In this document: positions 1 through 64,000 of the stretch, piece by piece
How positions within the stretch are numbered: position 1 is the first letter of the stretch
Layout of the letters: each line of letters begins with the position of its first letter
From: Anisus vortex
Taxonomy: Eukaryota > Mollusca > Gastropoda > Planorbidae
Reading direction: 5' to 3'
Length of the DNA: 64,000 nucleotides
Assembly: GCA_949126835.1 (NCBI GenBank)
Contig: OX421506.1
Span: forward strand, 28,285,441-28,349,440
Translations under genes and position numbers: made by a program
Notes under the pieces: model-generated
What the model was told of the DNA's origin: nothing
The model's database searches: none
The model's input: the letters and a program-made list of their open reading frames with translations, nothing else

Positions 1-588
1 AATGGTTCATACACTATGTTTACAGCAGCGCATAGAACTGTTCTTAACGGGAACGGGATATGCGCTATATAAGTCTCATATTTATTATTATTTATTATTA
101 TTACATATTTTTTATTTTATTATAATATGCGAATGAACTTATTTAACTACAATTTAATACATATCTATATATTAAGTTGCACCGCGTACATTTTGTCCCT
201 TGTTCCATCTAATTTGTTGCCGAAGTCATAAGGCATATTTTTGCTAGTTATATTTTCAATATTGTATTTACTTACGTTGAATAAAATTTCAATAGAACAT
301 TTTAGTTGCATTTCATTTCACTTCATAAAATATTGGTAGCCGACAATAGACCAAAGACAAAACTTATATTAAATTCAATTATTGGTAATATTCAGTAACT
401 CAATATACATATATATGATGTAATTACTGATATATGGATTTAATCAAATTTGTCATTCTTAGTACTGTCATTTCGACGGGCATAACAACTAGTATGCATA
501 TAAACACCATTAAAATATCGGAACTACAATTTAATCCGTGTATTTCTTTCCTTAAAGAAATACAGTATTTTTATGTGTTCCTGAATTT
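1..588. other. AT-rich intergenic or intronic DNA
   Basis: I see no gene here. A short stretch near 460-500 ('cgacgggcataac' core) belongs to a dispersed repeat also seen near 4.5, 41.0 and 52.0 kb. Confidence 0.5.
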
Positions 589-689
589 TTGTTTCGAGTA
601 ACTTGTTACAATAAAGCCAATCAAATCCATCCTATGACCGCGCACCCCACTGAAGGTTATCAGGGTGGGGACGAAAAGTATGCCACTGG

Positions 690-1200
690 AACTAGCCTTA
701 CCAGCCCAAACCATATCAAAGCAAAAAAGTTAAAAGAAATATTAAATTCAACCGCAGAAGAGATAATAGGAAGAAAACGAAGCAAAACACTTGAAATCGA
801 AAATATCCAACTGCAATGGTAGCAGCAGATAAGTAAGTACAGGCTAATAAATACAAGAATCAGTAGGGAGATGAAATAGGCTAAATAAGACTGGATCGAT
901 AGTCATTGCCGCTCAGCGGAGGATAGTAATAGTAAGCCAGTAATAGTAAGAAGGCATTAAGAAACCTCACAAAAACACAGCAGAAGCCAGCTTTAGTAAT
1001 CAAGGACAGCAATGGTTAGCTCCTTACTGAAAACACAGCAGTCAGTACACAGGACGATAGGCGGGAATACTACAAGACCAACCCTGATACTAGCATACTA
1101 AAGAACAAACATAAAAGAGAATATAACGAATTACCAGTGCTGCTGAGTAAGGTCGAAGAAGCAGTACGAAGTTTAAAGGGGAAATAACAATGGCCCTGCA
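690..1200 (+). mobile_element. Non-LTR retrotransposon (LINE) fragment, decayed
   Basis: This stretch closely parallels 19050-19231 joined to 33022-33230, including the words 'caggctaataaatacaag', 'agactggatcgata', 'agtaagaaggcat' and 'ctccttactgaaaacacagcagt'. Conceptual translation has the Lys/Glu-rich character of the linker between the endonuclease and reverse transcriptase of non-LTR elements. Several stops and indels make it non-functional. It is useful as an uninterrupted relative of the LINE copy that the Polinton split. Confidence 0.6.
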
Positions 1201-1958
1201 AGACATATTCTACGAAATGTCCACCTCCCCAAAACAAAAATTCTCTCTAACAAAATGTATTCCAACTTTCCAACTATGAACAGCTACAAAAAGTATGCGA
1301 TTTCTTCACCATCGACTTAGGCCGAAGTGCATTTGCCCGGATAGCTGCTGGATCGAATGATGATTGGTTGTTTAAAAGAAAATATATAATTTTAATGCTT
1401 ATTAATTCCGGAAACATAAAGTACCTAACCTGTTCTGTTTCTTTTTTTCAAAATTATATCTATCTATATTGGCAGTAAAGTATGACATGGCGTAAAAAAA
1501 AAAAATTCCGGTACCTTATGCAAACTTATCAAAACACAACCGGAAGAGCTAAGATCCCAATGGCCGAGTGGACGGAAGTCATCATGAAAATAATCCAGCC
1601 AATGGACATCAAATCCAACGAATTGCAGCCTTAAACAAAGCATGTTTACAGTATGATCTAACAATATTACGATTCATGTAAAATTATGATTAATATATTA
1701 TGATGAAATATTAATCTCGGAACAATTATAAGTGTATACATGATGATTGTCTTAAGCGTCCCGATTGCCATCTCTAATCTTCATCTTTAAGTTTCCTTTG
1801 TGTTTGTTTGAATAAACGTCATAAATATATATATATATATATATATTATGTGTGTGGGTGTGTGATGTAATGATAACATACTTTATCAACAAATAATAAC
1901 AAGTAATAGCTGGATGTATCGGCTGCATAATGATACATATACATATATATACATATAT

Positions 1959-2392
<434 letters not shown>

Positions 2393-2419
2393 TTTGTAAT
2401 AAGTATATTTAACAAATAG

Positions 2420-3470
2420 AGTTGAAACCATATAGGACAGGCTCATTATCGAACGCAAAATAAAATCTAGAATCAAACCTTTTGATTAAAATATTTGATG
2501 AAATTGAATACCAATTCTAATTTATCTTTTTTTTCTTTTACATATCACATTATGAGGAGAACATGTTAATCAAAACACCATCAAATATTGGAACACACAA
2601 TGCTTATTCCCCCCTCTTTTTCTCCCTACACAAGATTTTGTGGGCGGGGCTTAGTTTTTCCATTTCCTAGACTTTAAGTACGAAGGCGAAAGATTCTTGT
2701 TAATTTTGGGATTCCGTGTTGACCTCAAATTCTCGGAGTTGCTAGGAATGGTTTATTATTTCTGCATGGGGGAGTTCCTATCATTTTTGTTATGAGTTTT
2801 GTAATGATACCATTATTTTCCCCCTCCTAGTAATAGGTCTGTCCCCCGCACCCCTCTAAAAGTATTTAATGATTTGTTTGTCTTAAAGGCAGTTAGTTTC
2901 GAGATAATTTCAATTTGAGGACGCTTGTGTTTTCACTATTTTATTCTAACTGTACATAATCTTGATATTATATATATATTCGAACATATCACCTGAATTA
3001 AATTATCAACAACATTTATACTGAAGCTTCCTCGTCAAGTTACTATTCTATTGTGTTGTTTACAATACTATAATATTTATTTACTACTCTAACGTCAAGG
3101 AAAGGAACTGTTAGAACGCAAATCCTGAGTTTGTGCCCAGGACCATAAAGAGAGTTCGTGTAATACTGAAACATAAATAATAATAACTAAAGTCTACCCT
3201 AGGACCAACGAGAATTATCAACGATATCTACACGGCTCTGGCCAAAAGGGGATTGTGGACGTAACAGTATGATCAGAAGTAAAGTAAACGACTAAGTTAT
3301 GACTATTATAGGTATGATCAGACACATAATGTTTTTTAGAATTTGTGCCAGTTTTATAGCCACAGTTAAGTTCTTTTTTTTTAAACAATATATTTCATAT
3401 GGAGTGAGACATATGTGTACAATATTTGAGGGTCCTTGCTGCACACAGTTACATTGTAATCAAATTTAAA
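2420..3470. other. Non-coding stretch, probable intron or downstream region of the modular gene
   Basis: I see no supported gene. From about 3300 it becomes paralogous to intron sequence at about 35930 and 37430 ('gatcagacacataatgtt'), which marks the third copy of the linker-exon neighbourhood. Confidence 0.5.
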
Positions 3471-3480
3471 GTATTCATAC

Positions 3481-3510
3481 CATTTCTTGAGCTCAATGCT
3501 TGATATGTTG
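3481..3510 (-). CDS. Linker exon L3 of the modular host gene
   Basis: A 30-bp phase 1-1 exon on the minus strand, with acceptor ..cttacag at 3511 and donor GTATGA at 3480. It encodes about ten hydrophilic residues (ATYQALSSRN). Flanking intron sequence is shared with linker exons at 16077, 36103 and 37605, including the 'tataacgttattatatttaacagaaaaa' block on the acceptor side. It follows exon C2 and is the last exon of this gene I can place; the 3' end probably lies left of the window. Confidence 0.5.
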
Positions 3511-3559
3511 CTGTAAGATTTAACAAGGAAAAAGAAAATATATAACGTTATTATATTTA

Positions 3560-3620
3560 ACAGAAAAACCTTTTTTAGATTATTTTAATAAAAATATGCA
3601 TCACTACTTACTTTGGATTA
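3560..3620. other. MITE-free (empty) version of a paralogous intron site
   Basis: The sequence '..gattattttaataaaaatatgcatcac..' corresponds to the sites that carry the 'TGACCCTCCACCACGAA' MITE at 16190, 36227 and 37719, but here the MITE is absent. Confidence 0.55.
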
Positions 3621-3659
3621 TTCTTATGTTATATTATTTAAGTAAAGTAACCCTAGCAA

Positions 3660-3905
3660 ACCAATATTAGTCTTTTGGGCCTGTCAAGTAGTGATGATGA
3701 GCTTCTGTGCGCACGGCATACTAGAGGATTGTGTGGCCAGCAAAATGCTTATTAGTCTTTTATCTTTTTCAAAATCAGAACTTTGTAGACTCAGGGACAC
3801 CCAAAGACTTGGACAAAATACAAGCCTTTATTATGATTTGAAATTTTGACCTTTAAATCACCAAAGCAGTTGCTAGTTGCTAGGTCGCTGCGTCTTGTGT
3901 AAATC
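3660..3905 (-). mobile_element. Degenerate tRNA-derived SINE
   Basis: Similar in layout to the better copies at 15610 and 35455 ('gcatactagaggattgtgtggccagcaaaatgc' then 'agactcagggacaccc' then 'gcctttattatgattt'). Its B-box region is decayed. Paralogous copies lie at about 16670 and 38190. Confidence 0.45.
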
Positions 3906-3910
3906 CAATT

Positions 3911-4480
3911 GCTATTTCAAACATTTAAATATTCAGCTTCTATAATACTAATCAATATATACAATTTCCTTGAGTTATATATATATATATATTTATATAT
4001 ATAATTATATATATCTGTTTCTTCTCTATAGACCCCTAGACCGTTTGACAGATCGGAACAAAAGTTAAACGTATGAATTGGAAACGTCCTCCTAAAGAAA
4101 TGCTTATTATATTTTTAAAAAATATTGCTTAGCCTAATTCATTCAGTTAATTTTTGTAAAATAATATATCATATAATCATAATAATTATATATAAATATT
4201 ATATATATGTTATGAGAAAGATGTCCCTATAAAAATATCCCTATAAAAATTATGTGGGTTTCGGGACTGAGAAGTATTATTGCCTATTTTGTTTTAAAAA
4301 AAATTTTAGGTATTGATGTTTATTTTTCTTTTTGATAGTATTATTGTTAGTTTAATATTATTGATAAGAAGTCAAGTCAGCACAACCGTTCGCTACTTTT
4401 TGATGGATAGGGGCCTACTTTTTTTTATACCAGAAGCTTTACAGGAACAATTCATATGCATGTTCCAGGGCCTGGGTGAC
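3911..4480. other. AT-rich intron
   Basis: TA microsatellite at about 3975-4015 and poly-T/A tracts. No coding signal seen. Confidence 0.5.
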
Positions 4481-4574
4481 CGTAAACAATAACAAAGCAT
4501 ATTGTAATCATTCGTTTCTACTTCATTTTGACGGGCATAACTATTACTTTAATATAAATACAAAAACTACTTAC

Positions 4575-4850
4575 CTCTATAACTACAAGTAAAAGTCTTA
4601 TTTCTCATGCATCCACTATGTTCCTCATATGAAACATTGAAGTAATAATACTTGGTCTCTTTTAACTCAATGAGGTGTTCTACACAATCAGTAGTTGAAG
4701 TAAACGTGCCGAAATCGTAACTAATAGCCAAGGTGTGATCAGCTAAGTTAAAGACACACCATCGCAATATATCATAAACATCGAACGTAGCGTCACACAT
4801 TTCATGATTGAGAACTTGTCTACCAACAAGCAGGATTGACTGTTCCAGGG
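4575..4850 (-). CDS. Exon C2 of the modular host gene (cysteine-rich beta domain)
   Basis: A 276-bp phase 1-1 exon. The acceptor is ..tttaaacag before 4850 and the donor is G|GTAAGT at 4575/4574. It is clearly paralogous to exon C1 at 16986-17267. Both share 'LAISYDF/LAITFDF', 'TSTTDCV', 'FNVSYEEHSGCMR' and a final 'TC.Y.G' motif, and both carry N-glycosylation sequons (N-V-S). The exon has several cysteines, consistent with an extracellular disulphide-bonded fold. I do not recognise the family by name. An immunoglobulin-like or other beta-sandwich domain in a secreted or membrane receptor is an inference. Confidence 0.65.
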
Positions 4851-4999
4851 CTGTTTAAAAATATTCAATGATAAAAAATTATATTTACTAAAAAAAATAA
4901 TCGTTATTATAGAACTCTATAAATATCACATGGTAATAAAGACTGGGTATTTATTATTATATTATATACATTTTTCGTTTATAACGCATAAACAAATAA

Positions 5000-5495
5000 A
5001 CTAACAAAATACCAGCAAGGCTGCTTAAAGAACTAAATAATGAACTATCTCCAATTTTTAAAACACTTTTTCAGGCTTCCCTAAACCAGGGCAAAGTGCC
5101 AAAGGATTGAAAATTAGCCAATGTAGCTCCCCTTTTCTTAAGTAGAAATAAATCTGACCCTGGAAATTACAGACATGTTTCCCTAACAAGCATAACATGC
5201 AAAGTACTTGAGCATATAATATATATAGTAGTACAGTAAATAACCTAGACAAACATTAAGTACTGTGCCCACACCAACATGGCTTCAGGAAAAAAAATTA
5301 TGTGAAACACAATTAAAGTAATAAAAGATGACTTTGTCTAAGGAATTAGATCTAGATAATAACAACCAACATGATGCTATATTACTATATTTTTCTAAAG
5401 CATTCAATAAAGTTCAGTTTACTCGTTCACTAAAAACAAAGTTAAATTTGTTGGTATCTCTGGTACCTTACAGCAGTGAATTCAAGACTTTCTGA
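5000..5495 (+). mobile_element. CR1/Jockey-like LINE reverse transcriptase fragment
   Basis: Broken translation reads as the N-terminal part of a non-LTR reverse transcriptase: an 'IFKTLFQASLNQGKVPKDW' region, then 'NYRHVSLTS', then 'HQHGFRK'. Stops and frameshifts interrupt it. The last 60 bp ('ggtatctctggtaccttacagcagtg') match the LINE at about 47.9 kb in reverse complement, so they are the same family. The fragment is cut off by the 17-bp minisatellite. Confidence 0.75.
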
Positions 5496-5504
5496 TAGGT
5501 AAAC

Positions 5505-5818
5505 GTTTCGGCGCGATTGACGTTTTGGCACGATTGACGTTTTGGCGCGATTGACGTTTTGACTTGATTGACGTTTTGGCGCGATTGACGTTTTGGCGCG
5601 ATTGACGCTTTGGCGCGATTGGCGTTTTGGCGCGATTGACGTTTTGGCGCGATTGACGTTTTGGCGCGATCGACGTTTTGGCGCGATTGACGTTTTGACT
5701 TGATTGACGTTTTGGCACAATTGACGTTTTGGCGCGATTGACGTTTTGGCGCAATTGACGTTTTGGCGCGATTGACGTTTTGGCGCGATTGACGTTTTGG
5801 CGCATTTGACCTTTGGCT
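5505..5818. repeat. 17-bp minisatellite (GACGTTTTGGCGCGATT)n
   Basis: About 18 tandem copies of a 17-bp unit with few substitutions (GCACG, ACTTG and GATCG variants). Seventeen is not a multiple of three and the unit has no stop in the minus sense, so all three minus frames stay open with a 17-residue periodicity. These are not evidence of a gene. Confidence 0.95.
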
Positions 5819-5895
5819 CGATGGAATAAATAACATATCACATCCTTCAATAAACGTAAAGTAACAACTTCAATCGAGGAAAAAAATGTTTATAA

Positions 5896-6590
5896 TAGGT
5901 GCAACAAATAGTAAATAATAATAGTTTAAAACAATGTACTTTGAAGCATATAGGACTATTAAACTAGTAATGTAATGAATATCAAAATCACTTTATGTGT
6001 TCTTGGCAACTCACAATATTTTATTAAAATGAGGGCTAAACCTTTCTTAATGAGTTGCATATAGTTGTCTCAACTGAAACTGCTTAATTGCCGCTCCCAC
6101 TGTAGATAAGGCCAACCAAATAAGTATCTCTGATTTGGCCGCTCGTTGTTGACTGGACGCAATGACCACTACTCATTGACCATTGCAAATCAAGGACGTT
6201 TTATTTCATCTTTTTTTATTCCCCACCCACTATTCTAAAACATCCATGTTATCATTAACCCACTGACCATCTTGTCTAAAATTTACCCTGGGTTTGATCA
6301 CTGTCAACTATTTTACAACAGTCAAGTTATTTGAGAGGTGTGGCCACGGAGTTACTTCATGAACTCTTACATGTGTAGTTATTAGATTTATACTGACAAA
6401 AGTAGCACGCGTAATTTTCGCATATAACGTTATATGGACTTTAAAAAAAAACTTCCCTACAAATATGATAAATATATAAATATATAGATAAGCCTTTATG
6501 TTTTAAAATACATAATTTTTCAGTCATTATATATAAAACAACACTTTAAAAAGTAATTAAAATAAAAAACATTGTTTTAAACTGTTTTTA
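5896..6590. other. Interior of the putative Foldback-like element
   Basis: AT-rich; no ORF or recognised motif seen. Confidence 0.4.
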
Positions 6591-6789
6591 TTTATTTCAT
6601 TTATTATAAGAAAATGTGTTCTCCTCGATTGAAGTTGTTACAATACGTTTATTAAATTATGTGATATCATTTTATTCCATCGCGCCATAACGGCCGTCAC
6701 GCCGAAACGGAGGCGCAGAAAAATGCGGCGCCCAAAACGGCGGCGCCCAAAACGTCCTGTTTGGAGAAAAATATCTAGCATTATAACCC

Positions 6790-8637
6790 GTAAGTTCGAT
6801 TACAAACAACACGAGCTCGCATAATAAATCCTTAATCGGAGACTACATACAAGCCACGACTTGACAATCAAGATATGAATTTAGAAATGCCATTTATTGT
6901 GCAAGTCTCATAACAGATCCTAAATCTCAATAGACTGACATATCCACTACATATCTACTACATATCCACTGCGTATCCACTATAAATCAAGTAAGGGTGA
7001 AAGCAGAGCAAAAGAACGATAATGAATTTTTCTGCGTTGCCAAAGAAGTATTAAACAGCTGTAAGGGGAATTCGCAAAAATAAATCAGTGTATTTTATTT
7101 GAAGGATGACATACTGTTTAGAGACCTTCTGGGTCATCATTAAAAGATATTATTGGGGGGGGGGGAGTATTATATCAAATTGTGGTGGATAACATTTATC
7201 TAAAAGATAAAATGCACATGGCTCACAGCTGAGCATTCTATTGAATTGTGGCTATCAAAATATAAATATATTTCTACTTTTCAAAGCTAAAAAGAAATAC
7301 TGCAGATCATGACATACTTATCAATGGGTAGAAAAGGCGAACCAATCTTATGTGTCTCTTTACCACGCTTCGTCCAGAGTGTAATGATGTAGAGTGGTGG
7401 AACAAGAGTTGGGGGCGCACACCAAGATCCTGTCTGAGACTAGCTAGGACAACCATTACAAGCTTAATTACTTTGGTACCTGCCGGTACGTAATAGGCTC
7501 TAAAGAGAGTTATGTGAACTATATTATTCAGATTCCATATAGGAAAAAGGGAAGACAATTATGTCATGTCAATAAGTCAATATTACTGAAACCTATATCT
7601 CTCATTAAATCAGTCTATGAAATCCGTTATTTTAGACTTCAATGCGGCAAACTTGTGGTTTTCTTTTAGTTTCTAAAGCAACCGATTTAGCAAACCTTTC
7701 ATGCGTGCCAAATGTGGATGCAAAAGTAGGCCCGAGTTTTTGGACAGAAAGCTGTGTACTATTTCGGATGGTTTTATTTTACCTGACAACTAAATCGTCA
7801 TATTAAAACTTTTATTTTAAAATCCATAATTTAGCATATTTCGCTAGCTAGATCAGACAGTGAGCAATGTATGGAATCGGTCACACTAACTTGTTTTTTT
7901 TTTTCGAATGACGTCTGTATTTTACATTGATATTTTCAGCTTTAGCAAAGTCCGCTAGCTATGGTTTTTTTCTTTGTGAATGTGACGCCTGACTGTATCG
8001 GGCTGCGCAAGTCCATAAACTTCTTTAATTCGGACAATGCGGTACAAATGGGGCTTAGTGTAAATAGGTCTATAGGTAATTTTAACTTATTAAAACTTTA
8101 AAGGCTTGCTATATCGGAAGCGGCCAAGCGCCATTGTCTTTAAGAAAATGGAGTTCGTTCGACCGAAACAGCTAATGGGAAAAATAGGACAAATGTCAAT
8201 TTTTTTACTTGGGAAGCCTATAGCAGAAATACACATTAGAACGACACAATAATCAGGATGGGCAGTTGCACGTGTGATAGAACACCGTGCAGTAGACCCC
8301 GTTCTAGGCAATGTTCCGAGGCTTTTTGATAGAAGCCAAAACGAAATCGACAATTGGATAAAAGGGAACACACAAATGGACTATAACCTCTCAAGAAAGA
8401 TAGGCGTGCAGAACTAAGAACACTTTCCATTTTTAATAGGGAACTAAGGTGGATATAACTTTCTAAACGCAGACAGGCGAAATCTAGTTAAGCATGTCGG
8501 GATAGTAGAAAATGTAAAGACTAGAATAGACAGTGTGCATAGTATGTAACTAATTTGTTTTCTTTTTTAATGACGTCTGTTCTTTATATTGACATTATAA
8601 TTTGTGTAGTTTGCTTGAATTTTTGCATTTTTTTTTA
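6790..8637. other. Non-coding intron/intergenic stretch
   Basis: I see nothing I can name. Two similar blocks with 'acgtctgtattttacattgacatt' and 'gctagctagatcagacagtg' wording near 7840-7960 and 8530-8620 suggest an old duplicated repeat. Confidence 0.4.
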
Positions 8638-9797
8638 TACCATAGTCATCACTAATTTGAAGTACATACCACAGTCATCACTAGTTTGAAGTACATACCA
8701 CAGTCATCACTAGTTTAAAGTACATACCACAATCATCACTAGATTGAAGTACATACCATAGTCATCACTAGTTTGAAGTACATACCATAGTCATCACTAG
8801 TTTCAAGTGCATACCACAATCATCACTAGATTGAAGTACATACCACAGTCATCACTAGATTGAAGTACATACCATAGTCATCAATAGTTTGAAGTACATA
8901 CCACAATCATCACTATATTGAAGTACATACCACAGTCATCACTAGTTTGAAGTACATACCACAATCATCACTAGTTTGAAGCACATACCACAGTCATCAC
9001 TAGATTGAAGTACATACCACAATCATCAGTAGTTTGAAGTGCATACCACAATCATCACTAGATTGAAGTACATACCACAGTCATCACTAGTTTGAAGTAC
9101 ATACCACAGTCATCACTAGTTTAAAGTACATACCACAATCATTACTAGATTGAAGTACATACCATAGTCATCACTAGTTTAAAGTACATACCACAATCAT
9201 CACTAGATTGAAGTACATACCATAGTCATCACTAGTTTGAAGCGCATACCACAATCATCACTAGATTGAAGTACATACCACAGTCATCACTAGTTTGAAG
9301 TACATACCACAATCATCACTAGTTTGAAGTACATACCACAATCATCACTAGATTGAAGTACATACCACAGTCATCACTAGTTTGAAGTACATACCACAGT
9401 CATCACTAATTTGAAGTACATACCACAGTCATCACTAGTTTGAAGTACATACCACAGTCATCACTAGTTTAAAGTACATACCACAATCATCACTAGATTG
9501 AAGTACATACCATAGTCATCACTAGTTTGAAGTACATACCACAATCATCACTAGATTGAAGTACATACCACAATCATCACTAGTTTGAAGTACATACCAT
9601 AATCATCACTAGATTGAAGTACATACCATAGTCATCACTAGATTGAAGTACATACCATGCATAGTCATCACTAGATTGAAGTACATACCACAGTCATCAC
9701 TAGTTTGAAGTACAATCCACAATCATCACTAGATTGAAGTACATACCATGCATAGTCATCACTAGTTTGAAGTACATACCACAGTCATCACTAGTTT
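8638..9797. repeat. 29-bp minisatellite, about 40 copies
   Basis: The unit is 'cagtcatcactagtttgaagtacatacca' with recurring alternative bases (cag/caa/tag; tttga/attga). Variant units alternate in blocks, which indicates higher-order duplication. Two units carry a 'tgca' insertion (near 9660 and 9750). Confidence 0.95.
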
Positions 9798-9904
9798 TAC
9801 TTCAAATGGTTACTATTTTTACAATTTTATTTTTGCTTTTTAATAGAATGTGTAAGTGTTTATGTTTCACAGCCGTACATAAAAACTTCCATTGCCAGTC
9901 TGTG

Positions 9905-10345
9905 AAACATGGGCACATATACAGCAGATCCCCAGAAAAGAATCAGAGCCATTAAAATAAGAAGCCTACGTACAATTTTAAACATCTCCTACAAAGATCG
10001 AGTTACAAATGAGGCTGTCCGTGAGCGGATCACCAACGTCATCGGCCCCCACGAGGATCTAAGCGCCATTAAATCCAGAAAACTCAGATGGCACGGGCAT
10101 GTGGCAAGATCCGAAGGCCTGGCGAAACCATCCTGCGGTGCACAGTGCGTAGTTGAAGAAAGAAAGTCAGGCAGAAGAGACGATGGGATGATGACATCAA
10201 GGAGTGGACAGGCTTGTCCCTTGCAGACTCCCAGAGGGCGGCGCAGGACCGAGACGAATGGCGCAAAATCATCCAACTGTAGAAAAAAAAGTGCCCCAAC
10301 GACCCTCACTCGGGTTATGGGATAGAAGAAGAAGAAAAAGAATAG
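9905..10345 (+). mobile_element. LINE ORF2 C-terminal fragment
   Basis: Translation 9909-10325 contains 'RSLRTILNISYKD', 'ERITNVIGPHEDL' and 'RKLRWHGHVARSEGLAK'. This is the usual C-terminal tail of non-LTR retrotransposon reverse transcriptases. It ends in an A/G-rich 'gaagaagaagaaaaag' tail, typical of a 3' end. It is truncated at its 5' end by the 29-bp array. Confidence 0.75.
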
Positions 10346-10399
10346 GATATGTTACGACCACTATCCTGCAGGCGTCAGCGCAGTGCAGATTATGCACTC

Positions 10400-11110
10400 T
10401 TTCGTCCTAGGATAGACTTAATACTTAATATTATGTTGTTTTCATCTGTACACTCCTCTCTTGACCTGGGTTCAAATATCTGCTATCCGACCGTTCTTCT
10501 TTCAATATTCCGATCTTAAACCAGTATTTGTAGATGTCTAGTATTCCAACTTTTGATATTATTATATTGTGTTATTGACAACGTGACATATTTGACAACA
10601 GTAACGAGGTGTTGTAATTTCATTCAATAAATATTTAATCCAGTAAGGTAGACAGGTCTGGTAGAATATATATATTTATACAGCAATATTTATAGCCACA
10701 ATGGAATAAGATTCACACAATCATCAACAGAAAAACGGATGCTTTCTAGACGTGCTGGCCTTTATTGACAAGTCTTAACGTGTATGCATGCTTAAAAGTT
10801 CACAAGAAAAAACATTTCCGGTCGAATTCGATCATTTTATTCGAAACATGTCTGTGTGCTAGGTTACTGGTTGTACGAACATTTGTTGGGGATTAAAGTT
10901 TCTTTCATTTCCAAAACATGTTTACAAAGAAAACAATGTATTGTGAAAGTCAGAAGGGAATAATAACCTTTTTATAATATCAAACTTATTGCAAAAGAAT
11001 TTTTGTTATTCGTTTTTATGAATACGAATTTTGTTTTTCAATAACCAAGAAAACGCAACTCTTGACTAATTTATTTTATAAACAAGTTACATGCGACTAA
11101 CACTTGAGTA
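10400..11110. other. AT-rich non-coding stretch
   Basis: No coding signal seen. Confidence 0.4.
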
Positions 11111-11113
11111 TTA

Positions 11114-11497
11114 ATGAGGTCTATGCACAATTCCTTAGAGACAGAAAATCGATCACGTGATGCTTTTTAAACTTTAAAAAAAATGGCTGATTTTACATTG
11201 ATCTTAATGGCACCTATGCTTATTAAAAATATTAATTTTTAACATATCCTTGAGTATTGTGATATTATAAATGATGCTCACGGATGCAACAATGATTATA
11301 GACATACAATTATTAAAGGACAACATATATTTGTTGATCTTTCAAAGGAAATCGATGAATACATTGTAGATTATTTACATGATATATTAGAGGTAGAATT
11401 TGCGCACCCAACAGCAGCGCAGTAAGCCATTGTTAATGTTTACTAGTGTATTTAATCAGCATCACGTGACCGGGAAATCATTCTGCATAGACCTCAT
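11114..11497. mobile_element. MITE with 14-bp TIR and TA duplication
   Basis: Ends are ATGAGGTCTATGCA and TGCATAGACCTCAT, flanked by TA on both sides, as for Tc1/mariner-type elements. The arms continue imperfectly into 'atcacgtgatgc' and 'gcatcacgtga'. No ORF. Confidence 0.6.
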
Positions 11498-11499
11498 TA

Positions 11500-12780
11500 T
11501 CGCCTACTCACTTTTGATGTTAAAAACGGATTCCTCATAAATAATATTGTATCCTTTGTATAATTCTAAATGACTACAACTAGCCGTCGAGGTTGAAATC
11601 AACTGTCAATAACCAGCAATAGCATGCTTTTTTGTTTACGGAAATGCCTAAAATAATTAAACATTTAAAAATAGAACCGTAAGTTCACGATCTCACCAGT
11701 TTAAAAGATCACGCCTAATTAAGACTTGTCAATATACTGTTTAGAAAAGCGGCGAGGTTAGTCCATCGCTAAAGGGGTAAAATGTTGGTGTTTCTCTACT
11801 CGCCCATAATAAATGATGATTGTCTTAAAATGATCACTTCTGTACGTTAATAATAGTATCGTCCCAAAAATCTACACACTTCTTCGAAAGAAATGCTAGC
11901 ACCATATGGCAATGCCATCTTTAATGAACATAAAAGGGAATTATTTAGTTTTAGCCCCTCCTACAGAATTCGAATTGGGAGAGAGAACCAGCTAGGTGCG
12001 TTTTGGTACCGGGTAGTGTAAATATGTAGAGACCGACCGAAATTCGGTTACGGTTACGGTTTCGGCGCCGAAAATAGGCAGATGGTCTTTTTCTGTTTGC
12101 TTACGGTTCGGCCGAAAGTGACATTGACTTTTGTATCTATTTTAACAGAACATTTCAGATTTTTGCATTGTCTAAGCTTACACATTACACGCGCGAAAAG
12201 TTATTTTGCACAATTCTACTTCTACTTCGGATACTACTTCCAAACTTCTGATACGGAACCCGACTTTGATTACGCTTCACCTGTAACGCGTTAGAACTTT
12301 AAAACTTAAGACATTTGACATACGCCAATGTTGTTTTTTTTTGGATTGTGTAACCGTTCATCATATTGTGGTAATTACCCAATCTAAATACTCTATATCA
12401 GTGGTGGAAGTTTGCTGTGGTGAATAGAATAATGATACAGAGAACCTGGAGTGAGATATTGTTCAATTGAATCACCTCTAGGCCCTGTTTTGGTTTTTAA
12501 TAAACTGATTCATCAGCTTGACTAAAACGAAATAGTTGTGCAGCTATTACCTATATTTGTGCATCGTCGATAGATGAAAAGAAAATATGTTTGCAACCAT
12601 TAAATAAAAAAACCGTGGTATAACCCCAACAAACAGCAAGTAAAAATTGTCTGGAGGGGGAGTTCCTTAATTTCAGAGCGCGCATACTCCGAGAGGACAC
12701 ACAGGGACCTGTGCATCCTACTGGCCACACTATCCACGTTCCACATTATTTACTTTGCAATTTATTGAGAAACTGGATAT
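11500..12780. other. Non-coding stretch
   Basis: No gene recognised. GC-richer patches near 12040-12110 ('cggttacggttacggtttcggcgccgaaa') and 12660-12740 look like fragments of dispersed repeats. Confidence 0.4.
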
Positions 12781-12784
12781 CGTA

Positions 12785-13020
12785 TATTTTAGTTCCGAAT
12801 TGTAAACTTGAGATTTTCAATATTTTTATTTAGTTCCGAATTGTAAACTTGAGATTTTCAGTATTTTTATTTTAGTTCCCAATTGTAAACTTGAGATTTT
12901 CAGTATTTTATTTTAGTTCCGAATTGTAAACTTGAGATTTTCAATATTTTTATTTTAGTTCCCAATTGTAAACTTGAAATTTTCAGTCTTTTTATTTTAG
13001 TTCCCAATTGTAAAGCTTTT
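12785..13020. repeat. About 44-bp tandem repeat, five copies
   Basis: The unit is 'ttagttccgaattgtaaacttgagattttcagtatttttatt'; copies differ by C/G and A/G changes and small length differences. It lies just downstream, in gene sense, of exon B2. Confidence 0.9.
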
Positions 13021-13132
13021 AGTTTTTGCCAGAAATATTCCTTTAAAATACGATAAAAAAAATAAAACTAAAAAATTTACAACAACAAACAAATAAGTTT
13101 AAAAAAAAAAAGAAGATAATGATCATACTTAC

Positions 13133-13346
13133 GGTACACTTTTGGCAAAGTGATATTGTTGCTATACCAATAATCAGTATCGTAAGGATCAAAGGGCCAA
13201 GCAAGTTCATACATAGACTCCGAATCCAAATATCGAGCTGTCATATTAAGATGAAATTGAAATGTTCCATTGGAATAGTCCTTACAGAAACAGGGATCAT
13301 CAGCTTTAACCTTGTTGCAGGGCACATTTATGTACACAGTACAATA
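13133..13346 (-). CDS. Exon B2 of the modular host gene
   Basis: A 214-bp phase 0-1 exon with acceptor ..ctgtttcag before 13346 and donor C|GTAAGT at 13133/13132. It is paralogous to exon B1 at 33915-34125. The shared text is 'NGTFQF', 'CFCK.YSNG', 'WSNNITLPKVY' and a CTVYIN start. It has three or more cysteines and sequons at N-G-T, N-M-T and N-I-T. Intron sequence on its acceptor side ('ttatttaatatatttagaattgttttatg') is also shared with exon B1, so module duplication included introns. Confidence 0.65.
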
Positions 13347-13566
13347 CTGAAACAGATTATTTAATATATTTAGAATTGTTTTATGGAATTAATTATTTAA
13401 TATAAACTGATAAATTATATAGGCCTAATGTGATTTATATTGTAAGTGTCACCTTTTATGTTAAAAGGAAACGTATTATACAGTCATACCTTCTATTTTG
13501 TTGCCAATGTTTTATTTATGTATAATTATGACTGAACAGAATTCACGTACCTAGGCAGTACTATCA

Positions 13567-14010
13567 TAGACTATAATATACATGGACCGCTTACTTAAGT
13601 TTTTTATGCTATTATCTTCTTTTTTTTTTTTTTGCAATTCCCGATTCTAAATAAAGTAATTGTCATACAAGTTCCGTTTTATTAAATCGCATTTTTTCGA
13701 CTTTAAATGAATATGTGTTGGCCTATTAATCCTATTATCATTGACTATAATAAGATGGAACGATTGCTCTATTTTTAGAGCTTATGTTCTTTTCCGTGCG
13801 CACACAACACTGATCTATAAATGTTTCCACTCTGTACAATTTTCGATTTTAACTTTTCATTGAGAAAATCACAGCGATTAAACAAAACGGAACTAGTATA
13901 TCAATAACTTTATTTCCTGTATAGCAATTACTTTATTTAAAATCGGGAATTCCAAAAATAAGGGTTTCAAGTCATGATGTAGCAGAAATACTAATGTATA
14001 TTATAGTCTA
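13567..14010. mobile_element. MITE with TIR TAGACTATAATATACAT, possibly nested
   Basis: The 17-bp ends are inverted (13567-13583 and 13994-14010), and TACTATCA occurs just outside both. The orthologous place in module 1 (near 34225, 'ggaaacgtatcagtgcaacc') lacks it, so the insertion post-dates module duplication. Inside, 'actataataagatgga.cg.ttgc' at 13733 resembles the ends of the element at 40082. Confidence 0.55.
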
Positions 14011-14019
14011 TGGTACTAT

Positions 14020-14530
14020 CAGTGCAACCGAGGACTCATCCTTAGACACATTGTGTCGCATTGGCAAAGCGTTTGCCGTCTTCCAAAGACTGTACCCACT
14101 CTGGAACTCAACGTCATCGCTCCCAATAAAGATACGTGTCTTCAATGCCATCGTAGTCCCAACAGCCCTCTACGCGATTGAAACGCGGAGGTAGACAGTG
14201 GTAAACGACTGAAATCTCAACGCCTTTCACCAAAGATGCCTCAAACGCATACTTAAGATCACTTATCGAGATTGTACAAATGAAGAAGTTTATCGACTAA
14301 CGAAAACACGCCCACTATCGACGTCAGTCACCGGACGTCGCTTCAATTTTGCCGGCCACATAATCCGCCAACCTGATCATCGACTACCCTACACGGCAAC
14401 CAGATGGCGGCCGCCTAACAGTAGGCGTGGACAGGGGCGACCTAATACAACATGGCTTGCAACGATCGCCGATGACCTTCGTTCTGTGATAAAAAAAAAA
14501 ACTGGGATTATATTGTGTACATAGCCTTTA
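14020..14530 (+). mobile_element. LINE reverse-transcriptase tail fragment (intronic)
   Basis: Translation fragments 'LCRIGKAFAVFQRLYPLWN', 'IKIRVFNAIVVPTALYAIE' and 'ITYRDCTNEEVYRLT' are typical of the C-terminal part of non-LTR ORF2. A near-identical copy lies at the equivalent position after exon B1 (34235-34745). The LINE therefore inserted before the A-B-C-L module was duplicated. Confidence 0.75.
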
Positions 14531-14670
14531 GAAGTCAATTATATTAGGAGAAAAGTTTTATAATATATCACACCATTTACAAAAATTACAAATCGGCCTT
14601 TGATGAGGCTTTCTGTTGCATTCTACCTTACACTCATTTAGATAAGATTAAAGGATTAACTTAAACTTAC

Positions 14671-14849
14671 GAAGAGAAAGTCGTCAGACATTCCCATAAA
14701 TGACTGTTTAAACAATATCCGGTATCTAATTTCTAATTGGTTAGGATTCGCCAGACGGATAGTCGCAGTGAGGCTATACGTATCCAGTTTTGCTATCAAA
14801 CCAGCTTTACAATTGTGCGTCTGTGTATATCCACCAAGAATTAGGATAT
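14671..14849 (-). CDS. Exon A2 of the modular host gene
   Basis: A 179-bp phase 1-0 exon with acceptor ..tatttag before 14849 and donor C|GTAAGT at 14671/14670. It is paralogous and equal in length to exon A1 (35215-35393), sharing 'GGYTQTHNCKAGLI', 'DTYSLTAT.RLANPNQ' and 'MRY/IRY'. One cysteine and a beta-rich pattern suggest the first strands of an extracellular beta-sandwich domain completed by exon B. Confidence 0.65.
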
Positions 14850-14913
14850 CTAAATAGATATAAACATGTACATATAAATAGTAGGAAAAAAGGGAAAGTA
14901 CCACACCTTAGAG

Positions 14914-15278
14914 CAGGGGTCGGGAACCTATGGCTCGCGAGCCAGATGTGGCTCTATTGATGGCTGCATCTGGCTCGCAGACAAATGTTCGATTACTAAA
15001 AAAAATGTTTCTTTAGACTCCTTTGATCTACATATTAATTGCATATCAATATTTCATTCTACAAATGAGCTGAAGTCTACTGCAGCTCAGCATCAGAAGT
15101 GGTAAAGGAGATAAACTCCGCTGACCTAAAAGACAGAAAAATAGCAACCCTGCATTCATTGTAATTAAAGGGAAATTTACTTCAATTTTTAGTTCACTAA
15201 TGTATGGTTCTCATAGAATTACTTTTCAAAATATGTTGTGTCCATGGCTCTCTCAGACAAAAAGGTTCCCGACCCCTG
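14914..15278. mobile_element. hAT-type MITE with 8-bp target duplication
   Basis: Ends CAGGGGTCGGGAACCT and AGGTTCCCGACCCCTG are inverted. The flanks are a perfect CCTTAGAG duplication (14906-14913 and 15279-15286). Length 365 bp, no ORF. It splits a LINE tail. Confidence 0.85.
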
Positions 15279-15605
15279 CCTTAGAGCCTTCTCAGTATCC
15301 GGTAGAAAGGTGTGGGATCTACTTCCAGTTCAACTCAGGCGAACAAGCTCTATCGATACTTTCAAAAAGAACTTAAAACTCATTATTTCAAGATTTACCT
15401 TAGTTAACATTTAACATGCTCTAGACCCCTACTGTCTTACTTATAGGTTGGGTCAGTTAATGCTACATTTATTTGATTTTTTAATATTTGTTTTTATATC
15501 ATCAGTTAGCTTATGTCTAGCCTAGAGTAATGTCCGTGTTCTTAGTTGTATGTTCTGAGCTTAAATTATGTTTGTTGGCAGCGCTATACAAATATTATTA
15601 TTCTT
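15279..15605 (+). mobile_element. LINE 3' end (CR1/L2-like) with ATT tail
   Basis: Conceptual translation has 'GRKVWDLLPVQLRR' followed by 'IDTFKKNLKL', a common non-LTR ORF2 C-terminus. The 3' UTR ends 'ggcagcgctatacaaatattattatt'. A second copy of the 3' part lies at 60100-60360. Confidence 0.7.
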
Positions 15606-15607
15606 TT

Positions 15608-15800
15608 ATCAAATTGATCAATGGGCCGGTGCAGATGCGTTCACAAGTATATGTGGTGCCACATAGCCTTTGAGCTAGGTAGACTCAGGGACACCCTCCA
15701 GTCTCTAAAACAAATAATAGCCTTTACCAGGATTCGAACCCAGGACCTTCGGAAAGCCAGTCGAACGCGCTTGGCAACCTTGCCCCACTAAAAAAAATAT
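15608..15800 (-). mobile_element. tRNA-derived SINE
   Basis: In minus sense it begins with a tRNA-like head whose B box is 'ggttcgaatcctgg' (near 15735), preceded by 'gcgcgttcgactggctttccgaagg'. The tail is 'catttgatcaa..'-like. Sister copies are at 35455, 55680 and 58540. Confidence 0.65.
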
Positions 15801-15834
15801 TATTAAGTAATTGGTTAATCTCTTTACTATTTGG

Positions 15835-16055
15835 TAAGTATGACCAGACTAGTAAAGTCATTGGTATAATCTGGCTACCTATCTTATAGGTATGACCAGA
15901 ACAGTAATGTCATTGGTATGATCTGGCTATCTATCTTATAGACTTATAGGTATGACCAAAACAGTAAAGTCATAAGTCATAAGTAAGTATGATCTGGTTA
16001 TCTATCTTATAGGTATGACCAGAACAGTAAAGTCATAGGTATGATCTGTACAAAG
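15835..16055. repeat. About 55-bp tandem repeat ('ggtatgaccagaacagtaaagtcat')
   Basis: Four imperfect units with 'gatctggctatctatcttatag'. Related arrays lie at 35720-35900 and 37255-37400 at the matching intron positions. Confidence 0.8.
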
Positions 16056-16076
16056 TTAAAATGTATTTATCCATAC

Positions 16077-16106
16077 CATTCGTTGTATTCTTGTCTTTAA
16101 GTGCTA
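16077..16106 (-). CDS. Linker exon L2 of the modular host gene
   Basis: A 30-bp phase 1-1 exon (ends VALKDKNTTN) with acceptor ..aacttacag and donor GTATGG. It is paralogous to L1 at 36103 and its duplicate at 37605 ('NTTN' shared). Confidence 0.55.
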
Positions 16107-16189
16107 CTGTAAGTTTTATGGAGGAAAAAAAATATATAACGTTATTATAGTAAACAGAAAAACATATTTCGATTATTAAAACAAAAATC

Positions 16190-16594
16190 TGACCCTCCAC
16201 CACGAAGTGAATCGCATTGTGCCATAGGGTCATTTTGAGTTATTTAAAGATCCTAATATCAATTAGAATGCTGAATGTAACGGTGAAAACCGTTTCGAAA
16301 TCTGAGAAATAGTATCTTAGCTAAAAGGGTTTTTCTGTACCCACTGTCTGAAACCTAAAGTTTGAGAAATTTCAATTTTACTAATTGCGTTTTCAGATGA
16401 AAAACTATAGGGTGTTACTTTTAAAATATTTTTAATACTTTATAATTACTTTTAGAATCAAAACTTACCACAAAGATTTGCACAAAGAAATACATAATTT
16501 CAAGTTGTCAATATCTGAAAAACCATAATTTTACACACGTACGACATATTTTTGGCTCGAGGCACACAGCGACTCAATTCGTGGTGGAGGGTCA
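16190..16594. mobile_element. MITE with TIR TGACCCTCCACCACGAA
   Basis: Inverted ends at 16190 and 16594 ('ttcgtggtggagggtca'). The copies at 36227-36594 and 37719-38097 occupy the equivalent intron position. No ORF. Confidence 0.75.
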
Positions 16595-16985
16595 CAAATA
16601 TGCATCACAATTTACTTTGGAATATTCTTGTGTTAAACCCTGCAAACCAATTTAAAAAATTGGCCTTTTAGACATATGAAGCAGCTTAAATAAGTTTCTG
16701 TGGGCAAGGCATACTAGAGGATTGCGAGGTCAGCACATTGCTTATCTTTCTTTTCTCTTTTCATAAGTAGGCCTAATATTAAATGACAATCAAAGCTTGG
16801 TAGGTTAAGGGACACCCACTGACTTGGATAAATAACCGCACATTGATTAAAAATTGAAATTTATAACCTTTAACTTGTCAAAGTAGCTGCAAGGACGTCT
16901 TGTTTTGTACACAGCCAACTGAAATTTTAAAATGTAAATATTCGGTTTCTGTAATAAAATTAAAATGAATACAAACACTACTTAC

Positions 16986-17267
16986 CACTATAGTGGCAAG
17001 TAAAAGACTTTTTTCTCATGCATCCACTATGTTCCTCATATGAAACATTAAAGTGCAAAGACTTGACCTTGTAAATACTCGGTTTGATGACGTATTTGAC
17101 ACAATCAGTAGTTGAAGTGACCGTCTCAAAATCGAAAGTTATGGCCAAGGTGCGATTAGCCAGGCTATAGACACACCATAGCAAAAATTCATCAAGTTTG
17201 ATTGTAGCTTCACAGCTATCAAGCCTGATAGCTGTTCTACCAATAAACAGGGTTGACTGTTCCTGTG
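16986..17267 (-). CDS. Exon C1 of the modular host gene
   Basis: A 282-bp phase 1-1 exon with acceptor ..tttaaacag before 17267 and donor G|GTAAGT at 16986/16985. It is paralogous to C2 (4575-4850): 'STLFIGR', 'TLAITFDFETVTSTTDCV', 'FNVSYEEHSGCMRK'. Cysteines are frequent and an N-V-S sequon is present. In gene sense the preceding exon is B1 at 34.0 kb, so the 16.6-kb intron between them contains the whole Polinton. Confidence 0.65.
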
Positions 17268-17521
17268 CTGTTTAAAAAAAAAATCAATAAAACCAAATTA
17301 TATTTACAAAAAGAAAAGGTCTTTATTATAGAATATTAGAAATAGCCCATGTGAAACTGAGGTGTTGTCTTTACTAATTAGCGAGGATTTTAATTAGATC
17401 GAGACAGTAGTAGCATAATTCGTTCAATGATTTCTGAGTTTCAATGTAAAATGACCCATTTTAGGAAAGGTCATGATACCACGCGGTAACAATTTGCCCC
17501 AGGGGTATGAATGGGCTAGGC

Positions 17522-17720
17522 CAGGAGTCGGCAACCTACAGCACGCGTGGAAAACTTGGCAGGCAGAGCTATTTTCAATGGCACGCCAAAGACCCCTAAA
17601 ACGGTTGTGCAAGTCTTTTCTACAAAAAAAAATAGCAGGGAGACTTTTAGGCTATTGGCACGCTAAATAAATTAGAAACCCTGCTTTGGCACACTATCAA
17701 TAAAAGGTTGCCGACCCCTG
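17522..17720. mobile_element. hAT-type MITE
   Basis: Ends are CAGGAGTCGGCAACCT and AGGTTGCCGACCCCTG. The 8-bp flanks are GGCTAGGC and GGCTAGGT (one mismatch). Length 199 bp. Confidence 0.8.
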
Positions 17721-17729
17721 GGCTAGGTG

Positions 17730-18775
17730 GTTAATTTGTTTGCTTATCCTTTGCGGCCTGTCTCCACAGTTGTTTATCTGTTATCACGCCAAGATGATAC
17801 GAAAATAGGAAATGCCGTCCAGGACAAAGACGATTCTTTGTGATTTTAGCGAGACTGGACGAACCCATTGGTAATCACCAATTTGCCTGGACAAGGTGTT
17901 CTTAGAGGCGACATGTGACGTCGCCCCGCCCACTGTGTTTCTATAGGCCTAGTGAAATTAAGGAGTGGGAACTGTAGACTAACACTGTCCGACTTGCTGG
18001 AGATATAGACTCTGACCGAAACCGGATTTCGGCGGGGTTTTTTTTCCGACTGTGACTTTGGAGTCTACGACACACATTTTAACACGTTTGTTGTAACATA
18101 CACCAATTTTCCTTTTCTGACGACCGGACTTAACTGCTGCATGCGATCCATGTTTATACTCTTGGATATACGTATATTGATATTCGTTTCATTTAGGACG
18201 ATTTATTGGACGCTAAATTATATCATTCAAAACTGTGTGCATCTCGTAAGTTTGATTATTTAGTTTACGACTATTCTGTGCACTTAGTTGTCGTGAGATC
18301 AGTACTAATGTGAATATTATACCTCTTGGTGTGGAGATAGAATTACACGAGACACTTCGAATTAGAAGAAATTCGTTTGCTACAATAAACAAAAACAATA
18401 AACGTGTATAAACAACGCAGTTTTTTTTTGTGTGGATTATTTCCGGCATGTGTGTGTGCGTGCTAAGTGTTTATATGAAAACTGCTTAACCATAAAATAC
18501 AAATAGCGTAGCCTACAGCCAATCCCATAGCGCCCAAAAGTACAAATTCTGCTATCATACCCATAGACATACAAGCTAATAGTGTTTGATGGGCATAAAG
18601 TGGCCATAGGTACAGCACCACTGCCTGGAATACTCACGCTCCGAGTGGGCGCACGACAACTTGTGCACCCTGATGGCCACACCATCCCCTGTCACGTTGT
18701 AACAGAAACCACGGGAACAGAGAATGCATATGTTATTTTTATATGCTTTACATTGTTTGTTTACAAATTACAGAC
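17730..18775. other. Non-coding stretch left of the split LINE
   Basis: No gene recognised; mixed GC-richer repeat fragments (for example 18590-18720). Confidence 0.4.
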
Positions 18776-18779
18776 GAAT

Positions 18780-19231
18780 AGGCCAGAATAAAATCGAACA
18801 AAATTCCTCGCAACCAGTTTAACCGTGATAAACTAAAAGATCCGGAAGTGGCGGAGATATTTCAGGCCCAAGCAGGTGGCAAGTTCACAGCACTGGCCAC
18901 GATCAACCAAGTTGTAGATACCTTGGCAAATCACTTAAAAGAAGTGCTCATTTCAATTGTAAAAGAGGTCATAGGTCATAGGAAGCCAATGAAGCAAGAT
19001 ACTTGATATTTGCGATAAAAGAAGATCCTTAAGAAAAGATAAAAATTCCAACCAGGCAACAGCAGATAAGTACAGGCTAATAAATACAAGGATCAGGAAC
19101 AAGATGAAACAAGCTAATAAATACAAGGATCAGGAACAAGATGAAACAAGCTAATAAATACAAGGATTAGGAACAAGATGAAACAGGCTAAAGAAGACTG
19201 GATCGATAATCAGTGGCGCACAGTGGAGGAT
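18780..19231 (+). mobile_element. LINE fragment, left half of the Polinton target
   Basis: It has the same repeat content as 690-1200. It contains three tandem copies of an approximately 37-40-bp unit 'caggctaataaatacaaggatcaggaacaagatgaaa' (19072-19190). The LINE text stops at 19231/19237 and resumes at 33022, exactly at the two target-site copies. Confidence 0.65.
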
Positions 19232-19237
19232 TGTAAA
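19232..19237. other. Target-site duplication TGTAAA (left)
   Basis: Matches 33016-33021. A 6-bp duplication is the hallmark of Maverick/Polinton integration. Confidence 0.9.
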
Positions 19238-19894
19238 AGTAGTATAGTAGGGTCTTTTCGGTTAGCATTTGAGGCGCGCGCCTATGCGCCTCAGTTGACC
19301 TTTGACCTTTGACCCGGAAGTGCCCTTTGACTCCGTCACCGGAAGTGACCCCAACCGGAAGTGACGTCATCCAAGATGGCGTCTTGTCGTGTTGTTACAC
19401 GACCGACCGTGACCTAGTGACCTAGTGACCCCGTCACAGGAAGTGACCCCTACTGGAAGTGACGTCATCCAAGATGGCGTCTCGTCGTGTTGTTACACGT
19501 TCGGCCGTGACCTAGTGCCCTTTTGACCTAGTGACCTTTTGACCGCGCGGTTATTTTGTGGTATTACACGTGCTTTGAGCACGTGCTTTAATTAAAGATG
19601 GCGGAACCAAGATGGCGTCTTGTCGTGTTGTTAACACGTGTTATTAAATTATTATTTTGTGTGATTTTATCACATGTTTTAATTATTACATGTGATTAAT
19701 TATAGTGTGTAGTGTTATTACACGTGGTTTTATCACACGTGGTTTAATTATTACACGTGATTTGTTCACGTGCTTTCATTATAGTATTACACGTGGTTTT
19801 ATCACGTGGTTTAAGTATTACACTAATTAAAGATATCGACAACAGTACGACATATAGAAAAATACAAAAATGGGTTTAAATTATATGTGTGTTT
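19238..19894 (+). repeat. Left terminal inverted repeat of the Polinton (657 bp)
   Basis: Reverse complement of 32359-33015. I saw no mismatch in the stretches compared, and the lengths are equal. It contains a tandem duplication with a 98-bp offset (AAGATGGCG boxes at 19371 and 19469, a third at 19607). Dense candidate transcription-factor sites are present: TGACCTTTGACCTTTGACC (19296-19314, nuclear-receptor DR1 type), CCGGAAGTG ETS sites, TGACGTCA CRE sites (19362 and 19460 area), CAAGATGGCG YY1-type sites and many CACGTG E-boxes (19565-19820). Confidence 0.9.
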
Positions 19895-20578
19895 ATTCAT
19901 AGTTTTACACCGTAATGATCCTTTTTCAACAATACATAATCAAATAAATGTTCCAGATGTTTATTTTACAACAATACATAATCAAATACATATACACAAT
20001 AGCAATACATATATACAGTATAATGTATGTACATCAGAAGACAATTTTTATTTTACAACTATGAAACCAGTCCAATGTCTGTCAATGTCGGCCCCTAAGT
20101 GTAGTCTGTGTGTATGCCCTAGACACTCCAAAACTAATTAAATGTCTAGTGGTATGGTTGTAAATGCGTCTGCTTGTACTTGTCTTTTGATATAGAAATA
20201 TGAAAGTGAACTGCGGTGTTGTGTGTATGTAAAGACTGCGTTTTGATGTGTTTTGAATCCTATATTTGTACCACCCCCCGCTTTTTGTGTGTTGAGTACA
20301 TGCATGAAGTGTGTGATGTCTAATGGGTTGTGATGTTTCCTTTTCTCTTTCCCGCGCGCCATCCTCTACTTTCTCATTCTCTGTGACTCCTTTTCTTGCT
20401 CCGTCTATACTTATTTCTCTCTCCGTCTCTTTTTCGAACAAACATTAAGTCACTCCAACCGTAATCATTAAACGTTCCCTCTTTCTATTGTGTTCAATCT
20501 CTACCTAACTAACTTCTTCTCTCTTTCTAAATTTGTCTTCCCTTCTATGTCCTTATAACGAGCAAAGCATTTAGTGCC
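19895..20578. promoter_or_regulatory. Leader/promoter region between left TIR and first gene
   Basis: No supported ORF; the minus-sense open stretch at 20082-20441 is low-complexity. A CT-rich tract (20440-20560) precedes the ATG at 20579, whose context is 'tgccATGG'. The promoter probably lies in the TIR. Confidence 0.35.
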
Positions 20579-21053
20579 ATGGATCCTATGGGTAAACATC
20601 CCTTTACCGCTCGCGTTGCTGACCAAGGCGCTATCGACAGTGGAATTGTCTTAGAATGTAGCAGCACAGACTGTGATTTGTCTTCAATCATTGAGAAAAT
20701 CAAAGGAGACATCACTTGTGTTGTATTATTGACAGAAGATGAAATGCAGGTAAGATACTACTTGTCTTATCTTATATATTACAAACACGCATTCTATATA
20801 GAATATTAGTGCGCCCTACTCTCATTCGTTTAAAATATATATCTTTACTTTCGATGTGTAGAAACTTGCGGATGCGGATACTGAAGGGTTAGTTCAGAGC
20901 CTTGGGAGGTCTACGAATGTCATCAAATCTCTGCAGGAAACTTGTCAGCGCCTAATTGATGAGCAAGCAGACGTGAAAGAAGCCCTGGCGATTGTTCGTT
21001 TTTACAACTTGGAAAATGCAAAGTGTTATTGCATGGCAAATGTTAACAAGTAG
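20579..21053 (+). CDS. Two-exon Polinton gene of unknown function (120 aa)
   Basis: Exon 1 is 20579-20749 (57 codons). The intron 20750-20861 is 112 bp, GTAAGA..TGTAG, phase 0. Exon 2 is 20862-21053 (63 codons plus TAG). The start has a strong context and the AATAAA signals follow at about 21090. The protein is small, acidic in its first half and helical in its second, with several cysteines. Its first fifteen residues (MDPMGKHPFTARVA) resemble the N-terminus of the element's own ATPase (MDPRWKHPFTALIA), but the P-loop is absent. I do not recognise the family. The intron contains a stretch similar to a host LINE 3' tail. Confidence 0.6.
20750..20861 (+). other. Intron with LINE-tail-like sequence
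   Basis: The stretch 20768-20832 ('cttatcttatatattaca...ctactctcattcg') aligns with the LINE 3' end at 46791-46860 ('cttatcttatacattaca...ctacgctcatccg'). Confidence 0.5.
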
Positions 21054-21079
21054 ACATTGCTAGCTTTAGAGTCTCAAAC

Positions 21080-21105
21080 TATAAAAAGAAAATAAAAATA
21101 AAGGA
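21080..21105 (+). terminator. Polyadenylation signal region
   Basis: 'aaaataaaaataaagg', about 35-45 bp after the stop codon of the two-exon gene. Confidence 0.5.
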
Positions 21106-21159
21106 AGAAAAAATATTGGTGTTTGTTGTTTGTGTATGAAGGTTTTGCGAATAACGTTC

Positions 21160-21665
21160 TTGAGAGATAATTAACTAATTAACTCATTATACTTGTAAAG
21201 GGACGATTTTAATTACTAAGGGCCGTAATTATCACTAAATAATCCCCAATTATTTATTTTTACACATTTTTACTTACTTCGATACAGTAATTATCTTAAT
21301 TTTATTCTTAACTTATTAACTAATTATAATTTTTATAGACATAATTATTTCGTAAAGGAGCGATTTTAATGCCCAAATGTCGTAATTAACACATTTTAAT
21401 CAATCATTCTCTAATAAGGGGTACGTTTATTTACTGGGATACATTAATTTTTTCTTACGTTTATACTTTATTAATTAAATAATTATTTTTATAGCCATAA
21501 TTAGCATGTAAAGGGCCGTTTTAACTTACTAAGAGGAGTAAATTTCTTTAATTCATGCTTAAATTATATAATTTTTTTTTAAATTCTTTAATAAGACACC
21601 CTTTTTACTTGCATACTTTATACTTACATAGTCTACATTTGTCTCTTTAAAATTTTCTTTCAATG
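21160..21665. repeat. Diverged approximately 157-bp tandem repeat, three copies
   Basis: Recurring anchor 'cataattat...tgtaaaggg.cgattttaattactaag' at about 21191, 21351 and 21507. The copies share an AT-rich filler with 'ttacttacttcgatacagtaatta'-like text. No ORF. Function unknown; a replication or packaging role is only a possibility. Confidence 0.6.
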
Positions 21666-22394
21666 TTAATTGATAATACATGTAAATAGATTTTACTTAA
21701 CTAGTTAAACATTTTCACTTTTAAACATACTTATTTCAAATTTGAATTGATAATCATTGTTTTAAAAGCCTAAACACTAAACATTTTTTTTAGAACTCCA
21801 AGGCAAAATATAAAGTCCAGATGTTGTGCGCGTTCACAAAGTACATTATTTTAGTGTATGCGTAGTTTGAACGTGTATTCAAATCAGATAGTTCTTTTAA
21901 AATACTATACCACAATAGTTTATATTTTTTATTTATAACTGTCGAATAAGTGTCTCTTTAACTATTAAAAGTCAGTTTGTTATACTTAAAGGATTGTATC
22001 TTTTCATTTTTGTCGTGTAATTTTTTACTTACTAGGGTTGAACATTTTAAAATTTAAGGGTGTGTTGTAAGATATTTCTCCCTTTATTGTATTAAGTGAG
22101 GAATTTGGAGTATGACAATGATAAAAACAATAAAAATAATCATATAAGTAAGTTTGTATTTTTTGTTAACTTTATGGTTGTAGACAAAATGATGGAGGGG
22201 GTGTATTGAAGTTGTTGACTCCACTGTTCCACATGCGGGTCAACCAGAAAACAAGATAGGGTCCAATACACGTGGTATACAAGGGCAGTAACCGTGTAAT
22301 AATTTTTTAAACAGTAAACAAAGAACGTTTTAATTTTTACATTTTTTTATTTGCACTCAAGTACATCAAACAGGGAATAAAATATCAACATGAC
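21666..22394. other. AT-rich non-coding part of the Polinton
   Basis: No ORF over about 70 codons and no polymerase motifs seen in any frame. Confidence 0.5.
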
Positions 22395-22411
22395 CGGTAG
22401 TTTATTTATTT
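22395..22411 (-). terminator. Polyadenylation signal of the Bcl-2 homologue
   Basis: Minus-sense 'aaaataaataaac' follows the stop codon within about 10 bp. Confidence 0.5.
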
Positions 22412-23129
22412 TTATAATATTCGATTCTCAGTGTTCAGGATTTGTAGAGCGAAAAGTGCACAAAGTGTCAAGATTCCATTGCCTACAGCAACACAGCCTA
22501 GGATTGTCTTAATTGAGGGCCAAGAGCTGCAATTTTTATTCTCACCTCTACCAGACTTGAATTCCAAAAACCCTTCCTGTGTGAAGGAAAAGAAAGATGG
22601 AAGCTAGTTTAATATACGCTTTTATATTTAACTGTCTATAGGATGATTTTTGTTTAAATATTGTCTTTGTTACTCTTGTAAACCTATTACTTACCCAGTT
22701 ATTATGACGATTGAGCCAGCTCGAGAGATGTACATCAATATATGTTGTTAACCATTCTAGAAGATTATCTACTAAATGGTATTTCTTTAGTTGAAAACAC
22801 CGAGCTGCAAATTGACCGGAAAATCCAAACAACCCCACAATTCGCCCCCAATTTATATCATCACAAAATATTTCTCTAACGATCGATGCGAAAGTGTCAT
22901 AAGCATTGTCATCAGTTATGACTAGACCATCTATTAGGTTATCAAATCTATTCTTAAATCGTTCTTCAAATTCATCTCCTAGTATTCTCATAGCATTTTG
23001 AACAGAATTCGGAGTGTTGATAATACTTTCATGTCGACCATCGTTTTCCCAAGTATACCCATTGCATTGTAAACGATATTTTATGTAATTCACCGCAATG
23101 CTACGAGTATTTTCATGTCCTATAGACAT
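22412..23129 (-). CDS. Bcl-2 family apoptosis regulator carried by the Polinton (two exons, 199 aa)
   Basis: Exon 1 spans 23129-22695 (145 codons). The intron 22694-22577 is 118 bp (GTAAGT..CACAG), phase 0. Exon 2 spans 22576-22412 (54 codons plus TAA). Visible domains: BH4-like segment at residues 10-27; BH3 at 46-57 (AMRILGDEFEER); BH1 at 91-110 (core NWGRIVGLFGFSG); BH2 at 137-148, split by the intron right after the Trp; and a hydrophobic tail at about 168-190, suggesting a mitochondrial/ER membrane anchor. Host Bcl-2 genes carry an intron at this same BH2 position, so capture from host DNA is likely (inference). A multidomain protein with a BH4-like region favours an anti-apoptotic role, but a pro-apoptotic type cannot be excluded. 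ATG 23127-23129 is chosen; the frame is open upstream but has no ATG. Confidence 0.85.
22577..22694 (-). other. Intron inside BH2 of the Bcl-2 homologue
   Basis: The donor GTAAGT follows the TGG codon directly. The acceptor follows a pyrimidine-rich tract and ends CACACAG. Splicing restores the conserved Trp-Glu-Gly-Phe junction. Confidence 0.8.
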
Positions 23130-23284
23130 ATTCTTTTCAAGAGAACTAATAAGAATTACAAAAAGAACCGTTTTACTCAACGAGAAACCACAACACGTTT
23201 ACAAAACTGAATAAGGAAAACTACCTAATTTTATTAAAATTTGCTCAATAATGGAAAAAGACAATCCTCTTTATATACATGAAA

Positions 23285-23475
23285 GAATTGACCTAGAATT
23301 GACCTAACTGCACTAAAACCCATTAGTGAACAATGTTGACCTTAGTGTACTAAAACCCATTAGTGCAAAAATGTCAGTAGCCACGTGGACTAAAAAAAGA
23401 TTTAATTGATAAACAAAACCCATTAGTGCAAAAAGTTGACCTTTAGCCCTGCACTAAGTGCCTTAGTGCAACAGC
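23285..23475. promoter_or_regulatory. Repeated 'ACCCATTAGTGCAAAA' motifs upstream of the Bcl-2 homologue
   Basis: Three direct copies ('aaacccattagtg' at about 23318, 23355 and 23420), each near 'ttgacct', then 'gcactaagtgccttagtgcaac'. An inverted relative ('agtgcaactaatgg') lies at about 23598. Looks like a cluster of protein-binding sites in the Bcl-2 promoter region. Confidence 0.4.
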
Positions 23476-23761
23476 TGGCGAACTAAAAATGTCTGAATTG
23501 TTACATCATCGTGTCGAGCCAGATGCCGTAGCCGAGATTCAGGTTGGTAGATAAGTAAATTTTTGACCAGTGCAACGAGTAAAATGCACTTAGCCAAGTG
23601 CAACTAATGGAAACTGACCATAGGGCCAGTCAAATCCAATTACCTGTACACCGAAACTCTCAGCCTATGCTTAATATACGTAACCAGAAGTAATGTTTAA
23701 ATGGGTTTAGACAGTGTTGGCTTTTAAGATGATACTGATAAATACAGGTGTGGTCAAAATA

Positions 23762-23885
23762 CGCTATATATAGTCCGAGGCAGATTGCTAAATTTCACTT
23801 GTTCTAGTATCGTAAATCAACCCTTGTTCCAGAATTCCAGTCTACAACTAGTTCAATTGCCTGTTGCTATATACAGAAATATGTA
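23762..23885 (+). promoter_or_regulatory. Possible plus-strand promoter and leader exon
   Basis: A TATATATAG box at about 23765 is followed about 30 bp later by a pyrimidine-rich start-like region, and a consensus donor (AT|GTAAGT) lies at about 23883. No ORF follows nearby. Confidence 0.3.
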
Positions 23886-23934
23886 AGTATTTTTGTTTTT
23901 ATATCACATGTTAACTTAATTCGTTATATAGATA

Positions 23935-24150
23935 GCTGTACAGAAAGGTATATAATCAACTAGATATATAAACAGCTAGATAGCTAAAAAGATATATAAA
24001 CAGCTAGATAGCTAGATAGGTGTACAGACAGGTATATAGATAGCTAAAACGCTATATAAACAGCTAGATAGCTAAAAAGATATATAAACAGCTAGATAGA
24101 TATATAAACATCTAAATAGACAGGTATATAGATAGACAGGTTCACTACAT
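23935..24150. repeat. Imperfect 'agctagatagctaaaaagatatataaac' repeat
   Basis: Short-period AT-rich tandem sequence. Confidence 0.8.
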
Positions 24151-24192
24151 TTTTTCTAACATCATTGTACTCAGTATAAAACATTACCACAT

Positions 24193-24229
<37 letters not shown>

Positions 24230-24334
24230 CAGAGAGTGGGAGAGAGGCAGAGAGTGAGAGAGAGAGGCAGAGAGTGAGAGAGAGAGAGAGGCAGAGAGTG
24301 AGAGAGAGAGGCAGAGAGTGAGAGAGAGAGAGAG

Positions 24335-24384
<50 letters not shown>
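24193..24384. repeat. (GA)n microsatellite with 'ggcagagagtg' interruptions
   Basis: Open frames through it are artefacts. It lies inside the Polinton, where such tracts are unexpected. Confidence 0.95.
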
Positions 24385-24385
<1 letters not shown>

Positions 24386-24423
24386 ATGAACGAGGGTTGA
24401 CCATCGTCCGTGGATTTAGCCAA

Positions 24424-24877
24424 TGTGTGTGTGTGTGTGTGTTTTTTTTTCCCAGCCCAGTATACCATAGATTCAATGAAGCGCGCAGCGGGAACTCCAC
24501 CCAACCCTCCCCGCTCACTAATTTTTTCCCCTGACTGTGTGTGTGTGTGTGTGTGCAATTAGCAAGCCGTGTCTGTGGTAAACCAAAGATCCCCCCACCC
24601 TCCCCGCTCTTTACAAGAGCCCTGTATTTTTTCCCCTGCCCAGCACACACACAAAGGCAAACAATCCTGTTCATCGCGCGTATGTCTGATCGTGTTTGTG
24701 TGTGTGTATGTGTAGAGCTGGTTGTGTGTTTGGTTCCAGAATGCTAGGTTGCAGCTTGCACTACGTATGCTAGTACATACATTAGTTTTCAATAAAAACA
24801 ATAATTATTATTAATTTTTAATATTTTTAATATTATTAATTACAGAAGCGGAGAGGGAGAGTGCCCGCACGTATGGC

Positions 24878-24935
<58 letters not shown>
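24424..24935. repeat. (TG)n tracts with a duplicated GC-rich block
   Basis: TG tracts lie at 24424-24443, 24535-24555, 24695-24712 and 24880-24930. A block of about 130 bp containing 'ccaccctccccgctc' and 'ttttttcccctg' occurs twice (24450-24540 and 24580-24650). Confidence 0.85.
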
Positions 24936-24939
24936 TGCT

Positions 24940-25180
24940 AGACTGACATAGCGAGTTTATTCTTACTGTACACCCTTGAAGATTTAACATGCTTACAATA
25001 TATATATATTACTATTATTACCGTATTTATTTCAGATATTGTCACCACTAACAAAATAACAGAATCAATTTTGTGTGTAAGTTCTTTTATTTACGCTTTT
25101 GAAAATATAATAATACTTATAATACACAATGTTTACATTTAAACTATTTCACGAATAATACACATTTTATAATACTCTTT
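24940..25180. other. AT-rich non-coding part of the Polinton
   Basis: No ORF or motif recognised. Confidence 0.4.
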
Positions 25181-25400
25181 TAAATAGAAATTGATGTTTA
25201 CATTTAAATAGTGCATATACAGAATTATATAATGTTTAAGTGAATATAATACATACAATAATATACATTTAAATAATATACATTTAAATAGAAATTGCTG
25301 GTTACATTTAAATAATACATATACAGAATTATATAATGTTTACGTGAATATAATACATACAATAATATACATTTAATAATATACATTTAAAAAAAACATA
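25181..25400. repeat. About 117-bp AT-rich tandem repeat, two copies
   Basis: The sequence 'aatagaaattg.tg.ttacatttaaata...acagaattatataatgttta.gtgaatataatacatacaataatatacattta' occurs twice (from about 25184 and 25285). It lies just beyond the 3' end of the minus-strand gene block. Confidence 0.85.
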
Positions 25401-25434
25401 TACATACAACATTAAACTAAAAAATATGTTAGCA

Positions 25435-25698
25435 CTAAGTTCTGTGTGATTGTTCTAGTTTTTCAAATGCTTGAAGAATATCATCTTTTAGCAAAATTAA
25501 ATTTAAAAACCCTTCTTTTGTTAACACCAGGGCGCTCGGTGAAGGCATTAAATTATCTCTTTTCCCGTGATAAGATCGCAAATGTAGCCTTGGTTTATTC
25601 ATGAATAATGAGACACAAGCCATTTTCGAGTCTGTCTGGTTTTTGTCTCCCTTGACTACCCCAGCCGGTCTCGTTGCAAAAACCCATGAATCAGCCAT
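25435..25698 (-). CDS. PC4/Sub1-like ssDNA-binding protein (87 aa)
   Basis: Residues 27-81 follow the pattern of the C-terminal domain of transcriptional coactivator PC4: a short beta strand (ACVSLFM), a second strand with basic/aromatic residues (RLHLRSYHG), a 'LMPSPSALVLT' turn equal to the 'lPgkkGIsLt' position, then a helix (LLKDDILQAFEKLEQ). PC4-type domains dimerise and bind single-stranded DNA. In a protein-coated linear DNA element it could serve as SSB or late-transcription factor (inference). Its ATG overlaps the end of the protease gene by 8 bp (ATGGCTGA), so it belongs to the late block and is its last gene. The family call rests on pattern reading only. Confidence 0.6.
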   Translation of the reverse strand: MADSWVFATRPAGVVKGDKNQTDSKMACVSLFMNKPRLHLRSYHGKRDNLMPSPSALVLTKEGFLNLILLKDDILQAFEKLEQSHRT

Positions 25699-26194
25699 CT
25701 TGAAATAAAACGTCTAAATCAGATCGTTTAGTTAATCTTTTCACAATTCTTAAAATTATAATGTCGTTAAGATATTGTCTTTGTGTTGAATTTGAAAATG
25801 GGTATAGCACTCTTTGTAGACTGAACCCACGGGCCTTTGCTAGTATGAAATAAACAGCGTACAATCCACACGTTTTAGAAACAATTGTCTGTAAATGCCG
25901 GGTATTATATAGCAGTGGTCTTGTTGAATTGTTTTTAATAAACTCTACAATCTCAGAAGACCGTGGTCCAAACCCAAAACTATCGAAGTACGTAAATTGT
26001 CCATGTCCGTTGTAAAACAGAGAAACCCAGTGCGACCCAATTTCGACTTGTTTGTCTAGGTTTATGATAAATCCCGAGGCTTTGTCAGCAGCGAGGCAGG
26101 CTGGAAGTTGATCACATGCTAAGACGAGGGTGAGTGAGAGTCGGCGTGCAAAGGTATCAGAATCAAGTATGGCTTGTAGGTGGTGTGTGTTCAT
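25691..26194 (-). CDS. PRO: Adenain-like cysteine protease, capsid maturation (167 aa)
   Basis: Polinton/adenovirus-type ULP-fold protease expected to process virion proteins. The catalytic triad is readable: His55 (GSHWVSLF), Asp71 (TYFDSFG) and Cys109 (SKTCGLYAVYF), with oxyanion Gln102. Length is normal for the family (about 160-210 aa). The gene sits 30 bp after the major capsid gene and overlaps the PC4-like gene by 8 bp. Frame and active site are intact, so it should be active if expressed. Confidence 0.92.
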   Translation of the reverse strand: MNTHHLQAILDSDTFARRLSLTLVLACDQLPACLAADKASGFIINLDKQVEIGSHWVSLFYNGHGQFTYFDSFGFGPRSSEIVEFIKNNSTRPLLYNTRHLQTIVSKTCGLYAVYFILAKARGFSLQRVLYPFSNSTQRQYLNDIIILRIVKRLTKRSDLDVLFQDG

Positions 26195-26224
26195 TCTGAA
26201 GGGTTGGCGGGTTAATAACAGTGT

Positions 26225-27529
26225 TTAGGCTGTATAGTCTGTTAATATTTGCCTCGTTTTAGAGATTTCAAGTATAGAATCTTGTTCGGCATATATGATG
26301 AGTTGAATCGGTTCCTTTGTAACTGTTGCAAACTTTAATTCAATGGATATAGGGCCACTTTTAACCATCTCAAGTTGATTCCCATCTAATAGACTGGGAG
26401 TTAAGTCGAATGCCATGAGGCTATTACCTTTCCGGAAGTCATTTATTGATATTGAGTTTCCCGCATCTCTTCCTATATAGCCCAGGGCTAAATTGGTTTC
26501 GAAAAAGGCGCGCACAACTTGATTTTTGTCGAATGACATCACCAATGGTTTGGAAAAAGATTTACCATCCACTGTTACGTTCAAATAAGATAAATCAAAA
26601 TGTTCGAAATTAAAGGGGTTTAAGCCATAAGCGCCATTGAACGCTGAAGCCTTAACTAGTCCAATAACTATCCGGGTGGGTGTCTGACTAAGAAACAGAT
26701 TATCTTGATGATGCGATAACATTCCTTTTGGAATACAACAGGTCTTTATCACAACTCGTTTAAATGGATATTTGGCATTCATTCTTTGTAATGCTTTTTC
26801 ATGCGCTAATGAAATGGCTGGGTTTAATTTTGCTTTTCTGACCAGTAATTTGGCATACGTGATTACCGATTTGTAACCAAGTTCAGGTTTGGAAGTCAAA
26901 AGGTTAAATGTGTCTTTTGATGGGGACAGTTTTATTTTTACATCGACTCCATTTAAAAGGTAACGGTCTTGAACACAAATATCTGTATGCAGACGACCCA
27001 TTAAGTCAATTTCAGTACTGTTTGCGACAATTTCCTTACGGGTTTTGAAACCACTATTAGTATCGTTGAAATCGTTGAAAAAAGAGGGTGAATCTTTGTA
27101 GTACAGCGCTGCCGTTAGAGGTCCTTGTTTGGCATCTAGTCCGTGATTTAACGTTGCTTCGATATAAGCACGGTAGGGATACGTATTTTCAGATGGTGAA
27201 ATAAGTGTGTCATTGAGCGCTATGTCAACTTGACTAAATAAACCGTGTAAGAAATAATTTACAGGACCTACGTTAGCGTCGTCAGGTAAATTAGTGCCGT
27301 CTGGTAACGTTACTTTGACACGGATATGAATAAAGGTGTTGAACAAATCTAAATAATCCTCACTGTTTCCAGAGATTGAAAATTCTATAGGGGCCCCTCC
27401 TGCCAGTGAGGCTAGAGGATGTATCTCAACAAACTGACCATCTTCCACAGCTGTTTGTGTTGGTGGTACGCTAAACAAATCCAAACCAGAATGTAAACAT
27501 TCACAAGAACTGGGGTGTAGCAAAGACAT
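26225..27529 (-). CDS. MCP: Major capsid protein, double jelly-roll (434 aa)
   Basis: Matches the Polinton major capsid family: N-terminal 'LDLFSVPPTQT' and 'PIEFSISGNSEDYLDL' signature, then 'GPVNYFLHGLFSQVDIALN' near residue 90, and 'YPYRAYIEATLNHG'. Beta-rich throughout, with two jelly-roll repeats expected from the family. It would form trimeric capsomers of an icosahedral capsid. Full length, no stop or frameshift. Four bases separate it from the upstream core-protein gene. Confidence 0.93.
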   Translation of the reverse strand: MSLLHPSSCECLHSGLDLFSVPPTQTAVEDGQFVEIHPLASLAGGAPIEFSISGNSEDYLDLFNTFIHIRVKVTLPDGTNLPDDANVGPVNYFLHGLFSQVDIALNDTLISPSENTYPYRAYIEATLNHGLDAKQGPLTAALYYKDSPSFFNDFNDTNSGFKTRKEIVANSTEIDLMGRLHTDICVQDRYLLNGVDVKIKLSPSKDTFNLLTSKPELGYKSVITYAKLLVRKAKLNPAISLAHEKALQRMNAKYPFKRVVIKTCCIPKGMLSHHQDNLFLSQTPTRIVIGLVKASAFNGAYGLNPFNFEHFDLSYLNVTVDGKSFSKPLVMSFDKNQVVRAFFETNLALGYIGRDAGNSISINDFRKGNSLMAFDLTPSLLDGNQLEMVKSGPISIELKFATVTKEPIQLIIYAEQDSILEISKTRQILTDYTA

Positions 27530-27532
27530 TGT

Positions 27533-28009
27533 TTAGTCAAAAATATCAAAATGTTTACGGTGTTGATTGTTCTTGCGCTGGGTCTTCTTATGAGACGTGC
27601 CTGGTCTGTGAGCTGTTTTTATCTGTTTACTGCGAGGTTGGCCCGGCGGTGCACCGCGTCGTCTCTTTCTAAAACCACTTCCGGACTGACTAATATGATT
27701 GACTGCGCCTTGTAGTAAACGCTTACCCGCTTCTTTCGAGTGTTCTCTAAATGACTCTCCCACGTTTCTACCAGATAATGCGTCGTTCGCGACTTGCAAG
27801 CCCGTGTTTACACCCTCTTTAAGTAGGGCTTTGCCACCTGTCTTTAACCATGGAAGCACCATTCGTCCTAGTCCACTAAAAAAAGAGCCAATCCCATGTC
27901 CTCCCTGATTCCGACCTCCAATAAAAACAGGAAGTCCGTGTCCGCCTTGATTACAATAAAAATCTTCGTATAATTTGGGATTGCGCTGTAATACTGTATG
28001 TCTCACCAT
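27533..28009 (-). CDS. pVI/core-like minor virion protein (158 aa)
   Basis: Two NQGGHG repeats (residues about 20 and 34) lead into an amphipathic/hydrophobic segment (IGSFFSGLGRMVLPWL) and an Ala/Lys helix, followed by a very basic C-terminus (RKRRRG, KKTQRKNNQHRKH). In Polintons and adenoviruses a protein of this type in this gene position is a minor capsid/core or membrane-active component. The Gly-Gly sites near the N-terminus could be protease cleavage sites (inference). Two bases separate it from the penton-like gene and four from MCP. Confidence 0.7.
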   Translation of the reverse strand: MVRHTVLQRNPKLYEDFYCNQGGHGLPVFIGGRNQGGHGIGSFFSGLGRMVLPWLKTGGKALLKEGVNTGLQVANDALSGRNVGESFREHSKEAGKRLLQGAVNHISQSGSGFRKRRRGAPPGQPRSKQIKTAHRPGTSHKKTQRKNNQHRKHFDIFD

Positions 28010-28011
28010 GA

Positions 28012-28781
28012 TTATTCTAGGTCAAAGTGTTTCCGTGTTCTAAAATGGAGTGTCAACACCGACGTCCCACTCGTAAATGGAATAGGTTGTCCTAGCGCAT
28101 CCGTTAAAAGTATTTCCACTGTATCGAAGGAAAAACGACTCAGGGGTATGTAGTGTGGTTTGTCGTAAATCCGAAAAACAGAAAGCGGTCTTTTATCGAT
28201 GATAGGTACAGTTCGTAGTAATGGGACTAACACATCTCCCACCACTCTCGAGGCGACTAAATCACAATAGACGAATACCGTCTTTATATTGGTATCGATC
28301 TCTTGATCACCAATATTACTGGTTAGTTTTTGTGCTCCGTTAAAATATCCAAGAAAATTAGTCAATTTATCACTAAGGATAATTACATCACCTGGTTCGT
28401 TTACTTTTATAACAACTTTCTTTAAGGGCTTGTCACAGTCAGTCGTAATAATTCTGACTTTTCCATCCCGTATTTCTTCTTTTAATGTTAGTTTTTCCAA
28501 TGTTTCGATAATTTTGTCTACAGAATGAAATTTCCCAGGTGGAATGGTAAGGATTAAACGTGATTTCGGTTCTTCGCCGTCCTTGTTTGAGTCATACTGT
28601 ACCCACAATTCATTTTCTTCGATAAGACAATAACGGTTCGGAAATTGTATCTCGACCAAACCAACTTCATAATTCGCTGTGATATCAATCGTCTGTGGTA
28701 GTTTGACAAAAAAGTGATCTGCCTTGTTATTTGGAAAAGTTTTGGGGAAGAGTTGCTTGGTAGTGTTATATAAAAACTCAT
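28012..28781 (-). pseudogene. Penton-like minor capsid protein, one frameshift
   Basis: A 215-codon open frame (28659-28012) carries the body and C-terminal jelly-roll signature of the Polinton minor capsid family, including 'FRIYDKPHYIPLSRFSFDTVEILLTD' in two halves and 'LTLHFR' near the end. Family N-terminal residues (MSFYITLPSNSS) are encoded in another frame from ATG 28781. The two frames meet near 28733-28734, where one base appears to be missing from a short G run (plus sense). The start ATG overlaps the stop of the membrane-protein gene as ATGA, which supports 28781 as the true start. It is either a recent inactivating deletion or a sequencing error; the rest is uninterrupted. Confidence 0.8.
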
Positions 28782-29077
28782 TGTGAATCTTTTATTCTTG
28801 AAAGCTTGGGGTTAGGTAGTATGTATCCTAGGCAGCTGGATAATAAGACGACCCACAATTTTTCCTCCTGTTCGTTTCCGACACCACGTGAGAGATTGAA
28901 CAACGCCACGAAGATGACTGTGTATATAACGATCATTTGTGAAATGAATACGGCACCTGGTCTTACTTTTATTTTACCCAACCAGGTCACGAGGGTGGAT
29001 GCGAATGAGGATCCGGACGTAGAGGAGACGGGTCTGTCAGATTCAATTGTTGCATCGCGATATATGGTTGGTTCCAT
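28778..29077 (-). CDS. Small two-helix membrane protein of Polintons (99 aa)
   Basis: A hydrophilic N-terminus (residues 1-40) is followed by a strong transmembrane segment at about 42-63 and a second hydrophobic stretch at about 74-88 (LWVVLLSSCLGYILP) ending PNPKL. Proteins with this layout recur beside the penton-like gene in Polintons; function is unknown. It overlaps the penton-like start by 4 bp (ATGA) and follows the integrase stop by 2 bp. Confidence 0.7.
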   Translation of the reverse strand: MEPTIYRDATIESDRPVSSTSGSSFASTLVTWLGKIKVRPGAVFISQMIVIYTVIFVALFNLSRGVGNEQEEKLWVVLLSSCLGYILPNPKLSRIKDSQ

Positions 29078-29079
29078 CG

Positions 29080-30135
29080 CTAGTCTTTATATTTCGAAAT
29101 GTTTTTGTCTGAGATCCAGCTATCGAATGACGAGTTGTAACCAAACCACTTGACTAAATACTCTTTTCCACCGCCGGCGCGTTGTCGTTCTTGTAATATG
29201 TTTTCGATCCTGTATATTTGTTTGTCTCCTACTTTTTGTAGTTCTTCTCTATAAAAAGAACCTTTTAGTTCTTCACCGGCATCATCTTTCAAAATGTAAA
29301 CTATTGGCTTTGTTGTTGCCTTGAGCCGACTGATTGTAAACAGCTCCTCTGTCCACGCAGGTGTGTAACCCTTTTTAAAATTTTGTCGGGCTTGTGCGAT
29401 TCTGACACGGTCACCTTCTTCAAACCCTTTTCGCCGTGGGGTATTAACAGGGGCGTATAAGGTATTCCACACTTGTTCTTGATTTTCTAAAGTAACATTC
29501 ACGGGCGCCATTTTAATGCTTCTGTGGAATGAGCTATTATAATTTTGAAGCAATTGATCTAGTACATCAATGTAACGAAGACTATTTGTTTTCGTAAAGT
29601 AGCGCCACATTTTTTCTTTTAAGGTGCGATTGAGTCGTTCTACGATAGCGGCCTTAATATCTTCGTTCTCCGTGGTGAAGAAATGCACACCCTCATCTTT
29701 GAGAAATTTTTGATAAGTCTTGTTGGTAAACTCGCTCCCTTTATCGGTTTGAATCTGAAGTGGCTTCCGCTTTTCAAAAATTTGTCGTGTTGCCTCTACT
29801 AGTGCTTTAGCTGTTTTTGTCTTTATCGGAATGGCCCAAGCGAATTTACTAAATACATCCACACATGTCAGTATGTACGAAATCCCATTATTATATTTTC
29901 GTAGCCCTTGCATATCTATGAGATCAGCTTGAAATTGTTGGTTCATACCACCTGTTATAGTTGTTCGTCTTTGAAAACGCCGACGAATCGGTTTGTGTAA
30001 TGTATACGTGTCCTGGTGACTTAACCATTCTTTAATTTCCTTTGTTTTAAATTTTTGATGTTTAAAAACACCACCGAAAGCGCCAGGACGAGCCGGCTCA
30101 AAATAATATCTGCGTAAGTTTACCACTCCTCCCAT
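29080..30135 (-). CDS. INT: Retroviral-type (rve) integrase with C-terminal chromodomain (351 aa)
   Basis: DDE catalytic residues are visible: Asp71 (FQADLIDM), Asp131 (IQTDKGSEF) and Glu166 (AAIVERLNRTLKEK). An SH3-like region follows at about 235-295. Residues about 305-348 form a chromodomain (YRIENILQER, YLVKWFGY, SFDSWI). It inserts the element with a 6-bp duplication, as seen here. The chromodomain may direct insertion toward marked chromatin. The frame is intact. The start overlaps the preceding gene by 16 bp. Confidence 0.93.
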   Translation of the reverse strand: MGGVVNLRRYYFEPARPGAFGGVFKHQKFKTKEIKEWLSHQDTYTLHKPIRRRFQRRTTITGGMNQQFQADLIDMQGLRKYNNGISYILTCVDVFSKFAWAIPIKTKTAKALVEATRQIFEKRKPLQIQTDKGSEFTNKTYQKFLKDEGVHFFTTENEDIKAAIVERLNRTLKEKMWRYFTKTNSLRYIDVLDQLLQNYNSSFHRSIKMAPVNVTLENQEQVWNTLYAPVNTPRRKGFEEGDRVRIAQARQNFKKGYTPAWTEELFTISRLKATTKPIVYILKDDAGEELKGSFYREELQKVGDKQIYRIENILQERQRAGGGKEYLVKWFGYNSSFDSWISDKNISKYKD

Positions 30136-30611
30136 TGACCTTGTTTTGTACTTTTAGCTTTCCTAGTTCGCTTAGGTTGAGGTGGGGTTATTTTGTCTTT
30201 CTCTGCGTTTTTCTGTTTCTTACTTTTCTTTGTTGATTCGGGAATCACGATTGGTGTTTCTTCTTTTTTAGGTTCAACGTCTACTTTTTTAGGTTCAACG
30301 TCTACTTTTTGTTGTTGTTGGTCCGACGCTGTTGGTGTATTTGACTGTAGCGGTGCTGGCGGTTGAGGTTTCATATCGAATAATCCTAGTGGTTTTTGTT
30401 TGTACTCGCCAAGACGAAATGTATAGCGTTGTAGAATTTGTTGGTACTGTTTGACTTTGTCGCGCGGTGATAAATCTTCCCGCTCTAAGATCTGTTGCAT
30501 TTGGTTATCCAAGTCTCTTAAATTATCGTTAAGTGTATCTGGTGGTACATATGTTTTTTGATTCATAGATTCCAATAGTCGTGGGTCAATCAAAACCATT
30601 TTCTTGGCCAT
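30120..30611 (-). CDS. Conserved Polinton protein, helical plus Lys-rich tail (163 aa)
   Basis: The N-terminal half (MVLIDPRLLES, LRDLDNQMQQIL, KVKQYQQILQRY) is strongly helical and probably coiled-coil. The C-terminal half is low-complexity and basic, with a duplicated 7-residue word KVDVEPK (a 21-bp DNA duplication at 30267-30308). Similar proteins lie next to integrase in other Polintons; function unknown. It ends 16 bp inside the integrase gene and begins 3 bp after the basic-protein gene. Confidence 0.65.
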   Translation of the reverse strand: MAKKMVLIDPRLLESMNQKTYVPPDTLNDNLRDLDNQMQQILEREDLSPRDKVKQYQQILQRYTFRLGEYKQKPLGLFDMKPQPPAPLQSNTPTASDQQQQKVDVEPKKVDVEPKKEETPIVIPESTKKSKKQKNAEKDKITPPQPKRTRKAKSTKQGQWEEW

Positions 30612-30614
30612 CTT

Positions 30615-30938
30615 TTAGAAACCTAGAACACCTTTAAGAACACTTAGAACCGGTCCGAGTAACGCACCTATGAAACCACCGCGTTGAAGTATTTGCTTCC
30701 GCTTTTTTACGGATAGTTTCTTTTTGGTAAGTTCTCTTAGACTTGTTTTGTGTCGACGTAAACGAAGCTTCTGATGTTTTGTAAGTGGAACGTTCCCTTT
30801 TAATACATTGTGACAACACTCGCACAGTGTGTGTATGAGTTGTGGTGTGGCATTTTTCAAAATGGCCTTTATGGCAGGTGGCTTAGCCCGACACAAACAC
30901 CTTAATAGTTCTCCCTGTTGTTTCGTCTTTTCAGACAT
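30615..30938 (-). CDS. Small basic Polinton protein with glycine/hydrophobic tail (107 aa)
   Basis: It has a Cys-rich helical N-terminal part (LLRCLCRAK, LIHTLCECCHNVLKGNVPLT), a Lys/Arg-rich middle (KLRLRRHKTSL, KKKLSVKKRK) and a tail QRGGFIGALLGPVLSVL. Its composition suggests a DNA-binding core protein with a membrane-active tail. The Gly-Gly before the tail is a candidate protease site (inference). The gene sits directly against the ATPase stop. Confidence 0.65.
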   Translation of the reverse strand: MSEKTKQQGELLRCLCRAKPPAIKAILKNATPQLIHTLCECCHNVLKGNVPLTKHQKLRLRRHKTSLRELTKKKLSVKKRKQILQRGGFIGALLGPVLSVLKGVLGF

Positions 30939-31559
30939 TTATTTAGGTACGTAGACAACTTGTTTCTCGTAAGGAAATATATTACTCCGTAAGCGCAAGT
31001 GATCCGGTGTGTCTTGTCGAAGGTCGAGCAGTAAATAACCATGAGGGGTCGCTGTTGCATCTTTAAAACTTTCTTGTACATAAGAAACACGCCCAGGGTA
31101 CATTTGTTTTGCCAAATTTGTAATCTGTGCTCCGTCGCGAGGATTTTTAAAGAGCACTATGTAATGTGAATTTAAACTGATGGTTCTTTGTTCTTTGTTT
31201 TTTCCAAACAAGTTTTGTACAATGTATAAAACACTGATATCTCGGTGATGACTCCCTTTAGTAAACAATTTAGTAATCCGATCATCGGTTTCGGCCATCA
31301 AATCATCTATGACAACCAGACGACGTTTCTTATCTCCGACCCCCCATTGTTCCATTTCAGGAAGGCCTTCCACAAAATGAACACCTTTCATGGTCTCGTA
31401 TATCGGTTGCCATTCGCCATAACACCAAATGATCTCTTCTGGTACAGCGTCCACCATATCAGATAGATGTGCCAGTAATTTGTTTACAAATACTGTTTTA
31501 CCGCTACCGGTTGGGCCGGCTATAAGCGCTGTGAAGGGATGTTTCCACCTTGGATCCAT
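30939..31559 (-). CDS. ATP: DNA-packaging ATPase, FtsK/HerA (A32) type (206 aa)
   Basis: Walker A GPTGSGKT is at residues 15-22 and Walker B LVVIDD at 81-86. A downstream arginine-containing 'RDISVLYIVQNLF' and 'NSHYIVLFKNPRD' region is typical of the viral packaging ATPases. It would drive genome translocation into capsids. Length is normal for Polintons. The start ATG has context 'cacaATGG'. It is the first gene of the leftward block. Confidence 0.92.
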   Translation of the reverse strand: MDPRWKHPFTALIAGPTGSGKTVFVNKLLAHLSDMVDAVPEEIIWCYGEWQPIYETMKGVHFVEGLPEMEQWGVGDKKRRLVVIDDLMAETDDRITKLFTKGSHHRDISVLYIVQNLFGKNKEQRTISLNSHYIVLFKNPRDGAQITNLAKQMYPGRVSYVQESFKDATATPHGYLLLDLRQDTPDHLRLRSNIFPYEKQVVYVPK

Positions 31560-31639
31560 TGTGAGAACTGATATGTTTTAAGCAGTGTGATTCTATTTTT
31601 TATATTTTGCTAATACATTTTTCAATCTCTCATAGAACC
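31560..31639. promoter_or_regulatory. Divergent promoter between ATPase and the plus-strand end gene
   Basis: Only 80 bp separate two divergent start codons. AT-rich 'ttttttatattttgc' at 31595-31610 reads TATA-like on both strands. 'ttttcaatctctcatag' just before the plus-strand ATG also looks like a splice acceptor. Confidence 0.45.
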
Positions 31640-32359
31640 ATGGCCAATCAACAAATACCGGTAATTGAAAGGATCTGGCGCCTCCTACAGGACCCTACCA
31701 ACGGTTGTTCCGGGTGTCTGGAGGACCAGGCCAACCAGCTCGGGCACTCATGCCTCATGTTCGAGACGTTCGAGGAGCGGCTGCCAGAGCACTTATTTAA
31801 TATAATACAATTCGGCCTCACCCAAGAGGAACTCGTAGGCTTCACATATGTTGAAGCCTATAGGCAAATTGAAGCCTTACTGGCCCGAAGGCGACGCCTG
31901 GTTGTAGCCGTTGCCTATCCCCCACTCGGCTTGGACATCCCACCCCCCAGTCCCAATCCATATGCCCCTTTACCCCCAAGTCCATCCCTATTTTCTTCCC
32001 CGGCCCAATCGGTCCCGTCACCATCATGGCAATGGGACCAACTCCCTTACAGCCCCCAACCTTCACCCACCCCCACTACGCCACCGACTTCCCCACCTAT
32101 TTATATCCACCAGTCCCCGCCCATTATTTATGTGCCCCAACCCCCACCCATTTATGTGCCCTATAACCACCAACATATCCACTATGTGGATCCCCCAGCC
32201 TCCCCAGACCCAACTCCCTATATAGACCTAACGCAAGACAACATAGCTCCCTCAGCCTCCCCACCCTCCCCAGCCCAACACTTCTTGGATAACCCTGAGG
32301 TCTTATCTGAGAATGATATGGGCAGCAATTTGGGAAGTGATTTTGAAGAATGCAAATAA
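31640..32359 (+). CDS. Cys/His motif plus proline-rich PPxY protein at the right end (239 aa)
   Basis: ATG 31640 has the best context (aaccATGG); an in-frame ATG at 31607 is possible. Residues about 18-35 hold a Cys-x2-Cys-x9-His-x-Cys pattern (NGCSGCLEDQANQLGHSC), suggesting zinc binding. A helical part rich in Arg (ALLARRRR) follows. From about residue 100 the protein is proline/tyrosine-rich, with two PPIY motifs and related PPIIY, fitting WW-domain (NEDD4-type) binding. The tail is acidic. Function unknown. The TAA stop ends on the first base of the right TIR and overlaps an AATAAA signal (32355-32360). Confidence 0.65.
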   Translation: MANQQIPVIERIWRLLQDPTNGCSGCLEDQANQLGHSCLMFETFEERLPEHLFNIIQFGLTQEELVGFTYVEAYRQIEALLARRRRLVVAVAYPPLGLDIPPPSPNPYAPLPPSPSLFSSPAQSVPSPSWQWDQLPYSPQPSPTPTTPPTSPPIYIHQSPPIIYVPQPPPIYVPYNHQHIHYVDPPASPDPTPYIDLTQDNIAPSASPPSPAQHFLDNPEVLSENDMGSNLGSDFEECK

Positions 32360-33015
32360 AACACACATATAATTTAAACCCATTTTTGTATTTTTCTATA
32401 TGTCGTACTGTTGTCGATATCTTTAATTAGTGTAATACTTAAACCACGTGATAAAACCACGTGTAATACTATAATGAAAGCACGTGAACAAATCACGTGT
32501 AATAATTAAACCACGTGTGATAAAACCACGTGTAATAACACTACACACTATAATTAATCACATGTAATAATTAAAACATGTGATAAAATCACACAAAATA
32601 ATAATTTAATAACACGTGTTAACAACACGACAAGACGCCATCTTGGTTCCGCCATCTTTAATTAAAGCACGTGCTCAAAGCACGTGTAATACCACAAAAT
32701 AACCGCGCGGTCAAAAGGTCACTAGGTCAAAAGGGCACTAGGTCACGGCCGAACGTGTAACAACACGACGAGACGCCATCTTGGATGACGTCACTTCCAG
32801 TAGGGGTCACTTCCTGTGACGGGGTCACTAGGTCACTAGGTCACGGTCGGTCGTGTAACAACACGACAAGACGCCATCTTGGATGACGTCACTTCCGGTT
32901 GGGGTCACTTCCGGTGACGGAGTCAAAGGGCACTTCCGGGTCAAAGGTCAAAGGTCAACTGAGGCGCATAGGCGCGCGCCTCAAATGCTAACCGAAAAGA
33001 CCCTACTATACTACT
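32359..33015 (-). repeat. Right terminal inverted repeat of the Polinton (657 bp)
   Basis: Reverse complement of 19238-19894, with the same internal 98-bp duplication and motif content. The outer end reads ..CTATACTACT. Confidence 0.9.
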
Positions 33016-33021
33016 TGTAAA
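33016..33021. other. Target-site duplication TGTAAA (right)
   Basis: Identical to 19232-19237. Confidence 0.9.
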
Positions 33022-33900
33022 GCAGCTGGTAATAGTAAGAAGGCATACGATACATTAAGAAACATCACAAAAATACAGCAGAGGCCAGCTTCAATAATCG
33101 AGGACAGCAATGGTCAGCTCCTTACTGAAAACACAGCAGTACTTGGGACGTTGGACGGAATACTGCACCGAGCTGTATAATTACAATATCAACCCTGATA
33201 CCATTTCCTGATGATATCGACCTGTTGTCCAATAGCAACAAAGAACTACAAGAGCTCACAGAAAAGCTCACAGATAGAGCACGGGCTTACAAAAACGGAA
33301 ATCAGCTCAGAAAAAAAAAGGTAAAATTATGATCAACAGCACAGATGCCAGAAGTGCTAACATTATATTGAACCAACAACAACTGGAAGAGGTAAAGAAT
33401 TTCAAATATCTAGGGAGTCATCCTATCCATTTACGGTAGCTGTGAGGCAGAAATTCGAGCCAGAGTATTGGGCCAGCATTGGCCTCAATGGCTAGACTAT
33501 ATAAAACCAGCGAAAGCATTAGTCTACCAACAAAGCTCAGTCTCTACAGAATCCCTTGCGAAAAGCATTGTTCTGTATGGATTTGAGACCTGGGCACTGC
33601 TAGCAGCGACTGAAAATAAGTTGCAGGCATTCCAAAATAAATGCATGAGAAAAATCCTTCGAATCTACTACCTAGAACACTAGACTAATGGTCTATGATA
33701 TGAGTATGTCTGGGACAGAATATCATCAATTACGGGCCCACAAGAATTTATTATGGCATACATTATAAGACAATAACTTTCATGGTTCTGTCATGTATTG
33801 CAGCATAATGCCCTGCCAAAAACAATTCTCCAAGGCACTGTAGAAGGTGAATGTCGGAAAGGCCGTCAGCGGAAATTTTTAAGAAAGAGTTATAAAGACC
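33022..33900 (+). mobile_element. LINE fragment, right half of the Polinton target
   Basis: Continues the retrotransposon interrupted at 19231. Translation fragments include 'LEEVKNFKYLG', 'SIVLYGFETWALLAATENKLQAFQNK' and 'MRKILRIYYLEH', which are C-terminal reverse-transcriptase region signatures. Frameshifts and an internal deletion are present. Confidence 0.75.
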
Positions 33901-33914
33901 ATTCTAAGACTTAC

Positions 33915-34125
33915 CATATACTTTTGGCAAGGTGATATTGTTGCTCCACTCCCATGGCTCATTAGGATCATCGGTCCAAGCAAGTTTATACGTAACCTCT
34001 GAATCCCCATTCCGAGCTGTCGTATTAAGATAAAATTGAAATGTTCCATTGGAATATTCCTTACAGAAACAGGGTCTATCAACTTTAATCTTGTTGCAGG
34101 GCCCATTTATGTACACAGTACAATA
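33915..34125 (-). CDS. Exon B1 of the modular host gene
   Basis: A 211-bp phase 0-1 exon with acceptor ..ttgtttcag before 34125 and donor G|GTAAGT at 33915/33914. It encodes 'YCTVYINGPCNKIKVD', 'PCFCKEYSNGTFQFYLN' and 'WSNNITLPKVY', with five cysteines and several N-glycosylation sequons. Paralogue of B2 at 13133-13346. Confidence 0.68.
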
Positions 34126-34234
34126 CTGAAACAAATTATTTAATATATTTAGAATTGTTTTATGTAACTGATTATTTAATATAAATTGATAATCATAATG
34201 TGATTCATATTGTAAGTGTCACCTATAGGAAACG

Positions 34235-34745
34235 TATCAGTGCAACCGACGACTCATCCATAGACACATTGTGTCGCATTGGCAAAGCGTTCGCCGTCTT
34301 CCAAAGACTGTACCCACTCTGGAACTCAACGTCATCGCTCCCAATAAAGATACGTGTCTTCAATGCCATCGTAGTCCCAACCGCCCTCTACGTGAGTGAA
34401 ACTCGGAGGTAGACAGTGGTAAACTACTGGAATCTCAACGCCTTTCACCAAAGATGCCTCAGACGCATACTTAAGATCACTTATCGAGATTGTACAAATG
34501 AAGAAGTTTATCGACTAACGAAAACACGCCCACTATCGACGTCAGTCACCGCACGTCGCTTCAATTTTGCCGGCCACATTATCCGCCAACCTGATCATCG
34601 ACTACCCTACACGGCAACCATATGGCGGACGGGTAACGGAAGGCGTGGACAGGGGCGACTTAAAACAACATGGCGTGCCACGAACGCCGATGACCTTCGT
34701 TCTGTGATATAAAACTGGGATTATATGTGTTACTACATATAGAAG
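34235..34745 (+). mobile_element. LINE reverse-transcriptase tail fragment (intronic)
   Basis: Near-identical to 14020-14530 and in the same place relative to exon B. Translation includes 'RRFNFAGHIIRQPDHRLPY' and 'NGRRGQGRLKTTW'. Confidence 0.75.
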
Positions 34746-34879
34746 TCAATTACATTAGGAGAAAAGTTTTATAATATATCACACGTTTTTGACATATTGC
34801 AAATCTGCCTTAGAGGTGGCTTTCTGTCGCAGTCTACCCTACACTCATTTATTCCATAAAATTTTAAGTTAAAAATCAA

Positions 34880-35212
34880 TCCAAAGGATTAAATTAACTT
34901 GCATCGTATACATTGCTATAATCTTTTTAATGTATTACATTAAGTGATTAAATTCAACTTACATCGTATTGATAGCTATATACTTTCTTTAATGGATAAT
35001 GTTAAATGACTAAGTTCAACTTACATCATATACATAATACATCGCTATAATCTTTCATTAAAGGCTACCATTACTAAGCTCAACTAGCATATTATACATC
35101 GCTATAATCTTGTTTAATGGTTTACGTTAAATAATTATGTTCAACTTCCATCGTAAATATTGCTACAAACATTTTGAAATGGCTTATTAGGTTAAATGAC
35201 TAACTTAAACTT
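34880..35212. repeat. About 75-bp tandem repeat next to the exon A1 donor
   Basis: Four to five diverged units with 'ttcaacttacatcgtat...cgctataatctttnnttaatgg'. In gene sense most units contain GTAAGTT-like words resembling the genuine donor at 35214. Confidence 0.7.
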
Positions 35213-35214
35213 AC

Positions 35215-35393
35215 GAAGTGTATATAGCTTTCCGTTCCCTTAAATAACTTTGTAAAAGCTAACTGGTATCTCATTTCTGATTGGTTAGGATTCGCCAGAC
35301 GGACTGTCGCAGTGAGGCTATACGTATCCACGTTTACGATCAAACCGGCTTTACAATTGTGTGTCTGTGTATATCCACCAAGAAATAGGCTAT
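35215..35393 (-). CDS. Exon A1 of the modular host gene
   Basis: A 179-bp phase 1-0 exon with acceptor ..tatctag before 35393 and donor C|GTAAGT at 35215/35214. It encodes 'LGGYTQTHNCKAGLI' and 'VRLANPNQSEMRYQL'. Paralogue of A2 (14671-14849), equal in length. Confidence 0.68.
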
Positions 35394-35454
35394 CTAGATA
35401 GATATAAACATGTACATATAAATAGTAGGAAAGAAAAGTAAAGTATCACACAGA

Positions 35455-35690
35455 TCAAATTGATCAATGGGCCGGTGCAGATGCGTTCACCAGTTTATGT
35501 GGTGCCGCATACAAGGGGATATGTGGCCAGCACAATGCAAAGTCACCTTTAAGCTACCTAGTTAGACTCAGTGACATCTTCCAGTCTCTAAAACAAATGC
35601 TAGAGTTTACCAGGATTCGAACCCAGGACCTTCGGAAAGCCAGTAGAACGCGCTTAGCAACCTTGCCCTAGTAAAAAAAAATAATTTATT
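35455..35690 (-). mobile_element. tRNA-derived SINE
   Basis: Same family and same relative intron position as 15608-15800; B box 'ggttcgaatcctgg' in minus sense near 35618. Confidence 0.65.
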
Positions 35691-36102
35691 AAATAATTGG
35701 TTAATCCCTTTACTATTTGGTAAGTATGACCAGAACTGTAAAGTCATAGGTAATAGGTATGATATGGTTAGCTATCTTATAGGTATGACCAGAACAGTAA
35801 AGTTAAGGTATGTTTCTGCTAGCTATCTTATAAGTATGACCAGGCAATTTCTATTATAGGTATAAACAGGCTAGTAAAGTTATGCATATGTCTAGGTTAG
35901 GAATGTTATAGGTAGATCTATGATCAGACACATAATGTTATGGAATTAGTGTCAGTTTTTAAAGTTCGCTTTAAGAAGAAAAAATAATTTCTGTTGCTAC
36001 AGTTGAGTACTAATTTATACAAATTAATTCATAGTAAGTGAGACTTAGAGTGAATTGTGTGTGACCCCTTGCTCTACAAAGTAAAAGTGTAAATATTCAT
36101 AC

Positions 36103-36135
36103 CATTCGTTGTATTCGTGTCTTCAGGTCGTGCTA
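36103..36135 (-). CDS. Linker exon L1 of the modular host gene
   Basis: A 33-bp phase 1-1 exon encoding VARPEDTNTTN, with acceptor ..acttatag and donor GTATGA. Paralogue of L2 and L3; duplicated exactly at 37605. Confidence 0.5.
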
Positions 36136-36226
36136 CTATAAGTTTTATGTGGAAAAAGAAAATATAACGTTATTATATTTAACAGAAAAATCTTTTCGAT
36201 TATTATAATAAGATTATGACCCTCCA

Positions 36227-36594
36227 CCACGAATTGAGTTGCATTATGCCCTAAGGTCATTTTAGTTATTTAGTTATCCTTATAGTAATTTGAAATGCGT
36301 TTTTAAAATTGGAGAAAATGTCTCTTAGCAATAAGGGTTGTGCTTTATCCACAGTCTGAAACCTAATTTTAGAATTTTCCATTTTACTATTTCGCTTTTA
36401 CATATGAAACAAGATAGGGTGTTACTTTTAAAATATTTTTAATAGTTTATAATTTTTTTTAAACAAACACTTACCAAAGAAATGTGCGAAAATAAAAAAT
36501 TCAAATTGTCAAAATTGGAAAATACATATTTTAAACCTTTACTTCGTATCTTTGACTTGAGGCACACAGCGACTCAATTCGTGGTGGAGGGTCA
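36227..36594. mobile_element. MITE with TIR TGACCCTCCACCACGAA
   Basis: Same family as 16190-16594. The plus-sense open frame at 36482-36703 runs through its right arm and is not a gene. Confidence 0.75.
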
Positions 36595-36719
36595 CAAATA
36601 TGCATCACTATTTACTTTGGAATATTCTTGTGTTAAAGTACCCCCTCCAAACCAATTAAAAATTTGGTCTATTTGGTCTGTGAAGCTGCTCAGGATCGCC
36701 TGAACAACTTGGCTAGGCT

Positions 36720-37250
36720 CAGTATTTAGTCTGACATTGCAAGACAAAATTAAATAAACATTGGCATGGTAATTCGTAGTTTTGCCAAGAAAAAGGCACG
36801 CAATTTAAGGCAGCCCTGTTTTAATAAAACTAGTCTTTTTCTTCTGTCTTTTTCATCATTCATGTAGGCCTTTTGATGTATTTTCTGTTGACTATTTCTT
36901 TTCACCAAACAGTAAGCATTCAAAAGATGAATGATTTGGGTATATTTTTAAATAATTAGATCAATTCTGATCAATACTGAAGCGGAGTAGGCTACTTGAT
37001 TAATGTATTCTTGTAATAGACATGTAAGGCTGTGATTGAAATTATTACACTCTAATGGTAAATGGTAACACTTATGGCATTTTCACAAAATGATCAACAG
37101 ACCTTTTAAAAAGATTCCTGATTTTTCAAACATATTATGTAATACAAATAAATCATCAAGCTACGACTAGTGTTAGAAAAAAAAGGGTTTGGCGGGGGGG
37201 GGGGGGCACAAAAGATCTCGTACCGGCATCTTTTTTTTCTCCCGAGGGCC
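36720..37250. other. Unique intron spacer between the duplicated units
   Basis: No gene recognised; a G-run at about 37190-37206. Confidence 0.45.
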
Positions 37251-37604
37251 TTGCATAGGTATGATATGGTCAGCTATCTTATAGGTATGACCAGAACAGT
37301 AAAGTTGAGGTATGTTTCTGCTAGCTATCTTATAAGTATGACCAGGCAATTTCTATTATAGGTATAAACAGGCTAGTAAAGTTATGCATATGTCTAGGTT
37401 AGGAATGTTATAGGTAGATCTATGATCAGACACATAATGTTATGGAATTAGTGTCAGTTTTTAAAGTTCGCTTTAAGAAGAAAAAATAATTTCTGTTGCT
37501 ACAGTTGAGTACTAATTTATACAAAATAATTCATAGTAAGTGAGACTTAGAGTGAATTGTGTGTGGCCCCTTGCTCTACAAAGTAAAAATGTAAGTATTC
37601 ATAC

Positions 37605-37637
37605 CATTCGTTGTATTCGTGTCTTCAGGTCGTGCTA
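37605..37637 (-). CDS. Linker exon L1 duplicate
   Basis: Same 33-bp exon as L1, with intact splice sites. Being phase 1-1, its inclusion or skipping keeps the frame. Confidence 0.45.
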
Positions 37638-37718
37638 CTATAAGTTTTATGTGGAAAAAGAAAATATAACGTTATTATATTTAACAGAAAAACCTTTTCG
37701 ATTCGTATAATAAGATTA

Positions 37719-38097
37719 TGACCCTCCACCACGAATTGAGTTGCATTATGCCCTAAGGTCATTTTAGTTATTTAGTTATCCTTATAGTAATTTGAAATGC
37801 GTTTTTAAAATTGGAGAAAATGTCTCTTAGCAATAAGGGTTGTGCTTTATCCACAGTCTGAAACCTAATTTTAGAATTTTCCATTTTACTATTTCGCTTT
37901 TACATATGAAACAAGATAGGGTGTTACTTTTAAAATATTTTTTAATAGTTTATAATTTTTTTTAAACAAACACTTACCAAAGAAATGTGCGAAAATAAAA
38001 AATTCAAATTGTCAAAATTGGAAAATACATATTTTAAACCTTTACTTCGTATCTTTGACTTGAGGCACACAGCGACTCAATTCGTGGTGGAGGGTCA
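37719..38097. mobile_element. MITE with TIR TGACCCTCCACCACGAA
   Basis: Duplicate of 36227-36594 through the 1.5-kb tandem duplication. Confidence 0.75.
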
Positions 38098-38189
38098 CAA
38101 ATATGCATCACTATTTACTTTGGAATATTCTTGTGTTAAAGTACCCCCTCCAAACCAATTAAAAATTCGGTCTATTTGGTCTGTGCAGC

Positions 38190-39260
38190 TGCTTTGATAA
38201 GTTTCTGTGGTCACGGCATACTAGAGGATTGTGAGGCCAGCACAGTGCTTATCTTTTTTTCTAAGTAATGTTTGATGCCCAAAGCTTGGTAGGTTAAGAG
38301 ATACAGCCTTGGACAAAAGACAAGCCTTTATTATGATTTGAAATTTGGATCTTTACCTTGCCAAAGCAGCTGTCGTGTCACCGCTAGTAAATCTCATGGA
38401 AAAAAGAAATTAGGGCCCCTTATAATATAGATCTAAATTATGAGCTTCCCAAAATACTGATCATGTCATACAAAAGGCACATCACAAAACGAAGTTGTCC
38501 GAAAACGAATCGACAACATCATTGAATCGATACAAGCACCTGCTCAAGGCAGCCAACGAAACGAAACGAAATTACGAAACGTTGCGAGATCTGACGGCCT
38601 GCCGATGGCCATCATGAAGGGGTGAAGTTCAAACTGACTGAAAGAACATAAATTATTCTCGAAAGGAGGAACACAATAATTTGTTTCTAGCTAATGATAC
38701 AATCGTCTTGGTAAGATTGTACTTAATACTGAATCACGTTAAATAAAAAAAAAATAAGCTAAAATGAGTCACAAGTAAATGCTCTGATCTATGACTCGAA
38801 ACGTTTTTTTTACTAAGTTTCTAAATTGTCTTTTTTATTCTTTTTTTTTTTTCATTTCTTAAATGTGCATATAACACTGGGCTTATCTTGGGAAATTATT
38901 TAAAAGCCTAGACTAATTATCATTATGCTTCAGCTTTTTTTTTAAAAAAAACTTATTTTTAAGAAAATGTAACTTGACACTGGAAAAAACAATGGAATGT
39001 CCAAATTTGAAGAAAAGTGAATACAAAATGTCATGCAAACAATTTATAAATCCATCATGTTTCTGGACTCGACTATCTGATTCTTTTTAAAACGTTGTGT
39101 AAGAAATTGACGTAGACCTATTTGTTTTTCATTATTAAAGTTTTGTGCTGGTTGTAATAGTGTTTTCTGACTATTATTACATGATAGTACTAAGTTGTTA
39201 TAGAAATGACAAACTTACCAAAAGTAGTTGTAATCATTCAATCAAAAATAAAATATAGTA
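38190..39260. other. Intron with degenerate SINE and AT-rich DNA
   Basis: A degenerate SINE occupies about 38195-38390; the rest shows no coding signal. Confidence 0.4.
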
Positions 39261-39266
39261 TTTTAC

Positions 39267-39335
39267 CTGTAATAAACAGGAATATGGTGCAGATGATCAA
39301 ATAATTTGATCCCATTTTATCAATTCTAGGTAAAA
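39267..39335 (-). CDS. Signal-peptide (or membrane) exon of the modular host gene
   Basis: ATG at 39313-39315 begins 16 codons of signal-peptide type (MGSNYLIICTIFLFIT), ending phase 1 at donor GTAAAA (39267/39266), compatible with the phase 1 A and L exons. A good acceptor (..tttgtttcag) lies just upstream at 39336, and the frame is open from it. So this is either the first coding exon after a 5' UTR intron (preferred) or an internal hydrophobic exon of a longer gene. Confidence 0.55.
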
Positions 39336-39339
39336 CTGA

Positions 39340-40080
39340 AACAAATTTTACAACTATATAAAAATATGTATTACAATTTGGATGTAATAAAAAAAAATTT
39401 AATGCACAGAAAAATTCTAATTTTTAAAGCACAAATAAACAGATAATTACAGTGTTTTACATATTTTATGTAGCTAAAAGTATTACTTTAATTAAAAAAA
39501 AAAACTCTTAACATGTAACCGTGCTCAGCATTGTTTAATTATTACACACGAGATAAGATATATCTAATATCAAAATACAATTCTACTCAAAATAGCAATT
39601 TTGCTGTTTCGCTAAATAACATATTATATCTATGAGCTGTATTAACAATTATGTTTAGAAATAATACAAGTCACTTAGAATACACGACACAATCAAAACA
39701 AATGTAATAACAGAAAACATATTCGGCATATCAAAATAAAAAAAATTAACTCTGTCCTACCTATACGACACGAGCACATGGACAAAACACGGACCCCGCA
39801 TATGCATGGGTGCAGATGAAAAGCATACCCACGTCCGAACCGGTCCCCACGCGGATTAACAATGGGAAAAGCCGAAGAACGACCCACGTGGGCAGATGCG
39901 GGTAGGGGTAGACATCGGCCCAAGACTCGTGCTTACAATCTACCTTTATAAGATTAAACATAGATCTAGGTGTTTTTATCCACGTGGCTAGTTATTAATT
40001 CGTGCTAATTAATATCCTAGCTAATTAGTAATAGCTTCGTCACAGAGCTGTATTGACCAGTAAGTCTAGAACTGGTAAAA
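39340..40080. other. Upstream region of the signal-peptide exon
   Basis: AT-rich; a GC-richer block at 39765-39945 has open frames but no recognisable protein. May hold the promoter or 5' UTR. Confidence 0.35.
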
Positions 40081-40081
40081 G

Positions 40082-40375
40082 CAAAGACTATAATAAGATG
40101 GACCGCTTGTGTTGATATTTCTGCACTTTGATGACTCGAATATCATTTTTTCGGAATTTCCGATTGCACCAAGTCCTCTAGACTTCCGGTCTAGTAATTC
40201 GATAAGATTTTCTCAATGGAAAAGTAAGATTAAAATCGAAAGTTGTATACAGCGGAAGTCTCTAAGGAAGTTTAGGAGTCATTTAAGATAGTGTACAAAC
40301 GGAAAAAAAAAACAAGTGTTAAGCTCTAAGAATAGAGCAAGCGGTCCAGCTTATTATAGTCTTTGATGTGCACCG
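40082..40375. mobile_element. MITE with TIR CAAAGACTATAATAAG
   Basis: Inverted ends continue into TGGACCGCTTG with one mismatch. Related ends lie at 13567, 13733, 40450 and 53730, so this is a family. Confidence 0.6.
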
Positions 40376-40598
40376 GAAAACTTGATGACTTATTGAAGGC
40401 CGCACATGAGCAAACTAACATTTCATTTCTAAAATTAGAGCATGCGGTCCATCTTATTATAGTCTTTGGTGAAAGTCACTAAAAAATACACCATACAATA
40501 AAAACAAATGTAATAACAGTAACATATTTGCGTGATTTTTGAATTTTTTACAGTAGTTCTTTTCTTTGAAAATAAATAATATTAATAGTCCATATAGC

Positions 40599-40807
40599 CA
40601 GTGACGTAGCTAAGGATTTGGGGGCCCGGGGGGGGGGGGCTTGGCCTCTTTAGGGGCCCCTGCAAAAAAAAATAATTTCGGACACTCCTTCGGGGGACCC
40701 TGCAACATTTTTTTTCGGACACTTATTTGGGGGCCCCCCTCAAGTAGGGTCCCGGGGGGACTTTCTAGTTTGGACCCATCCCTCCTCTCCCCTAGCTTAC
40801 GCCACTG
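40599..40807. mobile_element. hAT-type MITE with 8-bp duplication CATATAGC
   Basis: Ends are CAGTGACGTAGCTAAGG and CCTAGCTTACGCCACTG (imperfect inverted). CATATAGC at 40591-40598 and 40808-40815 is perfect. GC-rich interior, 209 bp. Confidence 0.85.
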
Positions 40808-40829
40808 CATATAGCTCAGTAGAAAAACA

Positions 40830-42720
40830 ACAACTGCAATTCACCCGATCTTTATTTCATGTAGGCTAATGTATATTATTTTGCTGTGACCCCCATTCAT
40901 AACATGATTTTAAGTATTTGGTAAGTCAGCTAAAGAGATTTAAGAATGATAATTATTAGCAACTTGTTTTTCTTTTGTGCCCGTCAAAATGACGGAGTAA
41001 CGAATGACTACAAGTTGTTTCAATTTTTTTTTAATTACCTAAATGTATGTTATTGTATGTTTTCTGTTTCTAAAATAAGTTTGTTCGTAACAGTGTAACT
41101 AATGGTAAATTAAATTCTACTGGAACTGATGACGATCATGACTATATAAATGTCTGCAATTTTGAATAGGTCACCGTTGAAGAGCTGTTTTTTTATAGAG
41201 TAAATATTTCTTATCAAACAGACTACAATTTACTCGAAATCGTCCCTCGTTTACCTTAGTTTTATCAGTTTTATTTTTTACCGCCAAAAGTGAATCGCCA
41301 CGAAATAGGAATTTTTATTATAAATTAAATATGTTCGCATTTGGGGCATACAAATTCTGTTCAAGGTACTGTGAATGCGTTTTTAAAAACATTATTTGAT
41401 TTAGAGCTTTTAGACATGAACAAAAAATAGTCACCAGTCACCATTACACTCGAATCACCAGTTATAGGCCTAAGTTTACTTGATAAAAAAAGAAAGAAAA
41501 TAATATATATAACATATACAAATATTATTGTGGTTTTTTTTTTCGTCTACACTATGAACTGAGTTTATCGCAAAATTTTTATGAGTACTAAAACTTTAAA
41601 TGTCAAATCGGCGCCACCAAAAGTACCTCCGCGCCTAAACGGTCGCGCCAAACTGATCTATTTGTTGCGACCGTCCGAATACGTTTTTAACATTATTACA
41701 ACCTTTTTAGGCATGAAAAAAAAACACGTTACTGACCATTACACTTGTATTAATCAATATATAAAAGACATAATAATTAATATTATATATACAAAAAAGA
41801 CAAACGAGACATTACAAAAATCATATTATCGCTATTGTATATTCGATTATACACACGATAGAGTGAAGCGCAAAGAGGAAAGTCATTTCGGAATTATTTT
41901 TCCGATTAAGATGTCAATAAATATATCCACTTCGTTATCGTCCTATATAATTCATTGTATAATATCATAATCAATTCAGATATTAACTGATGTTCTCAAT
42001 AGTGATGAATAAATTAAAATATTTGGTTACTATTAGCCTACTTAAAATGATTAAGTAGATCTAAACACGAAGTAAGGAAAAAAAAACACGTGCAGACGGT
42101 TCAAGTCTAATGATTTGATAAAATTAACGTCATAAGCTAGTATTTTTAAAAGTAAAACATTCAAACTCTCTAAGTTTAAGCCCAATTATTGCGCTGCGTA
42201 ACTTTTGGAGAAAAAAAAGCCAAGCTTCGCCTGGTTAATAACCAACAGAATGCAAGGTGAATTGGGGAAACCCGATAAGACCTCGACAATGGTTGTTGAT
42301 GGCTTTATGTACTTGCATAATTGGATATATTTTTATATATATATATATAATCAACACATTCATGATGTGATAATGTGAAAACAAAAATCTTTTGGATTAC
42401 ATTTCCAATTAACACATTTAATTTTTTTGCCAATCGGTCAAACGGTCTAGCACAAACATATTATATAAAATATATATAAACAAACTCAATGAAATATATA
42501 CATTGATGATTATTGTCACACTAAGTCACATACATTTATTTATGCATTAACAGCACATTTATTTTTAGTATTGTAAAAAAAAACAAAAAAAACTCAAAAG
42601 CAACAATAGGTCTAACCTTTTCAATAAGTCACGGGTGACAGATCCATTGAACTTTCGGTTACTGTATTTACAAAGGCAACCTTTGTTGTAGAAACAAAAT
42701 AATTTATTGCAACGTCAACA
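40830..42720. other. AT-rich repeats, no gene
   Basis: Two related blocks (41270-41460 and 41560-41770) share 'cgtttttaa.a.cattatt...ttta..acatgaa' text, so the 129-codon open frame at 41581 lies in an old repeat. A dispersed repeat piece ('gcccgtcaaaatgacgg') is at about 40980. Confidence 0.4.
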
Positions 42721-42729
42721 TCAAATTCT

Positions 42730-43520
42730 TGCCATTCAGAAATGAATAAAGGATATACATATTTTTGTAAGGAATACGTTTTTAATATCGAAAGAGGGTA
42801 TCCAAAAATAATGCACTGTGCCCAAACCCTTCAAGAAGCACAGATCACGTTAAACACAATTAAAAGGTTAATAGATGATTTGCTCAAAGGACTGGATAGT
42901 AATAACAAAATTGAGGCTAGGCATAGTTTATAGGACATTAAATACAGAAAAAGATAGTGAACCCTTACAAAAATAACATCATTTAAAACATTAATAAAGA
43001 TGCAAAGACTAGACTCGGACCACGGTTGAGCGTAGGACGCAATAATTTTCTTTATAGAAGGAGCCTCTGTGATATATAAGATAAGATAAAAGTATCTAGA
43101 TCAATTAGAGAAATGGGAGTCTAACTGGAGTTTGTGTTCCACCTGAAAAGTGTCATTTTGCTAAGAGCATCAAAGAGAAAAATAAATACAAACTAGATGA
43201 AAATCCACATATAAATGCAGTAATTAAACATTAAAACAAAACATATGGCTTTATAAAAAGGAACTTTTACAAATATAATTAAAAAAAAACATTACTGAGA
43301 TCTTTACTAGAATATGCATCTTTTTTATGTGGGAGCCATCCATTAGAGAAGACATTAATACATAGAAACAAATTCTGAAATGAGCTGCAAGGTTCATTAC
43401 TAGTGAATATTTATAACTGAGAAGTGTAACCTGAAAAGTTCAATAACTAAACTTAGAAACACTAGATGACATGAGGACAAAGAGTTATGTAGTAATGATG
43501 CATGACGCATTAAATTATAA
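42730..43520 (+). mobile_element. CR1/Jockey-like LINE fragments
   Basis: Decayed copies related to 46765-48075 in the opposite orientation: 'acacaattaaaaggttaatagatgatttgctcaaagg', 'tgggagtctaactggagttt', and the 3' tail 'gcaaagactagactcggaccacgg'. Confidence 0.6.
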
Positions 43521-43539
43521 CCTTGAAATACAACACAAT

Positions 43540-43810
43540 AACAATCTGCACAGGTAGTCTCTGTGATCTGTGTGCCCTCTCGCAGATTTTTCCGCCAGAA
43601 GGCGCGTTACTCGGAAAGGTTCTCCCAGGATTTGTTGTCCATGCGCGCCAGAAGCATGACTTTTTTTTTCTATTTAAACCCCTGGCAAGTGCGACGTGCT
43701 ACCCGCTATACAGCAGGGCTCTGGAGATACGTTCGGACCCAGTTCTGTGGACATGGCCTATCCACCGCAGGTGCCTCTCACTCAGAATTGTGTTATGCTT
43801 AGCTTGTTGC
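43540..43810 (-). mobile_element. LINE ORF2 C-terminal fragment
   Basis: Minus-sense translation contains 'LSERHLRWIGHVHRTGSERI', the standard tail of non-LTR ORF2, followed by a truncated basic region. Confidence 0.6.
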
Positions 43811-44039
43811 TTTTTCCATTTGTAATTCTATCTGACCATCTTATGTGGCGGAACTCACACAAACATCTCAAGTAAGACCAATTGAGCTGCTTTGTTTGCT
43901 TAACGAGGTAGACCAGGTCTCTCTCTTCCAAAGAGGAGTGTACAGAGCACGCATGCATGCTACACAGAGGTTGTTGTCCCATGGGTGAGTTAGGCGTTTT
44001 TACACACTCTTTGGTTGAGACTATATATAATTATAACCC

Positions 44040-44250
44040 TAATAAGTCAGCTTCAGTTTTCAATGTAAAAAGAACATAAAATTAAAAAGCTTTCTCACAT
44101 TAGTTCGACCTATACTAGACTATGCAACTGACAAGATACCAATAGTTAAATCACTAAACCTAGAAAGAAACACTAGAGGACAGAAGGGCAAAGAGTAAAG
44201 TAGTAATAATATATAAGGCATTAAATTTTAATTTATAAATACAACACGAA
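44040..44250 (+). mobile_element. LINE fragment
   Basis: Matches the reverse-transcriptase tail of the 47-kb LINE ('cattagttcgacctatactagactatgca', 'acactagaggacagaagggcaaagag'). Confidence 0.55.
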
Positions 44251-44924
44251 AACAACATTTATTTTTTTAATTTACCTTAATTCTTAATCCTTTTTTTTTC
44301 AAACACTATGTGTTTTATTTCGAATTACACATAGTCTAGTTAACGTGTTATTCAATGATGAACTAAATAGATCTAGCTGTATATAATTTTTTTTAAATAT
44401 AAACAACGCCAACAGTTGATGGTACACTGTTAGGTGACCCTTGCAGAGGTTGAAGTTAAATTTTAAGAACTTCCGGTAAGAAACTACTTCACTAAAATTG
44501 AGCACTGTTGAATGCATTAAGAAAAAGTAAGTGTTTGAGGCTAGGTTTATTAAAATAGCTTAATCATAATTTATATTTATTTTTGTATACTATGATTCAA
44601 TATAATTATTACTACACTGTTTTTTTTGTTTGTAATGCTAATTTTAATTGTTTACAATTAATAGACCTTTCAGCATCAAATGCATTATTATTTAACATTT
44701 GTTTTTAAACTATGAACATAAAAATATTCATTTACAACGATTGAAATGTAGTCTAAATTTTAAAGTATTGATGAAGTCATTATTGCATCTAACATCTAAC
44801 ACAGCATTGAACTTCATAAAAAGGAACTTTAATAACAACAGTAAACTAAAATTCTATCTCAAAAGTCAAAAGCCAAAGATCTCCATCTTGTCTGCTGCAG
44901 CCCGAGGGGCTTGTTTCTAAGTTC

Positions 44925-45191
44925 TAACTTTTAAGTCCATTTCCACCGATCTTCTCCATGTTTTTTTTGGTCTGACTTTCGATCTCTTCCGTGGCGGGTC
45001 CATCTCAGAGCTGTCATTGGGAGGGAGTCAGCTGACATTCTGCAGATATGCCCCAGCCATCTCCATCTCCTTACTGAGATGCTCTGTGCTAGCGGGACCA
45101 CTCCTGTCATCTCATGTAGGTCCTCCTTTGATATAGTTTTCGGCCAGAAGATGTCTGAGGATGCGTCGTAGACTTTGTGTCTGGAAAACAT
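44925..45191 (-). mobile_element. LINE ORF2 C-terminal fragment
   Basis: Translation includes 'RRWRWLGHICRMSADSLPM' and 'ALRWTRHGRDRKSD', the same domain class as the fragments at 9905 and 43540 but a different family. Confidence 0.65.
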
Positions 45192-45194
45192 CTA

Positions 45195-45825
45195 GTTTTC
45201 TTTTAAATGGCGTTTGTTGTGTTACAGTATTCAGATTTATATAAGAGGTCATATGTCATTAAACCCAATTTGTATGTTAAGACCGTTACTGTCTGTTAAG
45301 ACCGGTGTTGCGATCGTATTGAGTTCCCTGTCAGAGGCATATGGTCCTTATTTAGATTTCTTTAATGTTTTTATTTGAAATAATTCACAAGTCTATAAAA
45401 TATACGATTTAGAAATATCAATCATCATCGCCTTTATTCTTCATTCCACTAGAACGTCTGGTTATCACACTCTGAAGTATCTTTAGCTTTGGCGGGCTTA
45501 TTTATCTCCTTATTTTCACGAGTTTAATAAGCTGTATTCTCAATCATAGTAGAAATAAAACCAGTATTGATCTTTGTATGAAATCACTCGTATGTGACGG
45601 ATTTGAAATAAAAACATAGAACGTTTTTAGCATCAGGTTCGATGACTCTGACACATCAAGGTCGTGTCAAGTATAACTTTCTTTTGATGTAAATAACTGC
45701 CATTTTAGGTGAATTCGGTCTTCACGATTAGATGAGGAGAGTGGGAACTGTAAAGAATTTTATTACATTTCTAAATATAAAAAAAAAAAAAAGATTATTG
45801 TATTTTTAAGACATGCAAAAAACTG
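45195..45825. other. Non-coding stretch
   Basis: No gene recognised. Confidence 0.4.
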
Positions 45826-45828
45826 TAT

Positions 45829-45911
45829 TAGCACGAGTGGGGTTCGAACCCACGCGGAAATAATTCCATTGGATCTTAAGTCCAACGCCTTAACCACTCG
45901 GCCATCGTGCT
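45829..45911 (-). tRNA. tRNA-Leu (anticodon UAA)
   Basis: An 83-nt cloverleaf in minus sense. Acceptor stem AGCACGA pairs with TCGTGCT. A box is GGCCGAGTGGTTAAGGC. The anticodon stem TTGGA/TCCAA encloses loop CTTAAGA (anticodon TAA). A long variable arm is present, as expected for leucine, and the B box is GGTTCGAACCC. No CCA encoded and no mismatches in the stems read, so it is probably a functional nuclear gene. Confidence 0.92.
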
Positions 45912-45924
45912 TGTATACGAATTG

Positions 45925-46759
45925 TTGGAGATGTCTTAACATCATGAATTATATAACACAAGCGATGTCTTAACATGATGAATTATATAACACAAGCGAT
46001 GTCTTAACATCATGAATTATATATAACACAAGCGATGTCTTAAAATCATGAATTATATATAACACAAGCGATGTCTTAAAATCATGAATTATATATAACA
46101 CAAGCGATGTCTTAAAATCATGAATTATATATAACACAAGCGATGTCTTAACATCATGAATTATATATAACACAAGCGATGTCTTAACATCATGAATTAT
46201 ATATAACACAAGCGATGTCTTAAAATCATGAATTATATAACACAAGCGATGTCTTAACATCATGAATTATATAACACAAGCGATGTCTTAACATCATGAA
46301 TTATATAACACAAGCGATGTCTTAACATCATGAATTATATATAACACAAGCGATGTCTTAAAATCATGAATTATATAACACAAGCGATGTCTTAACATCA
46401 TGAATTATATAACACAAGCGATGTCTTAACATCATGAATTATATAACACAAGCGATGTCTTAACATCATGAATTATATAACACAAGCGATGTCTTAACAT
46501 CATGAATTATATAACACAATCGATGTCTTAACATCATGAATTATATAACACAAGCGATGTCTTAACATCATGAATTATATAACACAAGCGATGTCTTAAC
46601 ATCATGAATTATATAACACAAGCGATGTCTTAACATCAAGAATTATATAACACAAGCGATGTCTTAACATCATGAATTATATAACACAAGCGATGTCTTA
46701 ACATCATGAATTATATAACACAAGCGATGTCTTAACATCATGAATTATATAACACAAGC
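45925..46759. repeat. 34-36-bp minisatellite, about 24 copies
   Basis: Unit 'gatgtcttaacatcatgaattatataacacaagc', with a TA length variant (ATATATAA) and an AAAATC/ACATC variant in blocks. Begins about 15 bp from the tRNA 5' end. Confidence 0.95.
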
Positions 46760-46764
46760 TAAAT

Positions 46765-48075
46765 TCTCCGGCGTCGCCCGAGAAAAATAAACTTATCTTA
46801 TCTTATACATTACAGACGCTCCTTCTATAAAGAAGATTATTGCGTCCTACGCTCATCCGTGGTCCGAGTCTAGTCTTGCATTTTTATTGATGTTTTAAAT
46901 GTTATTAAGTTACTGGTTTTCCTGGTTTGTTCAGGCAACCCATTCCATGCCCGAATGCCACTCGGGAAGAAAGAGTACTTATATGCATTTGTTCTATAAG
47001 GGACAAGGAAAGTGTTTTTGTCTTTATGTTTATCTGAGCTTTGCAACAGGTTGTTATTGTGTTGTATTTCTAAATTAGAGTTTAATGCCTTATGTATTAT
47101 TACTACTTTACTCTTTGCCCTTCTGTCTTCTAGTGTTTCTAGGTTTAATGATTTGACTAATGGTGTTAGCCTACTCTTGTTAATTGGGAATATTCGCTAG
47201 TTATGAACCTTGCAGCTCTTTTTTGAATTTGTTCTAATTTTTTTAATGTTTTCTTTAGTTGATGGGATGGGCCCCATACTGATGCTGCATATTCTAGTAT
47301 AGGCCTAACTAATGTGAGATAGCATTTTAGTTTTATGTTCTTACATTTGTAAAAGTTTCTTTTTATGAATCCTAATGTTTTGTTTGATTTTTTAATTACT
47401 TCATCAATATGAGGGTTCCAAGATAACTTGTCATTTATTATTACTCCTAGATACTTAGCATTGCTAGTTTGAGTTAGTTCTTTACCATGAATGAAGTAGT
47501 TCGCTATTATTTGTTTCTTTTTCTTGGATACCCTTATTAGTTGGCATTTTTCTGGGTGAAAAAGACATACTCCAGTTTGATTCCCATTTTTGTAGTTCAT
47601 CTAGGTGTTTTTGTAGACGTTCACTATCTTTTCCTGTCTTTATTATTCTATAAATTATGCAATCATCGGCAAAGAATCTTACTTTTGTTCCTGTGTTGAT
47701 GCAATTTGGCATATCATTAATATAAATTATAAATAGTAGGGGTCCTAGAACAGTTCCTTGTGGAACTCCTGAGTTTACAGTTATTGGTGATGACTTAGAG
47801 CCATTTATTATCACTGTTTGTTCTCTGCCTATAAGAAAGTACTGAATCCACTGATGTAAGGGACCAGAGATGCCAAAATATTTAAGTTTCTTTAGTAGAC
47901 TAGAATGATGAACTTAATCAAATGCTTTTGAAAAATCTAGTAATATAGCATCAATTTGGTTGTTATTATCTAATCCCTTTGACAAGTCATCTATTAGGCC
48001 TATTAATTGAGTCTCACATGATCTATTTTTCCTGAAGCCATGACCTTTTTGTGCTACAGATAAACATTTCATAAA
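46765..48075 (-). mobile_element. CR1/Jockey-like LINE, reverse-transcriptase part and 3' end
   Basis: Minus-sense translation shows the RT core: 'GVPQGTVLGPLLFIIYINDM', catalytic 'FADDCIIY', then 'NAKYLGVIINDKLSWNPHID' and 'TLVRPILEYAASVWGP'. A frameshift near 47480-47600 and a stop near 47915 show it is dead. The 3' UTR ends with a 'cttatcttatacattaca' tail at about 46790. The 5' half is missing. Confidence 0.88.
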
Positions 48076-48079
48076 CCTC

Positions 48080-49360
48080 AATGAACAGAAAGCTATAGAT
48101 CTAATAATTTTAAAAATATAATTATTATATACTTAAATTATTTACGAATGTAATTTAAAATAAATTGTGTAATCAGGTTAAAAATAGGCAAGTCTCTTTA
48201 TGTAAGAAAATCTAATAGAGTGTATTCCCGGCGTTGCCTATTGAAGGGCACCTAAAATAAAATTATTAGATTTTACTTACTGAAAACATTTTAGGAGAGC
48301 TTTAAGTCATAAAATTCCTTATAATCTTTGAAAGAAAACGAATATTAATGGGGGGGGGGGGGGGAGTAGAATAGACAAAAAAAGAAAGGTATCATTGGTT
48401 TAATAGAGCCCAGGTCGCCCGGATGGCAGCGCAGACGCTAACCACTACGATAGGAAAAAGGCATGTCAGTATTGTCAGAAGCGAGATCGCAAAAGTAAGA
48501 AATGTGACAATAAGGTCACGTGTCTTTAAATTAGCCAATGGGGATCGGATACGACACACACACACACGTTATAATATATAACTTATATATAAGTCATACA
48601 ATTATGTAACTATTATAACTTATATATAGGCTACATCTGTACGCGGCCTTGAGTCACAGATCATGTTATCTAGGTCATGGCGACTTTTATCATTATTCGA
48701 TCTATCGCGCTAAAAATACCAAACCACAAAATGAGAAAAAAATGATGCGCCTATATTATTTTTATGACGAGATAAAAGGAAAAAAATTCATTCGCTTTCA
48801 ATTTACTTTGTAGCAAGCAATGTTTTGTCGTATACGACGTAATTTTACTTTGTAGCGGGCAATGTTTCAATGTTTGCGAATCAACTTTGTGAATTTAAAT
48901 TCGTGTCGTATAGGTCTATGTCTTATAAACTTTGTAGCGGGCAATGTTTAAATTGCCGTATATATTAATTTTGTAGCGGGCGATCTCAATTTAAACGGCA
49001 TGGGTACTTACAGTGTTACTCAGTGCATTTGAAAATTTTTTTAGCCAGTTCGGAGAACTGGGCATCTATGCTAGTATATATAAAAATCTTAAAAGTTGTA
49101 TGTATAAAGGTATATATGTGTGTAAATAACGCATATACTTTTTTTTAAAATCCTGAAGAGAATGACATGAAATTTGGTACAAATAGTATTCGTGTTACTG
49201 TGCTGAACACCGTCAAGGTTTTAAATTTTTTTTATATGACCGCAGCGGTCATTTCGTTAAACAACGGGAATAAAAAGACAAAGAGAGGGGGGAGGGAGAG
49301 ATGGGGAGATAGATAGAAATATGGCTGGCATTTAGACATAAGGACAGTCAGGTAGAAAGA
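48080..49360. other. Non-coding stretch
   Basis: A 'ctttgtagcgggcaatgttt' word recurs three to four times at 48808-48985 with spacing of about 45-60 bp. A G-run lies at 48351-48364. No gene seen. Confidence 0.45.
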
Positions 49361-49469
49361 CAGGTTGATTATTGGACCGAAAGATCATTATATGTAGAGA
49401 GTCGGAGAGATGAATTTTGGGTGGATGAATATAAATGGATGCATGAATATATGGAAAGATAAACAACAG

Positions 49470-49616
49470 ACCGATAGATAAATAGATAGATAGATAGATA
49501 GATAAATAGATAGATGGATAGAAAGTTAGATAAATATATAGATGAATAGATAGATAGATGATAGATAAAAAGATAGATAGATAGACAGATAGATGGATAG
49601 ATAGATATATATATAT

Positions 49617-49676
<60 letters not shown>

Positions 49677-49739
49677 ATAGATAGATGGATAGAAAGATAG
49701 ATAAATATATAGATGAATAGATAGATAGATGATAGATAA

Positions 49740-49829
<90 letters not shown>

Positions 49830-49830
49830 G

Positions 49831-49891
<61 letters not shown>

Positions 49892-49910
49892 GTAGCTGGA
49901 TAGAAAGATA
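49470..49910. repeat. (GATA)n microsatellite with a higher-order duplication
   Basis: GATA/GATG tetranucleotides. A block 'gataaatagatagatggatagaaag..agataaatatatagatgaatag' occurs twice (about 49500 and 49672). Long Ile/Tyr/Leu/Ser open frames are artefacts. Confidence 0.95.
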
Positions 49911-50089
49911 GATAGATAGGTGTGAGTATAAGTCGATAATACGTTCTCAACACAATACAAAAAAAAACATATTTTTTTCAGTCAATAATTTATTTGATTC
50001 ACTCAATTGACGATTTGAAACTATGTTTAATCTTACCAATGAATGTCTACAGTCATGCCGAAAACCTCAGCATGAATCCAACCTGTAAG

Positions 50090-50575
50090 ATTAGGCTGAA
50101 TTTACAAACAATGCTAAGTTAATACTAGTAACCTTAGACTAAATATTTACACAGCATGCTAAATTAATAATAGTAACATTAGACTGAATATTTACACACC
50201 ATGCTAAGTTAATACTAGTAACGTTAGACTGAATATTTACAAACCATGCTAAGTTATTACTAGTAACATTAGACTGAATTTACACACCTTGCTAAGTACT
50301 AGTAACATTAGACTATATTTACACACCTTGCTAAGTTAATACTAGTAACATTAGACTGAATTTACACACCATGCTAAGTTATTTCTAGTAACATTGAACT
50401 GAATTTACACACCATGTTAAGTTAGTAATACTAACATTAGACTGAATTTACACACCATGCTAAGTAAATACTAGTAGCATTAGACTGAATTTACACACCA
50501 TGGTAAGTTAAAACTAGTAACATTAGACTGAATTTACACACCATGGTAAGTTAAAACTAGGTATAATAGTGTTCT
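50090..50575. repeat. About 43-bp tandem repeat, 11 copies
   Basis: Unit 'gctaagttaatactagtaacattagactgaatttacacaccat' with small indels. Confidence 0.9.
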
Positions 50576-50612
50576 TTCTTTTGTGCTTTTTTAAAGTTAG
50601 TTTTAAACTTAC

Positions 50613-50634
50613 CACGTTTAGCCAGTTGTGAACC
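50613..50634 (-). CDS. Candidate exon E7 of a second multi-exon gene
   Basis: 22 bp, phase 0-1 (GSQLAKR), between acceptor ..catttcag and donor G|GTAAGT. Small, so support comes mainly from phase agreement with E6. Confidence 0.35.
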
Positions 50635-50649
50635 CTGAAATGAGAGATT

Positions 50650-51210
50650 AATAATTGTTCGTATATTTTGTATTTCCTAATTTGATTTTGCATATTTGTC
50701 AATGAAAAACTATTCTCAAACTCACTATCCCTATATATATTTTCGCGTATCGTGCAACTCGACGTGGTGACTACCACATAATCCGCTGATACAACATACA
50801 ATCAAATGAAGTTTCTACCAAAAAAAAAAGTTTGTACATGAAGCTTCATCGTTAAATTAGATATTCACATTGACTTCCCGCATTATTGACTTGACGTTAA
50901 GTTATATTAAACCATCTTAAGATGCAATTTTTTTTTTAAGAAGACCTAGCGAATGGAATCTTTGGGGCGACATCAGTAATTCCCACACTCTTATCTTATA
51001 TGTTACCAAAGCTCCGTCTGTACAGAATTTTTTTTTAAAGAGAGCGTTGTTTCGATATTTAATGGATACTTATTTAGCTCTTTTTTTTTTTATATAAAAA
51101 AAAAACGTCACGCGTGTCACGTTCCAGTGGTTTACGATTTTTGCAGATTTTGTTTTGATTTAGTATTTTTAAAAACAAAACAACAGTTGCTATGCTTTTC
51201 TTGACGTCAC
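50650..51210. other. Intron-like spacer with poly-A/T tracts
   Basis: No coding signal recognised. Confidence 0.4.
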
Positions 51211-51214
51211 TCAC

Positions 51215-51243
51215 CTCCGTTGCTGAGCGTGAGACAAATAGAT
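51215..51243 (-). CDS. Candidate exon E6 of a second multi-exon gene
   Basis: 29 bp, phase 1-0 (DLFVSRSATE), with acceptor ..tatatttcag and donor GAG|GTGAGT. Confidence 0.35.
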
Positions 51244-51479
51244 CTGAAATATAAACAGCAATATTATAAAGAAATTTCCTTTGGTGAATATAAAATAATA
51301 AAATAACACTTTAATTATATTTTTAAAAAAAAACAACGACTATCGAAAAACAAAAGGTCCACTCGTCAGCCTACAAGCCCGACCCACAAGTAAAACGGAA
51401 TGTAATTGGTAAAACGAACATTTTTTATGAATGCATTGGGTGGAAATTCTCTGAAAAGAGGTTAGTTTAGAAGGGTCAA

Positions 51480-51605
51480 TCCCGGAGAGGGCACACCACG
51501 TCGGTAACCACGGTGAAAAAAAAAAGGTTGTTTCCTCGTGTTTTCGTGGTTTCACTTTTTTTTCCCCAGTCGATACGACGTGGTGTGCCCGCTGGGGTGT
51601 TGGCT
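51480..51605. repeat. Imperfect inverted repeat ('gggcacaccacgtcg'/'cgacgtggtgtgccc')
   Basis: Arms at about 51488-51504 and 51576-51592. The right arm recurs at 59500-59520 with 'gcccgctggggg'. Probably a MITE relic. Confidence 0.5.
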
Positions 51606-51609
51606 CTGA

Positions 51610-52110
51610 AGATATCTCAGAACTGGGGAGTGATCAATGCTCATATTCAGGCTACAATGGCCGAATGAGAGAAAATATAATCTATGAAAATCGGACGGCA
51701 AGATAGGAAACCTTCAGCCCACTGGAGCTGGGAGTCAACATTCTAATAGTCAACACTTGAAAAGTAGTTGTCAAGGTAACAACTCAATTAATACGTAATT
51801 TTTTTTTATAAACTTAGGCCTGTTGATAATTACCATATATTAAAGTTCTAAACTGAGCGCCATATCAGAATGATCTCCCTATGAAATGCTTTCAATAAAA
51901 AAAGAACAAAAACTAAATACGAAAATATATTATGTTCTCACTACAGTTTTTATTGTAATAGTGTTCGTTTTTTTTTTCTTTCTCTTTTAACAAAACATAT
52001 TGTAATCATTCGTTTCTCCGTCATTTTGACGGGCATAACCACTAGTATATTGATAATATTAATGTCTGTAGATCTAGTTAACATTTAATTTTATAATCAC
52101 TAGTTATTGT
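51610..52110. other. Intron-like spacer
   Basis: Contains a dispersed repeat piece at about 51995-52050 ('attgtaatcattcgtttct.c.tcattttgacgggcataac') shared with 4490-4550. No gene seen. Confidence 0.4.
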
Positions 52111-52122
52111 GGTTTTACTTAC

Positions 52123-52182
52123 GTGTGTCCTGGGTCAGATCTCTTTTGTAATTTTCATTGACATATTCAATGGCGTGTCCAA
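52123..52182 (-). CDS. Candidate exon E5 of a second multi-exon gene
   Basis: 60 bp, phase 1-1 (VGHAIEYVNENYKRDLTQDT), donor C|GTAAGT, acceptor ..cattgaag. Helical, hydrophilic. Confidence 0.4.
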
Positions 52183-52324
52183 CTTCAATGGGGTAAATGT
52201 GGAAATAAATAATTATTATTTAGCTTTTTAAGATTATAAAGGCATATTATCTCCTGCGTGCTTACAAAAACGACTTTAAGTTATCTAAGCAAAGCCGTCG
52301 TTTATTGTCTAATCCTACATTTTA

Positions 52325-52525
52325 AAAATCGAAACAGTAGAGGACAACCTGTTGCAATGCTCAGATAAACATAAAGACATTTTGCGAGAACAAATTTATA
52401 TAAATACTCTTTCTTCCCGAGTGGCATTCGGGCATGGAATGGGTTGCCTGAACAAACCAGGAAAACCAGTAACTTAACATCATTTAAAGCATTAATAAAA
52501 ATGCAAGACTAGACTCGGACCACTC
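52325..52525 (+). mobile_element. LINE 3'-end fragment
   Basis: 'ctctttcttcccgagtggcattcgggcatgg...gcaagactagactcggaccac' matches the 3' end of the 47-kb LINE in reverse complement. Confidence 0.7.
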
Positions 52526-52815
52526 GGGAAGAAAGAGTACTTATATGCATTTTTTTCTCGCATAAGGAATAAGGAAAGAGTTTTTGTCTTTATGTTTATC
52601 TGAGCATTGCAACAGACTGTTATTGGGTTGTATTTCTAAAGTATAATGCCTTATGTATTATTACTACCTTACTCATTGCATCCTCTAGTATTTCTAGGTT
52701 TAGGGATTAGACTATTGGTGTTACTCTTGTCAGTTGTGAATATTCGCTAGTTATGAACATTACCGCTCTTTTCTGAATTTGCTCTAATTTTTTTTATGTT
52801 ATCTTTAGTTGATAC
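52526..52815 (-). mobile_element. LINE 3'-end fragment, inverted against its neighbour
   Basis: Begins 'tcgggaagaaagagtacttatatgcat' and runs through the decayed RT tail. It lies tail-to-tail with 52325-52525. Confidence 0.65.
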
Positions 52816-53009
52816 ATAGATCTATATTATTACTTATATAGTTTGCCTTTTTGGCATATATTTCTGATCTGTTGGTCTTTAAATTATTTTACTTAAAACT
52901 CCCAACCCATTTTTTTCTTTTACCTCCGCGCCAATGTGCCGGTTCGTACTAACAAAATAGAAACGTGTGATAAAGTTGATTAAAATAAGCATTTAAAAAG
53001 AAGAATTAC

Positions 53010-53084
53010 TTAGATCTGGCATTAAATGGATCAACAAATCAGCCACTTTGCATATTGCTGCCAATACTGCAGAATTGCTGTCAC
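53010..53084 (-). CDS. Candidate exon E4 of a second multi-exon gene
   Basis: 75 bp, phase 1-1, encoding 'DSNSAVLAAICKVADLLIH' and a few more residues; acceptor ..ttttatag, donor A|GTAATT. Confidence 0.45.
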
Positions 53085-53192
53085 CTATAAAAATAAAGAC
53101 AAGCAATTACAACAATATGTCATGTATGTTTAGAAATTGAAGGCCTACATTAATAAAAAAAAATATTAAAGAGATTAAAAACGACTTTTTAC

Positions 53193-53282
53193 CTCCAGAA
53201 TTCTGCGCCTGGGTGGCTAATAGATCTAGAGTCTTCAGGCTGGCGTCGATTTTCTTCACTACGTCAGTTAAACCATCAGCAT
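53193..53282 (-). CDS. Candidate exon E3 of a second multi-exon gene
   Basis: 90 bp, phase 1-1, encoding 'GLTDVVKKIDASLKTLDLL' and flanking residues; acceptor ..tttatttag, donor G|GTAAAA. Amphipathic helix pattern. Confidence 0.5.
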
Positions 53283-53589
53283 CTAAATAAAATAGAATTA
53301 AATTTAGAGTATGATATGTGTTATGAAAATAAACATGAAAATAAACATTTAATTTAATTTTTTTTAACACCGTAGCAAAAATGTCTAAAACTTCCCGCGG
53401 TTTTATAATCTTTTACGAGTCCGATTTTTTTACTAGGGACTTAGAATGTCTATTTCAATTTTTACATGATGATGGTGTGAGTTTGAAAAAAGATATAGGC
53501 GAAAAAGAAAAGGGGGTGGGGGGGGCGAAATGTGCAGTGTCTACTTTTAGCCTTTTATTTATTCGACAGAGCACTTAGTATGGAGCTGC

Positions 53590-54365
53590 AAGGGCGTGAA
53601 CATATCGAAGGAAATGCCCAACAAGTTTGACGTTGATCTAAATATATTTTTTTCTCCAGCTTAAGAGTGAAATTCTTGATGGTTGGCAGTTTATTTCTTT
53701 GAGCCCCTGTTCTGTTGTATTATCATACACTATAATACACATGGACCGCTTGCATTCGTTTTTTTCTGGTCTTATCTTCTTGTTTTGTAATTCCCGATTC
53801 TAAATAAAGTATTTGCCATACAAGTTCCGTTTGCCTACTACTATATAGCCTACCTTTTGATAATAGTGTGCCAAAGTAGGATTTTTAACTCATTCAGCTC
53901 ATCAACTGACAAACATTATCCTGCTCTACTACTCTAGCATTCAATTTCTTATAGAAGTTACTTAAATTGTCTTTTCTGATGGTCTTCCGCGAGCTATTGA
54001 TAATCGCTCTGTGTGCAAGGTTTGTCATAAGTTGCCAACCACTGCACTATAGCATTTTATTCCAAAAGGAAATAATTATATCATTTTTCCTTCATTATTA
54101 TAGCTTTGCAATACAAAAAAAAGGAAGATAATACAAATAAATCCAAAGGACTAATGATGATGATATCATTAATCATTACATATATTCAATAACATATACA
54201 CATATTGACAGGCCTTATAATATTCAATAAAAAGTTAATGTATTGAAAGGTTCGGTAGGCCCATATTTGCCTAACAACAATACATTTATTCCGTTGGCTG
54301 TGTTTTTACTCCTAAATTAGGCCTATTCCTATTTTTTTCCTAAATTATTTCGCCGACATAGAAAC
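53590..54365. other. Intron-like spacer with a MITE end
   Basis: A 'cactataatacacatggaccgcttgc' end at 53729 belongs to the family at 13567/40082. No gene seen. Confidence 0.4.
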
Positions 54366-54371
54366 TATTAC

Positions 54372-54467
54372 CTGTCTTTGTTTTGTCCAAGACAGCCTGA
54401 ATAACCTGTTCCAGACTGATTTCCGATGCGGCTGCCAACAGTGTTTTAAGAATGTCTTCTTGGGATA
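54372..54467 (-). CDS. Candidate exon E2 of a second multi-exon gene
   Basis: 96 bp, phase 1-1, encoding 'SQEDILKTLLAAASEISLE' and more; acceptor ..ctgacag, donor G|GTAATA. Helical. Confidence 0.5.
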
Positions 54468-54479
54468 CTGTCAGAATAT

Positions 54480-55660
54480 CAAGAAAACAACTTCACCAAT
54501 TCTTTTATTTGTTTGAATGAGTGTTTACAAAATATAATATTGATGTGGATTAGTAGAGTTTAATTACGATGGTATTGCTTGCTAGGGATGTTTAGTGGAT
54601 CCGTGCCTAGACCTAAGCACAGAATAAATATAGAACAGAATGCGCAATCGCATTTTTTTCTGTTTCCGGAAGTAATACCGACGCCATACTGTTTAGACTC
54701 AGCGGACCTGGTTACACTATATATTTATGTTTATTTACAATGTCTTTTTCATCAAATCTACAAGTTCGAACACACAAAGCTAATGTTTCAGGCAAAAGGT
54801 ACAAAGGCTGTTGTGTAATAAACTGCAACAATGATGCGAAAACGATTGATTATCGTACAAATAAGCATGTTAAACTACTGGGGTTTTGTGATTTCAATGA
54901 GGGGCAGCGCTTGCTGTGACTGAACAGCCCTATCCTCGAGTGGCAGTCCCTTAAGCATCCCTCGCATTTATACATTGAGGGTGGCTTTATGGAGGATGCT
55001 TTTGCCTTCCTTTTCTGCCTTCTGTCACTGTCAGCCCTGGCCCTTTTTGCTTCCTGGGAGGCCATCCCATTGTAGACGGCCTGTCATTTCCTTTATCCTT
55101 TACGGGGTCAGGAAAGCCATGAAGGGCGCATCCATTGTCTTGCGAGACAGATAGGAGCCATATATATACATATATACATATACAAAGGATAAACAACGGA
55201 AAGCTGTAACCTCATATTACTAAATATTAGTAGCCTTGCTTTAGTCCTAAGCTTGCAAAGACTAGATATCAGTAATAAATAAGTCTTTCTCATTTTATTA
55301 TAGTAGCGTCTCTAGTGACCGCTGCCTTGAGTCAAAAGAAAATGGCGGAAGCCGAGCTTCATTTTTAGCGACTGCGCATATAGGGATTGCGCATTCTGTT
55401 CTATACCTATTCTGTGGGCCTAAGTGATTAGAACGCGACGAGAAATATTAATATCTAATGAAATTGCAAATTAACCCTTCCTCACATACACACACTTATT
55501 GCTCACTTCTCATTGACATCATTGTGGTGCTGTTGTGTTTGTTTAAATGTGGATTTAGCATATAATTTATAATGTGGACTGATCAGGTTTATAATGTGGA
55601 TTTTCGCATGTTTAAAATGTGAAGTTTGCAGAATTCTTATGTGGATTTAGGCTAGTAGTA
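54480..55660. other. Non-coding stretch
   Basis: Open frames at 54850-55293 (minus) lack homologous signatures. The Cys/His pattern near 54960 ('YKCEGCLRDCHSRIGLFSH') is a C2H2-like relic typical of LINE gag/ORF ends, so a repeat fragment is likely. Confidence 0.4.
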
Positions 55661-55669
55661 AAGTAAAGT

Positions 55670-55910
55670 ATCCGGTCAGACCGAATTGATCCATAGGGCA
55701 GGTGAAACAGCGTTCACCAATTTCTGTGGCATACAAAAGGATTGCGTTGCCAGCCAACTCACGTCAGGTACCCATCAGAGCTGGGTGGCCTCATGGACAA
55801 CCCCCAGAACTGGGATTAAAGTCTAGCCTTTACCAGGAATCGAAACCAGGACTTTTATAGCGCCAGTCGAACGCGCTGCCCGTCGATTTAGCAGCTTTCC
55901 AAGCAAATTT
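55670..55910 (-). mobile_element. tRNA-derived SINE
   Basis: 'gaccgaattgatccatagggcaggtgaaacagcgttcaccaa...ggaatcgaaaccaggac' parallels 58540-58760 and 15608. Confidence 0.6.
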
Positions 55911-56041
55911 ATAATGTGATCTAAATCTAATCAGGCTTCTTGTGTGTATTTAGCAGCTTTACAATGTGTATTTAGCAGTTTTACGATGTGTATTTAGCAG
56001 GTTTATAAAATGTATTTTAAGCAGTTTAATCCGAAATCCAC

Positions 56042-56113
56042 CTCCAGGTGCTAGCCGGCAAGCATTTTCATTCACAATCTTTGCCGCTTGGTACAAGTCT
56101 GTTGCGTTGATAC
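56042..56113 (-). CDS. Candidate exon E1 of a second multi-exon gene
   Basis: 72 bp, phase 1-1, encoding 'ATDLYQAAKIVNENACRLA'; acceptor ..cttttccag, donor G|GTGGAT. The second-gene exons E1-E5 are all phase 1-1 short helical segments, so each is skippable. Start and end of the gene not found. Confidence 0.5.
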
Positions 56114-56699
56114 CTGGAAAAGAACAAAGATTTGGGATTTCAAGGAATTTTTTTATTTCTTGTCAGTCTTGCGTTTTATTTAAAATAATTCACACGTAGA
56201 AAGATACCTCAAAATCATGTTCATATAGCCTTACATTGTTGTACAGTAAGCCACTAGATCTATACGTTTTTTCTAAACTCCTATACCGATATCCTACTTC
56301 AAGGCTACTTCAGATAGCCTAGGCCTATATAGTTTCAAAAACTCTTTTTATTCACGTCGCCACAATATTTATATGCCCGTGAGTCGCTAATTAAAGTAGT
56401 ATTTTTAGGATGGCAGGAATTGGTTTTTCACCGTGTCAAACCCAAAGCCCGCGGGTCACATCAGGCCCGTCGCACAATGGGATCCGGCCGGCGAGATAAT
56501 TCATATAATTGTTTTTAAAAAGTAATTATCCACCCACTGAACAATGAATGTTTATCCAGTTCATCTCCCAAACCATAAGTGTGTTTGTTATTTTTTAGTT
56601 TGTTCCTTGTCTGAAATTGAGTTTGGCCTTCCTGGGTTTGGTCATCAGACTATGAGTTATATTAGAATGATTGCGATAAGTAGATACAAAATAACGGAC

Positions 56700-56877
56700 G
56701 CAATTTTTTTTTCTGTTCAAATATCTTTGACGGCTAGTAAACAGCTAAGTATAGAAAAACAAATGGAATTTACCTGTCGATGTTACCTGGACCATTGTGT
56801 GAACGAGGTCAAATACGCCGTTTTCATCCAAGTTGTGGGAATTTCCGATCTCCCTACCGTCACGCTGAATGTGAGTT
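56700..56877 (+). CDS. Possible Ig-like exon, plus strand
   Basis: The open frame contains 'SLTASKQLSIEKQMEFTCRC' and 'VKYAVFIQVVGISDLPTVTL', with several cysteines and alternating hydrophobic residues as in extracellular beta-sandwich domains. It ends at a consensus donor (AAT|GTGAGT, 56875). The acceptor is uncertain. Confidence 0.3.
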
Positions 56878-57329
56878 GAAGGTTTAGAGTTAAAAACATT
56901 GCTATGTAATATAACTAAAACCAAAAAATATATAAATGGATGAAAAGAAACAAGAGTTTATAGACTCTATATCTTGTTGCTAAGCTTATACTGACAATAT
57001 TTGAATGCAAGCTTTGAAAATCTGAAAAGTACTGGCGTTAAGGAACGGGGTTGAAATTGGCGCTTATTTAAAATGCTAGTGTTTATATATTAGTAAGGTA
57101 GTGTAAGAAGGTAGATGTTAAGCCAATAACGTGTCAGTTTAGCACCTATTCAAGCTTTGGCACCTAATCCGATTTTCTCTAGGCCTACTGCACCATCGAG
57201 TTACACTACTTGACCTACAACAAGTTAATGTAAATGTTACAAAGACTTCTGTTTAATTTCTGGAATTACTGACCTACCGTAACTTCATAAAATTGATTGT
57301 TACAATAACAAAAAACTACATTTGATTTG

Positions 57330-57555
57330 TACTGAAACCACAAGCCAAAGTTAGGCCTATTATTTAAAACATATTTGGTTTCGGTCTGAAACCATAAGCC
57401 AAAGTTATTATTTAAAACATATTTGGTTTTGGTCTGAATTTACAAGCAAAAGTTATTATTTAAAACATACTGGTCTTGGTCTGAAACTATAGGCCTAAGC
57501 CAAAGTTATTATTTTAAAATTCTAACCGCATTCAGGCTGAAACAACAGGCCAAAT
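57330..57555. repeat. About 51-bp tandem repeat, four copies
   Basis: Unit 'aaaccataagccaaagttattatttaaaacatatttggtttcggtctg'. Confidence 0.8.
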
Positions 57556-57600
57556 GTATGATTGCAGCGAAAACTAATTCTGACTTCATGGTGTCTTTAG

Positions 57601-57809
57601 GAAAACAGCAGCGGTCCACCAATAACGATGCTTCTGCTGATCTGACGATGTACACAACAAGCAACGGCTTACAGCATTTATACAACATCTACGTCCGGTA
57701 TTACATCGTGGTCAAAACAACTTTTGATTGCCTCCACTTTTTTCATCTCGGATTCAAGCAATTTACCGAAGTGTTATTTGGCACGTATTACTCTGTGTGC
57801 GAAATATAA
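57601..57809 (+). CDS. Possible terminal exon, plus strand
   Basis: After acceptor ..gtgtctttag, a phase 1 frame stays open for about 69 codons to TAA. The only upstream candidate exon ends in phase 0, which would reach a stop after about 14 codons. The link is therefore unresolved and the gene doubtful. Confidence 0.25.
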
Positions 57810-57814
57810 AACAA

Positions 57815-58530
57815 ATAGCTTAGAGGCGTTGGTAGTATTTGATGTTTTACTTGATTAAATGGAAATATTGAAAGAAGAAAGACTAAACAGAAAACAACAA
57901 AATGAATCCTAAACTACTAAGCTTAGGCCCTTAGGCCTATAGTTTTGACCTAACTGATGAATGTTGTTGAAAGATCACGGGAAAATATGGACATTTCGGT
58001 TTCTTTATAGACATATCTACATTATAGCAATCTTTAAAAAATAATATTCCTATCTGTGTCTATATATGATTTATCAAAGACTCGACTCTATAATTTAACT
58101 ATAGACTATAGTCTTTGGATTTATTAATATAATACAAATCCTCACAATAAAACTAAAAATTCTGACATTAGTCGGGGTAAAGTAAAGGCGTCTGGGCATT
58201 GTGCTGGCCACACAATCCCCTAGTAGCCTATGCTATTTCCACAGAAACTGATGAACGCTACTTCACCGGCCCTATGATCAATTTGGTCCAAAGGGTACTT
58301 TCTTTTTTCTCTCAAGATGATAAAAATCTTGCGCAGAAGTCAGTGTACCGTTCTGTAAAGTAAAAATACACGAGTAAAATGTCCCCAACAATTGGAATGC
58401 TATAAATGGCTACACGCTACACATGACTTTGTAAAGTCATTCATTAGGTTCCAAATGTAACAATATTCTTAAATACGATTGTATTTTCTGTAAGACTTTA
58501 AAAAAAGCAAAAAATAAAATGTTGCTCATT
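57815..58530. other. Non-coding stretch
   Basis: No gene recognised. Confidence 0.4.
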
Positions 58531-58534
58531 CAGA

Positions 58535-58760
58535 CCAATTCGATCAGTAGAGATTTGTAAAGGAGCGTTCACAAGTTTATATGAATGTGTGGCCTACACA
58601 ATGCCCAGCCGCCTTAGTAATTTCAAACCTCTGCGTCAGGTACGCTTTTAGAGCTGGGTAAACTCCTGGACACCCTCTAGTCTTCTAGACCTAATAATAA
58701 ATCCTAGCCTTCACCGGCATTCGAACCCAGGACCCTCGGTCCTTTTTTTAGCGAGCTGCC
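58535..58760 (-). mobile_element. tRNA-derived SINE
   Basis: Minus-sense B box 'gggttcgaatgccgg' near 58715; same layout as 15608-15800. Confidence 0.65.
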
Positions 58761-58764
58761 TCTC

Positions 58765-59800
58765 AGTCTTGAAAATAATTAGTTTTTTACTTAGACTTAA
58801 AAGTGACCTGTTGTAAAAACTTTTTTAAGAGTGTTTGCAGAACTCTCAAATGCACTTAGACTAGGTAGGCCTATAAGCCTTTAAATGCCTATGTATCAAT
58901 ATAATCAATCTATACATTACATTATCTGAGATAGACTCTAGGCCTAGGCCTATATAGATTTTTTTTTAATAGGCCTCTCTACCCGATAAAAAAATTATAT
59001 ATTTTTTTAATATAATTTTCGGTTAAAATATAATATTTGTTATTTGTATGCATTATTATTAAAATATGTAGGCCAATTCTATGAAAAATGTAAGTAGGCC
59101 TAACAAAGTAGATCTATTTATGATTTAGAAATAGGCCTAGATTTGAATCTATAATAAACATGTCAATCCAAAGCGAGTCCCATATCAGATGAACACTTGA
59201 GTTATTTATCTATCGGACTATTTTTAAGTGAGAATACGAGCCGAGTTTCCTTTCCTAGAACTCGGAGAACGAACTCTGCTTAATGTCGCAACATGGACAC
59301 ATTACCATATTATAGGTTCGGCGCGAATGGTTTGCCGTTCTATCTATTTTAAACTAATCTATCTATCGCTTTGTGGGTAGGCCTACATGTCTCAATAGTC
59401 GATATAAGAGCTTATATCTGCGGCCCTTACCCCTTTGTCAAAACTACCGAGGACGCCCCTGTAGCTAAGAATCCATTATAATACCGGACCAGTTGATACG
59501 ACGACGTGGTGTGCCCGCTGGGGGTATCCTGCACTGTGGGCAGGAATGATTACTCCGTCAGAACCTTGAAACGAGCGCGCACTTGATCTAGATAAGAGCA
59601 TCCAAAAGTGTTCATCTATCGATACAATAATATATACACATCAAAAGGAGTGCCGGTAGCCGTGATGTTATTTTCGTGACCGAAATATTGCGAAGACCTT
59701 GTAGAGTAAGTAAAATAACGCCTTAACCCTCCCACACCCCACATCTGTTACACTTTTAATAAAGAGAAGAGTGAAAAGTAAAATAAAACAACCAATTAGA
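58765..59800. other. AT-rich stretch with frequent 'aggcctat' words
   Basis: No gene seen. A repeat piece 'gatacgacgacgtggtgtgcccgctggggg' lies at 59497. Confidence 0.4.
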
Positions 59801-59801
59801 C

Positions 59802-60046
59802 CAGGCATCTCCAAACTACGGCCCGCGGGACAAATGCGGCCCGCGAGGCCTTCTCATCCGGCCCGTGGAGACCTTTTTATCTACGGATAAAATTACGGAA
59901 ATTTACCTGTATCCTGCCAAGATCAGCCGCCGCTTACGAGAAGGTTGTGTTCTCTTTTTTATTTGGACCTCAAGTGTGTCGTAGGCCCCCCAACTACCGT
60001 TTGATAGTTAATGCGGCCCTCGGACTGAAAAGTTTGGAGACCCCTG
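59802..60046. mobile_element. hAT-type MITE with 8-bp duplication AATTAGAC
   Basis: CAGGCATCTCCAAACT..AGTTTGGAGACCCCTG imperfect inverted ends; perfect AATTAGAC at 59794-59801 and 60047-60054. 245 bp. Confidence 0.85.
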
Positions 60047-60099
60047 AATTAGACGATGAAAGAAGTCTGACTTGATGCATTGCAAGCAATGTTATGGGA

Positions 60100-60360
60100 T
60101 ATGTTTCGCTTAAAAAACTCATTATTTCAATATTTACCTTAGATAACATTTAACATGCTTTAGACCCCTACTGTCTTAGGCCTACTTATGGGTTGGGTCA
60201 GTTAATGCTACATTTATTTGATTTGTCTTTTTTAAATCATCAATTAGCTTTGTCACCTAGCCTGGAGTAATATCTGTGTTCTTAGTTGTATGTTTAATGC
60301 GCTCTGAGCTTACATTATGTTTGTTGGCAGCGCTATACAAATATTATTATTATTATTGTT
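60100..60360 (+). mobile_element. LINE 3' end with ATT tail
   Basis: Copy of the 3' part of 15279-15605, ending 'ggcagcgctatacaaatattattattattatt'. Confidence 0.7.
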
Positions 60361-60479
60361 CTGTGTGACTCAAAAACCTTTCCCGAGAAAGCATTTCGGT
60401 TACAGATTGAAACTGCTGAAATGGACAACATTGCCTCGTCATTGGAATTTTGGATTGAACTTGAACCATGGGATGTCTT

Positions 60480-60650
60480 CTTCTTATATTACAGAAGATT
60501 TTCGCGCCCTACGCTCTTCCGTGGACCGAATCTAGTCTTGCATTTTGTATTAATGATGATAAGTTACTGGCTTTCCTGGTTTGTTCAGGCAACCCATTCC
60601 ATACCCGGATGTCTCTCGGGAAGAAAGAGTACTTATAGGCCTATGCATTT
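60480..60650 (-). mobile_element. CR1/Jockey-like LINE 3'-end fragment
   Basis: 'gcgccctacgctcttccgtggaccgaatctagtcttgcatttt...caggcaacccattccatacccgg' matches the 47-kb LINE 3' end. Confidence 0.7.
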
Positions 60651-60659
60651 AAGTAGATG

Positions 60660-61330
60660 TTAGTAAAGACTGTATGTCGTATGCCTAAAAAATGTAAAGT
60701 AATTACAACTAAACAAAACTACAATGAGATTGAACACCTGGAGACTAAAAATCCAAATTGACAAAATCTCGATTGAAAAAATCGTTTTTTTTTTCGGATG
60801 TTTTATTTGTTTAAAAATTGAAACAATCTGCATAGCTTATAGACGCTATTGTTATGATTTACTATTGTAAAGCTATGACAGTTCTGTAACCTACACGATT
60901 TTGTTCATCATTTAAACATAATTTTAATATTCCTATTTAATTTGAATGATGGGAAGAGAGATAATAATAAATAGTATTACAATATGCCTTCTTGTCTTCT
61001 TCTTAACCCCCCCCTCTCAATCAGCCCCATTTGTTCTAGTTTTTTTTTTTTTTTAATGCTCTATTTAAAACCAGACTTACATATCATTGCAACATTTAAA
61101 AAAACACACAAAAAAAGACAAAGAAAAATGACAATAATTAATATATATATGTTTTTATTTGTTTATTATTATTATTTACTAACTCACAACTAATAAATAA
61201 ATACCCGTAATAGTAACAATAAAAAATATTGTAAGAAAAGATCCGTTGTATATTAGCTAATGTTATTATACATCTAAGAGTCCAATAAAAACAATGACAA
61301 TGTACATAATTAATATGACAAAAGAAAGAT
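60660..61330. other. AT-rich non-coding stretch
   Basis: No gene recognised. Confidence 0.4.
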
Positions 61331-61332
61331 AA

Positions 61333-62965
61333 CCCAAACAATGCTACACTACAGTATAATACATTTAAACAAAGGAAAGATAACCCAACCAATGCTACAC
61401 TTCAGTATAAATCATTTAAACAAAGGAAAGATAACCCAACCAATGCTACACTTCAGTATAATACATTTAAACAAAGGAAAGATAACCCAACCAATGCTAT
61501 ACCACAGTATAAATCATTTAAACAAAGGAAAGATAACCCAACCAATGCTACACTTCAGTATAACACATTTAAACAAAGGAAAGATAACCCAACCAATGCT
61601 ATACTACAGTATAAATCATTTAAACAAAGGAAACACAATCCAACCAATGCTTCATTACAGTATAATAAATTTAAACAAAGGAAAGATAACCAAACCAATG
61701 CTACACTTCAGTATAATACATTTAAACAAAGGAAAGATAACCCAACCAATGCTACACTTCAGTATAAATCATTTAAACAAAGGAAAGATAACCCAACCAA
61801 TGCTACACTTCAGTATAATACATTTAAACAAAGGAAAGATAACCCAACCAATGCTATACTACAGTATAATAAATTTAAACAAACAAAAGATAACCCAACC
61901 AATGCTACACTTCAGTATAATACATTTAAACAAAGGAAAGATAACCCAACCAATGCTACACTTCAGTATAATACATTTAAACAAAGGAAAGATAACCCAA
62001 ACAATGCTATACGACAGTATAATAAATTTAAACAAAGGAAAGATAATCCAACCAATGATACACTACAGCATAATAAATTTAAACAAAGGAAAGATAATTC
62101 AACCAATGCTACACTGCAGTATAATATATTTAAACAAAGGAAAGATAACCCAACCAATGCTACACTACAGTATAACATAAATTTAAACAAAGGAAAGATA
62201 ATCCAACCAATGATACACTACAGCATAATCAATTTAAACAAAGGAAAGATAATTCAACCAATGCTACACTACAGTATAATATATTTAAACAAAGGAAAGA
62301 TAATCCAACCAATTCTACATTACAGTAAAATAAATTTAAACAAAGGAAAGATAATCCAACCAATTCTACATTACAGTAAAATAAATTTTTACAAAGGAAA
62401 GATAATCCAGACAATGCTACATTACAGTATAATAAATTTAAACAAGGGAAAGACAATCCAGCCAATGCTACATTACAGTATAATAAATTTATACAAAGCA
62501 AAGATAACCCAAGCAATGCTACACTACAGTATAATAAATTTAAACAAAGGAAAGATAATTCAACCAATGCTACACTACAGTATAATACATTTAAACAAAG
62601 GAAAGATAACCCAACCCATGCTACACTACAGTATAACATAAATTTAAACAAAGGAAAGATAATCCAACCAATGCTACACTACAGTAAAATAAAGTTTAAC
62701 AAAGGAAAGATAATCCAGACAATGGATCCAATGCTACCCTACAGTATAATAAATTTAAACAAAGGAAAGATAATCCAACCAATGCTACCCTACAGTATAA
62801 TAAATTTAAACAAAGGAAAGATAATCCAACCAATGCTACACTACAGTATAATAAATTTAAACAAGGAATACACAAACCAACCAATGCTACACTACAGTAT
62901 AATAAATTTAAACAAAGGAAAGATAACCCAACTAATGCTACAATACAATCAATTATATAAACCTC
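61333..62965. repeat. 51-bp minisatellite, about 32 copies, open on both strands
   Basis: Unit 'aaaggaaagataacccaaccaatgctacacttcagtataatacatttaaac'. Because 51 is 17 codons, plus-strand frames read repeats of 'MLHFSIIHLNKGKITQP' over 279, 143 and 109 codons, and minus-strand frames read 'VALVGLSFLCLNLLYCS'. No splice or promoter signals, and the nucleotide drift is not codon-biased, so it is treated as satellite. Confidence 0.9.
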
Positions 62966-62969
62966 TGTG

Positions 62970-63325
62970 CCCAATCATTATTAAAAATATAAATAAATAA
63001 TGTCAGTAAAAAAAAGAATTTTTATTTAACAACATTACTCAAGATGGGAATGAATAGATGGAAGGTCAAAAGATAGATGGAATGTTGAATTTAAATTTAA
63101 AGAACATTAAGTTTATATATATATATATACTGTACCGTATATTGAAGTATACATCATAATATTTTTTATCACTAGATTAGACAAAACGACTTTATATTTG
63201 ACTACATATATATGACTACACCATATTTTAGATTAAATCCTTGCATATATATATAAAACTGGCATTTATAAGTTTTATTCATTTGTTGTTTGTTTAAATA
63301 TTATGTGGAGTTTGTTTTATCTCTT
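62970..63325. other. AT-rich non-coding stretch
   Basis: TA tracts at 63115 and 63245; no gene. Confidence 0.4.
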
Positions 63326-63329
63326 AGCC

Positions 63330-63640
63330 CAGGGGTCTCCAAACTACGGCCCGCGGGCCTCTCATCCGGCCGGTGGAGACCTTTTTATTTTTTTATTTGC
63401 AAGAAATGTCTGCTATTTTGGCACCCAGGAAACAATTTCACCATTCCCACTAATACAGGTGTTCATGTATAGTGTATCAGTGTGTTATTAAATAATAACT
63501 GTATAAAATAATATTAAATAAATAATTAAAAACAACATGTTTTGATTCTTTTTTATTTGGACCTAGAGTGTGTGGTCGGCCCCCGAACTGCTGTTTTATA
63601 GTTATTGCAGCCCTCGGGCTGAAAAGTTTGGAGACCCCTG
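63330..63640. mobile_element. hAT-type MITE
   Basis: CAGGGGTCTCCAAACT..AGTTTGGAGACCCCTG inverted ends; same family as 59802-60046. Flanks TCTTAGCC and TCTTAAGT are only partly alike. Confidence 0.7.
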
Positions 63641-63644
63641 TCTT

Positions 63645-64000
63645 AAGTCAATAAAAACACAATACAGGCATCATAAATTTATTTAAGACAACTGGGTTGG
63701 GCCTTGGAGTAGCATCAAACTTAAAGCTTCCTAAAAAAATTAGTTAGGCCTACACTGCCAGTATACAGTGATCAATGGCTGCATTGATAACAACTAAAAA
63801 AGTCAATGTTGTCAAAACTAGTTAATCTTTATAACATGACAGCCTGATAGATGGAAATGTAAAAAAGTGTATTTTTTTAAAATATATAAATACCGGAGAT
63901 GTGTCACTAGCTCAAGTGACTCAATATATTCTATTTAAAATTGCTGTACCCATTTTTCACTTTAGAAAAGTTAACTTCATGAAGAAGTTTGAACAATAGT
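63645..64000. other. Non-coding stretch at window end
   Basis: No gene recognised. Confidence 0.4.

What the first reader, a model, noticed from the sequence alone, without database searches (positions are those of the whole stretch)
22412..23129. Bcl-2 homologue captured with its host intron
BH4-like, BH3, BH1 and BH2 segments plus a tail anchor are readable in order. The single intron interrupts BH2 immediately after the conserved Trp, the place where animal Bcl-2 genes are split. This indicates capture from genomic DNA rather than from mRNA. A virus-like transposon carrying an apoptosis regulator suggests a live viral phase in which host cell death matters.
Basis: partly seen in the sequence, partly recalled or inferred. 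Interest (0 to 1): 0.9.

Follow-up and report, generated by a model that had tools for sequence, protein, structure and literature searches.

The report
Snail transposon carrying stolen apoptosis genes
A virus-like transposon in a snail-like genome carries a copy of the host's own cell-death-blocking Bcl-2 gene, intron included, beside a second gene that resembles part of another cell-death regulator, and copies of this pair also sit in mirror-image mobile elements elsewhere in the genome.

Summary
The Bcl-2 gene is real and correctly placed (minus strand: exon 1 22695-23129, 118-bp intron, exon 2 22412-22576; Pfam Bcl-2 E 2.6e-25). It sits inside a 13.8-kb Polinton (TIRs 658/661 identical, 6-bp TSD). 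The probable host gene (L001/L028) has its intron after the same Trp codon; donor and last 30 intron bases match (93%, E 4e-8). Six sampled element copies plus one database relative form a clade sister to it. Capture of unspliced host sequence is well supported.

Beyond the finding: (1) the same arm holds a second two-exon gene resembling the middle of DFF45/ICAD. (2) All four sister Polintons examined hold both genes. (3) The genome has at least 150 Bcl-2 loci, 112 of them in 56 outward-facing pairs; 10 of 10 pairs examined end in Polinton termini with perfect 6-bp TSDs. Four were read internally: Bcl-2 in both arms of all four, the ICAD-like gene in both arms of three, no capsid or integrase gene found.

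Bcl-2 shows purifying selection in the deeper comparisons only; ICAD-like does not. No PolB was recognised and a penton-like gene is split between frames. A live viral phase, expression and function are untested.

The parts
19232..19237 (.). target-site duplication TGTAAA, left copy
   Evidence: identical to 33016-33021
19238..19898 (+). left terminal inverted repeat, begins AGTAGTATAG
   Evidence: 658 of 661 bases match the other end
20579..20749 (+). ICAD-like gene, exon A (57 codons); first codons resemble the Polinton ATPase start
   Evidence: (DFFA profile 118-148, E 0.12); no Pfam match alone
20750..20861 (+). ICAD-like gene, 112-bp GT-AG intron, phase 0
20862..21053 (+). ICAD-like gene, exon B (63 codons and stop)
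   Evidence: Pfam DFF-C E 0.0014, 19 bits, cut-off 25; DFFA profile 149-195, E 7.6e-4
22412..22576 (-). Bcl-2 gene, exon 2 with tail anchor and stop
   Evidence: matches exon 2 of the probable host gene
22577..22694 (-). Bcl-2 gene, 118-bp GT-AG intron after the BH2 Trp
22695..23129 (-). Bcl-2 gene, exon 1 (145 codons, BH4-like, BH3, BH1, BH2)
23270..23277 (-). TATA-like box upstream of Bcl-2
   Evidence: consensus match only
25691..26194 (-). adenain-type protease ORF
   Evidence: Pfam Peptidase_C5 E 3.2e-5
26225..27529 (-). 434-aa ORF of the F54H12.2-like family, read here as major capsid protein (label recalled)
   Evidence: 1482 relatives; no Pfam match
27533..28009 (-). glycine-rich small ORF in the capsid block (pVI-like label recalled)
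   Evidence: no Pfam match
28012..28811 (-). penton-like gene (label recalled): start-like segment and body lie in different frames
   Evidence: body frame 28012-28791 has no Met; not mended
29080..30135 (-). retrovirus-type integrase with chromodomain
   Evidence: Pfam rve E 2.2e-15, Chromo E 2.3e-9
30939..31559 (-). packaging-type ATPase
   Evidence: Pfam Pox_A32 E 3.8e-5
32355..33015 (-). right terminal inverted repeat
33016..33021 (.). target-site duplication TGTAAA, right copy

Best explanation
A Polinton of a heterobranch-snail-like host took up the host's single-intron Bcl-2 gene as unspliced sequence. The intron shrank from the present host's 7,507 bp to 118 bp, and the gene became inherited cargo next to an ICAD-like gene. 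The likely role is to keep cells in which the element is active alive: the Bcl-2 product, anchored in the mitochondrial membrane, binds BH3 domains and blocks the start of apoptosis, and the ICAD-like product may restrain the apoptotic nuclease that would cut the element's DNA. Shown: capture, intron, linkage, copy number, mobility signatures. Inferred: all activities. The same cassette was also amplified in outward-facing pairs inside elements with Polinton ends; those read internally lack recognisable capsid and integrase genes, so they are probably moved in trans by Polinton proteins.
For: Bcl-2 identity. Element bounds and TSD. Host intron. Clade of six sampled element copies plus P0003 (100/98) sister to the probable host gene (97/93). 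Four of four sister Polintons (C7, C13, C14, C18) have Bcl-2, both ICAD-like exons, both TIRs and a capsid-ORF piece and a 6/6 TSD. BH3-groove motifs kept (NWGR, GDEFE). Selection on Bcl-2 exon 1: dN/dS 0.26, 0.30 and 0.23 for the three element pairs tested, p 0.007, 0.0009 and 3e-5 against neutrality. Ten of ten outward pairs examined have Polinton termini and 6/6 TSDs.
Against: Among all 15 element pairs dN/dS runs 0.23-1.62; close pairs are 0.41-1.62 with few changes. Among near-identical Polinton copies 2-4 of the codon changes are nonsynonymous and 0-2 synonymous, and against P0003 exons differ as much as the translated intron (9/145, 5/54, 2/33). The ICAD-like exons fit neutrality (p 0.33 and 0.44) and never reach Pfam's cut-off. 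No PolB was recognised in the ORFs scanned. No expression data. Pre-mRNA capture is not excluded.
Confidence: 0.78

Rival explanations
1. The Bcl-2 gene is inert hitch-hiking host DNA carried by a transposon and amplified without function.
For: Neutral-looking change among close copies; ICAD-like exons look neutral; 12 of the 150 listed Bcl-2 hits contain a stop.
Against: 138 of 150 hits have no stop inside the matched stretch; excess of synonymous change in the three deeper element pairs tested; groove motifs kept; the two apoptosis genes sit together in all 11 element loci whose neighbourhood was read.
Confidence: 0.15
2. The outward-facing pairs are encapsidated satellite or defective genomes of the Polinton, made by snap-back of a replicating arm and packaged by helper copies.
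For: L033 repeats the window element's own left arm as two arms 99.95% identical over 4,195 bp with TIRs 100% identical to the window TIR. Nine of the ten pairs examined are 13.1-15.1 kb long, close to the 13.8-kb Polinton (coordinates). No capsid, protease or integrase gene found in the four read internally.
Against: L033 is 9.5 kb and has 200 N in its centre; the other pairs have a different gene order from the window element; size similarity may be coincidence; packaging is untested. The outward spacing over all 56 pairs varies from 2.3 to 12.7 kb.
Confidence: 0.3
3. The gene is an ordinary host Bcl-2 paralogue that merely lies near Polinton debris.
For: Element copies are close relatives of the host gene.
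Against: It lies between TIRs with a perfect TSD in 5 of 5 Polinton copies on five contigs, with conserved flanks.
Confidence: 0.01
4. The pairs are assembly artefacts (false inverted joins).
For: L033 has 200 N and C1:72.4 has 5,000 N in the centre (one search lists them).
Against: Different unique flanks with matching TSDs at ten of ten; arms not perfectly identical (97.8-100%); no N in the fetched pieces of C1:80.05, C9:9.35 and C17:8.35.
Confidence: 0.03

Closest known systems
HVT vNr-13 (herpesvirus of turkeys)
   Same: Viral Bcl-2 homologue with two exons, one intron, BH4-BH3-BH1-BH2 and TM, organisation conserved with the host gene (PMC7199394, passages).
   Different: Alphaherpesvirus of birds; no ICAD-like partner mentioned in the passages seen; not a multi-copy transposon.
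Adintoviruses with anti-apoptotic genes
   Same: Polinton relatives; PMC11071296 (passages) says most mammal-associated species appear to encode anti-apoptotic homologues. That Starrett 2021 lists Bcl-2-like genes is recalled; the paper is not held.
   Different: No 'Bcl' in that text; 'intron' and 'splic' appear once each there, in passages on other matters. Here the PolB gene was not recognised.
Vertebrate Mavericks
   Same: TIRs, 6-bp TSDs, capsid and integrase genes.
   Different: No introns were observed in genes of intact vertebrate elements (PMC8097293, passages); here two genes have introns.
Burro giant retrotransposons of planarians
   Same: Transposons with a BCL2-like motif noted (PMC6431247, passages).
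   Different: Gypsy-type LTR elements with a large polyprotein.
DFF45/ICAD
   Same: Two exons align in order to DFFA profile 118-148 and 149-195; similarity lies between the two caspase-3 sites 117 and 224 (PMC2375272, passages).
   Different: No CIDE-N domain and no C-terminal chaperone part; about 120 codons instead of 331.

Membership tests
Bcl-2 family | Bcl-2 core profile (BH3-BH1-BH2) | tested here: met
   89.3 bits, cut-off 31.4, profile 1-100
Bcl-2 family | helical Bcl-2 fold | tested here: met
   exon 1 only: model and PDB matches
Bcl-2 family, pro-survival type | BH4 | tested here: inconclusive
   14.8 bits, cut-off 20.5
Bcl-2 family, pro-survival type | two coding exons split after the BH2 Trp | tested here: met
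   rule in PMC8998228 passages
Bcl-2 family, pro-survival type | binds BH3 ligands and blocks apoptosis | not testable with these tools
   needs binding and cell assays
Polinton/Maverick | TIRs and 6-bp TSD | tested here: met
   5 of 5 Polinton copies
Polinton/Maverick | integrase, protease, packaging ATPase, capsid protein | tested here: met
   Pfam for the first three; capsid by family and recalled label
Polinton/Maverick | protein-primed DNA polymerase B | tested here: not met
   no PolB match among the ORFs scanned (not every one of the 56 listed ORFs); the genome-wide PolB search did not complete
DFF45/ICAD | DFF-C profile | tested here: inconclusive
   best single exon 24.8 bits, cut-off 25 (L025); window exon B 19 bits; exons contiguous in the profile
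DFF45/ICAD | CIDE-N domain | tested here: not met
   no Pfam match in exon A or B
snap-back defective viral genome | palindromic duplication of a terminal arm | tested here: met
   L033 only, and with 200 N in its centre
snap-back defective viral genome | packaged with helper functions | not testable with these tools
   needs particle sequencing

The most novel reading that the evidence does not exclude
The genome hosts a helper-satellite system: capsid-coding Polintons propagate a large population of palindromic satellite genomes whose only recognisable genes are two apoptosis inhibitors, Bcl-2 and an ICAD-like protein lacking the flanking caspase sites, so that a shared anti-death cassette is replicated and perhaps packaged and delivered between cells.
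Probability: 0.25. Interest if true: 0.95.

Novelty: new variant of a known kind. Interest (0 to 1): 0.86.

Why it matters
Animal Polintons have capsid genes but their particles remain elusive. A stably inherited host-derived Bcl-2 gene showing constraint across element families is indirect evidence that surviving host cell death matters to them. The shared intron with its shrunken core gives a rare, testable record of how a virus-like element took up a host gene. The pairing with an ICAD-like gene would be a second, downstream attack on the same pathway; none of the papers listed was seen to report it. The paired elements show how a cassette can be multiplied to at least 56 outward pairs in one genome.

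Tried and rejected
Viral-contig scans with the Bcl-2 exon, its alignment, the capsid ORF and its alignment found no relative; a tblastn of the Bcl-2 exon in phage records found none. PDB search with ICAD-like exon B gave nothing. PHROGs added only weak ATPase-type matches. The idea that the window gene is a stray host gene was rejected on the TSD evidence. Host ICAD, copy number of the capsid gene, ICAD-like gene and PolB in the genome could not be obtained. The species is not known; a heterobranch snail is inferred from the relatives.

Full report
1. What was checked. The finding names a Bcl-2 gene at 22412-23129. The two exons translate as stated. Exon 1 gives Pfam Bcl-2 at E 2.6e-25, solved Bcl-xL/Bcl-2 at best E 4.3e-28, and a five-helix model whose PDB matches are Bcl-xL and Bcl-2. 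Matches to predicted viral Bcl-2 proteins are weaker (best E 1.4e-4, an unnamed entry; named ones from 2.2e-3). The BH4 match is below its cut-off. This is far beyond chance.

2. The element. Inverted repeats of 661 bases (658 identical) bound 19238-33015, with TGTAAA on both sides. Inside are, on the minus strand, a C5-type protease, a 434-aa capsid-type ORF, small ORFs, a penton-like gene, an rve+chromodomain integrase and a packaging-type ATPase. No PolB was recognised in the ORFs scanned (not all 56 listed ORFs were scanned). The penton-like gene's start-like segment and body lie in different frames. The right flank has a weak reverse-transcriptase match (E 0.021), so insertion into a retroelement is only a guess.

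3. Host gene and intron. The host genome (863 Mb) holds a Bcl-2 gene, L001, with the highest score, an N-terminal extension like that of freshwater-snail relatives and a 7,507-bp intron after the same Trp. Donor bases GTAAGTAA agree and 28 of the last 30 intron bases agree (E 4e-8). Exon 2 follows in L028. That L001 is the resident gene is inferred from these features and its place in the tree: seven rows (six element loci and P0003) form a clade at 100/98, with L001 as sister at 97/93. The split after the BH2 Trp is a known conserved trait of pro-survival Bcl-2 genes (PMC8998228, passages).

4. Linked copies. Four sister Polintons on C7, C13, C14 and C18 have Bcl-2 exon 1 at 99.3-100% aa identity, ICAD-like exons at 99.4-100%, capsid-ORF pieces at 98.8-99.8% and TIRs at 82-97% to the window's, and 6/6 TSDs.

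5. A second apoptosis gene. Exon B at 20862-21053 gives Pfam DFF-C at E 0.0014 (19 bits, cut-off 25). A profile built from mammalian DFFA proteins (those of 300-345 aa among the 120 listed, a search started from a recalled human sequence) was run on 1,484 ORFs of the window: the two best were exon B (E 7.6e-4, profile 149-195) and the neighbouring ORF of exon A (E 0.12, profile 118-148), which join in the profile exactly at the GT-AG junction. In nine other loci (1,447 ORFs) all 13 matches at E up to 1 were these exons, the best at 3.9e-5; Pfam gives 24.8 bits at best, still below the cut-off. The matched stretch lies between caspase-3 sites 117 and 224 of DFF45 (PMC2375272, passages). In the window and in the C1:80.05, C9:9.35 and C17:8.35 elements exon A begins like the Polinton ATPase (32 of 45 bases in the window; tblastn E about 1e-5 in the other three). 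In C1:72.4 the similarity starts only at residue 17.

6. Paired elements. The genome search scored 150 of 237 candidates, all 150 over the family cut-off, so 150 is a lower bound; 12 contain a stop. 116 hits form 58 opposite-strand pairs within 15 kb: 56 outward, 2 inward; 34 are unpaired. Ten outward pairs were examined: ten of ten have the terminus AGTAGTRTAGT and a 6/6 TSD. Four of the ten were read internally. C1:80.05, C9:9.35 and C15:11.0 (L033) have Bcl-2 and the ICAD-like gene in both arms; C17:8.35 has Bcl-2 in both arms and the ICAD-like gene once. No protease, capsid, integrase or full ATPase was found in them (tblastn). Arms are 99.5-99.98% identical. L033 repeats the window's own left arm twice (4,195 bp, 99.95%) but has 200 N in its centre. 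One inward pair, C1:72.4, has 2.6-kb arms with both genes and 5,000 N in its centre; whether this is an assembly gap or a withheld stretch is not known. Nine of the ten elements measure 13.1-15.1 kb; L033 measures 9.5 kb.

7. Selection. For exon 1 of six element loci, 15 pairs give dN/dS 0.23-1.62: 0.23-0.39 for eight of the nine pairs between the deeper families and for window versus C1:80.05 and C17:8.35; 0.41-1.62 for close pairs and 0.71 for window versus C9:9.35. Against the host gene the six values are 0.28-0.37. Three element pairs and one host pair were tested, p 0.007, 0.0009, 3e-5 and 4e-4. ICAD-like exons: 0.53-0.88 against the window, not different from neutral (p 0.33, 0.44). Near-identical copies show no constraint.

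8. How it may work. Bcl-2 with tail anchor at mitochondria, groove motifs kept, would bind BH3 proteins and stop outer-membrane permeabilisation; the ICAD-like protein might bind the apoptotic nuclease. Both steps are inference from the families. The paired elements would be moved in trans, inferred from shared termini and TSD length.

9. What is known. Viral Bcl-2 with a host-type intron exists (HVT vNr-13). Anti-apoptotic homologues in adintoviruses are mentioned in PMC11071296 (passages). Literature searches. One search (adintovirus with Bcl-2) found no paper; some searches gave listings in which I saw no report of a Polinton with Bcl-2 plus ICAD or of Polinton palindromes of this kind, but most of those papers were not opened, and subscription papers are missing.

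10. Verdict. The larger finding is a two-gene anti-death cassette shared by Polintons and paired derivative elements.

Noticed in passing
window 22577-22694: The intron has no stop in the exon-1 frame (734 of 20,000 Markov simulations do as well); in C1:80.05 and P0003 reading through it leads in frame to the end of exon 2. A retained-intron isoform is possible.
   Followed up: partly
window 25438-25713, minus: 92-aa ORF downstream of the protease, no Pfam match; looks faintly like a PC4-type domain by eye only.
   Followed up: no
window 31640-32359, plus: Proline-rich 239-aa ORF next to the right TIR, opposite strand to the capsid block; no Pfam match.
   Followed up: no
L025/L026 (C1:72.4 Mb): Inward Bcl-2 pair with 2.6-kb arms, an ICAD-like gene lacking the ATPase-like start, and 5,000 N in the centre; perhaps an older family.
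   Followed up: partly
L027 (C7:8.94 Mb) and six further unpaired Bcl-2 hits on C7 between 7.7 and 10.0 Mb: Cluster of unpaired Bcl-2 hits in about 2.3 Mb; only L027 and L008 were looked at.
   Followed up: partly
P0004, P0006 (metagenome contigs of 8,129 and 52,444 bp): Bcl-2 relatives 87% alike that read through the intron site without an insertion; could be intronless or spliced models. Contigs not available.
   Followed up: no
window 23290-23620: Short repeats of the type CCATTAGTGCA upstream of the Bcl-2 gene (seen).
   Followed up: no
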